A stretch of DNA of 64,000 nt from the NCBI GenBank assembly GCA_960531495.1, contig OY482865.1, positions 7,347,108 through 7,411,107 on the forward strand, given 5' to 3'. The notes below the pieces were generated by a model, which worked only from the letters and a program-made list of their open reading frames with translations, did no database searches and was not told the DNA's origin. The DNA comes from Zeus faber (Eukaryota; Chordata; Actinopteri; Zeiformes; Zeidae). Made by a program: the position numbers and the translations under genes. This document shows positions 1 to 64,000 of this stretch, piece after piece (within the stretch, counting starts at the first letter, position 1; each line of letters opens with the position of its first letter).

Positions 1-4
1 AGTG

Positions 5-5
<1 letters not shown>

Positions 6-44
<39 letters not shown>
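6..44. repeat. (GT)n microsatellite
   Basis: Uninterrupted GT dinucleotide run of about 19 units at the left edge of the window. The reading frame that runs through it (9-320) shows no domain and is not taken as a gene. Confidence 0.95.
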
Positions 45-48
<4 letters not shown>

Positions 49-1019
49 TGTTTTGGTGTGTGTATTGGTGGTTTTTATCTATTGCGGGATGGGTAGATCC
101 TTTGAGAGCTCTTCCAGATGTTGGAATAGTTCTACACCCCTGGCTTATGCCATTTCTTAAGGAGCTACTTTTGGCCCTGACAAATATGGAATCGAAATTA
201 TACTTCTCTGGACCTCGGACCCAGAGCTCATTTGGTCCTGGGCAAGACCTCTTACCTGGAAACAACAAGTCTGTCACGGAAAGCCTCGAAAAAATAATAG
301 AAGAAATGCGTTCCCTGTAAATCTATTCCACCCATCAGTCTACCCAACCACCCAGCCGTCTCCAAGAACATCTTCCACTTTTACACCACAAAAAAAAAAA
401 GAAAAATAGTAAACAAAATATCTTTTGCCGTTTCTAGAGCTGTATGTATGTATGCAACTCTGGTCTCCGCATAGCAAGCCTCGCTGAAGTCCTCGCTAAA
501 GATGAGCTTAGTTGTGACAGCTTTAAGTCCGCTCTGTGCTGGCTTCAGTGCGCTAAGTTACTGATGTGACAACGTTCTGTACCGACGTGACAATGACTGT
601 GCATCCCACCAACCTACTTTCCCCGGGAAAGCCCTCGCTGGCGGATACACTAAAGGAGTGGCTGTGTGCGTGCATGTGTTTGACTATATCTGTCAGGACA
701 TAGTGTCTATATATGTGAGTGTTTGTAGGTTTGTGATTGACTGCATGTGTATCACCCCCTGTTTAGACAAGGATGCGATATCATTGCCTCGTCAGCTTCA
801 TTCATTTAGAATGAGAATCAGTGCAGTGGGAGCCCAAGATGATTTGTCGCTCTGGACAGGGAGATGAATTGGAGAAATGGAGAAAATAGTTTGAAAGATG
901 TCTCTGGACCATGGTCTCCCAAGTTGTGCGATTGATATTTTTATGCAAAACAAGTTCCGGAGTTTAATTTCTATTGTAAAACACAACAGAAAATCATCAC
1001 GTCGTCATACTTTTGATTT
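45..1019. other. Intronic sequence, nothing recognised
   Basis: Mixed-composition DNA with short A-runs and GT-rich patches. I see no recognisable coding or repeat signature. It is taken as part of the TBC1D22 intron that ends at 23978. Confidence 0.5.
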
Positions 1020-1854
1020 GTTGATTCCAAGATGGCGCGGCTGTGCGCATATGCCTACCTACGAAACAGGGCTGGCCCCCACAGTGCCGGACCAAGCTAT
1101 TCAACCTACGGAATCCTTCTCCATTTTCCATATGAATATAACAGCTGAGTCCCGGAAATCCATCGGTGGTGGACTCTGTTTCATGGTCAACAACAGCTGG
1201 TGAGACCCAGGAATGTCACAGCCACCTGCTTGCCTAACCTTGAACATCTGACAATTATGTGTCGTCCATTTTACCTTCTCCGCGAGTTAACTTCAGTCAT
1301 CTCAACGGCTCTTTACATTCCTCCCCAAGCCGTTACTGACACGGCACTATCAGAGCTTCATGGCGTACTAAACAGACACCAGACCAGACACCCGGGCGCA
1401 GCCCTCATCCACCAACGCATCTCCTGTCCCAACAGAGGAGAACGGACATTGGACCACTGCTACACGCAGTTTAAGGAGGGCTACAAGGCCACCTCCCTTC
1501 CACCGCTCGGCAAGTCAGACCACGCCGCCATTTTACTGATACTGGAGTATAAACAGTCTGGTTCAGGAAACTCCAATGGAGAGGTTGGGCAGGCGCTTGA
1601 CCGCTCAATCAGAAGCCATGCTGCAGGACGCGCTGAGTGTAAACTTAGATGTGTTTCGTCCCACCCCTGATGACGTCAGCGAGTTCAGGGAAGTAGTGAC
1701 ATTCTTGATGCTAAGCTAGTGGAAGATGTGGCTCCCATGGTTACGGGTGAGATCTTTTCCAAACCAGAAACTGTGGCTTAAAAAAACACGTCCGCATGTA
1801 ACACAGGGCTACCTTTTTTGTGTGAACATTTTGTGTGCTGCGGTCTGGTCGGTG

Positions 1855-2098
1855 CTCTAGACTGACATAAACGTCCCATGAATTCCGATTTGACTTTTCA
1901 GACTGAGGTCAGGCATTGCAACAAATCCGACCTGTATCTGAGTTATGACCAGATATGAATGTGGCCCAATTCCGAATTGAAAAGATCTTATTCCATGTGA
2001 TTTGTGCTGTTCACACTGTCGTGATAAAAACTGATCTGAGTCACATGTGCAAAAAAATTGGATTTGGGCCACTTTTGCCTGTAGTGTGAATGTAGCCT
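1855..2098. mobile_element. Non-autonomous element nested between the LINE endonuclease and RT parts
   Basis: About 240 bp with no similarity to LINE coding sequence, placed where the N-terminal RT should be. The text (GAATTCCGATTTGACTTTTC, then GTTCACACTGTCGTGATAA, ending in GTGTGAATGTAGCCTGAG) resembles a short non-autonomous repeat I associate with fish genomes. I cannot assign a superfamily, and I see no clean terminal inverted repeat or target duplication. Confidence 0.45.
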
Positions 2099-2271
2099 GA
2101 GACAGTCCACCTCCCTGCATGTGGTACTGGGTCCTTGACTTCCTGACCGGCAGACCCCAGGTGGTGAGGGTGGGTTGCCACACCTCAACCCCCATCACCC
2201 TCAACACAGGAGTCGCCCAAGGCGGTGTCCTGAGTCCTCCGCGGTACTCTCTTATACGCACATGATTGTGT

Positions 2272-2371
2272 GGCCAAGAGTAGCACCAACACCATCGTGT
2301 TGGTTCTACTCTTGGCCCCCACCCCAACTGTGTCGTCAGCCAACTGTGGCTGACGACACAGTTGGGGTGGG
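2272..2371. repeat. Two abutting inverted repeats (double hairpin) inside the LINE RT
   Basis: Arms 2272-2292 and 2297-2317 are complementary over 21 bp with one mismatch (position 2305) around a 4-nt loop. Immediately next, arms 2318-2342 and 2347-2371 are a perfect 25-bp inverted repeat around a 4-nt loop. The outermost arms are normal LINE RT coding sequence (VAKSSTNTIV to the left, ADDTVGVG to the right). The inner arms (about 2297-2342) are inverted copies of those flanks and interrupt the RT frame. Confidence 0.9.
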
Positions 2372-2975
2372 CCTGATCTCCACAACAATCAGAAGGTGCT
2401 CCCTGGGGGTGGACCTGACAATGTGGTGCCAGACCAACAGCCTTTACCTGAACATCAGCAAAACCAAGGAGCTGGTTGTGGACTTCAGAAGGACGTAGCA
2501 GAGGAGCTATACCCCTTTCACCATCAAGGGAGCCCCAGTTGAGAGGGTGAGCAGCTTCAGGTACCTTGGTGTACACATCACTGAGGACCTAACGTTAATA
2601 TTACGTACTGTACAGACACTCAACAAAGGACGTTAAGACTCTCGCCACACATCCAGAAATCGTTTTACTCTGGTGCCATCGAGAGCATCTTGCCAGGGTG
2701 CATAACCGCCTGGTATAGGAACTGTTCCTCTCAGGACCGAAAAGCCCTGCAGATTGTGGAACGTTCAACTGAGCGTACCACCGGGATGAAAGACACCCCC
2801 CTACAGGACATTGGATTATTAAGGATCCCCACCATGCCGACCATGGTCTGTTCCAGTGGCTGCAGTCAGGCAGACGCCTCCTCAGCCGCAAGACCAGAAC
2901 AGAGAAACAAAGAGTCTCTTCCCCCAGGCCATAAGGACGCTGAACTCTGTCACAACCTAGCACTCACCTCATAAA

Positions 2976-3936
2976 TACGGTGTTCACCTCATTGTTCTAA
3001 TGCTTTGTACACATTTTATGTTTAATTGCACATCTGTACAGTATTACTACATATTTATTATTTTCAGTTCTCAAACATTACCCAGCAAACATTGCAAAAT
3101 GTACTTAAAAACGGTATGTGCATATGGTTTCTGTTGTTGATTGTTGGTATATTTCAAATGCCTTAAATAGATTTATATTTTATTCCTATTATTTATTTTT
3201 ATTCCTATCTTTATTTCTCTATTTGTAATACTCTGCCCAGCACAGTCTCTGGAGTTTGCCAGAAAGCATTTCACTACATGCTGTACACCGCGCAATATGT
3301 ATGTGACGAATACATCTTTTGAATCTTTGAGTCTTTTGTTGTTAGTTTTGCATACATTTTATTTTTGTTTTTTTCCATGCACAAAATATATTTAGATTCA
3401 GATTCCAAATCTAAATTCATAAAATGTGTATAACTCTAATCTAACTAAATATAAATTTACATCGCAGCAACAATATATTGTACTTTTTTTGTGGGTGGGG
3501 TCCAAAGCCAGAGCATATTGTTGGAAGGGGGGGGGTCCTTGCCATGATAAAAACTTTGGGAACCTTTCCCTCAGCAGCCAGTACTGACATCTGCTGCTTT
3601 GACAGTTGGCAGCATGTCAACATGTCAGCCCGTCAAAGCATCTTGGCGCACTTGGCCTCACGATACATGTCGCACATTGGTGTAAATGTAAGATAAAAGG
3701 CCAGGTCTGGCCATGCAGATAAAGCCGGCTAGCCCGGCTGTGGAGCACTGCCAGCGGAGATGGTCAGACACAGCGGGCGTTAAACAAGAGTGTACAACAG
3801 CAGCTGGAGTACGAAGGGAGGTACTTTACTGCCGTATAGATCCATGCCAGGATGATCAAACATATCAGAGAGAGAGAGGGGTGAGGGAGAGAGCCCCCTG
3901 CTGAGGAACAGCGTCTGAATATCACTCAAACCCACA
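2976..3936. other. AT-rich intronic sequence
   Basis: Probable 3' trailing DNA of the LINE (AT-rich, 2976-3400) followed by unremarkable intronic sequence. I see no gene or defined repeat apart from a short G-run near 3530. Confidence 0.4.
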
Positions 3937-3967
3937 TGCGCACGCACGCACACACACACACTCACAG

Positions 3968-4021
<54 letters not shown>
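3937..4021. repeat. (CA)n microsatellite with GCGC interruption
   Basis: CA-rich block beginning with GCACGCACGCAC and continuing as a long pure CA run to 4021. Confidence 0.95.
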
Positions 4022-4023
<2 letters not shown>

Positions 4024-4599
4024 TTGTGGGTGTTAACAATGTGCGCTTTGGAGGAGGAAACATATTGTCAGTAAGCTGTTATGCCATGCCTGAGGTAGCA
4101 TTATGCAATATACAACTGAATATACTGTAGACACACACACACACACTCAATCTTACATACAACTATTCTAGGATGTTTATTGCTTTCTAAGAAAAACATT
4201 TTTATTGCATATTTTCATATTTTCTTATTTTTATCTTCTATTGTGTAACTTCTCCACATGATATCCAATCACTGCATCGACCCCAGTCACTCATACAGTT
4301 GCCATCTCTCTCTGGATGGCTCTCTCTATGGCTTTCTTTATCTCTATCATGCTTGCTCTCTCTTTCTGTCTCACACACAAGTACAGACTGCAGATATCTT
4401 CCAAACACAGAGAACAGTCGCCTCTTAATGATCTCTGTAAAACTCAGAGATTTTCAATATAAATTCAAATCAAAAGTTTAAAGGCGCAGAAACTTAAATC
4501 CTCCTGTTCTAACGCCATACTTTGGCCAAGACATCAGCTTACACCAAGGAAAAATTGCAGTGAACTACACTCACTGAGCACTTTATTAGGAACACTATA

Positions 4600-5300
4600 C
4601 TAATAATGGGAAGGGCTTCCCTTTGCTCTCAAACAGCCTAAGTTCTTCTTGGCATGTTTTCCACAAGCATTCCTTTGAGGTTCTGGTCCATGGTGACATG
4701 ATTGCATCAACACAATTCCTGTGAATGTCAGCTGCACATTCATGCTGGAAATTTCCGTTCTGTCACATCCTAAAGGTGTTCTATTGGATTCAGATCTGGT
4801 AACTGGGAAGGCCACTGAAGAACATTGAACTAATTGTTATGTTCATGAAATCTGTTTGAGACAGCATTTGCTTGGTGAAAGGTGCATTATCATGCTGGAA
4901 GTAGTGATTGGAAGATGGGTAGATTGTGGCGGGAAGGGATGAAGGGATGCACATGCTCAGCAACAATACTCAAATAGGCTGTGGCATTCAGGCAATGATT
5001 GATCGGTATGAACAGGCTCAGAGTGTGCCAAGAAAAATTCCCCACACCATTACACAACCTCCACCAGCCTGGACTGTTGACACAACGCAGGTTGAGTCCA
5101 TGGTTTCATGCTGTTGGCGCCAAATTCTGACCCTACCATCTGTGTGCCTCAGCAGAAATTTAAATTCATCAGACCAGGCTATGTTTTTCCAGTGTCCAGT
5201 TTTGATGAGCCTGTGCCCACTGCAGCCTTAGCTTTCTGTTCTTGGCTGCCAGAAGTGGAACCCGACATGGTCTTCTGCTCTTGAAGCCCAACAGCTGTTT
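4600..5300 (-). pseudogene. Tc1-like transposase remnant
   Basis: Minus-strand translation gives, in order, WSDEFKFLLRHTDGRVRIW (about 5130-5190, first catalytic Asp in WSDE), a segment ending VQAGGGCVMVWGIF (about 5030-5080), and QWPSQLPDLNPIEHL (about 4773-4817), the region of the third DDE acidic residue. A stop directly follows EHL where Trp is usual. The part carrying the second Asp is absent, having been lost with the disruption near 5300-7400. Non-functional. Confidence 0.85.
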
Positions 5301-7400
5301 AGTTGGGAGTAACTAATGGGTTTAATTTGAGTAAATCAATAGTTACGCTTAATTGATCAGTCTCGTACCTAAAGTGGAGTTAACCTCCGCTTCAGGGATC
5401 TTCAGTCACCACTCGAAACTAAGCATCACAAACAGCGACCTTATGAATAAATGCAGGCTTTTTTTCTTATGACTAAAATAAAGGCAAAATAATGGGAAAT
5501 AAATAATGGAAATAGTAGAAAATCAATAAACAAAAAAGAAAATAGTTAACACTGACTTGGCAGTTACGGAGAGTGTGTGTGATTGGGGGTATAATAAAGC
5601 ACCCAAAAGACTAAATATAGTTTCTAAATTCTAACCTAAAGGTTTACATCTATTGGACACAAACTCTTATCAAAGGCCCAGAAGAAGAATCTTCTGCAAG
5701 ATTTATTTGCAAAGAGACGCGTTCTGTCTCATTGCTCAGCTTCTGGGAGCTGTCTGGTAGTAGCTTGTTCCGTCCCAGGACACGATACACTTCAGCGAGG
5801 ACAATCCACCAGAGCGCAGAATCAGAGGATCTTGAGAGATGCGGATTCATTAGGGTACTCCTTCGTCCCGTTAAGGAGGCAGCGTGCAAAGGTGGAGTTA
5901 CAGCAAGGTTGGGTGATGTAATGTCTGTTATGCAGGCGCCTGTTGAGCCGTTGGGGTGAATCGGAGAGTGGTTGTACTTAACTGTTGCTAGTTGACTCAT
6001 TCAAAAAGAACTTGCAAGTAATGTCGTTGGCCGTTCAAGGATAATTACAAAGTTATTATTAACTCCAGAAATTGGGTCACTAGTTTACATAATTTTACCG
6101 GAGAGCTTGGAGGATTAATAAAGTTGAAATAAAACGGACTGGCGTTGTGCAGGCGTAGGTCCAGGGGTTTTAGGTAAAACTAGAACAACTTACATTGTAC
6201 GTTGTTAAAGAAAAGGAGCAAAAGGGATTTTGGCAGATGGGGCTCTGGGTAGGAAAAAAAAATAACCTTGACAAATGGTGTCCGCCGGATTTTGTAACAA
6301 GTGAGAAGTGCCCGTCAGCTGTTTGATTTTAACAGTCTTATTGTATACAACTAGGTTAAAGTTACTTACGAGTAGTAAGTTTGTATTTTACGCAGACATT
6401 TCACACACTCCTTCTATCACCGCCAATCTAATGATTGAACAACGGAACTACACTGTTCCGAAATGAAATCATTTTAGGGGGTTGAAGAAAAACATCCAGC
6501 CATTGCATAGCATTCATATCCTATCATATCATATAGCATTCAATGAAGAATAAACTTATGAAGAATGATATTGGTTAATAACAACTTGGCTTAACAAATC
6601 AATACATGTACTATTTTTAAGTACTATATTAAAACACAACACTTAATTTGAGGAAAGAGAATGAATGAATCTAAAACTTTGTCGGGAGGTACTTCTTATC
6701 TTCAGCCCCTTGATGGCAGCAAAGGTTCATGATAGAAATATTTTAATCAGGATGTTGGCATCTCCGTCATTCGTAGAGGAGTGGCGGAGTCCACTTGAAT
6801 AGAAACGTGTAGTGTAAATTTTGTTTGGTTACAGTTTGACTTAATTACTGACGGTCGAGTTGATACAATCTTGTCCAAAAGAGAATGATTGTAGAAAGGT
6901 CCAGGGGACCTGTTACTAGTTTTATGGTTGGGGACCTGGGGGAGTTCGCACCTCCGTTTGACTTTGGTGATAAACAGTAGGAGCGGCGATGTGTGTGGGG
7001 GGTGTGTGTGTTTTCTAGCGGGACAGCAGGGTTATTAACAAAGGTTGTGTTGTTCTGTTGTCTCCCGGAGTGTCCAGACGCCAGGGTCTGTGTTGTGCCT
7101 TGAAGTGTTTATTGTGTGACCGTCAGAGTGAGACAGGAAGAAGGAGGGAGACGACTTAATCATAAAGTCCGTGGCCCTCCTGTGGATCAGTTGAGGGGTT
7201 TTACATCTGCTTGTTAATTGCTTTTCCAGACCTGGTTGCCTGTTGGCCCGGGTGGACAGAGTTGTGTAAACTTCAAAAGGGCCCGATGTTGGGCTCAGAG
7301 TGATAAAGCATATTTTTCTTCCCTTTCCTTGCAAATAAGAGATGGGTTAATCCACAGGTCCTGAATGAAGTCCAGAATTATACAAGACTGTCTGCTGCAC
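5300..7400. mobile_element. Unclassified insertion splitting the Tc1 element
   Basis: About 2.1 kb of low-coding DNA replacing the middle of the Tc1-like element. No transposase, RT or clear terminal repeats were recognised. A solo LTR or a large non-autonomous element would fit, but no TG...CA boundaries or target duplication could be fixed. The minus-strand frame at 7035-7334 and those at 5650-6000 show no known domain. Confidence 0.35.
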
Positions 7401-7655
7401 ACGATTCTGAGTAAACTCTAAAGACTTTTGTGGGTGAAAATCCCAGGAGAACAGGGGTGACAGAAATTCTCAAACCAGCCCGTCTGGCACCAACAATCAC
7501 AATTTTTCCCATTCTAATGGTTGATGTGAACATTAACTGAAGCTACTGACCTGGATCTGCATGATTTTATGCATTGCACTGCTGCCACACGATTGGCCGA
7601 TTCGATTATTGCATGAATAAGTAGGTGTAGAGGTGTTCCTAATAAAGTGAGTCCA

Positions 7656-8520
7656 TATGTATTTATCTATTTGTTGCAGTTGTCTCTATTTTCGGGTTTT
7701 GGAGACTTTGAATGTTATGGGAAGAGTCATACCTTAAAAATATCCCAATATTATCCCCATTTTTTAATTTATTTTTAATCCCCATACTACGTATGCCTTT
7801 GTTTTGAGGCTTTACTTTGATCTCTTTATGGTCTCATATTCACTTATTTTGACTTTGTCTTTGTGTCTTTGTCTTTCTGGCTCTATTGCCACCCCCCACC
7901 CCAATAGATGGAGCGGTTAGTGGAGTGTATCTCAACCCAGGAGCGAGTAATGACTATTCGCTCTCCCTCCCTCCCCCACGGTCAGCCCAATGTCGTCCCT
8001 GCCTTCCGCTGTTCCGCTGTCTCTGATTAACTGCTCTTGTTAGCCCTAACGAGCTGCTAAGTGGACGAACGAGTACGACGACTGACATTCAGCGAGAAGC
8101 TGCCCCCACCCCCCCCCCCAGCACCTGCATTACTGCCCTTTTCCCTTTTAATCTCCCCCGCTCACATCCCGCAATGGAGTAAATTTAGCTTCCTGGCTTG
8201 GACAGAATGTGCTTCTGTGGCGTAAGTGCTGGTGTAAACTCTAAAGGGCCTGGCTGGCGTCAAAACAAGTTTTAACAGTCACACCCACAGCAACCACATT
8301 TGACATTACCACTGATGATGGTTACATCAGTGGTCATATGTTTCCATTTTTTTTTTTTATTTTTTTTAATTTTTATGGCCATTACCCTTTTCTTTGACAG
8401 TTTGCTGATGTGATCTGGTGAGGAACCTTTGTCAGCTTTCCCCTGGTCAAGCTGACAAAGATGTTACCACGTGTTACTTGATTGTGCTGTCATTTGTTTT
8501 GTATTTCATTTTGTTTTATT
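7656..8520. other. Intronic sequence with homopolymer runs
   Basis: Contains a C-run near 8108-8119 and T-rich DNA at 8345-8375. No gene or defined repeat seen. Confidence 0.4.
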
Positions 8521-8643
<123 letters not shown>

Positions 8644-8805
8644 TTGCTGCCCTCCCATTTTCTACTACTTTTTAAAAATATTTTTCCTTGGCTGCGTTCA
8701 TAAGTGTTGTTCTCCCAACTGCCACCACATTCTTTACATAGAACTCTCACAGAAGCAACCACAAGGCGAAACAAGCTCAACTGATCACTAATCCGATGGA
8801 AAGAA

Positions 8806-8872
8806 ATTTCTATATATACATTTATATAGATATAGATATATATATCTATATAGATATGTATTTATATAGATG
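8806..8872. repeat. AT-rich imperfect palindrome (TATAGA/TCTATA)
   Basis: TATATA interspersed with TATAGATATAGATATATATATCTATATAG, which can fold on itself. No other function suggested. Confidence 0.7.
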
Positions 8873-11770
8873 GGACTGAAACATTCCCAGAAATGTGGTC
8901 AATCCTGGATAGTATGTTCACGTTGTGTGGGCCTCTTTGTAACTGCACTCCGGGAAACGCTTTTTCTCTCAAAAAACTTTATTTTCTGTCACCTATACTT
9001 CCCCTTGGCCTTAACTATTTTGGTTTCAGGGTCAACAGAACACATTAAGACAGCAAATTATATCAAGACTTTCTCTGTCAGTTTCATACTCTCAAGTCAC
9101 ACTTGGATCACTGATGGAGGAACACCCATAATTTTGGAGTTGCTAAAATACAGGCTGGCGTACGCCAATGTGTTTTAGACAGGGAGGGAGATCATCCAAC
9201 TGACCGATTGTGTGGACCAGATGGACAGACGGCATTATCTCACAGTGCTTTTGTACAACACAGTATGTTTGAATTCCACATTGCTCCTTCCAAAGTCATA
9301 GTTTAATGACATGACTGTGACAAATATAGAATCCTCTTCTTGAAATGCTTGAAATTCTATTTTAACGTCCAGTGAGAAAGAGACGTTAACTGCCTCTCAG
9401 AACCGACAGCTTTTAGTCAACTGTGAAAAATGGGCATCCGACCACTGTTCTGACTCCAGTGATGGAACCCGGCTCATTTCTGGCCTTCTGAACTGTCGGT
9501 TCCAGTTTTGATCTAATTCCTGAAATAGACCATCCATCATCCCTCCCAAAATAAATAAGCTAACACTTTATTTTGTCTAGCTCTGTGTTTGGCCTTGCGG
9601 CCTCTGCGGTGGCCGGTGAGATCACAGGTCCACCAGCCGCTGTTCCCAGCGCGCTCGGAACCGGGCCCCGACGGGGCTCGGGATCGATAGCGGGGCCTTT
9701 CATCTACGGGGCAGCTCTTATTTTTCAGAGATTCTCTCGTCATTTCTGATAAAAAAGCAGCAGTGCTCAGAGATGATTTGGAGAAATAGTCCTGTCAAGA
9801 AATGATTCATCTTCCATGAATAATCACAGGGGTTATTGAATATTTTTGGATATAGTTAATTACTCGACTATAAAAAGCCAGAAATTGAACCTCATTTCTT
9901 TCCTACGACTTTTTTTTTCTCTCCCGCCTCTACTCTTCTTTTTCTTCTTTTTCCTCTGTCTGCTGTGATATGGGGGAAAAAAAAGAATCTGTTTCATCGT
10001 TCTGTCACCAACGAGATGTGTTCCGCTTGACCTGATGCAATTGGAGGCAATTGAAAGAGTCACTTGTCAGTGCTGCTGTGATATTGGTGGTGTGTGGTGC
10101 CTTGGGTTGCATCAGTATGTACATACAGTCTCTCTCTCTCACACACACATACATATTCACACGTTTACACAAAGGCACACACATACAGAAGTTAATGCGG
10201 ATGTCCCTCTACACAAACACGACCCCTGGCGCACAAGTACATGCCCATTTGCCCACATCCTGAATATACCCAACACAGACTTCTGAAGTCGACACAGCTC
10301 GCATCCCCTCTCCAACCTCCATGGGTGGGATTTAATTGTTTCGGCTGCCATTTATTACGTCCACTTACTACTGTGTGCCTAATGGTTTTTTGTCCTAACT
10401 AACACTGCAGATTACCACACACTAATGACTTAATGGACTGATCCATCACTTTACATCTCTGCAAACTTTCCTTCCACTTCTAAATGTGCCTTTAATTAGG
10501 AAGGATAAATTAATCAGCCTCCTCTTTTCTGGAGAGGCCTCTTACTGTCGGAGAAGAAAAGGTTCATACTTCCCAGAGCCTGTATTCCATCATCATGTAT
10601 TACACAGTCCATGGCAATATCGGAATCAATGTTGAAATGCTGCAATCTAAAGAAAAGAGTGTATTTAAACCTTAACCTTAGTTTTTGTGGCCGCTGGGAA
10701 AAACTGGATTGTGATTATCCCATTCTACTTCATATTGTAGCTTGGAGTGGGCAGTCAGCTGAGACCATTCTCTCAAAACTGGATTAATGTCAAAGATTAC
10801 TTGAATACACAAGTGATGATAACAATATTACATAACCTACCTACTGGCACCTCAAGTAATGGCAAGATTCTTCCTTTTGTTCCGCGACAGATGCTGAAAT
10901 ACTTGTCTGCGCATCTCCTCTAGACTCACAACAGCCTCTTCCCTGGCCTATCCAAGTGTTGCATTGGTAAACTGTAGCTTGTGCAATGTGCAGCTGCTAG
11001 AATACTAATCAGAACCAAAAAATATGACAATACTCCTGTCCTGACCCTCCTGCAATAGGTCGATGATAAGGTACTCCCACTGACATACAAAATATTACAT
11101 GGACTTGCACCATCTTATCTGTCATCTGGCATTACCTCATATACACCAGCGAGCCCTCTCCGGTCTCACAATGCAGACCTCATCGAGGCTCCGTGTCGAT
11201 GGCTCATGCAGAGCCTGGTGAGCCCCTCTCTCTGTAGAGAGGATGTGAAGTGCACAGGGAAGTAAAAACCAGGCTTTAGATACATGCTGCCCCACTAATC
11301 GCACCGAGCTAGGGGAGGCCGACTGGAAAGCCAAATTGTGACTCTTGTTGCTGCATTTCAAGTGGATATTTAAGGTCCGTTTACATCACGATGCTCTCTT
11401 GCTCAGCACTCTTAGGTGCTAAAGACAAGCTAAGCTTTTACTGCCGCCAGAGCTATGCGACAGCACTAAATCGTAATTATTTCCATTGAGATTAATGGAT
11501 AAAAATGGGACCAGCACTGTGTAGAAAGCTTTCCAGGTGGACTTGTAATCTTTAGCAGCACTAAAACACATGCATGCTAAGCTGTTGGGAGGGGGCACGC
11601 ACGCACGCACGCACGCACACACACACAGAATCTGACACACACAGTGACACACATCCAACCATGATATTTCTTACAGAGGTTGTATGCAGTGACACGTGCT
11701 GACAAAACTTGGCCAGTTGCCCTTCCTGGAAATAGGCAGAGATTTGACTTTATTTATACAGCACATTGTG
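8873..11770. other. Intronic sequence, no gene recognised
   Basis: About 2.9 kb with a GC-rich patch near 9640-9700, pyrimidine-rich DNA at 9905-9960, small CT/CA runs near 10130-10190, and GCAC/CA repeats at 11597-11628. A LINE-like scrap (about 10970-11200, containing QCAAARILIRTKKYDNTPVL-type reading) may be an L2-like RT fragment on the + strand but is too degraded to delimit. Confidence 0.4.
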
Positions 11771-13332
11771 TATAGAGACGTGGACAAATTTGTTGGTACC
11801 CTGACAGCTCATTCAAACAATGCTTCATTCCTCCTGAAAAGTTAAGAGATTAAAAGCAATTTTCTCATGTATACCTGCATGCCTTTGGTATGTCATAGAG
11901 TAAAGCAAAGAAACTGTGAAAAGAGATAAATTATTGCTAAAGAGATCAATTATATTCAAAAATGGCCTGGACAGATTTGTTGGGACCCTTAGAAAAGATT
12001 ATAAAAAATTGGATTTTAGTGATATTTCAAACTAACTGTTTTCTTCAATTGATATCACACATGTCTTCAATCTTATAATCAGTCATTCAGCCTATTTAAA
12101 TGGAGAAAAGCAGTCTGCTGTTTGGTATCATCGTGTGCACCACACTGAGCATGGACCAGAGAAAGCAAAGGAGAGAGTTGTCTGAGAAGAGAGAAAGAAA
12201 ATGATAGACAAGCATGTTCAAGGTAAATGCTATAAGACATCTCCAAGCAGCTGATGTTCCTGTGACTACGGTTGCAAATATTATAAAGAAGTTTAAGATC
12301 CATGGGAATGTAGCCAACCTCCCTGGACGCGGCCGCATGAGGAAAATCGACCCCAGATTGAACAGAAGGTTAGTGCGACTGGTAGAAAAAGAGCCAAGGA
12401 CAACTTCCAAAGAGGTACAAGCTGAACTCCAAGGTCAAGGTACATCAGTGTCTGATCGCACCATCCGTCGCTTTTTGAGTGACAGTGGGTTCCATGGAAG
12501 AAGAGCCAGGAGGACTCCACTTTTGTTTTAAAAACATAAAAAAAGGTCTGTAATGACTGGAATTTGCTAAAATGGATATATTATGTAGATCTATGTTCAC
12601 AGATGAAAAAATTAAGCTTTCAAAGAAAAGTACACCAAACCTGCTGTGAAACATGGAGGAGGTTTGGTTTTGTTTTGGGGATGATTTGCTGCGTCTGGCA
12701 CGGGGTGCCTTGAATCTGTGCAGGGCACAATGAAATCTTTAGTCTATCAAGGCATTCGGGAGCGAAACATACTGCCCAGTGTCAGAAAGCTCTGTCTCAG
12801 GCGCAGGTCATGGGTCCTCCGACAGGATAATGACCCAAAACACACAGGTAAATACACCCAAGAATGGATAAGAACAAATCATTGGACTATTCTGAAGTGG
12901 CCTTCTATGAGCCCTGATCTGAAGCCTATCGAACATCTATGGAAAGCGCTGAAACATGCAGTCTGCAGAAGGCACCCTTCACACCTGAGACAGCTGGAGC
13001 AGTTTGTTCAGGAAGAGTGGGCCCAACTACCTGTTGACAGGTGCAGAAGTCTCATTGAGAGCTGCAGAAATCACTTGATTGCAGTGATTGCCTCTAAAGA
13101 TTGTGCAACCAGATTTAGGGTCCCATCATACATTGCATGCCATTTTCATTAGTTTTATTATGTAAAGTATTCTGTTGAATCAAAAATCAAAAGCAAAGTC
13201 TGATTTTTATTCAATATGGAATAAGCAATGATGGATGCCAATTACTTTTGAGTTTCAAGTTATTTCAGAGAAAATTGTCGGTTCTCATTTCGTTGAAGGG
13301 TACCAACAAATTTGTCCAAGTCTGTACAGTAT
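11771..13332 (+). mobile_element. Tc1-like transposon, copy 1
   Basis: Left end: GACGTGGACAAATTTGTTGG at about 11778-11797, inside an inverted-repeat region of about 200 bp. A second related block, CCTGGACAGATTTGTTGGGACC, sits at about 11966-11987. Outer and inner direct repeats within a long terminal inverted repeat is the IR/DR layout of the Sleeping Beauty class. The right end has only one such block, ending GTCCAAGTCTGTACAG before TA, so the right inverted repeat appears collapsed. A second copy lies at 30905-32616 in the same orientation. Confidence 0.92.
12214..13152 (+). pseudogene. Tc1-like transposase pseudogene (copy 1)
   Basis: The N-terminal part (12214-12531) carries the paired helix-turn-helix DNA-binding region, including a GRGRMRKIDPRLNRRLVRLV segment typical of the GRPR-linked Tc1 domain. 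A stop and degenerate DNA follow at 12532-12717; compared with copy 2 this lacks the CFWES-type segment where the first catalytic Asp should be. The C-terminal part (12718-13152) retains QDNDPKHT (second Asp) and SPDLKPIEHLW (catalytic Glu of the DDE triad). The usual family length is about 340 residues. Non-functional as it stands. Confidence 0.9.
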
Positions 13333-15535
13333 ATGAGAAGACTCAACACATTAAATAAGAATAATAAAAAAATCATACAATTCGAAATAACAAAATAAAA
13401 TAAATCAGGTGAAGACATACATAGATCATGGCACTGCACAGAAGGTTCAATTTAAATGGCCAGAGAGAATGTAATCTACCTTTGAAAGGGATTCTAGTTG
13501 CCATGTATTTCAGGTCATTGGTTAATGTGTCTCTAGTAGTGGTGTTGGATTGTAACTATGTTCTCACCCATGTGCGCGACTACCAGACCAGCCCCAGAGG
13601 ACCTAAGATGTCTGAATGGCTAACATTGCCAATGCAAGTCAGACATATAATCCAATACGTTGTCCCCCCTCCCGTGTCATAATGTTTTTCACACCGCCGG
13701 GGAATTGGGACGTAAAGAGATTATTTCGGCAGCAAACAAGATACGGAGCTCATGTCAAGCATTGCCGTTTCTGTCTCCGCCATCACCATGGTTACGTACA
13801 GCAAAGGAGCTTGAGGTTTAACTCTAAACGCATGCTCTCAAAAATATCCACGCACAGACACCCATTCACACACGGGCAGTCAAGCCAGCATATCAGGGCC
13901 CCATGCAGTGAATAGCCATATTGGCAGGGGTGGTTACAGCATAGTCGGAGTCGTATTTAACATTAAACGCCAGTCTACCTCGGGGCAAGTGGGTCATTAT
14001 GTGTCTGCACACTGACAGATATGGTATTAATAGCTGCGCTGCATTTTATATTGAGGGCTTACATTATGTCGCCAACCGCCTTGGTGCCCTGCTGTTTGAT
14101 GTATTGACGGATGGCTTGCGGTGTCGATAGTGGGGCATGAGAGCATTGTCGGAGTGATAGTGTTGATTGTAGGGCCTCAAGGGCTCCTCATCAAGCCATA
14201 GACTGGGCTACAAGGTTCTGATGAGCCAGGAAACGTAGCGCTGCAATCTGATGGAAAGAAATCTTCTTATCCAGCCACATTGAAAATGTGAGAAGAAAAG
14301 AGAAAAGATGATGAACAGTGGATGATTTGTGAGTCAAACCCTCTGCCTACTGTAGTGTGAGTCTTGGAATGGGTTTCTAGGAGTCACAGGGTGATGGAAG
14401 TTTCAGGTAGAATCAGCGGCCTCTTATTTGTTTTTTGGGTCAATTTACCATGATACATCAAGGGCGGTCGTCCCGATTCTGATTCATAATCGAAAACCGA
14501 TCGAAATGAGCGTTCGATTTCGAGCCTCGAAGATTCTCCCAGTATTTTTGTGAGTCATATTGTCAGACATGGATCTTGACGGCAAAGACAAAATAAATGT
14601 GATCTCCAACGAACCTCTGTCGGAAAATACACTGTGTGCTGTCTCGCTGGAGCGAAGCGTTGGGGGGCAGTGCCGCAGCGCGAGCTGCAGGAGCTCGCAG
14701 CTTGTGTGCTCTAATAAGTCAAAGAAAAAGTTTGCTCCGATTCAATAAAGTCTGATGTATTTTACAGTATGTCCACTTGAAAGGACAGAAAAGAGACCGG
14801 CAGCTTGTGAGAAGTGCCGGCACGCACCGCTACGCTCTTCATAAGAGTAGTTAACCTTATGGATCGGATTTGGATTGTGATATCAAAGATAAGATAATAA
14901 CGTTCATGATGCTGTGATGAGTAGAATTAGGGGGGGGGGGGGGGGGACAAGCCTGATTAGAGAAGAACGTACGGAGCGGAGTGGGGCGTGGTGGGCGGCG
15001 GAGGAGAAGAGGCGCGGTGCAGTGTGTTGAAAAGTTCCTCTCCTTACGGTGAGACGGATGATCCTCTTCACTGAAAAGATCCAAGCATTCATTTTATCCA
15101 TGAAATTCTACATATTTTGTTCATATTTATTTGAGTTTTCTAAAAAATTGAAACAAAAGGAGGAAGGAAATGTGTCTTGCATTTTCTTATTGGGTGACAT
15201 AACACCAACACCAACTTCTTTTCACCTGCTGTAGCTCACACGTCTGTACCTTTGTGTCCGTGTGTGTTTGCACTCCCCCTATAGGTGTTTTGGGTACAGG
15301 CTGAAGGTGTTGGTGGCACCATATTTGCCAGGTTCACTCCCTACTCAATTATCCCAAGTATGAAAGCATGAACGCTGCCTCTCTGGAAGTTGCTGAGCTC
15401 TCATTAGCACCACTGTAATCATGCTAATTGGGCCACGTTGGGGAAATCACATTTGTTGTTGCAGAAACCTGGGGCTAGGTGTGGCATGAGAATAAGGTCG
15501 GAGGGCTCGGAGGAATTGTAGCATCCCATGTGCAA
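13333..15535. other. Intronic sequence; possible short DNA-transposon end near 14462
   Basis: No gene recognised. The text from 14462 (AGGGCGGTCGTCCCGATTC, then repeated CGAAAACCGATCGAAATGAG) resembles the start of a non-autonomous hAT-like repeat, but no matching right end was found. A 17-nt G-run lies at 14931-14947. Confidence 0.35.
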
Positions 15536-15536
15536 C

Positions 15537-15566
15537 AGGTGTGTGTGTGTGTGTGCGTGTGTGTCT
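15537..15566. repeat. Short (GT)n microsatellite
   Basis: GTGT run with a GC interruption, part of a cluster of GT/CA tracts at 15.5-16.5 kb. Confidence 0.9.
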
Positions 15567-15867
15567 GTGGACCCCCGGAGCCATCTCCACCCGGTTGTCA
15601 TTTCAAAGGTAAAAACCCGGCTTGCGACATACTTGGATCAGGCATCTCAAATTGGAAGTCATTAGATTCATTCGATTTAGCGTAACCGCCACCGTGAATT
15701 ATAAATGATAAGCGAGCCGATTCGCGTCCTCATCGGCGCTCCGGCTTGTGAAATCTGGTTTAAACGGGTAGTGTGGTCCCTGGCAGGCTTCCACTCCGAC
15801 TGGCTCATGATTTATCCAAACCAACAGACGGTTGTCAAAAGGCATTCATTGCTGTTCGTGCGCCACA

Positions 15868-15916
15868 CGCACGCACGCATGCGCACACACACACACACAC
15901 ACACACAGGGACACAC
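15868..15916. repeat. (CA)n microsatellite with GCAC prefix
   Basis: CGCACGCACGCATGCG leading into a pure CA run. Confidence 0.9.
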
Positions 15917-16358
15917 GTACATGTAACACTCGCAATTTGTGATTTCATCAGGTCGAATCAACTCGTTTATCACCTTACATCACGTTATTGTGATTATTGT
16001 GTGGCCCACAGTGGCAGAGGGCAGATGGCAACACATGGCACGCTGCGTGAAATACTGAGCTGTGTGTGTGTGTGTGCGCGCGCATATGCATATGCTCAGC
16101 TTATTATATGATTGTGTGAAGAGCAGGTACTATTATGTACAGATTCTGCCCCTGCGCTTTTCACGTGTGTGTAAGCTTGTGTGTGTTTGTACTCGCACAG
16201 CAATTTCTACGTATGTGAATGTGAATGTGTGTACGTACAATATACACACACGTGCGCGTCTCTGTATTTGTATGAGCTGATCTCTCTGGGGTGGTATATC
16301 ATCCTGCCAAGCCCACACAGCTGGCAGTGCCCAGACTGTTGGCCTCCCAACACAAGCG

Positions 16359-16359
<1 letters not shown>

Positions 16360-16437
<78 letters not shown>
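16360..16437. repeat. (CA)n microsatellite
   Basis: About 39 CA units, essentially pure. Confidence 0.98.
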
Positions 16438-16439
<2 letters not shown>

Positions 16440-16994
16440 CAGGACAAACTGAACACCAAAGTACTGGGCACATGCTGGAAATAGAGAGGGGGAAACCGGG
16501 GTAGTGGGATGAATAGCAGGAAGAGGGGGTTGAGTCGGTGGATCAGAAGATGGGAAGTAAATGAGGGGGTTGGGGCTGTCCCAAACAGAAAGAAGGATAG
16601 TTGGAACGATGAATTAAGATTTTAAAAAAACAAAAAAAAAAACGGAGATTGTCCGTGTCAGACGCTTTTTCACAAACTGGAAATAATCCGTTGGGATTAG
16701 ACGAGGGGCGGAGCCTGGGTAGAGCATGCAGGCGGCAGGACGTGACGCAATGACGCTGCGGAGTTTTACAGCGCACCCAAGATTGCGGACGAGGCTACAG
16801 ACCTATCAGTTGCTGTAAAAAAAAAAAAGTTTTTATGTTGATGCTCAATGTATTTGGACGTATCCGCAATATCAACTAGAGCGTGGAAAGGAAAGCAGAA
16901 AGGGGTACGCCGCAGCTAGGCTCCGTGCACGAGGATCCGCACAAAGGTAAATAACTGGCGCATGATAAGAGACGTCATCAACATGAGACAGGCC

Positions 16995-17235
16995 CACTCG
17001 CTCGCTGTGAATGCACCAGACAATTACCTGCTCTGTTCACACATACCACTCGATGGGACCGCACCCGGCCCCTGTACTCGGGGTGCTGGCTGGGTAACGT
17101 CCGGGTAATCTCCCGTCTAAGTGACTCGGACATTTTGCGTTCACACATACAGCTCCTCCGGGTAATGTCTGGGTCATTTCAGGGTCGCCGTGCATGTGTG
17201 AAGGCGGCTCTGATGAATCACATCCTTCAAAGTGC
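16995..17235. mobile_element. Probable non-autonomous DNA transposon fragment
   Basis: Contains two TTCACACATAC blocks (17036-17046 and 17141-17151) and GGGTAA(C/T)GTC(C/T)GGGT blocks spaced about 70-100 bp apart, with GTGTGAAGGCGGCT at the end. This phrasing is one I associate with dispersed fish repeats. Boundaries and class are uncertain. Confidence 0.35.
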
Positions 17236-17444
17236 ACCGCATTTGATGTAAGTGACAGCTTTTTTGAGGGTTGGAACGGATTTGGTTGTAGGGAAATGAA
17301 AACCAGGCTGAACCGAAGGACTTGTGAATTGATTTGAAAAATGTTCTCCCTTTACTGATTTGTTTTTGAAGACATTTTTGTTTTTATCTGTCACAACCCA
17401 TTTCCAAGTTAGCGCTTGCTCCAGTTTTGGTTTATGTTTGTAAA

Positions 17445-17447
<3 letters not shown>

Positions 17448-17540
<93 letters not shown>
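17448..17540. repeat. (GT)n microsatellite
   Basis: About 46 uninterrupted GT units. Confidence 0.98.
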
Positions 17541-17541
<1 letters not shown>

Positions 17542-18153
17542 AGGGTGGATTTTGGTGCGTGCCAGCGTTTCTTCATGCGTTTGGGTGTATGAATCTGTTT
17601 GTTGTGTGTGTGTGCGTTTGTTCTTACCACTTACTTTGCCTCTTTTGTGTCATTTTGCGCTGTGCATAAATCTCAGTGTAAGTTTCTCACAAAAGAGTGT
17701 TTAATTCCATGCCATCGTTTCATTTTTTTGCAGTATACACATTTATATCGCAACATGTCCACCAGTAATCTGTATTTATGTAGGTCCGGTTCCCCTGCCA
17801 AGACAATTAACAATAGAGCCTTTGAAGGTTTGAAGTTGGAATCATTCATTCGCAATCTTGACCTGGCCTGAAGTGCAAGTCACGCAGGCATCGATGCATA
17901 TGTGAGATTTGCATAGACTTGTGACCCAACCATCTTGGATTTACCACCTTTACCCACACGACCAGAGAAGTGACATGGGCGAGGCAGGGTGACTTATACT
18001 GAAGGTGTCCCATCTTAAGCCTTATGCACTGAATCTGAAAAAGGTCATTCACTTCTATGGAGGGTCAGAAAATGCAGTGCTCCAACCCCCTGCTGTGCAG
18101 AGACGTGTGTCTGACCGAGGGATCGGACGCCTTTGACATAGTGAATTAAACTG

Positions 18154-18372
18154 GGGGGACGGTAGCTCAGGAGGTAGAGCTGGTCGTCTAGTAATCTAAA
18201 GGTTGCTGGTTCGATCCCAGGCTCCTCCTGCTAGCATGCTGTAGTGTCCTTGAGCAAGACACTTAACCCCTCATTGCTCCTGATGGCTGCGTCCGTCGGT
18301 GTTTGAATAATTGTAAGTCGCTTTGGATAAAAGCGTCTGCTAAATGACTAAATGTAAATGTAAAAATGTAAA
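18154..18372 (+). mobile_element. tRNA-derived SINE
   Basis: The 5' part is tRNA-like with an internal pol III promoter: A box TAGCTCAGGAG at 18163-18173 and B box GGTTCGATCCC at 18208-18218. The middle reads GTGTCCTTGAGCAAGACACTTAACCCC. The 3' end is AAGTCGCTTTGGATAAAAGCG TCTGCTAAATGACTAAATGTAAATG, the tail shared with partner LINEs of many fish SINEs, finishing in degenerate AAATGTA repeats. It lies in the sense orientation of the host intron. Not a functional tRNA gene: there is no plausible cloverleaf 3' half after the B box. Confidence 0.88.
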
Positions 18373-19618
18373 CTGCATATAATCACAACGTTTATTATTC
18401 TTAACTTTGGGTATATTAATTGACTGTGTGTTTTTATGAATTTGTGCGCACTTGCAAGCACCGTATAAATGACGTTTTCCACTCTTTCATTAATAAAGCG
18501 TAGAGAATGTCTTCCATGGTCAAAATAAAGGAATAAAGCTGCACTTTTACTTTGAAGGTAGGCCTTATAATGAAAGAGGGACTCTAGAGCTAATTGTCGA
18601 TAAGATGGACAAGGTCTCAACTGTTGTTTAATTGATGTAATTACAGGAGGTAGTCCCAGTGAAGAATCCTCTCCGGGGACTTGTCACTTTAAACCGTATA
18701 CGTACATTCTTGAACATTTTATTCATTGCAATTTGAAGCTGACTTTAAGGATCACCAGCCTCCCATTTCCAGCCATATGCTGCTACAGTGCCACTGCTGC
18801 TGCTGTTTGTGTAATTTCCCCCAGTGTCCACAGGGGGCACTGTTGTCCTACGTTCCCATCCCCGCTCTGTGCTCCATCCGAAACCGGCGGTGTCCTCTGC
18901 CACGCTCACAGCCCATCCTACGCTGTCCTTGTTATTGTGACGAGCTATCCTCCATTCCAGTTCCAACCCCTGGACGCTTGGAAACCGTCCTGTCTAATCC
19001 GCTGTGCACTTGAGGTCCAGGGTTGGACGCCAGCCCCGCGGCCACGCTTTAATCACAACAAAGACCGGCCGCCGCACTGTGTGTGAAGCGTCTTTTCTTT
19101 AGCCTCTTTGTCCTCGCACCTCATTACAGCTCTTAAGCAATCAGATATCTGACCCTCACTGGTTAAATGTACCGCGGCTCCGCTCCGGCCGTGAAATCTC
19201 CGCTTATAGATTTTCGATGTAGTTCATTTTAGTTGATTTCAACCGTGGCGTCTGTTATCGATGCACCTTAGAGGAAATCAAATCAGCTCCTTGACACTAA
19301 TAAGAGTGGGGGTTGACCGGGTGGATGGACTCCGCCTCTCAGCCTGTGGTGACATGTTATAAATAGCAGTTATTTAATTTTTTTATTATTTTAATCTACT
19401 TGTATTTCCTGGGTGGGTGGATTCTTTCTTCCTTGCTTGCTTGCTCTCTTTCCCTCTCTTTCCCTCTCTTTCTCTCTCTTTCTTTCTCCCTTTCTCTCTC
19501 ACCCCCACCCATACCTCCCTGACCCCTTAATTGGTGTTGGGAAGCATTGTAGTCCAGGCCCGGTACTACATCCTGTGCAGTGTTCCACTGGGGTTGCCAA
19601 GGTTACCAAGTTGAGATG

Positions 19619-19620
<2 letters not shown>
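18373..19620. other. Intronic sequence, nothing recognised
   Basis: Mixed DNA with a CT-rich stretch at 19436-19500. The frames at 18726-19086 show no conserved domain. Confidence 0.4.

Positions 19621-19714
<94 letters not shown>
19621..19714. repeat. (GT)n microsatellite
   Basis: About 47 pure GT units. A shorter (TA)n run lies at 19866-19893. Confidence 0.98.
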
Positions 19715-19715
<1 letters not shown>

Positions 19716-19861
19716 CGCACATTTGTGATTGAGGAGGATACAGAGGCAGAGAGGGGAGACTGGCATGTAGATACTGGCTTCTAGAGAGATATTGACTTTG
19801 ACATCAGGCTTAATGAGCAAGGCATACACTATACAATGCATATGCAGTGTGTGTATGTGTG

Positions 19862-19897
<36 letters not shown>

Positions 19898-20349
19898 AAA
19901 AGTCATTCAAAGACCAATAACGGTTAAGGTTCTCGTTCTCTCTCTCTCCACCCCCCTTGTATCACTGTTAATCATACCCGCCCCATCTCCTCTCCAGTGC
20001 CTTGTCATGGGCTTGTCAAAAGCCTGTCAGAGCTGTGCCGTCCGTCACACACTAGCGCCGGTAATGACATCAGACGACACTGAGCATTGAAGTCGCTCAC
20101 TGGAGATGATTGGCAACTTGACGCGCTCGCAGCTGGATAACTCCCGCGGCGGCTGCACGTTTCATCAAACCCGGCTCTAACTTAGCCGGCGGTGGACTCG
20201 AGACCGAAGAACAGGATGATTGTCTGGCTGTAATAGCACCCAACGGAGCTGAAAACTATACTCGGCAGAATTTGTTCATTTTCTGATACAAAATACAAGT
20301 AGAAGTACGCGCAAGATAGTTTGTAAGATAATGACACTTGGTGTACGTC

Positions 20350-20697
20350 ATGGTGCAATCACCATCATGACATTTAAATTGACATTCAGTTGCTATTCAA
20401 ATAATTGCATTTCTTTTTGTTCATTTCATGCCAGTATTATAGTGGCATAAAATAAAACTTCATTTGATAGTAGGTGTCCATCTATTGCAGAAAAGGCATG
20501 TATTGAACTTTGGACCATACAATATTGGCTAGACTCTTCATTTATATTTGTTGGGACATAAACAAAAAAAAAAACTTAAAGTTGGATGCAAATCCTTGTG
20601 AATTTTGTTTTCTTGTGGAAACTATTTTACAAAAAAATATTGCCATCTGCCCAAATAATTGCAATGGGGCAATTATGTAATAATTGTGACGGCTCAA
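20350..20697. mobile_element. Candidate non-autonomous hAT-like repeat
   Basis: Begins near GCAATCACCATCATGACATT and ends near TAATTGTGACGGCTC, whose complement (GAGCCGTCACAATTATTAC) matches the GCCGTCAC-type ends of fish hAT-like MITEs. A related left end, AGGGCCGTCACCATCATGAA, occurs at 48518. No target duplication found. Confidence 0.35.
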
Positions 20698-21176
20698 GTC
20701 CCTTTAGCCTTCCCTTCTTCCTGTTCAATTGGTTTCAAAGAGGACTTTATTTTTAACCAATTCTCATTCAGTTTGAGTTGCTCATTCCTTGTCGTACTAT
20801 GCTTAACCTCATTTTGCACTTTTTAATATGTATTGGATTAAAAAGAGGCGACAAAAAACAGCAATACAGCGTTGAAGACAGCGTTGCAGAAATACATATT
20901 TTCTGTGGATCCATACATCAGTACCTAAAATAAGATAAGACTACCCGATGCTGGCCCTAGTGCAGCAGCCCGCATGCCTGCCTGCCTGCCTCACCCCGTC
21001 TTTCTGTATCAGCTGTTATTTCGTCCATCAATCTCTACCTCCCTTTCAGCTCCATCCCTTCTCACCTGCCAGCTTCCAGCTCCTGCGCTCATCATTTTGT
21101 ACTTAAATCTCTCTTCCTCCCCATTCATACATTCCTAGTTCTCTGTCCTAAAGCTCCTAAATCTCTCTCTCTGTTT

Positions 21177-21247
21177 GTTTCAATCCCTTGGTTTTCAATT
21201 CGTGCTCCTTCCACTGGAGAAAAGATGGCCAGGGTCCTTGCTGTAGT
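21177..21247 (+). repeat. Dispersed 70-bp block, copy 1
   Basis: Contains CTTGGTTTTC, then TGCTCCTTCCACTGGAGAAA AGATGGCCAGGGTCCTTG. An almost identical block is at 34858-34930. Both lie next to a (CT)n tract. Confidence 0.8.
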
Positions 21248-21872
21248 TTAGCTCTCTCTCTCTCTCTGTCCTTCACACTTAGCTTTTCCCTCCTTTGCCT
21301 TGGTTCACTGGACACTCGCCACTCATTTACAGTTTGTGTAGCGACTGTTATGTACATAATGTCTGCACCCATATACATGGTTTGGAGCATCCCGAGCCAT
21401 TGCAAAGTGCTGGCACGCCGCAGCCAGACAGGGGAGGTGCCGCGAGCTACAACTCCGGTCGGCGGTCACGTCCGGGCACGACATCTGATACATCTGCTGT
21501 GTGTAGGCTGCCGGTGCTTCTGCTCATTTGACCCGGAAGACTCTCCTTAGCCGCAGTTTTTCCTCGCCATTTTCCTCGTCTTTCCTCTCCCGGGTTCTGC
21601 CGCGCTTCTGAAGCCGCTTCCACACATGCACTGCAACCCTGAACTCGCTGTATCTAGACGTTACCCGGGGGAGCTGTATGCGAGAACACGCATCTCGGAA
21701 TCAGTTTGACCGGACATTAAAACAGACTTTGCACTGCCAGCTCCCGAGTACAAAGTCGAAGTAATGTAGTGTATGTAATGTCCCGTTGAGCCCATGTGTG
21801 AAGAGAGCTGGTCGTTGTCCGGAGAATTCGTGACGAGCGGGTGGGCGTGTTGATGACATTGCACATGTGCAC

Positions 21873-22304
21873 TAGGGTTGCCGGTGTTACAGTGTTCAGG
21901 CGTCCACTGTCGTTTTGCTTTTTTTTTTTTTTTTTTTTTGTATTTTATTTTTTTCATAGAAAACTCTGCAAATAAAAACCCATTTAGTTAATTGTCGCAT
22001 ATCAGTTCCAACGTTAATTAAATAATAATAATAAAAAACTCTTAATGTGTAAAATACTAAATGTGTTATCAATACTTGTCACAGCTAAGTCACAGCACAG
22101 TCTGCGGAGTCACATTTCTCTTATCACGGGTCGAGAGGAGAGAGGCTTTACAGCGGAAGACGTTACATCATGTCTAGATTGGGACCTGTCTCTCCATGCG
22201 TCATCATCCCGAGTAATTAGCGCCCGTGCATAACGGGGACACCCCCCCCCCCCCCCCCCCAATTTATTAAGCGGCGGCAAAAGTTCCTCACCGTGGCACC
22301 CCTA
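21873..22304. mobile_element. Non-autonomous hAT element with perfect 8-bp target duplication
   Basis: Ends TAGGGTTGCCGGTG (left) and, on the complement of the right end, TAGGGGTGCCACGGTG. Directly outside both ends is the 8-bp sequence ATGTGCAC (21865-21872 and 22305-22312), the target-duplication length of hAT transposons. The 432-bp interior has no transposase, and includes a T-run (21921-21939) and a C-run (about 22242-22260). Confidence 0.85.
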
Positions 22305-22863
22305 ATGTGCACGCGTGTGCATATAGGTGGCTTTTTACGATAGTTGAAGACTTTACACGGCATGTGGTGAATGAGCTGTGTACACAATGAAACAGCTCCA
22401 AGCGCAACAAGCGTGTTTCACCCTAGCGATTCGGGGGGATATTTATCAGGCGATGGTATATAGTATTTACTCTGTCTAATCCCTGATCGAGTCCCTTTGC
22501 CGCCTCCTGCACGTTCCACCCAGGCGCCACGCCCCTCCTCGACCAAACGGAGTATTTACACTACATGAGAACGCTTTCGACACGGACAAGCTCCCGTTGT
22601 GAGTTACACGTGTGGAAGGGGAACTTGGGACAATGTGCAGACCTGGTTCTCCGGACAATTTCCAGAGTCCCCGTATGAAAACAGCATATGAGTGATGTGC
22701 AGTCTGCTCCCGTGAAATACTCTCTGGTCTAGTCCTTACACTTGTCCCCACATCACCATGACACTTTGGATGGTTGAAGATGGATTTGTTGTGTGATGAC
22801 TCCCTCCAACCTCCCTCCCTCTGTTGACTTATTATCTACCAGGCTGGAGTCACAACCTACCGC

Positions 22864-22869
<6 letters not shown>

Positions 22870-22917
<48 letters not shown>

Positions 22918-22957
22918 GCGCGTGTGCGTGCGTGCGTGCGTGCGCGCGCGCGCGCGC
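22870..22957. repeat. (GT)n grading into (GTGC)n and (GC)n
   Basis: Pure GT, then GCGT units, then a run of GCGCGCGC. It is alternating purine-pyrimidine throughout, so Z-DNA-prone. Confidence 0.95.
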
Positions 22958-23905
22958 AATGGACCAACCTACCTATGATAATGGGTTAGGGCAGGACACA
23001 CGGGATCAGTCTCTTGACCTTAAACTCTTTGAGTCGCAGTTCAGATTTTGTTCGGTTCACCGCCGGTGGTCTTGTAGATGTTCGGTTTGATTATGTTTTT
23101 TTTTTTTTTTTTTTTTTTTCCCCTCTGTCTCTGATTTTTCAAAAACCTCCCCTGCTCTGCGTCTTCCAGCTTCTCATGTGTCCGGCCAAAATAGCTGAAA
23201 ACACTTTCCGACGGATTGGGGAAAAATCCTTTTCCTCCCTACATCATTATCGGTGTCCGGCCCTTCCGTACCTCCTACCAAAGTGACTAGTTCCCGTCGA
23301 GCCTCTGACACCGGCTGCGGTCTTTATGGATTCAGGAAAGGTGCTGCTGTGCTAGTACCTTATAGGTTACAAAATATTGGTATAGCTTGGAGAGTAATGT
23401 CATATTTTTATTTCTGCATCTTTATTTTTCCTACGGTTTATGTGTGGTACTTGTCCAAAACCTTAAATTCTTACACTCTTAGATCTTGCAGTGTTATACA
23501 ATATTTAACTGTGTCGCACATTTACATATATTCAATACACGCTGCATTGTAAAAAAGCATGTTGTGATACGTGATATTCCAAATAAATAAACTTTAAAGA
23601 AACGAACTGAGCTACTTTCAGCAACGTAGCTGACAGGAACCCCTTGATTCAGTGGAATTCAGGGGTAATAAAACCACATCAAAAACACATCACAAATTCT
23701 TTAGTTATTGAGTTTTTTACTCTGCAGGTTATCTCGCTCATTACATTCCTGCCATGTCGTGGAATAACTTAACATATAAAAAGGCTGATTTGCCTCCTTT
23801 CCTCATCTTTGGAAAAATATCTGTTTCTTAAACGGATTATGATCTTATATTCTTGTGAAAGATAAGTACAACATTTATTGCACATTCCTGAGCTAATTCC
23901 CTGTT
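22958..23905. other. Intronic sequence before exon A
   Basis: T-run at 23096-23119. No gene recognised. Confidence 0.4.
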
Positions 23906-23951
23906 TGTGTGTGTGTGTGTGTGTGTGCGTGCCTGTGTGTGTGTGTGTGTG
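23906..23951 (+). repeat. (TG)n tract just upstream of the exon A acceptor
   Basis: Two TG runs (23906-23927 and 23934-23951), then GCGCGTCTGCGTGTGCGCACGTCCATAG to the acceptor. It takes the place of a normal polypyrimidine tract. Confidence 0.95.
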
Positions 23952-23978
23952 CGCGTCTGCGTGTGCGCACGTCCATAG

Positions 23979-24085
23979 AGGAGGAGGTGGAGAACTTTGA
24001 TGTGTCAAGTCTTCAGGAGGAGGCGCTGAGGAACATCGAGGCAGACAGCTTCTGGTGCATGAGTAAACTGCTAGATGGCATCCAG
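23979..24085 (+). CDS. tbc1d22a/b: TBC1 domain family member 22 (TBC1D22A/B), internal exon A
   Basis: TBC1D22 proteins are TBC-domain proteins, a family that acts on Rab GTPases as GAPs, and are reported around the Golgi. This 107-nt exon encodes EEVENFDVSSLQEEALRN followed by IEADSFWCMSKLLDGIQ, which I recognise as the TBC1D22 TBC domain shortly after the YxQ finger region. The acceptor is ATAG at 23975-23978, leaving 2 nt to complete a split codon (previous intron phase 1). An alternative acceptor AG at 23979-23980 would shorten the exon by 2 nt and break the phase. The donor is CAG|GTAAAC at 24085/24086, phase 0. Some residues look more like human 22A (DVSS, NIEAD) and others like 22B (ENFD, SFWC), so the paralogue is open. 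The preceding exon was not found in this window. Confidence 0.95.
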
Positions 24086-24087
24086 GT

Positions 24088-24090
<3 letters not shown>

Positions 24091-24121
<31 letters not shown>
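24091..24121 (+). repeat. (CA)n tract 5 nt after the exon A donor
   Basis: About 15 CA units starting right behind GTAAA. It is complementary to the TG tracts upstream of the same exon. Confidence 0.95.
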
Positions 24122-24755
24122 GTGCACACATGTACCGATGAGAGCCCACGGAGGGGTGGCCATTCCTCTTATGGGGCGGCGCACTCACTCATCTCACCTG
24201 CACACATCCATCCCGGGCGCCCGGCGAAAAACTCAATGGCCTCTGCCTGTTCAAACATCTCAACAGCGTCGCTCACCACTCACCACAACGCACACAGCTT
24301 GAGGCCGTCCTCAACTTAAGGGCTGGGTACGGACTCGACCTCAGTATCCGCTCAATCAGATATTAGTGAGATGGCTCAACAAATTCAGTCTCGTACCGGA
24401 TCGGAACTAATTCAGTCGTTGACTGTGGTGGTGTTTCATTAAAGCGGAATGCGGTTGCGTAACCTCCAAACAAAGTATCAAAGTCATTTTTTTCTTCAAT
24501 ACATTTATTTTTTTTTTTTAATATTCAAACTGAGGAAAAAGGAGTTGCGAGTGCAAGTGAATGGAAGTCTTAAAGCGCTAATATGAAATAGAAAGGAGAC
24601 GGCGCCTCGCAGAACAGGAAATACAGTTACGGTTCAAACGCGTTAAAGCTTTTTACCTTACATCTAACACCAGCATCACAGCATTCACGATGTTGGAGAG
24701 GTTGAAATATCTACTTTTCAAGGAGCCTCGCTGGTTGGGGGGGCTGCCGCGTGCG

Positions 24756-24756
<1 letters not shown>
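24122..24756. other. Intronic sequence, nothing certain
   Basis: Start of the 21.4-kb intron. AGGGCTGGGTACGGACTCGACC at 24318 resembles a DNA-transposon end, but no partner end was found. Confidence 0.35.

Positions 24757-24827
<71 letters not shown>
24757..24827. repeat. (CA)n microsatellite
   Basis: About 35 pure CA units. Confidence 0.98.
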
Positions 24828-24828
<1 letters not shown>

Positions 24829-24981
24829 GCTTGTCAGTCCACCAGGTGGTATCCACAGTTCTGCTTTACTCCGTCTCTTCCTCCATCTCTTTTTTTCCAC
24901 CTCATTCTCTGTCTCTTTCTTTTGCTTCCACTCTGTTCCCCTCTCCTCCCTGTCTGAGTTACCTCGCCCTCTGTGCCCCCT

Positions 24982-24985
<4 letters not shown>

Positions 24986-25018
<33 letters not shown>

Positions 25019-25068
25019 GCGCTCTCTTTCTGCCTCTCTCTCTCTCTCTCTCTCTCGCTCTCTCTCAC
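24986..25068. repeat. (CT)n microsatellite, interrupted
   Basis: CT-rich tract with CG and TG interruptions, inside a longer pyrimidine-rich stretch (24860-25240). Confidence 0.95.
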
Positions 25069-25327
25069 ATCTGTTTGGATGCTATTCTGTGTCAGAACAA
25101 TTGGTTTTGCCCGGCTTGCTCCCTCCCTCGGCTTTCTTCTTCTTCTGCCCTCTCTTTCATGTTCTTTGTTGGATTATCTTTTATGTCCTCATCCTCTGTT
25201 TTTCTTTCCTATATTGCAGTTTCTTTTTCTCAACAGCAGAAAAGTTAAAAGAATAATAACTCCTCTCATGATGTGAGCCACTGCTACATGGGCAATATTT
25301 ACATTTCTTGATTTCTTGTTGTCAATT

Positions 25328-25442
<115 letters not shown>

Positions 25443-25747
25443 AGGTGCGCACTGCGCAGGCTTGATTGCGGCGTTGTTAATTATTCCCTCGGTGCATGTA
25501 GGCAACAGAGGGTGATTGTTTAATGTTGCAAGACAAGAAAATACCTTAATGCCAAAAATGTAATAAAGCTTTTAATGCCAAATGTTTAATAACTCCCCAC
25601 CATAGCCAAATATTTAATCATGCTTTTATGTTATTAATTCAATCACAGTTTTGTGCCAACTGCTGTTGCTTCTCCATTAAGAGGAAAGTGGAGTTTACAA
25701 TCCATAACAACAGTAGCTGTGTTGTTATCCATCTCCACAAGAAGGGG

Positions 25748-25813
25748 GGAGTGTGTGTGTGTGTGTGTGGGGGTGTGTGTGCGTGTGCGTGTGCACGTGT
25801 GCGTGCGCGCGCG
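25748..25813. repeat. (GT)n with GGG and GC interruptions
   Basis: GTGT, GGGG, then GTGCGTGTGCACGTGTGCGTGCGCGCGCG. Confidence 0.9.
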
Positions 25814-29942
<4,129 letters not shown>

Positions 29943-30082
29943 TCAAGTAATGTCAAGTGTATTTATATAGCCAGTAATCACAGTACAACCTCAAAGGGTT
30001 TCACAAGCTTCAGATTTCACAAAGAAGTCAACAGCATCCCCTACCATTAGCCTCTACCCAGACAAGGAAAAAGTCCCAGAAT
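29943..30082. mobile_element. LINE 3'-end-like fragment
   Basis: GTGTATTTATATAGCCAGTAATCACAG followed by TTTCACAAGCTTC and GACAAGGAAAAAGTCCC resembles the 3' untranslated part of fish LINEs. Short, with no coding part. Confidence 0.4.
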
Positions 30083-30639
30083 AATGTGATTTTTAAGTGA
30101 ATTTTGTGTGTTTTGCTTTATTTTTATACCTGACCTTTTCATTTAGTTTCCCCCAACACTTTCCTCAACTGACAAGCTCTGTTTGTATTGCCATTTCCTC
30201 CAAGGCCATATGCCACTTTGAATTGTACATGGTTTTCATTCATTTATTCACGCATTCATTTGTTTTTTACACATATTGTCACACACTGCAAAGCATTGTA
30301 TTTTGTTTTTCTAACAAGGCACACCAACCCATCAATGCCTTCCATCCCCTCTTTGATTTGTGGCCAACTGGGTTAAGCTAAGCCCAAGTTGGATTTAGAA
30401 TGTGTTCTCCCTGAAGCTTTCCAAGGCTTCACTGTGCCTGCATTTCTTATTTGCATCTTACATCAATGTCACCTACTTTGTTTAAATGAAGGCAGTCTTC
30501 AGTTCAACAAGGGCAAAACACAACACTAAAACATATACAGTACACACTGCCTGTGTGGTTTATTAAAAATGGCACCCAATAAAATTGTGCAAAATTCTAT
30601 GCACTATGCCTCATAATGTACATTCTGCTGGTATCAACT

Positions 30640-30730
30640 TTGTACAGGGTGTCTGTAGGTCCTTAAAATATCTTGTCCAAAAACGTCTTTTAATGTCTTA
30701 GAAATATTAGGCCTTAAATTTGAATTTCTT
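30640..30730 (+). repeat. Dispersed TAGGTCCTTAAAAT repeat
   Basis: GGGTGTCTGTAGGTCCTTAA, then repeated TCTTAA-type words and AAATATTAGGCCTTAAATTTGAA. Related text follows exon B at 45596-45655 (GGGTTTCTACAGGTCCTT) and at 46050-46105 (AAATATTAGACCTTAAAAGTC). Confidence 0.6.
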
Positions 30731-30904
30731 TATTCACATGTCTTCATTTCAACATAAACAACACATTTATTTTCAAAGTGAATCAATTCCTGCATGCATC
30801 ACTCAGAAATCTGATTGAATAAAATATTTATAAAATGTAAGACTACCTCTGAACTTGTGCTTCCTTCCCTATTTCTAATACTTACCTCTGTCCTGGATTA
30901 ACCT

Positions 30905-32616
30905 AAAAGCAATTTCTCATGTCTATGTGTTCAAATCTCTGCATGCCTTTGGTATGTCATAGAGTAAAGCAAAGAAACTGTGAAAAGAGATACATTATTG
31001 CTAAAGAGATCAATTATATTAAAAAATGGCCTGGACTGATTTGTTGGGACCCTTAGAAAAGATTATAAATAATTGGATTTTAGTGATATTTCAAACTAAC
31101 TGTTTTGTTAAATTGGAATCACACGTCTTCAATCTTATAATCAGTCATTCAGCCTATTTAAATGGAGAAAAGCAGTCTGCTGTTTGGTATCATCGTGTGC
31201 ACCACACTGAGCATGGACCAGAGAAGGCAAAGGAGAGAGTTGTCTGAGAAGAGAGAAAGAAAATGATAGACAAGCATGTTCAGGGTAAATGCTATAAGAC
31301 ATCTCCAAGCAGTTGATGTTCCTGTGACTACAGTTGCAAATATTATAAAGAAGTTCAAGATCCATGGGAATGTAGCCAACCTCCCTGGACGCGGCCGCAT
31401 GAGGAAAATTGACCCCAGATTGAACAGAAGGTTAGTGCGACTGGTAGAAAAAGAGCCAAGGACAACTTCCAAAGAGGTACAAGCTGAACTCCAAGGTTAA
31501 GGTACATCAGTGTCTGATCGCACCATCCGTCGCTTTTTGAGTGACAGTGGGTTCTATGGAAGAAGACCCAGGAAGACTCCACTTTTGAAAGAAAAACATT
31601 AAAAAGCCAGACTGGAATTTGCTAAAATGCATATTGACAAGCCACAATGCTTCTGGGAGTCAAAAGTGAAGCGTTTTGTCAAATCACATCAGCTCTATGT
31701 TAACAGACGAAAAAAATTAAGCTTTCGAAGAAAAGTACACCAAACCTGCTGTGAAACATGGAGGAGGTTTGGTTATGTTTTGGGGCTGACTTGCTGCGTC
31801 TGGCACGAAGTGCCTTGAGTCTGTGCAGGGCACAATGAAATCTCAAGACTATCTAGGCATTCCGGAGCGAAACATACTGCCCAGTGTCAGAAAGCTCTGT
31901 CTCAGTCGCAGGTCATGGGTCCTCTGACAGGATAATGACCCAAAACACACAGGTAAATGCACCCAAGAATGGATAAGAACAAATCATTGGACTATTCTAA
32001 AGTAGCCTTCTGAGCCCTGATCTGAAGCCTATCGAACATCTATGGAAAGCGCTTAATAAATGCAGTCTGCAGAAGGCACCCTTCACACCTGAGACAGCTG
32101 GAGCAGTTTGTTCAGGATGAGTGGGCCCAACTACCTGTTGACAGGTGCAGAAGTCTCATTGAGAGCTGCAGAAACCTCTTGATTGCAGTGATTGCCTCTA
32201 AAGGTTGTGCAACAAAATATTAGGTTTAAGGGTCCCATCGTTTTTGTGCATGCCATTTTCATTTGTTTTTTTATGTAATATATTCTGTTTAATCAAAAAT
32301 CAAAATCAATGGAATAAACAATGATGGATGCCACTTACTATTGTGAGTTTTAAGTTATTTCAGAGAAAATTGTGGGTTCTTCTTTTTTCATCCAAGGGTA
32401 CCCACAAATTTGCCTAGGCCATTTTAGAATATAATTGATCTCTTTAGCAATAATTTATCTCTTTTCACAGTTTATTTTCTTTACTCTATGACATACCAAA
32501 GGCATGCAGGTATACATGAGAAAATTGCTTTTAAGTTTCATCACTTTTCAGGAGGAATGAAGCATTGTTTCAATGAGTTGTAAGGTACCAACAAATTTGT
32601 CCACGTCTGTACATAG
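30905..32616 (+). mobile_element. Tc1-like transposon, copy 2
   Basis: Near-identical to copy 1 (11771-13332) and in the same orientation, about 19 kb away. The left inverted repeat is truncated: homology starts near AAAAGCAATTTCTCATG and the outer direct repeat is missing, while the inner one (CCTGGACTGATTTGTTGGGACCC) is at about 31031. The right inverted repeat is complete, with the inner block at about 32397-32423 and the outer block ACCAACAAATTTGTCCACGTCTGTACA at 32587-32613. The two copies therefore keep opposite ends intact. Confidence 0.92.
31276..32222 (+). pseudogene. Tc1-like transposase pseudogene (copy 2)
   Basis: The N-terminal DNA-binding part (31276-31497) matches copy 1 almost residue for residue, then ends at a TAA where copy 1 has CAA in a GQG motif. 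Past the stop, the DKPQCFWES...HQLYVNRRK segment (31627-31720) is present that copy 1 lacks, but without the expected TDE-type motif. QDNDPKHT is recognisable near 31927-31951 behind a stop, and PDLKPIEHLW near 32016-32048. Several frameshifts make it non-functional. Confidence 0.88.
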
Positions 32617-33454
32617 CACATACCTCTATCATTATATGTGATACTTTAATAAATCAGAGAGAGATGATTTGTCCAAATCTCAGTTTTAAATATTGTTCAG
32701 TTGTTCTCTGAAGTAGTTCTTAAAAAGTAAAGCAAAATAAAAAAATTAAAAAACTCCTGTTATTCGTGTTCAGGGCAGGTCTTTTCTATACAAACCAACT
32801 AAACTGCACGCACGCACGCACACACACACTAAACTGTTTCTGTACACAGCGAGTCCCTGCTTTACCTACTGTGCGCACAGAGAGCAAATTTAAGTCAAAA
32901 TAGTTGAAAAGTCCATTTTTCTGTTAGTGCACCCTGGAGGGCTTTCAGTTTTAAAGGGAACTGATGCAAACTCGCCTTCTATGCTAATTCTTCAGATATG
33001 GCTTTCATAATGTGATTCATTTTTTTCCGGTCCAGAACCCAAGTTTGAACATTTTGATATTACCCTGAGATACAGGCTCATTAAAGTGCTGGGACCTGAT
33101 GTTAAAAGGTCTGTGACCCCATTAGGAACCGCACCCATTGAGACACTCACTATTGATCGCGCTTATTCATTAGGCAAAATGTGAAATATTTCATTAATTT
33201 CATTAAATTGCAAAGTTGTCAGTGAAGTTATCATCCATGCTAACAAACCACTAATAGCGTTGTTTTTGGAGAAAGTAGGTATGCGGACAAAAAATCACAT
33301 ATATGCAAAGAAATTAAACAAACCCCAAAAAATGGTGATCCATATCTGAACAGTTGTTGCAACAGAACTTAAATATACTGATCTGTGACAGTGTCTAGGG
33401 TTTTGTACCATGTGGAAGTAATATATCCTCTAATAAACATCTTAAAATCAGATA
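32617..33454. other. Intronic sequence, nothing recognised
   Basis: AT-rich, with a short GCAC/CA run at 32808-32829. Confidence 0.4.
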
Positions 33455-33942
33455 CAGTGGTACCTCGACTTACGACTGTAATCCTTTCCATAAGAACGGA
33501 CGTATGTTAAAACAGTCGTATGTCGAGGCAATTTTTCACATATAAATTACGAAATCATGAAGGGTGAAAATAATCAAAATACACAGCACAAACACAGTAT
33601 GTATGGAAAAAATATCGATAAGCCACGAACTACGTGCACACACCATGTAGATCGCCCGCTGACTGACTGCCGACTGGCTGCCGACTGGCTGCCGACTGGC
33701 TGCCGACTGGCTGCCGACTGGCTGACTGCTTACTGGCTGCTGACTGCTGACTGGCTGCCGACTGGCTGGGGACTGGCTATTGACTGCTGACTGGCTGCTG
33801 ACTGGCTGCCGATGCGCCAACTGCAAATTTCCACGGTCGTATGGAGCAGTCGGTCGCAAGTCGATACAAATTTTTGCGGCTATCGCTACTCGTATCTTGG
33901 ATTAGTTGTAAGTAGATGCAGTCGTAAGTCGAGGTACCACTG
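33455..33942. mobile_element. MITE with CAGTGGTACCTCGACTTACG terminal inverted repeats
   Basis: The left end CAGTGGTACCTCGACTTACGAC follows TA. The right end GTCGTAAGTCGAGGTACCACTG is its exact inverted complement. These ends resemble the CAGTGG-type termini of pogo/Tigger-like (Tc1/mariner superfamily) MITEs. The right TA has become TG. About 490 bp, no transposase, and a minisatellite sits inside. Confidence 0.88.
33656..33815. repeat. Minisatellite, 11-bp unit GACTGGCTGCC, inside the MITE
   Basis: Five near-perfect head-to-tail 11-bp units (about 33668-33722), then degenerate units (GACTGCTTACTGGCTGCT, and so on) to 33815. The array occupies the centre of the MITE. Confidence 0.9.
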
Positions 33943-34857
33943 TGCTAAATTATGAGATGTATAAATGATTGCCTGTCATTATAGGTGTAATTCATAGACT
34001 AGAATTCATAACTAGATGTTGCTTACTTCCATAGTACTTCGGGTGACTAGCAAGCTTACTGTTTTCTGTCTCTTGACACCAATAGCACATCAGATCACCT
34101 GAGATTGTGATCGGGTTGCCTGCTCAATAACAGTGACACCATTTGCTGAACCCAGTGTGTATTGATTCAGATTTAAAATATTTTTAAAGACCAGGTGACT
34201 TTTTCCTCCTCTATTCAGTAGTGCACATGCTCTTCACCACCCTCTAGGTATACTACTGTCCATAAGCCAGATTGTTTATGCGATTTTCCCCGAAAAACGT
34301 GGCAAAAAACACTGTCTGGAACATAGAAACGGCTGCATTTATGAATGGACAGAGAGGCAAATGCTGGTTCTTCCTGCTTGACGACTGATCTGCCTGTACC
34401 TTCTGCTTTGGAAAGTGATCCAGTATTCGTTATTTATATATATATTTTTCATCATTGTCAAGACAGCCATCTGTTTCCAGACGCCCTTAGTGCTACTCGC
34501 CAAAGACGGGGTCTCCCTGGATCGGGAGCAGGGGCGCGACGACCGACATCTTACAGACGGCGTCCCAATGGAACCAGACGCTGTGTCCTGTTCTGGTCCC
34601 CCTGAAGGGTTGCTGCCACCATTGGCTGTCACTCATCAAACGCACACGCCACAGAGGACTAGTAATCTGCCAGCTGGTGTGTCTCCTTGTGGGTGCGGGA
34701 TGACTGACAGCGTGCGTGTATGTGTGCGTGTGCGGGCGCGCGCGCTTTGGGATTTGTAGGCGGTGAGGGTCTATGTCATGTGTGTATGTTGTCTGGCAGT
34801 TGCATATACGCAATATGCAGACACGGTGGGCAATTCTGTGTGTGTGTGTGTGTGTGT

Positions 34858-34930
34858 TTCAGTCTCTTGGTTTTCTGTACTTGCTCCTTCCACTGGAGAA
34901 AAGATGGCCAGGGTCCTTGATGTAGTTCAG
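34858..34930 (+). repeat. Dispersed 70-bp block, copy 2
   Basis: CTTGGTTTTC, then TGCTCCTTCCACTGGAGAAA AGATGGCCAGGGTCCTTG, matching 21177-21247 with few differences. It is followed 40 bp later by a (CT)n run (34972-35000) and preceded by (GT)n. Confidence 0.8.
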
Positions 34931-34969
34931 CATTATTACAGACCTCTTCAGAAAGAGGGAGCCGGAGGC

Positions 34970-35001
<32 letters not shown>

Positions 35002-35673
35002 CTCTGTCAGCAGTGATGTAAACATATTGGTGAGCACCTCGGCAGTCGATCAATTCAAGGAAACCTTTCTCAGGCGTTTTTTGTTTTATTGCGCATTTTC
35101 TGTCCTTCTCTCATCCTCGACTTTTTTTGTCCTCCATGACGTCCCCTCTGATCCTCAGCAGAAACAGTAGAAACTACACTTCTCAACGAGAAACTCAGTC
35201 ACTACATCGACCCCCATGGTCACTCAGACACTTACAAGGTCTTTCTCTCTCTCCCTCTCTCTCTTGCTCTCTCTCTCTCTCTCACCATTATATGCACATG
35301 TATTGGCAAGTTTTGGCTGAGTGGTCGGTGCAAAGTCTCTAAGCTTTTATTGTTTCATGTTTAATGTTGTGTTTCCAAGGTTATACATGTGCATAGAAGT
35401 TCATGCCTGATTAAATGTGATTAAAAAAAAATAAAAATTCTATAATACTTGCCTTCAGAGAAGGAAGAAAGAAAGAAAGCATTTCCAATTGAATATTGTT
35501 CCTGAAAAAGCCAACAGGTCGCATATATTGTACTAAAGCAACGAGCTGCCGGGAAAAGTGCTTGGATTTCCTTTAATTTAACTACAAACCCAGTTAGGTG
35601 TTGCAAAGAAACTGTCCACTGGGAAATTAATGAAGACTGATCTGAATGCGCCGCCGGAATGCAGGCGCATGCA

Positions 35674-35715
35674 CGCACGCACACACACACACACACACAC
35701 ACGCGCACACACACA
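35674..35715. repeat. (CA)n microsatellite with GCGC interruption
   Basis: CA run preceded by GCACGCACGC and broken by CGCG. Confidence 0.95.
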
Positions 35716-35793
35716 AACTCTATTCCAAGACAAACACTGTCGATGCTTCTGTAGCTCTGAACAGCCATGGTTGTCTGAACCTTATCTCTACCT

Positions 35794-35798
<5 letters not shown>

Positions 35799-35841
<43 letters not shown>
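35799..35841. repeat. (CT)n microsatellite
   Basis: About 21 pure CT units. It is followed at 35863-35908 by a (CA)n run. Confidence 0.97.
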
Positions 35842-35842
<1 letters not shown>

Positions 35843-35859
35843 CTTTCTTTGTCTGTCTC

Positions 35860-35862
<3 letters not shown>

Positions 35863-35908
<46 letters not shown>
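35863..35908. repeat. (CA)n microsatellite
   Basis: About 23 pure CA units. Confidence 0.97.
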
Positions 35909-35910
<2 letters not shown>

Positions 35911-36030
35911 CAATCCAAGAGATTGACAGATCATTGGCCTAGCCTTCTGTGGTCTCTACATCAACTCTGGGCGTTCATTATTGTCCAAATCTTATCTGGA
36001 GCTGTCATCTCCCCTTTTGTCACTTTGGGT

Positions 36031-36084
36031 TTTTTTTTTTTTTTAACCCCCCCCCTTTTTTTTTTTTTTTTTTTTTTAACCTTT

Positions 36085-36125
<41 letters not shown>
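36031..36125. repeat. T-run / C-run / T-run / (CA)n compound
   Basis: Two T-runs separated by a C-run (about 36031-36077), then a CA run (36088-36125). Confidence 0.95.
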
Positions 36126-36128
<3 letters not shown>

Positions 36129-36382
36129 CACCTTGTTGATAGCCATCCGCTGCCACAATAGCAGCCAATCTGGAGCCATTGTTGTCTTTAATGGAACGGT
36201 CGGAGAGGAGAGGAGGGACTATTGATGTGAGAGAGGGAGAGAGAATAGTGAATGAAAGTTTGGAATAAAGGAGTAGGAAAGAGGGCCAAAGTATGTGCCC
36301 CAGAGAAAGGATGCAGCAGATTATGTCAACCCGTTCATTCATATTTCTTTGCAGGTGTGTGCTCTTGCAGGTGTTCCGGAGG

Positions 36383-36502
<120 letters not shown>

Positions 36503-36849
36503 CCGATGGATAATGTGTTTGATGAAAATAATACATCATTGTATAGTCTAAATTAATAACTTCTGACTCGAATGAAAGAACAGCGTTTTGATCTGATATC
36601 ACACTTTCCGTTCTCATATCCTGTGATTTGATTAGCCTGGGTCATCGATATCAAACCCATTCCGATGAGTAAGACCATACATTTTCCCTTTTGGTGTGAA
36701 TCCTCTGGACTCGCGTGGGTGGCTGCGGGCGGCTCCCCCTGGTGGGCGGCAGGCGGCGGGCATGATGATGAATTATGGAACGACGATGGTGGATTTCCTC
36801 CTGTTGCCTCAGCTGATCAAAGATCCGCCACAGCGCGCTCATGTAGACA

Positions 36850-37160
36850 ACAGTGAGGGAGGGAGGTAAACGGAAGAGGAGGGCGAGGAGAGAGGCAAGA
36901 GGAAGAAGAATGGAGGTCAGCGGGCGGATGGAGCGAGGGAGGGCGGGGGACGTGGGGGAAAGGGGAAGAAGCGATGGGATGGCGGGGGGGAAAGAGGGGG
37001 CAGACGGATGAAGGGATGGCAGATAGACGGGTGCGCGGGGACAATGGTGGAAGGAGAGCGTGTCATTGGAAGGATGCCAGAGGGAAGTTTAAACAGAGTG
37101 ACGCAGCAAGAAGGCAAATTTAAGAGAAGAATTGGGACAGGGAGGGGGGAAGGAATATCA
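36850..37160. repeat. Purine-rich (GA-rich) stretch
   Basis: Strong purine bias on the + strand (GGGAGG, GGAAGAAG, GGGGGGAAAG). A similar stretch runs at 37555-37860, including a pure (GA)n run at 37816-37843. Confidence 0.85.
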
Positions 37161-37811
37161 AATTAGGAATGTATCTGATAGATCATTTCTTTTGTCTACG
37201 TTAACGTACGTTCGTCTACGTTTGCCCTTTGGGTGATGGAGGGATGTTCAAAACCCATCAAATTGAAGTTGTTTTTTTTGGAGCGCAGGGAGTGGGGTTT
37301 ATTCCTGCTCTGTGGGGAAACGCTTTTGTAGAATATAGATTTTCTGTGATTAATTTGTCAATATTTTCCTCAAAAATGCAGAGAGGTCACCCTCCAAATC
37401 TAGGCGAGGTAATAACACAATTCATCGGTTCGATGAGAAACCTGGACACGCTCCACTTTAACGTAAGAAATCATTTAATTAGCCGAGGCATGCATTTTTT
37501 ATTTTTTTTGGTTCATTTTTTCCCACTCGTCCTGGTTTTCTCGGGAGAACAAAAAGGTGGAGAATGAGACGGATGACGGGGAGGAGACGGAGGAAGAAAG
37601 AGAGATGGAGGGGATGGGCGGGAGGGGGGAGAGACCTCATTAAAGTAAGGGTAACAAATAAAGACTGAAAGGATGAATACAAACCGTGAAAGAGTTAAAT
37701 AGAGGGAGAGAATAGACGGCGCGAAAAGGGCGTGGAGCGGGATGGACGAGTGAATTGGAAGAAAGAAATAATAAGATAGGTCGTGTAGACGGAGAAGGTT
37801 AAGAAGGAGGG

Positions 37812-37850
<39 letters not shown>

Positions 37851-38215
37851 GATGGGGAAAAGCAGGCAGAAGGGCAGTTGATTAAAGCAAGCAGCCTCAA
37901 TAATGCAGATGTAATTAGTTGTGCCCCGGAGCTCTTTGGAGTCGCCCCGCTCACTCCGTTAAACACCTAACCACATTAAGACCATGGCTGGAGAGAGGGG
38001 GCGATAGAGAGGGAGAGAGAAAGTCCAGTACGTTCCGGCCGTAGTGATTATATTATTATTGCGTTTTTAATTGCTTTAGTTATCAAAAAAATATATTTCC
38101 TTCATGTTTTGGCAATGTGAAAGGACCAAGAACACTCCTTTTTGGAATGAATTTCCGCTGAGTCCAGATCGGTTGAGAGACCTTTTGGTGTGTTTGAGAG
38201 GGAGAGAGAGGGACA

Positions 38216-38241
38216 CGCACGTGTGCAAACACACGCACACA

Positions 38242-38310
<69 letters not shown>

Positions 38311-38325
38311 GCACACACACACATA
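38216..38325. repeat. (CA)n microsatellite with GCGC interruptions
   Basis: ACACGCACACACGCGC leading into about 35 CA units, then GCGC and CA again. Confidence 0.97.
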
Positions 38326-38560
38326 GACAGACAGGGAGAGAGAGGAACACACACACACACACACAGACAGGGAGAGAGGGGAACACACACATACACAGAC
38401 AGGGAGAGAGAGGGACACACACACACACACAGACAGGGAGAGAGAGGAACACACACACACACACAGACAGGGAGAGAGAGGAACACACACACACACACAC
38501 CCACACACACACACACCTACACAGACAGGGAGAGAGAGGGGGACACACAGACAGAGAGAG
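38326..38560. repeat. Minisatellite: CA-run plus GACAGGGAGAGAGAGG unit
   Basis: Seven tandem variants of ACAGACAGGGAGAGAGAGGAA joined to a short CA run, with unit length of about 30-50 bp because the CA run varies. Confidence 0.92.
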
Positions 38561-38870
38561 CGTTTTGAGTTTTTTGTGATAAATATGTGGTATGAACTGT
38601 TTCCAGTGGCAAAAGGACAAACAACTGCACGACAATTGAATTAACAAAGCAATAACTAAATACATACATATTTGTAATGATATACCGTGGAAATCATAAT
38701 ACTAATAAAAAAATATAGAATAAACAAATAAAAACCTTATTAAACATACAAGAAATAAAGGCCCCAAAGGGAAAGGAAAAAAAGACAACCATTTATATTA
38801 CCATACCAAGGAACCAACCAAACAATGGTCACATTTCCCTCTAAAACAGCAAAGTATTGCTTGTAGCAGA

Positions 38871-38938
<68 letters not shown>
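38871..38938. repeat. (CA)n microsatellite
   Basis: About 33 pure CA units. Confidence 0.97.
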
Positions 38939-38942
<4 letters not shown>

Positions 38943-39079
38943 CAGTTGACCTTCAGCTTAACAACTATCTAACCTCAAACAGCCTTTTAGACACCTATCA
39001 ATCTCAGCTTTTGACCTCGTCATAGCACAGAAACAACACTTATTAAAGTTCTGAACAATCTACACATAAACACTGTTGC

Positions 39080-40203
39080 AAAAAAACGATCTGCTCTTCT
39101 GCTCCTGGATCTCAGTGCTGACTTTGACACTGTTGACCATCAGATTTTATTAGCGAGAACACAAAAATGGGTCGGTCTATCTGGTTCCCAGTTCAAAATT
39201 GGTTCAAAGCCTACCTACAGGACCGGCAGTTCTTCGTGTCCATTGGAGATTTTGTGTCAAACAAAGTGGATATTATATGTGGAGTGCCCCAAAGTTCGAT
39301 TCTGGGACCATTATTGTTTAACCTCTATATGCTTCTACTGGCACATATTGTAAAGAAACACAAAATAAATTACCATAATTATGCAGATGATTCACAACTG
39401 TACATATCCCTATCTCCTGATGACCTACTCCCCATACACTCAGTGTATTAATGATATTAATGTATGGATGTCAAAGAACTTTTTACAACTGAACATGAGA
39501 CAAAACAGAAATACTCATCTTCTGTGCAAAGGCTCAAAGACAGAAAATTGCATTGCATCTTAGTTCTCTGTCCCTGGAGAGCAAGACTGAAGCCAAAAAT
39601 CTGGGTGTAATCATAGACGGCAATCTAAATTTTATGAGCCATATGAATCAAATCACAAAATCAGCTTTCTACCATCTAAAAAAAAATCAAGATGAGGAGG
39701 CTTCCTGTCAAAAGCAGCCTCCGAAAAATTAATCCATGCATTCATAAAGAGTAGATTGGACTACTGTAATGGCCTATTCACCGGCCTCCTGAAATCAGCC
39801 GTGCGGCGGCTACAGTTAATCCAAAATGCGGCTGCACTCGTTCTCACTGGGACAAAAAAGTTTGAACATATCACACCTGTTCTTAGATCTCTACATTGGC
39901 TCCCCATCAAAACTAGAATTGATTTTGAGATTCTGCTACTTGTATATCAAGCTATAAATGGCCTTGCACCTCAGTATATAAAAGAAATGCTAATTATACA
40001 CGAACCAGCAAGAACTCTCAGGTCCACAGGCAGTGGTCCTTGAACTACCCCTCGTACCAACTCTAAAGCAGGAGAAGCTGCTTTCTGTATCTATGCCCCA
40101 AGTAAATTGAACACCCTGCCGAGGGACCTGAGAGAGGCCCCCACACTGAATACTTTTAAAAGCAGGTTAAAAACCTTGCTGTTCGCTACAGTCTATGACT
40201 GAC
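39080..40203 (+). pseudogene. L2-like LINE reverse transcriptase remnant
   Basis: In order: LSADFDTVDHQIL-like start (39111-39150), WFKAYLQDRQFFVSIGDF (39198-39250), CGVPQSSILGPLLFNLYM (39279-39332), HNYADDSQLYISL (39375-39412, the catalytic YADD), KNLGVIIDGNLNF (39596-39634), SRLDYCNGLFTGLLKSAVRRLQLIQ (39750-39825), HITPVLRSLHWLPIKTRIDF (39868-39930), and a final part ending FKSRLKTLLF (about 40155-40187). Several frameshifts and stops interrupt it, so it is inactive. Confidence 0.88.
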
Positions 40204-40365
40204 TGACTAAAGTCTGTCTGTCCGTCTGAGTTACCGGTTCTGGTGCTGTGGCTGCTGCTAACCTTATACCTAAACTTAACCCTCGCTTACTTGATGGCTA
40301 AAAATAAGCATCTCTAACCCTATACCGTAACCTAAACACCTCTAACCTCATACCTCAACTTAACC

Positions 40366-42130
40366 GTCTCTAACCTGAGGACTTCTCCGGTTCCGGTGAG
40401 AGCTACCACTTCCGGTTCCGGGGACTTCTTTGTGTGTGCATTGCTGTTGTCTTTTTTGCTGTTGTTTTTTGTTGCTCTGTTTCTGTTGTTGTTTTGTGGC
40501 TGCTGCTGCTCTTTCTGTTGCTGTTGTTGTAGTTTCTGTTGTGATATTACAGTGAGAGGATTATAAGAAGGGTGTGTTTTCGGAGAGATAGTCAAAAGGA
40601 TCTCCCTCCCGAGGTCAAAATGAAAAACTTGACCCGTAATTTAGGGAAGCTAATTAAAACACCGTGACTGGATTAAGATGAGACGGTGCACACAGTTGAA
40701 ATTTCCGTTTCTGGTGAGGGCTACCACTTCCGGTTCCGGTGACGTCTTCGCTTGTGCACTGTTGGCGCTACTATTGCTGCTGCCGTTTTCTGTTGCTGCT
40801 ATTGTTTCTGCTGGTATTGTCGTTGCTGCTGCTAACCTTATACCTGAACTTAACCATCTACCGTGACTGGATTTAGATGAGATGGTGCACACAGTTGAAA
40901 TCTCAGTGTCTGGTGAGGGCTGCCACTTCCTGTTCCGGTGGCGTCTTTGCTGTGCGTCGCTTCACTGAGAACTGTTGACTCAGTACAGATGATATTTTTT
41001 GTTCCGGTGAGAGCTACCACTTCCGGTTCCGGTGACGTCTTCGCTTGTGCACTGTTGCTGCTGCTGTTTTTACTGCTGCTATTGTTGCTGCTGGTACAGT
41101 AGCCGCTCGTGTTGTTATTGCTGCTGGTGGTGTTGTTGGTGCTGCTAACCTTATACCTTAACTGGTGTTGTCGTTGCCGCTGCTAACCTTATACCTAAAC
41201 TTAATCATCTCTGACCTTATTCCTTAACCTAATCATCTCGAACATTATACCTAAACAAAACAATCCCTAAACTTATACCTAAACTTAAACATCCCCAACC
41301 TTATACCCTAATTTAAATATCTCTAACTTTGTACCTCAACTCAACATCTCCAACCTGAGTGACTTTTCCGGTTCCGGTGAGAGCTACCACTTCTAGTTCC
41401 GGTGAGGTCTTTGCGTGTCCGTTGCTGTTGTTGCTCCTGCTTTGGTTTTGCTGTTGTTGCTGCTGGTGTTGATGTTGCTGCTATTTCTTTTGCTGTGGTG
41501 GTTTCTGTTGTGATATTACAGTTAGAGGGTCATAAGAAGGGTGTGTTTTCGTCTAGAGAGAGTCAAAAGGATCTCCCTCCCGAGGTTGAATTGAAAACTT
41601 GACCCGTAACTTTAAATTAAATTAAAGGACCGTGACTGGATTAAGATGAGACGGTGCACGCAGTTGAAATTTCCGTTTCCGGTGAGGGCTACCACGTCCG
41701 GTTCTGGTTACGTCTTTGCTGTGCTTTACGTCGTTGAGATGACATGGTACACACTGTTGACTCAGTACAGATGAGGAGATTTCTGATTCCGGTGAGAGCT
41801 ACGACTTCCGGTCCTGGTGACGTCTTCGCTTGTGCGTTGTTGCTGTTGTTGTTTTTGTTGGTGCTGTTGTCTGCTGCTGGTATAGTCACTGCTGGTGTTG
41901 TCATTGCTGCTGCTGCTGGTGCTGTTGTTGGTGCCGCTAACCTTATACCTTAACTGGTGTTGTCGTTGCTGCTGCTAACCTTATACCTCAACTTAACTCT
42001 CGCTTACCTTATACCTCAACTTAACGTAAACGTATACCTCGACATAACCATCTCTAACCTGAGTGACCGTTCCAGTTCCGGTGAGAGCTACCGCTTCCGG
42101 TTGCGGTGACGTCTTTGCGTGCGCGTTGCT
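40366..42130. repeat. Compound tandem repeat with GGTTCCGGTGA core inside the LINE
   Basis: Eight copies of a core close to TCCGGTGAGAGCTACCACTTCCGGTTCC GGTGACGTCTTCGC, starting near 40385, 40705, 40908, 41005, 41370, 41672, 41787 and 42073. Most are followed by a (CTG/TTG)n-rich stretch and then TAACCTTATACCT(A/C)AACTTAACCATCTCTAACC words. Larger blocks repeat too: TGATATTACAGT(G/T)AGAGG plus 80 bp at 40540 and 41508, and GTGACTGGATTAAGATGAGAC at 40664 and 41630, both about 967 bp apart. Confidence 0.85.
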
Positions 42131-42432
42131 GCTGTTGTTGTTGCTGCTGGTGTCGATGTTGCTGCTGCCGTTGTTGTTGTATATGTGGCTGTTGTTGCTG
42201 CTGTTGTTGTTTTCTGTTGCTGTTGTTGCCACTGTGGTTAGAGTCGCTTTTATTGTTGTTTTTGCTGTCTTTGTTGTTGCTTTTGTTGTTGCTGTTGTTT
42301 CAGGGGCATTCTTTTGTAATGACCGGCTGACAACTACGTTCTCTCTTTCTTTTTTGTATTTCTTTGTAAAGCGCATTGTGTTGCCCTGGTATGAAATGCG
42401 CTCTATAAATAAAGTGTGACTTGACTTGACTT

Positions 42433-42433
<1 letters not shown>

Positions 42434-42474
<41 letters not shown>

Positions 42475-42650
42475 GGCAGAGAGAGAGACACACACACACA
42501 CACAAACAAACACACACAGACAGGCAGAGAGAGAGACACACATGGAGTGAGAGAGAGAGAGAGCGAGAGACACACACACACACACACACACAGAGGGAGA
42601 GAGACACACATGGAGAGAGGGAGAGACACACAGACACAGAAAGAGAGACG
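42434..42650. repeat. (CA)n / GACAGGCAGAGAGAGA compound repeat
   Basis: Starts directly at the LINE tail: CA runs alternating with AGACAGGCAGAGAGAGAGACA and a CATGGAG(A/T)GAGAGAG unit. Confidence 0.92.
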
Positions 42651-43520
42651 CCATCAAGGAGAGTGAATGTTGAGGAAGGTGAATGGAAAACAATAAAGAA
42701 TCATCTATTATGAGGTGAAGGGTGAAGGAGGGAAGATCGAGGTGAGTAGGGAAGGTAGGAATGGTAGAAAGTAAAAGACTGCACCGCGGATAGCACTTCA
42801 AGTGGACAATCTCTAAGATTGTATTTGTCCCAGAATTCCATTGGAATCTGCAACATTTTTATTTCCCCGACATCCGGGCCATCACCTCGTCTGAAGTTTT
42901 TCGCCTTCTGAACGATTCATTTGGGGGTTTTTTTCCACCACTAACAATGGAAATGGCACATAGAGGAGCACATGCACAACACAAATACCTTGAATGGATG
43001 TTTCTTGTAACATGCCAGCTAAATATATCAAATATGGGATTTTACCTTTTTTCAAGTATAATTTCAGATTACCACTTTTATGATGATTCATCTTTTTTTG
43101 CTGACTTCTGAATTTATGACAGAGGGAACGGTGAGAAGTCACTGTTTTAATAGTTGCAATGTATCGTATTCTGGCCTTTGCGTCATGACTTGAATTGTAT
43201 CACCAGGTTATTGCCAATACATATCACACCTAATCAATCTGTTTCGAGAAAATATTTTCCCATATTTAAATTTTTTTCCACATTATTTTGCATAATTTTA
43301 CAGTTTTTGTTTGAGGAGAATGTTTGGTCAAGGACAGAAGTTAGAGTGGCCGGGTTAGGCATACAGAGTAAGGAAAGAGTTGAAAGACGGAGAAGTGACA
43401 GGAGTGACACATGTGATGGATAGACCGAGAGATTGATAAATAGAGGAGGGATGAGTGTGTCTGACATCAGCGTGGCAGGTTCTACCCTGACGGTCACCAC
43501 TGGATTGAGGACAGCAAAAG

Positions 43521-43628
<108 letters not shown>

Positions 43629-43674
43629 CTGCTCAAATCTGCTGAGACTGAAGGACAACTGGAGCTTTTAAATG

Positions 43675-43677
<3 letters not shown>

Positions 43678-43755
<78 letters not shown>
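43678..43755. repeat. (CT)n microsatellite
   Basis: About 39 pure CT units, lying between (CA)n at 43523-43625 and (GT)n at 43858-43946. Confidence 0.98.
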
Positions 43756-43759
<4 letters not shown>

Positions 43760-43853
43760 CTCCTCTCTCACATTCGTTCCCATTTTCCTCTTCTGTTTGT
43801 TGGAGTTTGCCACCTCCACTGTACTCTGAAATGACCACTCCAGGATTTCTTGT

Positions 43854-43857
<4 letters not shown>

Positions 43858-43950
<93 letters not shown>
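43858..43950. repeat. (GT)n microsatellite
   Basis: About 44 pure GT units ending in GCGCGC. It is the inverted complement of the (CA)n at 43523-43625. Confidence 0.98.
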
Positions 43951-43951
<1 letters not shown>

Positions 43952-45485
43952 CATCATAAAAAACAAGAGTAGGAAAGAATAATTCATAAAAAATATAACA
44001 TAACAGCCTTTACAGTGTCCCAGCAAAATGATGAATAGTTAAACTTCAACGTTATTTCATTTACAAGTTGTTGTCACTTTTAGAGAATGTACAAAAATTG
44101 CCATTTTGATCACAGGTTTACTGTTTTCTCCCCGATCGTTGTATGGACACTCAAGCATAAGAAAAGACAAAATCTTATCAAATAGGGACGGTGTCCATAG
44201 CGTGTCCTCTTCAGCTGAATGTTTTGTTTATTAACATGTTGCATTGTTTCCCATTTATGTATTAGACTGTGGCAGGACACCACAGTCTCCTGTTGCAAAC
44301 AAAAATACAATTAATTAAAAAAAACAAAAAAAAAAGTATATTTATATTTTTTGCTGGCCAATCTACTGGCAGCCTGCTACATGCAAACCGTGCAAGTCCG
44401 TCAAATGTTCGGCTACCGTCAGGCAGACAGACATAGGCTCCGGATAGCTGCTATGAAGACCGGCTAAATTGGCTTCAGGGTAGGCTCAACTTCGATACAC
44501 GATACTTGAGTTGATGCAGAATGGGTTAACGTTATTGGATTTTTTTTCATTATGAAACAATTGTGAATCTATTCTTGACATTTTCACCTCAAAGTTCACC
44601 CGACTGATGCATCTAAATGTTGAGGTCGTCCCAAAAAATTCGGTATCCACCCACTGGAGTCTCGGTAAATACTGCTGCAAACGCCGATGTGTTAGCCCGA
44701 GCCCGGCTGATCCGGGGCGGGTGGTGGGGGATCCACGTGCACATCAGCTTATCTTACCTTTCATTTTACCGCCTGACTGCAGCCGTGCGGGTGGCGTATG
44801 GAAAACAGGCTTGTGATGTTCTTGAGGACAGATTTGTATTTTCCGCTAATGGAGCCTATTGAGTAGTTGCTCTTCTTCCATTGTTATTCAGACTTTGTTC
44901 TCTCTTCTGTTTATTTATTTATTTTTGTATCTCATGTCTTTAATGCGTCGTACCCTGTGTGTTAGGTGTGAAATGGCCCAGCCGAAGGCTCGTTAAATCC
45001 ATAATGGCTCGCTGCGCCACTTTGGCAATAAATCATCAAAGTGAAAATGGAGAAAGTGTAATATCCACTGTGATCTGTTGGCTCCGTGCCTAAAGCTGGA
45101 GAAATTTCAAATGCAAACCAATCAAGTAGGCTTCACCGAAAGGGAACACATTTTTAGTGCGTGTACAAGAAAATTACATGCAGAGAGCATTCCACACCAT
45201 GTGTTACCTCTGTGAAAGAGAATCACCTCTACTTTTCTCATTTGGAGAGTTCCTCTATTTTCCGCAAAACTCATCTTACAAGACCGGCTTTAAGGGTGCT
45301 GGGGCGCTGAGATTTCTACCCCCCCAACAAAGAAAGTTTCTTGTTAGTAGGAGGAAAACCTCTCGGAGAAAGCTATTACTCTCTGATGGCGAAATTTCAT
45401 CACGCCTCGCAATGTGGCCCACGAATAATGAGCCATATTTAAATCCAGTAGATCAAGGTGGTGACTTGGTTTGTTCTTCTTTTAG
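43951..45485. other. Intronic sequence upstream of exon B
   Basis: No gene or defined repeat recognised. The frames at 44607-44862 show no known domain. The long + frame 45157-45654 crosses exon B in the wrong frame and is not the gene. Confidence 0.4.
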
Positions 45486-45561
45486 GACAACTACACGTTC
45501 GCGCAGCCCGGAATCCAGAGAAAGGTCAAGGCACTGGAGGAGCTGGTCAGCAGGATCGACG
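45486..45561 (+). CDS. tbc1d22a/b: TBC1 domain family member 22 (TBC1D22A/B), internal exon B
   Basis: A 76-nt exon encoding DNYTFAQPGIQRKVKA and LEELVSRID, directly continuing exon A (…LLDGIQ). This is one of the most conserved stretches of TBC1D22 proteins. The acceptor TTCTTCTTTTAG at 45474-45485 has a good pyrimidine tract. The donor is GACG|GTAAGA at 45561/45562, phase 1, so the final G pairs with AG at the start of exon C to give Glu. RKVKALEE is closer to human TBC1D22B (KALEE) than 22A (KMLEE) as I remember them, but exon C has VHRH, which is 22A-like. The intron before it is about 21.4 kb and the one after about 18.1 kb. Confidence 0.95.
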
Positions 45562-45801
45562 GTAAGATCGGTCTGTCCTCCTGGCGGTCTTTACGCAGGG
45601 TTTCTACAGGTCCTTGGGGGGGGGGGGGGGCTTAAAATGTCTTTAAGGGTTTAAGACTCACGCCGCCCGAGTGGGGTTTTCAGGGCCCTCCAACACAGAG
45701 ACACGGACGGCGGTATTGAAAACACACCAGCTTATTGTAGCCAGTGGGCAAGGTGGAACAAGCCTGGAGCAGATGGACAACATGTCATTACAAGGGCTCC
45801 T

Positions 45802-45804
<3 letters not shown>

Positions 45805-45871
<67 letters not shown>

Positions 45872-45886
45872 TGTGTGTGTGTGTGT

Positions 45887-45917
<31 letters not shown>
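45805..45917. repeat. (GT)n microsatellite with CT interruptions
   Basis: About 56 units with two CT interruptions. Confidence 0.98.
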
Positions 45918-45954
45918 ACCTGTTGCTCGTTGATTGCTCCAACGAGCAACAGGT
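45918..45954. repeat. Perfect 15-bp inverted repeat (hairpin)
   Basis: ACCTGTTGCTCGTTG at 45918-45932 and CAACGAGCAACAGGT at 45940-45954, with a 7-nt loop. It abuts the end of the (GT)n run. Confidence 0.95.
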
Positions 45955-46423
45955 GTACTGCCACCCTGATCCTGGGCCTTTGGACTTGAATTACCTCGGC
46001 CCAAAGACAGGTGTGGCTGCTCAAACCACACCACCCCCACACACCAGTCTTAAATTCCGTTTTTTACAAATATTAGACCTTAAAAGTCATTCAATTTGAA
46101 TGACTTAGCTCTACTAAACACTAAGCCTGCTGACCCTATCATGAGCCTTGAAGTTTGTCTTAAAACTTTTTAAAAAGTTTCAAATTTAACTCTCCGATAC
46201 CTGAGGACAACCTGTTCTGTTTGCCTCCGTCTACCCTTCTATCCCAACTTTTTTCTTCTCTCTCACTCGCTCTCTCTCCCTCTCTCTCTCTCTCATTTCA
46301 CTTGTTTTGTTTCCTGGTCGGTCTCTCCTACACCTCCCCTCTTGTTTCCAGTTCTCTCTGTTTTATTGAGCAGTATTCCTCCCAGCTGCTTTTTGTCCCT
46401 CTGTTTCAATTGTTTGCGCGCGT

Positions 46424-46433
46424 GTGCACACAC

Positions 46434-46482
<49 letters not shown>
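46424..46482. repeat. (CA)n microsatellite
   Basis: CA run with one CG interruption. Confidence 0.97.
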
Positions 46483-46483
<1 letters not shown>

Positions 46484-48305
46484 CATGCAGAATATCTTGA
46501 GTCCTAGCAGGCTAGTCCTTCTCCACCTGAGGCCAACCTGTGATGTCGGCCTCCCAAAACATGTCTGCTCCATGTCTGCTCGGCTGATCTGCTGCGATCG
46601 CTCTCTCGCTCGCTCCTGTCCTCCAATTCCTTTTTTTTTTTTTTTCCAAATTCATTTTACCTCCCAAAACTCAGCGTGGCTATATTTAGCCAGGAGCTGT
46701 GTATGTATGCAGGCGCAGCGTGGTAGGATCAGAGCAGGGGGTTGGTTCAATATCTTAGGGGTATTAGTGTTGTCTTTCTCGCCAAGCAACAGAGTTTTAG
46801 ATTCTTAAAAAGCTCCTGAGAACTTTTTAAACTCCTTTTTTTTTTTAGTTCCTTAATGTGTTTGGTTTTAACTTTTTACTCAGCTCTTGAAACTTCTAGT
46901 TTTAACTCTGGTATTTTTCATGGCCTGCCTCAGAAAAATATTGTGGAATGTCTCAGTGCTTCCCGGCTTTTGCTTAAATTGTGCGTCAGATACTTGGCAG
47001 TTAGTACAGCATGTCACCTGAGCGTGGAGCAGGGTTTTGAAGTGGTTGGAGTGTTGCTCTCAGCAGACATTCTCATCTCCACAGAAAGGATCTTGGATAA
47101 GACTCAAACCTCTGGTGCTGTAAGCGCTTCCCACTGTGCCACCTTGCCTCCCCCATGCTCATGTAGATTTTAACCAAACACAGACCCACATGCATACAGG
47201 TACATTCCTCATCCGTATCTCTGGAATAGGAGATGAATGTTTGCTCCCTATTTTTCTAGTCTCAGAAACATGTTATTGACTAAAATATATTCAAATGTGA
47301 ATACGTTTGATCTTTCCCATGCAAGTACAACAAAAAAATGTAGTTATATCGAGGCTATCAATTATCAATAAAGGTGCGTTGCTCAGACTAAAAAAAGCTT
47401 GCTAGATGCTAGAAGCATTGTTTTGGAAAATAATTTAAAAAATACATGACATTTGTCAATAGTCTGCAGCTTACTTTGTACTACAGTCATTTTTTGAACA
47501 TACTGGCATGCTTGCGTATTTTGTTTTGAAAAGCAATAATTTGTAATTTCCTTTGCCAGAGCTTGCAATTTAACACAATTACAACGACTTTTCTGGATAA
47601 AATTTCAGAGTTAAAAAAAAAAAAAAAAAAAAAAAAAGCATATCCCTTTCTCCTTGACTTGCAATTTGTGCTTATTGCTGCAATTGTACTGCAAAACCAA
47701 TGCATAAGCTTTGCAAATTGCATCGCAGGTTTCCAGAAATTACGCCGGAAAATCAAGCAATTTTGGTCACAACCATCACTCAGTGCTATCGTGAAATCCC
47801 ATCGGCTGGAAGAAGATTTTCCCTGTAATCAGAAGCGACACACCGCACGCATACACACACGCTTGTACATTTGGAAACAACTCTCGCTATTAATTAGCAA
47901 CACATCTCCCCCGTGGGATCCCCAGACCCCCACCCCCTCACTTTCAGGACTACAAACGTGTTAATTGCAGCCAGTTTAAACAATTTTGATTTGCCTCTTC
48001 TGGACCCTTCCTTTTGTCATCTGGACGCCGGCGTCGTTCCTGACACCCCCGCCCTCCCGGTTGTATTGTGCCGAACGAGGGCTTATCAGCCGCCGTCCCT
48101 GTATGACGACGTGCTCGCTGCTAACCTCGGCATTGTTAGACTCTCCAGAGCCACACTCGTGTCAGCTGGTGGGACGTGAGGGCTCGCTCACTGAATTCAA
48201 ACAGCAGGTTAGAGGGAGTGAGGGGAGGGAGGGTGGGAGTGAAGGATGCAGAGTGAAAGAAATTATGGAGAGAGAAAGAAATGTGAGTGTTTTAGTAATT
48301 TTCAC
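46483..48305. other. Intronic sequence, nothing certain
   Basis: T-run at 46629-46646 and A-run at 47614-47637. The frames at 46856-47173 and 47563-48179 show no known domain. Confidence 0.4.
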
Positions 48306-48367
48306 GTGTGTTTGTGTGTGTGTGTGTGTGTGCGCGTGCGTGTGTGTGTGTGTGTGTGTGCGTGCGC
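48306..48367. repeat. (GT)n microsatellite with GC interruptions
   Basis: GTGT runs broken by GCGCGTGCG and ending GCGTGCGC. Confidence 0.95.
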
Positions 48368-48517
48368 ACTGTTATAGTATGACAGATTCAAGGTGCAAAA
48401 GATGGAGTCAGAGAGACGGAAATGGATGAATTGTTATGAATTGATTTGGTTATTTTCTATTTATTAACCCTTATATTCTGCTTCTCCCTGGCTCCATGAA
48501 TGTGCCGCATTTTTAGG

Positions 48518-48575
48518 GCCGTCACCATCATGAAATTGTAGTTGATCATTGGTTGTCATACAAATAATTGTTTTA
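48518..48575. mobile_element. Possible left end of a hAT-like repeat
   Basis: AGGGCCGTCACCATCATGAA, then TTGTCATACAAATAATTG, similar to text at 20357-20405. The right end was not found. Confidence 0.3.
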
Positions 48576-50039
48576 TAAGTGCTTCATTGATGAATTGAAA
48601 ACACTGCCGTTTATTGAGCAGTAGTTTGTAAACCTAAGTAAGACCTTTTTTTTGCTCGACTATTAGTTTCGGTACGGTACGACCTTTATTACTTGTTGTG
48701 GAGTGAGATTTGCAGGTCCCCTGAAAAGAAAACAACTGATGAATTGATGGAAAACCCTTATCCGTGTGCTTTAAATACGCGTGCTTGTATTTAAACCGGG
48801 CCCAATATACATTGTTTTTCTTGTAATTTTACCTTTTAAGAATAATAATTTGAATATGTTTGCAAAATAATGTAATATGATATTGAAATATTGAAAACAA
48901 TAGTTATGTGCCATTTTACAAATTAAATTAGAACAGTAACATAACAATGTTCTTGTTGTGTTTGACATTAAGTGAACATTGTCCCGTATTTAACAATACT
49001 TTACAGAGCTATAAATTGACTAAGACCAATTCCTTCTGAGTCATTCTGCAGATTTTTACTTTGAGATTTCGTAGACACCGTACAGTAAATTCGTTGCAAA
49101 GTCAATGTGGGCACAGAGAAGGACATTGTGACGAGGAATGTATAAAAAATTTGACCAAACCTTGGACTTGGAGGATTCTAACTTCCTCAGCTTTTGTTTA
49201 TTGAAGTTTAAGATCTGCCACCCCTTTTTTTGTCCAACTACAAGAAAAAGTTAGAGTTCTAATCTTTGTGGGGTATTTGTTATTACACTACTATAGACGA
49301 TAATACTAAAATAATGGCCCTGAAAACAACAAGAAATGGAAATTAAATCGCTGATCCAAATGACTCGTACGACAATCAATCCTGAACGGAAAATTCATGA
49401 TTGTGACTGCTCCAGTCAACGCACCAAAGGAGGCGCAGTCTAACACGATACGATAGTGTGTTATTTATCGCCCGCTGCTGAAGCGGCACAAGTTGACTGA
49501 ACAGTCAAAAAAAAAAAATTTGGAGAATCTCAGCTCCAAAAAGAGATTCTTTTTCTCTTGAAAAGGGTATCGTTTAGGAACCCTAATGGAAGCCGAGGTA
49601 TTAGTTTGCCCAACGGCATCAATTTCCCGCTACACCCCCGCGCCACAATTTCCCCGCTAACGCAGCTGAACACACTGGAAGAAGACACCTTAATGGATGA
49701 CTGCGCGTTCCGTAATCGCCCCGTCATCATCGGCCAGGCGCTGACACCGTGTGCCGTAACTCTCATCGCCGGCCGCCTTTAATGATCGCCGTGGTCTCCG
49801 ATGGCCTCCGTCTGATATTACGGGGTCGTCTTTCGCTTTGTTGTCGACGCAGCATCTGCTGACGGGGTGTGCCGGCCTCGGGCGCCGTCGTCACCGGCCT
49901 CCACCGCTGCCATGTTAAAAGCGCAGATAGTGTCGTCGGCGAGATTTGCACATTTTATTTGATGTAAAAGTCTTGAGTGCTTGTCTTGTCACAGCAGAGT
50001 GGGAGTTATGGATGCTTCAGACTTACTTACATTCACTTG

Positions 50040-51160
50040 CATGTAAGTAAGTGAATTTTCTTTATAAAGCGCCTCTCAAAACCAGCGTTACCAGGTGATT
50101 TACGCTAAAAGACTTTCGGCAAATAGAAATCAAAAATAGAAAGGATGAAACGGAAATTGAGAAAATGACAGTAAAAGAACATTATATATTGCACGGAAGG
50201 AAAATACACACAAGATGAAGTGCTTACGACCGAGGTGGGTTTTTAACAGCTCATTTAAGATTTCCACAGATTCAGCATTTTTTTTTTTTTAATAACTGAG
50301 GGAAGAGGCTTCCAGAGAATGCGACCTGTAACAACAAAAGCTCGGTTGCCCTGGGTTTTAAGCCTGGATTTCGGGACAGCAAGAAGGCCTCGGTCAGAAG
50401 ACCTGAGAGATCTCACTGAGGCCAGAGGACACAAAAGTTACGAAATGTAGGGAGGGGCCGCCCCGTGTAGTGACGCTGGAGTGATGTGTGACCGACGTCG
50501 GGTCCTAGTTAAAAGTCTAGCGGCCGCATTTTGGACCAACTGGAGCCGGGACAAAGAAGGGTGACTCAGGGAGATGAACGGTGTGTTCCCGTAATCAAGG
50601 CGGGAAGATCCAAAGGTAAAGTACAGATTTTATTCTGCCAATGTTTTTTTTAGTGGAAAGGGACAGGATTGGAGCACTTTCTTTGAATGAAACTTAACGT
50701 CCCTGTGTTGTTCAAAGGACACTCCCAAGTTTTTTTGAGTGCTCGCTTGATATTTGCTTCTCAAGGACCAATACACTGCGGTTCTTCGTCAGAAAGGCTC
50801 TGGGGGCCTGTGAAAAGGACTTGTCAGGACGCTTTTGTCAGGGTTAAGCTGGAGGGAATTCTATGACGTCCAGTCCTTGAAGGCCGTTAAGCAGTCCTGC
50901 AAGGTAGTGAGCATGCTGAGGTCCTTTCGGTTTGAGGAGTACACCTGTGTGTCGTCCGCATAACAGTGACAAGAAATACCCTTAAAATGACTTATTAAGA
51001 CACCGATTTTGAGACCGATCCTGACAGGCATTGGCTCCTTCAGTCCAATTGTAATCATGGTTATCGCTTTACACAGAAGGATCCTGATGCACAGGGAGAG
51101 CCGCCAACAATGCATGCGGGGATCCAGTGACTTCCAGGGCGGTGGCACAGTGCTATCGGA
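50040..51160 (-). mobile_element. LINE fragment, minus strand
   Basis: Minus-strand reading at 50861-51148 contains HFKGISCHCYADDTQVY and LSMLTTLQDCLTAFKDW, the YADD catalytic box and following helix of an L2-like or related RT. Downstream on the same strand (51000 towards 50040) is non-coding text ending in GGCGCTTTATAAAGAAAATTC followed by ACTTACTTAC, consistent with a LINE 3' end and microsatellite tail. Only a sliver of the RT is intact, so it is dead. Confidence 0.75.
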
Positions 51161-51179
51161 ATAGGGACGCGTCGGGGGC

Positions 51180-51410
51180 TAATGGTGTTATGATGAGGGA
51201 GAGTGAGAAGAGGCGGTAGGACAGAGAGGGAGAGAGCGAGTGGCGGTAGGACAGAGAGGGCGAGAGCCAGTGTTGGTAGGAGAGAGAGGGAGAGAGCGAG
51301 TGGCGGTAGGACAGAGAGGGCGAGAGCCAGTGTTGGTAGGAGAGATAGGTAGAGAGCGAGTGGTGATAGGAGAGAGAGAGGGGGAGAGGGTAGAGGGAAG
51401 CGTTAGTTGG
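51180..51410. repeat. Minisatellite, 30-bp unit with 60-bp higher order
   Basis: The 60-bp block at 51241-51300 (TGGCGGTAGGACAGAGAGGG, CGAGAGCCAGTGTTGGTAGG, AGAGAGAGGGAGAGAGCGAG) repeats at 51301-51360 with two differences. Single 30-bp half-units flank it on both sides (51211-51240, 51361-51390). Confidence 0.93.
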
Positions 51411-51616
51411 TAGGAGACAGATGGCGACAGGGGGAGAGGGAGAGAAAGGTCAAGGTGTTATTGACTTCAGCCCAATGTTTCATTGCATTAATGTTCACAA
51501 TGCCTTGGTCAGCAGGATGGGACTTGGCTGATCCATCTCTCTCTCTCTCTCTCGCTCTTGCCCCTTTTTCTCTCCCCCACCTTCTCTCCTTTCCCATCTA
51601 ATCTCTCCCCATCGCT

Positions 51617-51622
<6 letters not shown>

Positions 51623-51666
<44 letters not shown>
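51623..51666. repeat. (CT)n microsatellite
   Basis: About 22 CT units inside a longer pyrimidine-rich region (51535-51810) that is followed by a purine-rich one (51840-51990). Confidence 0.96.
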
Positions 51667-51668
<2 letters not shown>

Positions 51669-52199
51669 AATACTAGCTTTCACCTCAACATCTTCCCTAT
51701 CTGCCCTTTCATTTATTCTCTCCTGCACTCGTCTCTTTCTGTCTTTCTTCTCTATTTTCGTCTCTGACTCTCCCTTTCTCGTCCCCCTCCCTCTCTCGCC
51801 GCCCCCCTTCACCCCTGTCAAACGGGGGAGGGGGCAGGCACTCAAAGAGCAGGAGAGAGAGAGAGGAGTGGAAAGAAGAGTGAAAGATAGAACCAGTCCT
51901 CGTCTCGTACGTACCTCCCTCCGCCACCTCTCATCACAGCAGGGGAGAGAGAATGAGAGAGTAAAAAAAAAAAGAGGAAGAAAAAGATTCTGGCACCACG
52001 CCTTGAGCCCTCATCCTTTTTCCCCCGGCATCCTTCCTCTGCTCATCCTCTCCCTCACCCACACGCTCCCTCCTCCTCATCGTCCTCATCCTTTCTTCTT
52101 ACCCTCTTCACCTTATCTATTTTGATTTGTTTTGGGGTTTTTTTTGGAAGTACAGAACAGTGCACGAATCGGAAACCGTCTGAAAGTCGTGTTTGCCAA

Positions 52200-53013
52200 T
52201 TGGGCTCAACGATTAATCAAATTGCAACCGACATCAAATTTAAATAGAATGCTTTTTTTTCAAATCGCAAAGGTGAGATTGGCGGCAGAACAGTGTTTTT
52301 GTTTTCTTTGACATCTCCTCATGGAAGAAAAAACGTGCGTAATGGGGACACTTTCTCCGTGCCCCGCCCACAGCGATTGTCTCAACCGAACCTCCGCGCT
52401 GCCCCCCACCCCGGTGAGACCCGGTGCTGCTGGCAGAGCCTGGAACACCTGTAGAGTCTGGGCGGAGCCTCTTCCAGATTACGCGTCTCTATGTATTTAT
52501 TTATTTATGTATTTATCTATTTATTAATTTATTCATTTATTTATTTATTTCATCAGAATAAAGCTGTCCCTGAGCATGTCCTTGAGTATATGGATGTATG
52601 CATGCACGCTAGTTTTTTTATTTTTTTATAAAAAAATAATACATATCTGCTGAGAACTGCATATTTTTGGAATGTTCATTTTCAGATTCAAACAATAACA
52701 AGGCTTGAAATGTAATCATTCAACATTCTTCTGTGATTGAAGGCTTTTCTTTTTACGTTTCAGTAGTTAAATAAAGATATGTTTTTCATATCCTCATTTC
52801 ATCAGAACACGCAGACCTGGCCGACAGGAAAGGTCAGGTTATATGTTGACTGTATCCAGTGTTGTGTTGGTCATACTATATAGAAAGATTTATTGCTTAT
52901 GTTTAGTGAATAATACAGAAGATAAGGAACTTGAAAAAACACACACAATCACAATTGCAATATTGGTCTAAAAAAGTCTCAATTCAATTATTTTCCCAAA
53001 TTGTTCAGCCCTA
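52200..53013. mobile_element. Non-autonomous hAT element with perfect 8-bp target duplication
   Basis: The left end is TTGGGCTCAACGATTAATCA. The right end, on its complement, is TAGGGCTGAACAATTTGGGA. Both sides are flanked by TTTGCCAA (52192-52199 and 53014-53021), an 8-bp duplication as expected for hAT. The 814-bp interior has no transposase. A TATTTATT-rich stretch occurs at 52493-52550. Confidence 0.85.
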
Positions 53014-53176
53014 TTTGCCAAAAGCCATGTGCAAGGTGTTTACACCTTGTCCGCCCAGTTGCTTGTTTTTGTTTTTGTGGCTTGAATGGAGGATAGCTTA
53101 CAGAATTCCAAAATTCCAACCATTTATTCCTAGACAGCACAAGGCTGTGTGACCTTCCAGGCATGCATGTGAATGT

Positions 53177-53181
53177 CTCTC

Positions 53182-53256
<75 letters not shown>

Positions 53257-53275
53257 GTCTCTCTTTCTCGCTCTC
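53177..53275. repeat. (CT)n microsatellite, interrupted
   Basis: Long CT run with TG and TA interruptions. Confidence 0.97.
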
Positions 53276-53339
53276 ACTCTTTCACTGCATACCTCCGTCA
53301 CCCAGCTATTTTGGTGGAAAGGGAAACTGTTTCCTTCTG

Positions 53340-53340
<1 letters not shown>

Positions 53341-53379
<39 letters not shown>
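53341..53379. repeat. (CT)n microsatellite
   Basis: About 19 CT units. Confidence 0.97.
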
Positions 53380-53380
<1 letters not shown>

Positions 53381-53399
53381 TATATATAATATATTAAAA

Positions 53400-54696
53400 A
53401 TCAATTCACGTTTGGTCTTCTTTTAAAACACTAAACCAAGGCCGGATTACTTTTTTTGTTAAACCTGATTGGAATTGAATCAAGTATATAAAAATCCAGG
53501 GGTGCCTGAGGCCACAGGAGTAATATGTATTTTTTTCCTTCCCCCAAATCATGCTGTGGGCCGGTGGGACCCTGGACTGAATTGCCAAGTGTTATATCCT
53601 AGTGTCTTAGCGTTTATTCATTCAGTTTGCGCTGCCATTCTGGATATGGTTATATTGTGTCGTCGCTAGTTCAATCTATCTGTTAATCTATTCTATTGTT
53701 CTATACACCAATTCATCCTTCACTATTGTTCTCTCGGTGTACACCTACCGATGTTCACATGCACAAACGCATTCAGTAAAAAGTGAGTGCGTAGAATGTC
53801 ATTGTGGATGCACACAGCAGGCCAATCTCTGCCCTCTTCCCCATCTCGCTTGCGATCATAAATCACAGCGTCTCGAAGCGAGCCAAGCATGGAGGTGGGA
53901 AGAGTTGCATGTGAATATTCTAGGCAACTCTGGAAGGGAGAGGATGTGGGGGCCAACACAGCTGTCAGCCCAAAATCCTTCTTGGTTATAAGACAGGATC
54001 TCTTTGTTGCATTGAAGTCTCATTATTCGCTAATTGCTTTGCTAATGTGCTGGAATATATCCATCCCACACGAGTGCAGAGGCATGGCCACAAATCTTAC
54101 AGCGGCGAGTAGACGCAATGCATGGGAACCATGACCTTGCGTGGAATGTAAGGCGAGGGTGCAGGGCATGAAACCATAATTCATAGACCCATCACGCTGC
54201 ATACTGTAAGTACAGTTGACATCACTGTGATGTTGCGTCACTTAATCAATGAATCGTGCGCTGCAGCCCATTGGATTAACTTAAATAAATAACCTTTATA
54301 TTGTGTTTGGAAAAGCTCTCTAGCAATCAAGTATATTATTATTATTATTATTATTATGTAATATGGCAATAATAATTATTTCTAAATTTGAAGTCTGTGT
54401 ACGCCAGTAGAAAACTGATGGATTGTGTGTAACTGTTGACAAACATAGAAATCTTAAAAAGATTTAACCCCTGGAAAGCTCCATAAAGCAGGGTTTCTAA
54501 TAGATTTTTTTCAATGTAATGACTTTTATCCCTTGACTGTGCGGCATTGTTGAATGTCAACTGATAACAACATCACGGATAAAAACAATACAGATAAAAG
54601 AAATAAAGTAAAAAAATATATATATTAAATGCGAGGAGTCAAATTATAAAACCAAGTAAGTTATATTCAAGAATGGTTTTCCCTATAAAATAAAGT
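53400..54696. other. Intronic sequence, nothing recognised
   Basis: About 1.3 kb. A short (TTA)n run at 54336-54357 is the only repeat noted. Confidence 0.4.
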
Positions 54697-55350
54697 TTAA
54701 AGGGGACTTATTATGCAAAAGTCCCTTTTTGGCACATACATTTGGGTCCCTGATGTGCCTACTAACAGACAAACTGTGATATAAGACAACCCAGTCAGAT
54801 TGTTGTGAGCTGTCAGTTCAGAAAACATTTCCTGAAACGGGCCTTTGTGATTTGCTGCCCTAATATTCGTCATCACAGTAATACAAGTCACTTCAGCAGA
54901 ATTGCAACCGCCCTCCATCTGAGTAACTCCACCTACAGCTGGAGCGCGAACGGACCCGCTAGCATCGAATCTAAAAGCTAATCATGGGAAGTTCTCTGTT
55001 GGCTGCACTGACCAGCACAAATCTTATAAAAGAAAGAGGAATTAATACCGGCTGTCCGTGACAAAACTGTGGACGAGGGAAATGTAAGTAGGTATTCAAA
55101 AATAAATTCTCCCGTTTCTTTCTGTGGGTGTGACAAAGGTAGGTTGACTGTACTGTAGGCTGTGGCACGCGATCCGCTCCGCGTTATTTTATTTTATTTT
55201 ATTTTATTTTCCGTCATTTCCGTAATTGAATGAAACCAAAAATCCCCAAGCCCCGCCCTAACCCGCGCTGCTCCGGACACCGGCACGGCAACTGAATTGC
55301 TTATTTCTCGCCTCAAATTTGTTCTAAACATTTTTTAGTGTACTGATATG

Positions 55351-58100
55351 TAGCGATGGGTGTCATGAGGATTTTACTGTATCAATACCGATACTGCTTA
55401 TCGATACAGATACTTATCGAAACTCTTATTGATACTACGCTCCATAATTTGGTGCAAAAAATAAAACACATGACATGAAAAGATGTGAAAAGTCATGTCA
55501 AATTATTGCATGATTACATTTTTTTGCAGAGACAACCAGTCAAAGACTTTCCTGAGTTTCCTGTATATATTATGAGGGAGGAGCAAATGCTACAAATGTC
55601 TGGTCAACAAATGTCTTTTGGTGATGTGCTGTAATGCTGCTTCACTACCACAAGCTAAAGTTAAACAAATAATACAAATTACCAAAGAACTTTATTCCTT
55701 GAGCTTTTCAGAAGCTAAGAGAAATAGCAAAGAAAATAACTTAACAACAACGTTTATAAAGAGTAAAGATGTGTAAACAGAAGCGTTTAGAGGGGGATTC
55801 GGGCGTCTCCCCTCTATTTGGCCCATCGGGGGAAAAAAAAAAAATACATCAACAGTTTTTGTTCAAGCAAATTAGCATGTTGACTTTCTCAGGGAGAATC
55901 CGAGAGATCTCCTTACCGATTGTGTTCCCAGCCGTGGAGAAGGCTCTTTCAGACGGTGTTGAAGCCTGGATGCAGAGGTAGGTGGTGGAGGGCTGTGAGG
56001 GGAAAGGAAGACTTTCCTTCTTACCCCACCACCAGCGGGCAGGGTCTTCCGAGGTAGGGTTAGGAGGGAGGCCTCTGTAGCCTGACACCTCACTCTTGGT
56101 CTTTTCATGGATGGTGGGTGCAGTGTTTTGCTGTAGAACGAGGCTCCTCCTCAGCTTCTCCGTCTTCTTCTGTGAAGAGTTTTTCTGGTGCAGACGACCA
56201 GAACCCAGGGTTCCTTGGAAACGGGGAGGTGAAATATAAAATTGACCATATTATTGTAGTCAGGCTTAGTGCTTTTTTGTTAGAACACATAGCATAAGTA
56301 TTCGCAAAAGTGTATCTCACTTACATCTTCCTCCTCCTCTTCATCTTCTTCCCTATCCTGAGACTGCACTGTCACCTCATCATCACCTCATCATCCTCTC
56401 ACAGCTAAGAGCGAGATGTTGCTATGTACATTATTACATTCAAAATGAAAAACACCTTGTAATAAACATTGCACACATTATCAAAGAACTTACATTTCGA
56501 TGATTACTTACTTCCCTCACTGCTGCCTTCTTCAGTCGTTCCCAGACTTAATCATTTGAAATCTTCCCCTTGAATCTCGGGTCCATGGGAGTGGCCTCCT
56601 TGAGAAATGCCATCATATCATCGTCCTGTACACATGAAAATAATTAAAGAATAACTTCACAGAAAGGGTAAATCTTGCCACTCATTTATTAGGGAAAAAA
56701 CAGCCAGCTTTATATGAATTGGGATTATGAAGTGAGTCTTTTTTTTTTTTTTTGCGCCTGCTTACGTTTGGATAGGTCACCTATCAGACTCTTTCTTTCA
56801 TAGTGGCCACAAACTGTGAATCTTCCTCGTGAATTCTGAAGTGGCCCTCCACCTTTTTAAGGATCGGCAGAATCTGGCCACGTGTCGCTCGCCTGTCGCT
56901 TGATCGCATCGGACTGATTAACTCCTCAGTCTTCCTGAAGTCATCATCTGTGACCTTCGAAGGTCTTGAGATGAGTTGAAATGATTAAACTATTATAGTT
57001 TATATATTGTACATTAAGTTACAACATTATTTGTTTTTATCGTGGCATGGATTTTCAGTGTTTTAAGTCATACATTATTATGTTTGATTTGTTAATATCT
57101 ACTAGTTCTCTGACTCTGTCTCTTTTCATGAGCCTTTTGGCTCGTGGGTCCAAGATGGCTGTTTGTATGGCTGGATACTGCTCCACAAATCTTTCGACCA
57201 TGAGAAACGGAGAGTTCCAGCAGTTCCAGGAGGGACTTCCCCTATCTCCTCTGCCACTACACGACCACTCTGAGACTCCTACACTGCCTGGGTCCTTAGG
57301 GCTTTTCGTCTCAGTTGGCCTTCATTTACATAGTAGAGTGCAGCTGTGATATATTGATCCTGTGTGCTACTACTTTTGACACAGGCAAGTTCACAGATTG
57401 TTTTTTTTCTCAACTTCCTACCAAGCAGGTATGAGGATGTTTGATAATGTGCCTCCGGAAGGGGGGTGGTAACTAGGGTTTAGGGCTGTGGTCATCTTCT
57501 CACAGTTCAATTATTATCTGTGGTTGTCAGGACAGCTCACACTAAGTTTAAACCTAGGCTACCTAGCAGTTAGCAATGCATTCTACGCTAGACTTCTGCT
57601 ATCCACTGACGGAGCTGTGCCTGCTGCTTGACTGAGGTTGTCTATGGGATTATTTAGGAACATAAATAAGAAGTGCTTACCACCAACACTTTGTCCGGAG
57701 TTAATAACTACAAGCTTGCTTTTATAACGATAACGAGTGTTACCTTGACTTGAAGGGGGCGAGACAGTGGAATTTGTAGTTTGGCAAACCCCATCAGCAT
57801 CGGAGCCGGGAGGCTGCACAAGGGTTTCATGAGGTTGCTGGTGTTAGTTACCCCCTTTACACGCAACTACTTACTACTTACTTACTTACCTGCATTTTTA
57901 TTCATCTTGGGAAAGTGTGGGAAAACTTTTGAATGTTTTTGAATGACTGGAGAATACAGCAGCTTCGTCATCATTAGACTCAGGTTACATAAATCCCGAT
58001 CGCAACACCGTTTGTCCAGGAGCAATAAAATGTCAATATTTTTGGTACTACAGTCAGGAACTGCTACCAATTTAGTACCAGTTCTCGATACCTATCCCTA
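55351..58100 (-). mobile_element. hAT transposon with decayed transposase
   Basis: The left end TAGCGATGGGTGTC and the complement of the right end TAGGGATAGGTATCG form imperfect terminal inverted repeats. Just inside both ends are CGATAC-rich words. The flanking 8-mers (CTGATATG / GTGATTAG) match at only 5 of 8 positions, so the target duplication is not clean. The transposase reads on the minus strand. Confidence 0.8.
55852..57000 (-). pseudogene. hAT transposase remnant
   Basis: Minus strand, from N- to C-terminal direction: DDDFRKTEELISPMRSSDRRA... and PILKKVEGHFRIHEED (about 56800-56955), FLKEATPMDPRFKGKIS (about 56558-56610, the A-x-x-DPRFK signature), an acidic linker (about 56320-56400), and the C-terminal dimerisation motif ASTPSERAFSTAGNTIGKEI with SRILPEKVNMLICLNKNC to the stop at 55849-55851. 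The pieces are in different frames and possibly separated by introns or decay. Upstream parts (57000-58100) have no recognisable BED finger. Confidence 0.85.
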
Positions 58101-58394
58101 GTGATTAGGTGAAAATAGTGAACTTTAACAGAGAAATACGGAATCAGGAGTAAAGCTCAAACCCCATTGGCTCACAGAACCTGGAACCTTTGCTCAAACC
58201 CCATTGGCTCACAGAACTAGGGGCCTCTGGAGCGTTGCTTCACCCACTGAAACAGCCAGTTTCAGACAGGGTGGATTGTACGCATGTAAGAATGGCTGAA
58301 ATGCATAATCTGAGTGGTATTTTCAAAAAACATGTTCTGGGGACCTCAGAGATCATATATTAACTTGGTGAAAAGGAGCATAATAAGGGATTTT

Positions 58395-59900
58395 CAAGAA
58401 GGGATTTAAAAGATGCTAATGCTGTAGCCTGTCTGATGTTAATAGGCGAGTGTTCCGCAGTGTGGGGGCTCTGACAGCAAAAGTGTGTGACCTTTGGTCA
58501 CACCCTGGGATCTAGGAGTAACCAGCAGTACTGCATCCACCGATCTCAGAGTGCCCAGTCACCTAGGGAGTCAGTAAGTCATTTGTATAATTTGGAGTGA
58601 AGCCATTTAAATCTCAGTGATCAGTAAAATTTTAAAATCAATGCGGAATAAAACTGGCAGCCAATGTTAGTTTGCTACTACAGCGGTAATGTGTTTTCAT
58701 TTCTTGATGTAAAATTTGGGCACAGGCGTTCTGCACTAGTTGGAGTCAGCGAAGGGAGCTCTGACTGATACTGGCATAAGGTGCATTACAGTTGTCCAGG
58801 CAGGAGACAATAAAAGCATGAATAACTTTGTGCAAATCAGTGGGAACAAGACTGATCTGATTTTGAAAGTTTTCTTTGGCCGAAAGAAGCAAGACTGGAC
58901 AACATTCTGAACATGACCCTCAAAACAGAGGTCTGCATCAAAAATGACACCACATTTTCTGGCAGGGTGCTTAATATTTTTCGGTTAGTGAACTAAAGTT
59001 ACTGTGAAGCAGGCTGGTGGAATGTGTTCGACCCAAGACTATGACCTCACATTTATCATCATTCAGTTTTACAAAAAGTTTTGGGACGTCGTTGGTTCCC
59101 TTAAGACCAACCCATGCTTCCAGATGGTGCAGGATGACGGCCTGATCAATTGTGCCGAACGTCGGCCTCAATTCTAAAAGCGCGAGGACAGAGCAGTCAC
59201 CTCTATCTGCTGTAAACGGTAGGTCATGAGAGACCTTCACGAGGGATGTCTCCGTGCTGGGCCGAGCTCTAAAAATCTGACTGGAAACTGTAAAAAATGT
59301 TGTTGTGATTCACAAAAGCGATTCATTTGGTTGAAATGGCTTTCTCCAGTATCCTAGATTAAAGAGATAATTCCGAAATTGTTTGGTAAATATTGATTGA
59401 TCGAGGATCCAGATTTGGCTTTTTCAGAAGCGGTTGAATAATTGAAACAGTTGGGAAAGTTGCCAGAGGTCAGAGAACTGTTAATAATCAATAAAATACA
59501 AGGACAGACAGTGAGGGAAAGCTCTTTTCAAAACTTGGTTGGGATAATATTTAAAACACAGGTGGAGGAATTCACTTGAGAAATTAATTTACAGAGTGCT
59601 GAGATGTTAGTAGTGTGAAACTGGGTAGATGTCGGGGATCAGGTGAAATCCGAGACCGAATGCTCCTCTATCTTCTCTATTAAATGAGCAGCAAATTTCT
59701 CTCCCCAACCCATTTCTGGGTTTCAGATCCGTACTGGCTGGTTCATTTAGAGCAGAACTGATAACATTAAATATAGCTTTGGAGCTATGATTGTTTTGTG
59801 ATCTTATGTCAGAAAATATATTATGTCTACTTCGGTCGTGTACCTGTGTCGTATCTGGCAAGCGTAACCCCCTGCTAGCCTCGCATGATACTAGAATGTG
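58395..59900 (-). mobile_element. LINE fragment, minus strand, between the two inverted copies
   Basis: Minus reading at 58971-59240 contains HDLPFTADRGDCSVLALLEL and HHLEAWVGLKGT, the start of an L2-like RT (usually ...SVLALLDLSAAFDT), then jumps by deletion to LNDDKCEVIVLG, normally about 100 residues further on. Text at 59590-59860 is the upstream part of the same kind of element, and 58395-58960 the downstream part. Inactive. Confidence 0.7.
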
Positions 59901-60230
59901 TGTCCCCTCACAAACAAGCCCCTTCTGCATGTTTGTAATTTATTCTCTCTCTTTATCTCTCTCTCTCTCTCTCTCACTCCCTCTCCCTATTTGTTACTTG
60001 CAAGTGCATTTGCACAAGTGCATCAGCATGCAAATTGCCAGAAGGTGAATTTATTCATGAAAGTAAGGGGACCTGCAGCGAGTAAAGGCATCAAGGCCGG
60101 AAAAACTAGAACTGGTAGTTGAATTGTGAGATGAGTGGTAAAAAGGCTGGAAAAACAGTATCTCTACATGTGTTTAGAAAGAAATCTTTTAGATCGTATT
60201 CTGTTTTGGTAAGTATTTTTTTTGTTTGAA

Positions 60231-61008
60231 GGTCACAACATACTCCTCTTGAACAAGTTAATATAGCTCTCTGAGGTCCCCAAAATATGTCTTTGAAGTT
60301 TTTGCGAAAAATAGGACCCAGATTATGCATTCTAGCCATTCTTGCATGCTTCTATACCTCTCTGTTTCAATCCTTTTTCTCAACGGGCTGTTTCTGTGTC
60401 TATAGCTTTAAATGCAAATGTGCTGCTGCTCTCCACGCCCCACTCCGCCTACATGCTGCCAAGTGCCTGCCTCAGGTATTAGCATTATTAGCTAAATGGC
60501 AAAAGAAACACAGCACAATCATTTTTGAAATACTTTTAAAACAATTCCCTCATTTGCCGTTTTGTGACGGTTCGGGTCGTTGCCATCATAAATAAACTCT
60601 ATCCACTCAGCTCTTCTGTCCTCTGAGGCTGGGGGCCGATGTAGAGATTTGTGCTGGTCTGTGAACAGAGCGGTTTCCATGCTTAACCTCTTAACTACCA
60701 CATAATGCCAGCGGCTCCGGCGCTGGCGAGGGGAAAAAAGTGGCGCACGTTTGCAAAGGTAGATCTCAAGCCGTGGGTGGAGACACTCAGATGAGGGGGC
60801 GGGATGATTCTAATGAACCCCTACTTGACGTAGGAGGGGGAGGCAGATGTGAACGGCTTGTTGAATCGCATGTTTTCTGAAACAGACAGCTCACAAGCAA
60901 GCTGACAGGGTTGTCTTATTTCACAGTCTGTGTGTTAGTAGGCCCATCGTAGGGACCCAAATGTTTGTGCACAAGCACCGAAAAGGTGAGTTTTCATAAT
61001 TGGTGGCA
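60231..61008. mobile_element. Non-autonomous DNA transposon B, inverted copy of element A
   Basis: Complementary to element A at both ends: 60231-60345 pairs with 58280-58390 (GAATGGCT, ATGCATAATCTG, GGGGACCTCAGAG, TATATTAACTTG in common), and 60860-61000 pairs with 54720-54850 (ATTTGGGTCCCT, CCTACTAACA, ATAAGACAACCC, TGTGAGCTGTC). About 780 bp, no transposase seen. Confidence 0.75.
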
Positions 61009-62905
61009 TTTTCGGTCGAAGTGGCTCCCTAGTCTTTGACTGCTTGTGTCCCTTAATGGGCCAATGATCGTGCCATTTCGTGGGATCCTGTAACCCGAAC
61101 CTGAGCTGGATTATCTCCTCATTTCCCACACGCAGTAACGGACAGCCTCCCTTCCGCCGCCCTGTCCTCCAAAACTCTTAGTGCTGCCTACGGCAACGTA
61201 GAAGTCTTTTTGAGGGTCTTTTTGTGCGCGGTCAGAAAATAAACAACTTTTGAAGGAATTCCGACAAAGATAAATCGTTTTGGATTTGTAAAGAAGGTCC
61301 TTGATCAAACTCGAGAAGAACTCTGGAAGAAGGTAAGGAGCGAAGGAAAGATGGGAAGACAAAAATGGAATGAAGTAAGCAAGGACAGAAAGGGAATGAA
61401 GGGTGGAAAGAGGGTAATGAAAGGAAGGAAGGAAGGAAATGGAATTAAGGAAGGACAGAAAGAAAGTAAGGTGGAAATGAAATAAAAGTAAAGGAGAAAG
61501 AAAAGGGAGGATTTATTTTCTTCCCATGCTATAGGTAAGTAGTGGTGTATTAAATGGTGTCAATATAAAGACAGTGGTGAAGAAAAGGAGAGAGACGGGG
61601 CGGGGGCACGAGTGCCACAAGGGCAGAGAAAATAACAGCTCCGCAAAGTGGGGAAGGAGGAGTGCGAGTGTGATCACGTTTCCTCCGGTGGAGGGTCTGG
61701 GGAGAACCGGCTTCGTCAGCACAATCCTGGGAAGTCGCTCACCGCTCACCGGTCACAGTTTCAACTTTGACCCCCTCCCACCTCACCTCACTTAAAACCC
61801 TAAAGGCCCCCCCAGCATGTTCACAGCAGAACCCAGCTTTTCCATCAAAGTTATGCAAACCAATCGACCCGGATGTTCTCGATTGGTGTGAGCCCGGCTT
61901 TAAGCCCTCTGCACCATTGAAGACCTTCCCCCGTCTGCATTTTCCCCAAAAATCATACCGTTTGATCAGCCGGGGGTCGTTCTCTTTTCTTGGGGCTAGA
62001 TGACAGCGAGGCCATCCACCCTCCTGAAACTAACCTGCTAATCTCAACATTAGTTAAATGCTCACAATTTACGGTTGAAGACGTGATGTGAAGTCTAAAA
62101 TTGGAAATATCAGGGTCGATAGGAGCAGTTTCCCCAAGATTTCAGTGAATACCTCCAATAACTGGAACATCTGGATTGCATTGCATTATGAAGCAGCGTT
62201 GATAATGCAAATCTCCTGATTGGTTGAATTTCGTGAGTAACGGCAATTAGCGCTGTGGTATTGTTGAGTCCAGAGATGGGAGAGGGCAAGCGTTTCAATT
62301 GTCGACATCAGTTCATTTGACGAGGGGTGTGTTCTACAATCCGCTGGCCACACCCATCCAGCAGAACCCCACCCGCTTTTTGAGCATTTCCCCAAAAAAG
62401 ATGAGGCGGGACAAAGTGAAGCTTCTCGCACGAGAAGCTCTTTAAGGATTTCGGCACATTTTGTTTTACTTCCTGTGTTTCCAGCCGCGGATGTCCGTGT
62501 CCATCCGAGTCTTTGTTGCTCAAGCACCAATCATCATCCCCAAAATATTGTCCCGTTATTGATATTGCGGTATTCAGTCCGTCCAATCCGGTTCTATTTA
62601 CTGAAGGCCCTAATATCCGGGCCGACAAGTTCATTAGTGTGATCAGCGAATGTTCTGCCGTGATGTATTCACCATTAATGAGTGACGCTTGTTTATGCTT
62701 TTTATGCTGCCGTGAGATAATAACACTTCAGAGCAGAGCCTGAAATAATTGCTTGCTGCTTTCCTCGCACCTTGCGTAAATGTTGAAGGATAAAGTAATT
62801 GTTGTGTTTGCATGACAGGTGTCATTTGTGGGTGTGGGTGTGCGTCAGAGAGAGAGTGAAAGTGATTGCATAAGGGCCTCTCAATATGTCTAACAACTTG
62901 TACCA
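61009..62905. other. Intronic sequence, nothing recognised
   Basis: Contains a purine-rich patch (61325-61510, GGAAGGAAGGAAGGAA near 61421). No gene signature. Confidence 0.4.
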
Positions 62906-62909
62906 CTGG

Positions 62910-63015
<106 letters not shown>

Positions 63016-63185
63016 CAAAGCTGATTAAGAGCATAGTGTACAAAGATGGTTGTGTTCCTCCCTTACTGGCTTTTTTTTTTTTTTTTTTTTTCCAGAGATA
63101 CTCTTGACAGCCCTATAATTACATCTCTATTATCTGGCGAAGGGTGGGTGTGGGTGTGTGTTCATGAGCGTGTGTGAATTCTTAG

Positions 63186-63187
<2 letters not shown>

Positions 63188-63236
<49 letters not shown>
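63188..63236. repeat. (GT)n microsatellite
   Basis: About 24 pure GT units. Confidence 0.97.
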
Positions 63237-63238
<2 letters not shown>

Positions 63239-63651
63239 GCGGCGGCTTTGCATGAGGATGATGCATTTCTCCTTGCGAGCGAGAGAATACTGAGTTCTAT
63301 TTTAGTATTTACTTTTATGTGAAGAAGCGTTAAACCAACATTCATCCTGGAGACAAAGAACAAAAACAATATTGTTTTCAATATAAGTAAATAGATGAGA
63401 ATTATTAAATAACTGCGCTCTCTGCACTCTCTCTCAGTCTCTCTCTCTTTCATAGTTTCCCACTTTTGCAATCTGCCATCTTTGTTCGCACCCATCCATC
63501 CAAAATGGGGTTAATGATATTGATGCTGGTACAGAGGGGAGCCGATCCCTTCGTACCGATCACCGACATTCAGGTGGCGTTGACCTCGTAAGCCGGCGCA
63601 CCGTCCCCCTCTTTGGCTTGCTGTCGTAGATTGTTTTACATCCCAGCATCT

Positions 63652-63654
<3 letters not shown>

Positions 63655-63693
<39 letters not shown>
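63655..63693 (+). repeat. (TG)n tract just upstream of the exon C acceptor
   Basis: About 19 TG units ending 14 nt before the acceptor AG. What remains between is TCCCTGCACTTAACAG. Confidence 0.96.
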
Positions 63694-63697
<4 letters not shown>

Positions 63698-63708
63698 GCA
63701 CTTAACAG

Positions 63709-63836
63709 AGTCGGTGCACCGCCACATGCAGCAGTACGAGGTGGAGTACCTGCAGTTCGCCTTCCGCTGGATGAACAACCTGCTGATGAGGGAGCTGCCG
63801 CTGCGCTGCACCATCAGACTGTGGGACACGTACCAG
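63709..63836 (+). CDS. tbc1d22a/b: TBC1 domain family member 22 (TBC1D22A/B), internal exon C
   Basis: A 128-nt exon beginning AG (completing Glu with the last G of exon B) and encoding SVHRHMQQYEVEYLQFAF, then RWMNNLLMRELPLRCT and IRLWDTYQ. FRWMNN...RLWDTY is the helix pair near the C-terminal end of the TBC domain and is nearly invariant in TBC1D22. The acceptor AG is at 63707-63708 and the donor CAG|GTAGCT at 63836/63837, phase 0. A (CTGT)n run begins 4 nt into the next intron. The following exon (expected to start SEPEGF-like) is beyond the window end. VHRH is 22A-like, YEVEYLQ 22B-like. Confidence 0.96.
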
Positions 63837-63840
63837 GTAG

Positions 63841-63860
63841 CTGTCTGTCTGTCTGTCTGC
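63841..63860 (+). repeat. Short (CTGT)n run after the exon C donor
   Basis: About five CTGT units beginning a few bases into the intron. Confidence 0.85.
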
Positions 63861-64000
63861 CTTTTCTTTCATTTCATCTCGCTCAAAGTCTAAACAAATG
63901 GTAATTGTGGTATTCGGCAACCCCAACTACAACACCAATTACGCGCTGCTTGTCATCACCTCTTAGTGTGTGCTGCAGCCCTGTTGTAAAGCCATAATAC

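Follow-up and report, generated by a model that had tools for sequence, protein, structure and literature searches.

Exon A is a coding exon in the 64-kb stretch of Zeus faber DNA that we analyzed (the window), which is part of contig C21 of a searched genome of 803 Mb. The exon codes for 2 nt plus EEVENFDVSSLQEEALRNIEADSFWCMSKLLDGIQ, and its peptide, if E is taken for the split codon, matches human TBC1D22B (6d0s, E 1.2e-13) and TBC1D22A (2qfz, E 7.6e-10). When exons MXE1 to EPEG are joined, human TBC1D22A (2qfz, E 5e-115) is matched slightly better than TBC1D22B (6d0s, E 1.4e-112), and the joined exons contain the TBC domain PF00566 (2.1e-40). Because the joined exons match TBC1D22A best and carry this domain, the gene with exon A is, by its sequence, tbc1d22a, a fish Rab-GAP gene; a compact second gene on contig C15 is likely tbc1d22b. 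The exon preceding A, FERI, lies outside the window (C21:7336883), ∼34 kb upstream of A, and the introns between A and B and between B and C span 21.4 and 18.1 kb, respectively. Exon B has no TG or CA run of at least 12 nt within 150 nt. Two neighboring tbc1d22a exons, alternative-looking and 63 and 66 nt long, also lie outside the window (L030, C21:7328350, and L012, C21:7329594) and code IHIDIPRMSPESLVLQPKVTE and IHIDIPRTNPLIPLFQQASVQE. As both preserve the frame and look like the versions in human 22A and 22B, their use may be mutually exclusive. Both exons carry the IxxDxxR stretch of the TBC domain.

Complementary dinucleotide tracts flank exon A (Table 1). A first-pass annotation had described this 107-nt coding exon as bracketed by TG before and CA after, and the bracketing is real, with gaps of 27 and 4 nt. 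Its placement of the TG runs (23906-23951) is correct, but the CA run that it put at 24091-24121 is off by one and occupies 24090-24120. The TG tract (23902-23951) has 83% matches, with CGTGCC splitting two pure runs at 23906-23927 (22 nt, 11 UG repeats) and 23934-23951 (18 nt, 9 UG repeats) near the acceptor, while the CA tract is pure over its 31 nt. The exon has the acceptor CATAG and the donor GTAAAC. From the consensus, we take CTAAT to be a candidate branch point; the AG-free zone that begins there (23893-23976) contains the entire TG tract, and inspection of the sequence between CTAAT and the AG of exon A found no long pyrimidine stretch. AG-free zones with TG also precede the FERI, C, and MXE1 exons. 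At the donor, G is the usual base at position +5. The excerpted text of PMC8283771 agrees with this.

Table 1. Features at and around exon A, in coordinates of the window
Feature	Coordinates	Strand	Description
Exon A of tbc1d22a	23979..24085	+	107 nt; AG acceptor, GT donor; part of Rab-GAP TBC domain
Imperfect (TG) tract	23902..23951	+	3' end of intron upstream of exon A; ends 27 nt before exon A
Pure (AC)15.5 tract	24090..24120	+	5' end of intron downstream of exon A; starts 4 nt after exon A
Candidate branch point CTAAT	23893..23897	+	opens 84-nt AG-free zone; putative branch point
Exon A donor GTAAAC	24086..24091	+	no G at +5; CA tract begins at +5
Exon B of tbc1d22a	45486..45561	+	76 nt; ordinary pyrimidine tract
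Exon C of tbc1d22a	63709..63836	+	128 nt
(GT)19 tract	63656..63693	+	ends 15 nt before exon C
(CA)35 tract in A-B intron	24757..24826	+	duplex with TG arm -83.4 kcal/mol, vs -53.2 kcal/mol for adjacent CA tract
(CA)22 tract	46439..46482	+	first CA run in B-C intron, 878 nt in; duplex with TG arm -78.6 kcal/mol

How unusual the bracket is depends on what it is compared with. The window holds 50 pure TG/CA runs of at least 12 nt (25 TG, 25 CA). If a 107-nt block is placed at random, 1.06% of 63,400 positions put TG in the 30 nt before the block and 0.39% put CA in the 10 nt after it; multiplied, these fractions give 4e-5, and 8 of the 63,400 positions satisfy both conditions. Under random placement, the bracket of exon A is rare. 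The tracts in tbc1d22a, however, do not look randomly placed, as TG precedes 4 of 11 exons and CA follows 3 of 11. Independence at these frequencies predicts 1.1 bracketed exons (4 x 3 / 11) and 1 is seen, which means that the counts within tbc1d22a are unable to distinguish exon pairing from independence. The start of the A-B intron also carries very long pure TG and CA tracts (25330-25440, 27039-27153, and 24757-24826; 111, 115, and 70 nt), and positions 40305-42299 of the window consist of degenerate repeats with several unit lengths, 28 and 38 nt among them.

Among the exons sampled, each tract shows a preference for one side of the exon. Counting runs of at least 12 nt within 100 nt of the splice sites of the 11 tbc1d22a exons gives TG upstream of 4 (MXE1, FERI, A, and C) and CA upstream of none, with CA downstream of 3 (GYLP, MXE2, and A) and TG downstream of none. 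Nine tbc1d22b exon matches add one TG upstream, no CA upstream, no TG downstream, and one CA downstream; the ninth of them (L035) has no tracts, and the counterpart of exon A has neither a TG nor a CA tract. Within 150 nt of the match edges of 87 kinesin exons, we count 6 TG and 0 CA upstream, and 1 TG and 2 CA downstream; in one kinesin exon (L094), TG stands directly at the donor. Pooled over the 107 exons, in which tbc1d22b and kinesin edges are match edges rather than checked splice sites, TG is upstream 11 times and CA 0 times (binomial p 0.001), and CA is downstream 6 times and TG once (p 0.125). The kinesin sample comprises the 91 of 142 matches taken with flanks, the other 51 lying outside it, and over-represents strong matches with long exons. 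Four of the 91 (L054-L057) were dropped before counting, as they carry the whole domain in one frame and were taken as intronless; L057 had TG upstream. Myosin exons (PF00063, 166 matches) lie outside these counts.

Both kinesin exons with CA downstream also have TG upstream. Independence predicts 0.14 such exons among the 87 rather than 2 (Fisher p 0.004), a hint of some association at the level of the exon that runs contrary to a reading in which the tracts are independent; differences in repeat content between genes could also be the source of this excess. In tbc1d22b (C15; L003, L009), TG stands before the counterpart of exon C and CA after the IHIDIP exon, the same places as in tbc1d22a, and these common places reflect either retention since the gene duplication or coincidence.

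Motif patterns searched genome-wide served as proxies; they include non-splice sites, and their rows are not independent. On the acceptor side, TG...TTGCAGG is found 275 times and CA...TTGCAGG 164 times (binomial p 1e-7), and the control AACGTCC is preceded by TG 46 times and by CA 65 times. TTGCAGG is TG-rich and the control is its CA-rich complement, and tracts may prefer neighbors of like composition: with the control at face value the skew has an odds ratio of 2.37 (p 6e-5), which falls to 1.19 (p 0.45) when composition is matched, and we did not retain the genome-wide acceptor-side preference as support. A donor-side preference is not supported as a general rule, as CAGGTGAG is followed by AC at 87 forward-strand sites and by GT at 93 (controls, 29 and 34). 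The pattern of CAGGTAAG followed by (AC)8 (154 forward rows vs 30 in the control) was set aside because, in many of the matches listed, TACA stands a short distance downstream of CAGGTAAG, which gives them the look of a dispersed repeat that has a CA tail. For the bracket itself, TG...AGGTGAG...AC gives 164 rows vs 155 for a control motif (the complement of the reversed donor motif), and the reverse arrangement, AC...AGGTGAG...TG, gives 94 vs 64, numbers in which rows multi-count single places and composition may distort. Distinct places, judged by eye, number 14 for AC...AGGTGAG...TG and 15 among 100 listed rows of the 164 for TG...AGGTGAG...AC. With no clear excess over the control, a genome-wide class of TG...donor...CA brackets is not supported by these counts. 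At a spacing of ∼150 nt, rows for TG...CA pairs outnumber those for CA...TG pairs 1.7- to 2.4-fold, whether the donor or the control motif lies between (164/155 vs 94/64, multi-counted).

We lean, with some reserve, toward reading exon A as an ordinary coding exon whose intron ends were independently equipped, whose TG tract serves as the acceptor tract, and which is normally included. On this view, the dinucleotide tract at each of its splice sites would be the one that fish introns put up with, or make use of, at that end. The TG tract, lying between CTAAT and the next AG, would be a GU-rich, AG-free acceptor tract that replaces the pyrimidine tract, and the CA tract just inside the donor would, unlike TG, add no decoy GT. 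The bracket would then consist of two independently equipped intron ends that face each other across the exon by chance. Any pairing across the exon would be brief at most, one of many TG-CA pairings in the transcript, and most mRNAs would include exon A.

The first-pass annotation had instead proposed that the arms pair across the exon and loop it out. In silico, the complementary arms are indeed able to do so: the segment 23896-24130 is predicted to fold at -107.6 kcal/mol (z -4.0; none of 200 shuffles does as well), the bases of the CA tract pair with the TG tract at a mean probability of 0.94, and the adjacent duplex across the exon is worth -53.2 kcal/mol. The slightly longer segment 23880-24140 is predicted at -109.9 kcal/mol, a value that changes to -54.6 when the TG tract is left out and to -82.4 when the CA tract is. 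This predicted fold leaves the acceptor AG open and does not include CTAAT in the loop; the donor is partly closed, with unpaired probabilities of just 0.35 and 0.55 for G1 and U2. An exon-spanning hairpin would form during transcription, hide or separate the splice sites, and lower inclusion according to tract length, with the frame break leading to decay. We regard this as unlikely, though it is the strongest of the competing explanations. The CA tract is the first complement to be transcribed after the TG arm, 139 nt on, so the near pair would be advantaged by being transcribed first; the absence of a +5 G at the donor and the two bracketed kinesin exons, above independence, also fit. Skipping of exon A alone would break the frame, as had been pointed out (107 nt is not a multiple of 3), and would place a stop near the beginning of the EPEG exon, with one junction still to follow. 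A stop upstream of a further junction leads to mRNA decay, and decay would therefore be expected for mRNA without exon A.

The claim that this TG/CA pair is privileged is not supported. Better partners for both arms lie in the same introns: apart from the adjacent CA tract, the window contains 24 pure CA runs, 10 of which form a stronger duplex with the TG arm than that tract does (8 of them at -78 kcal/mol or better), and 13 of the 23 other TG runs reach -61.3 kcal/mol with the CA arm, vs -55.5 for the entire adjacent TG arm, so that by the measure set in this analysis the arms are not each other's best partners. Brackets show no clear genome-wide excess (164 vs 155 control rows, which composition may distort), and the tracts occupy the sides on which intron-end tracts occur in the sampled exons. 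The hairpin is further opposed by the paralogue tbc1d22b, which has neither tract at the counterpart exon, and by the cellular proteins that bind UG tracts; TDP-43 bound (UG)6 but not (CA)6 in vitro (PMC3985631, excerpted text). Looping of exon A is possible in the folding model but unproven, and is neither privileged nor favored.

A doubtful account as well, in our judgment, is that the tracts are neutral microsatellites, slippage products without function in a TG/CA-rich genome from which only combinations harmful to splicing are removed. The density of pure runs (50 in 64 kb) and the interruption of the TG tract are in line with neutrality, as is the finding that the two introns next to A each lack a tract at one end; the genome-wide proxies also show no donor side preference and no acceptor preference independent of composition. 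The side preference over 107 exons (TG upstream 11 times vs CA 0 times) is difficult to reconcile with it, as is the absence of any long run of pyrimidines from the putative branch site to the AG of exon A. Together, these two observations suggest that the TG tract at least matters.

Circularization of exon A had also been suggested. A circle of this single exon is unlikely given its length, as 107 nt is short and single-exon circRNAs arise from unusually long exons (PMC6376117, PMC4479058, excerpted texts). Exons A and B together make 183 nt, and joint skipping keeps the frame. It is conceivable, but in our estimate very improbable, that the TG arm pairs with the CA tract beyond B (46439-46482) to yield an A+B circle and an in-frame mRNA that lacks both exons. 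The human circRNA hsa_circ_0001252 from TBC1D22A (chr22:47370185-47393605, assumed to be hg19) has 186 nt over 23.4 kb (PMC8810173, excerpted text). Human TBC1D22A has one extra residue at the start of exon A (vs 2qfz), so that, with conserved splice sites, a length of 110 nt is predicted for human exon A, and 110 + 76 = 186. A+B is the sole run of adjacent exons that sums to 186 among eight putative exon places, a set in which the lengths from MXE1 to EPEG were checked against 2qfz, those of KLLS and GYLP come from fish, the human lengths are estimates, and the earlier coding exons fall outside. On these estimated lengths, the match points to A+B as the human circle, and existing data would allow this lead to be followed at little cost. 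A pig TBC1D22A circRNA that spans 16.7 kb (PMC9729231, excerpted text) and the 21.4-kb length of the fish A-B intron are also consistent with such a circle, and circTBC1D22A is mentioned in other papers, without exon detail in the excerpts available. The CA arm beside A, however, would be unneeded and would compete, and many other CA tracts lie between. About as improbable is a switch in which near CA pairing of the TG arm removes A and disrupts the frame, pairing beyond B frees an in-frame A+B circle like the human one of 186 nt, and tract length sets the balance of linear and circular products.

Our preferred reading, of independently equipped intron ends, can be set against several known systems. 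Fish introns with AC at the 5' end and GT at the 3' end were reportedly described by Lin et al. 2016 (Genome Res 26:12). In fish AC...GT introns, tracts at opposite ends pair across the intron, and RNA structure replaces U2AF2 in splicing (PMC7404189, PMC9198270, PMC6883713, excerpted texts). Around exon A, the same complementary tracts stand at intron ends, with AC at the 5' end of an intron and GT at the 3' end; in the fish AC...GT introns, however, both tracts belong to one intron, whereas here they belong to two and face each other across the exon. The intron after A has the AC tract near its 5' end (CA at +5) and no 3' GT tract; it ends TTGGTTTGTTCTTCTTTTAG, a plain pyrimidine tract, and the start of the closest TG run lies 1,630 nt upstream of exon B. 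In the intron before A, the initial 1.5 kb contain no CA run, and the run encountered first is TG, 700 nt in. As neither has tracts at both ends, we rejected these introns as strict members of the class; the tbc1d22a introns GYLP-MXE1 and MXE2-FERI have AC at one end and GT at the other, although the TG tract of MXE1 stops well short of its acceptor. If TG tracts do take the place of pyrimidine tracts at acceptors in fish, changes in the length of common microsatellites would bear directly on the splicing of housekeeping genes.

The TG tract of CFTR intron 8, upstream of exon 9 and followed by a T run, is said to be bound by TDP-43. CFTR intron 8 and exon A share more than six UG repeats just upstream of the acceptor. 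The UG-repeat threshold for TDP-43 is 6 (PMC3985631, excerpted text), and the acceptor of exon A has at least that many in each run (11 and 9). Unlike CFTR exon 9, exon A has no T run after the TG tract and has a CA tract at the donor. Intronic CA repeats are bound by hnRNP L, and the intron after exon A likewise has such a tract immediately within its donor end. Exons looped by inverted repeats, for example, Alu pairs, undergo skipping or give rise to circRNAs (PMC9198270, PMC4479058, excerpted texts). Exon A resembles them in having complementary arms in its flanking introns and differs in that it is short and in that its arms consist of simple repeats, for which dozens of other partners exist. 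A literature search, with most subscription papers outside its reach, found no study of TG/CA tracts that face each other across an exon. The layout of exon A is real and consists of parts whose kind is known; the locus offers a clean test of tracts facing across an exon vs across an intron.
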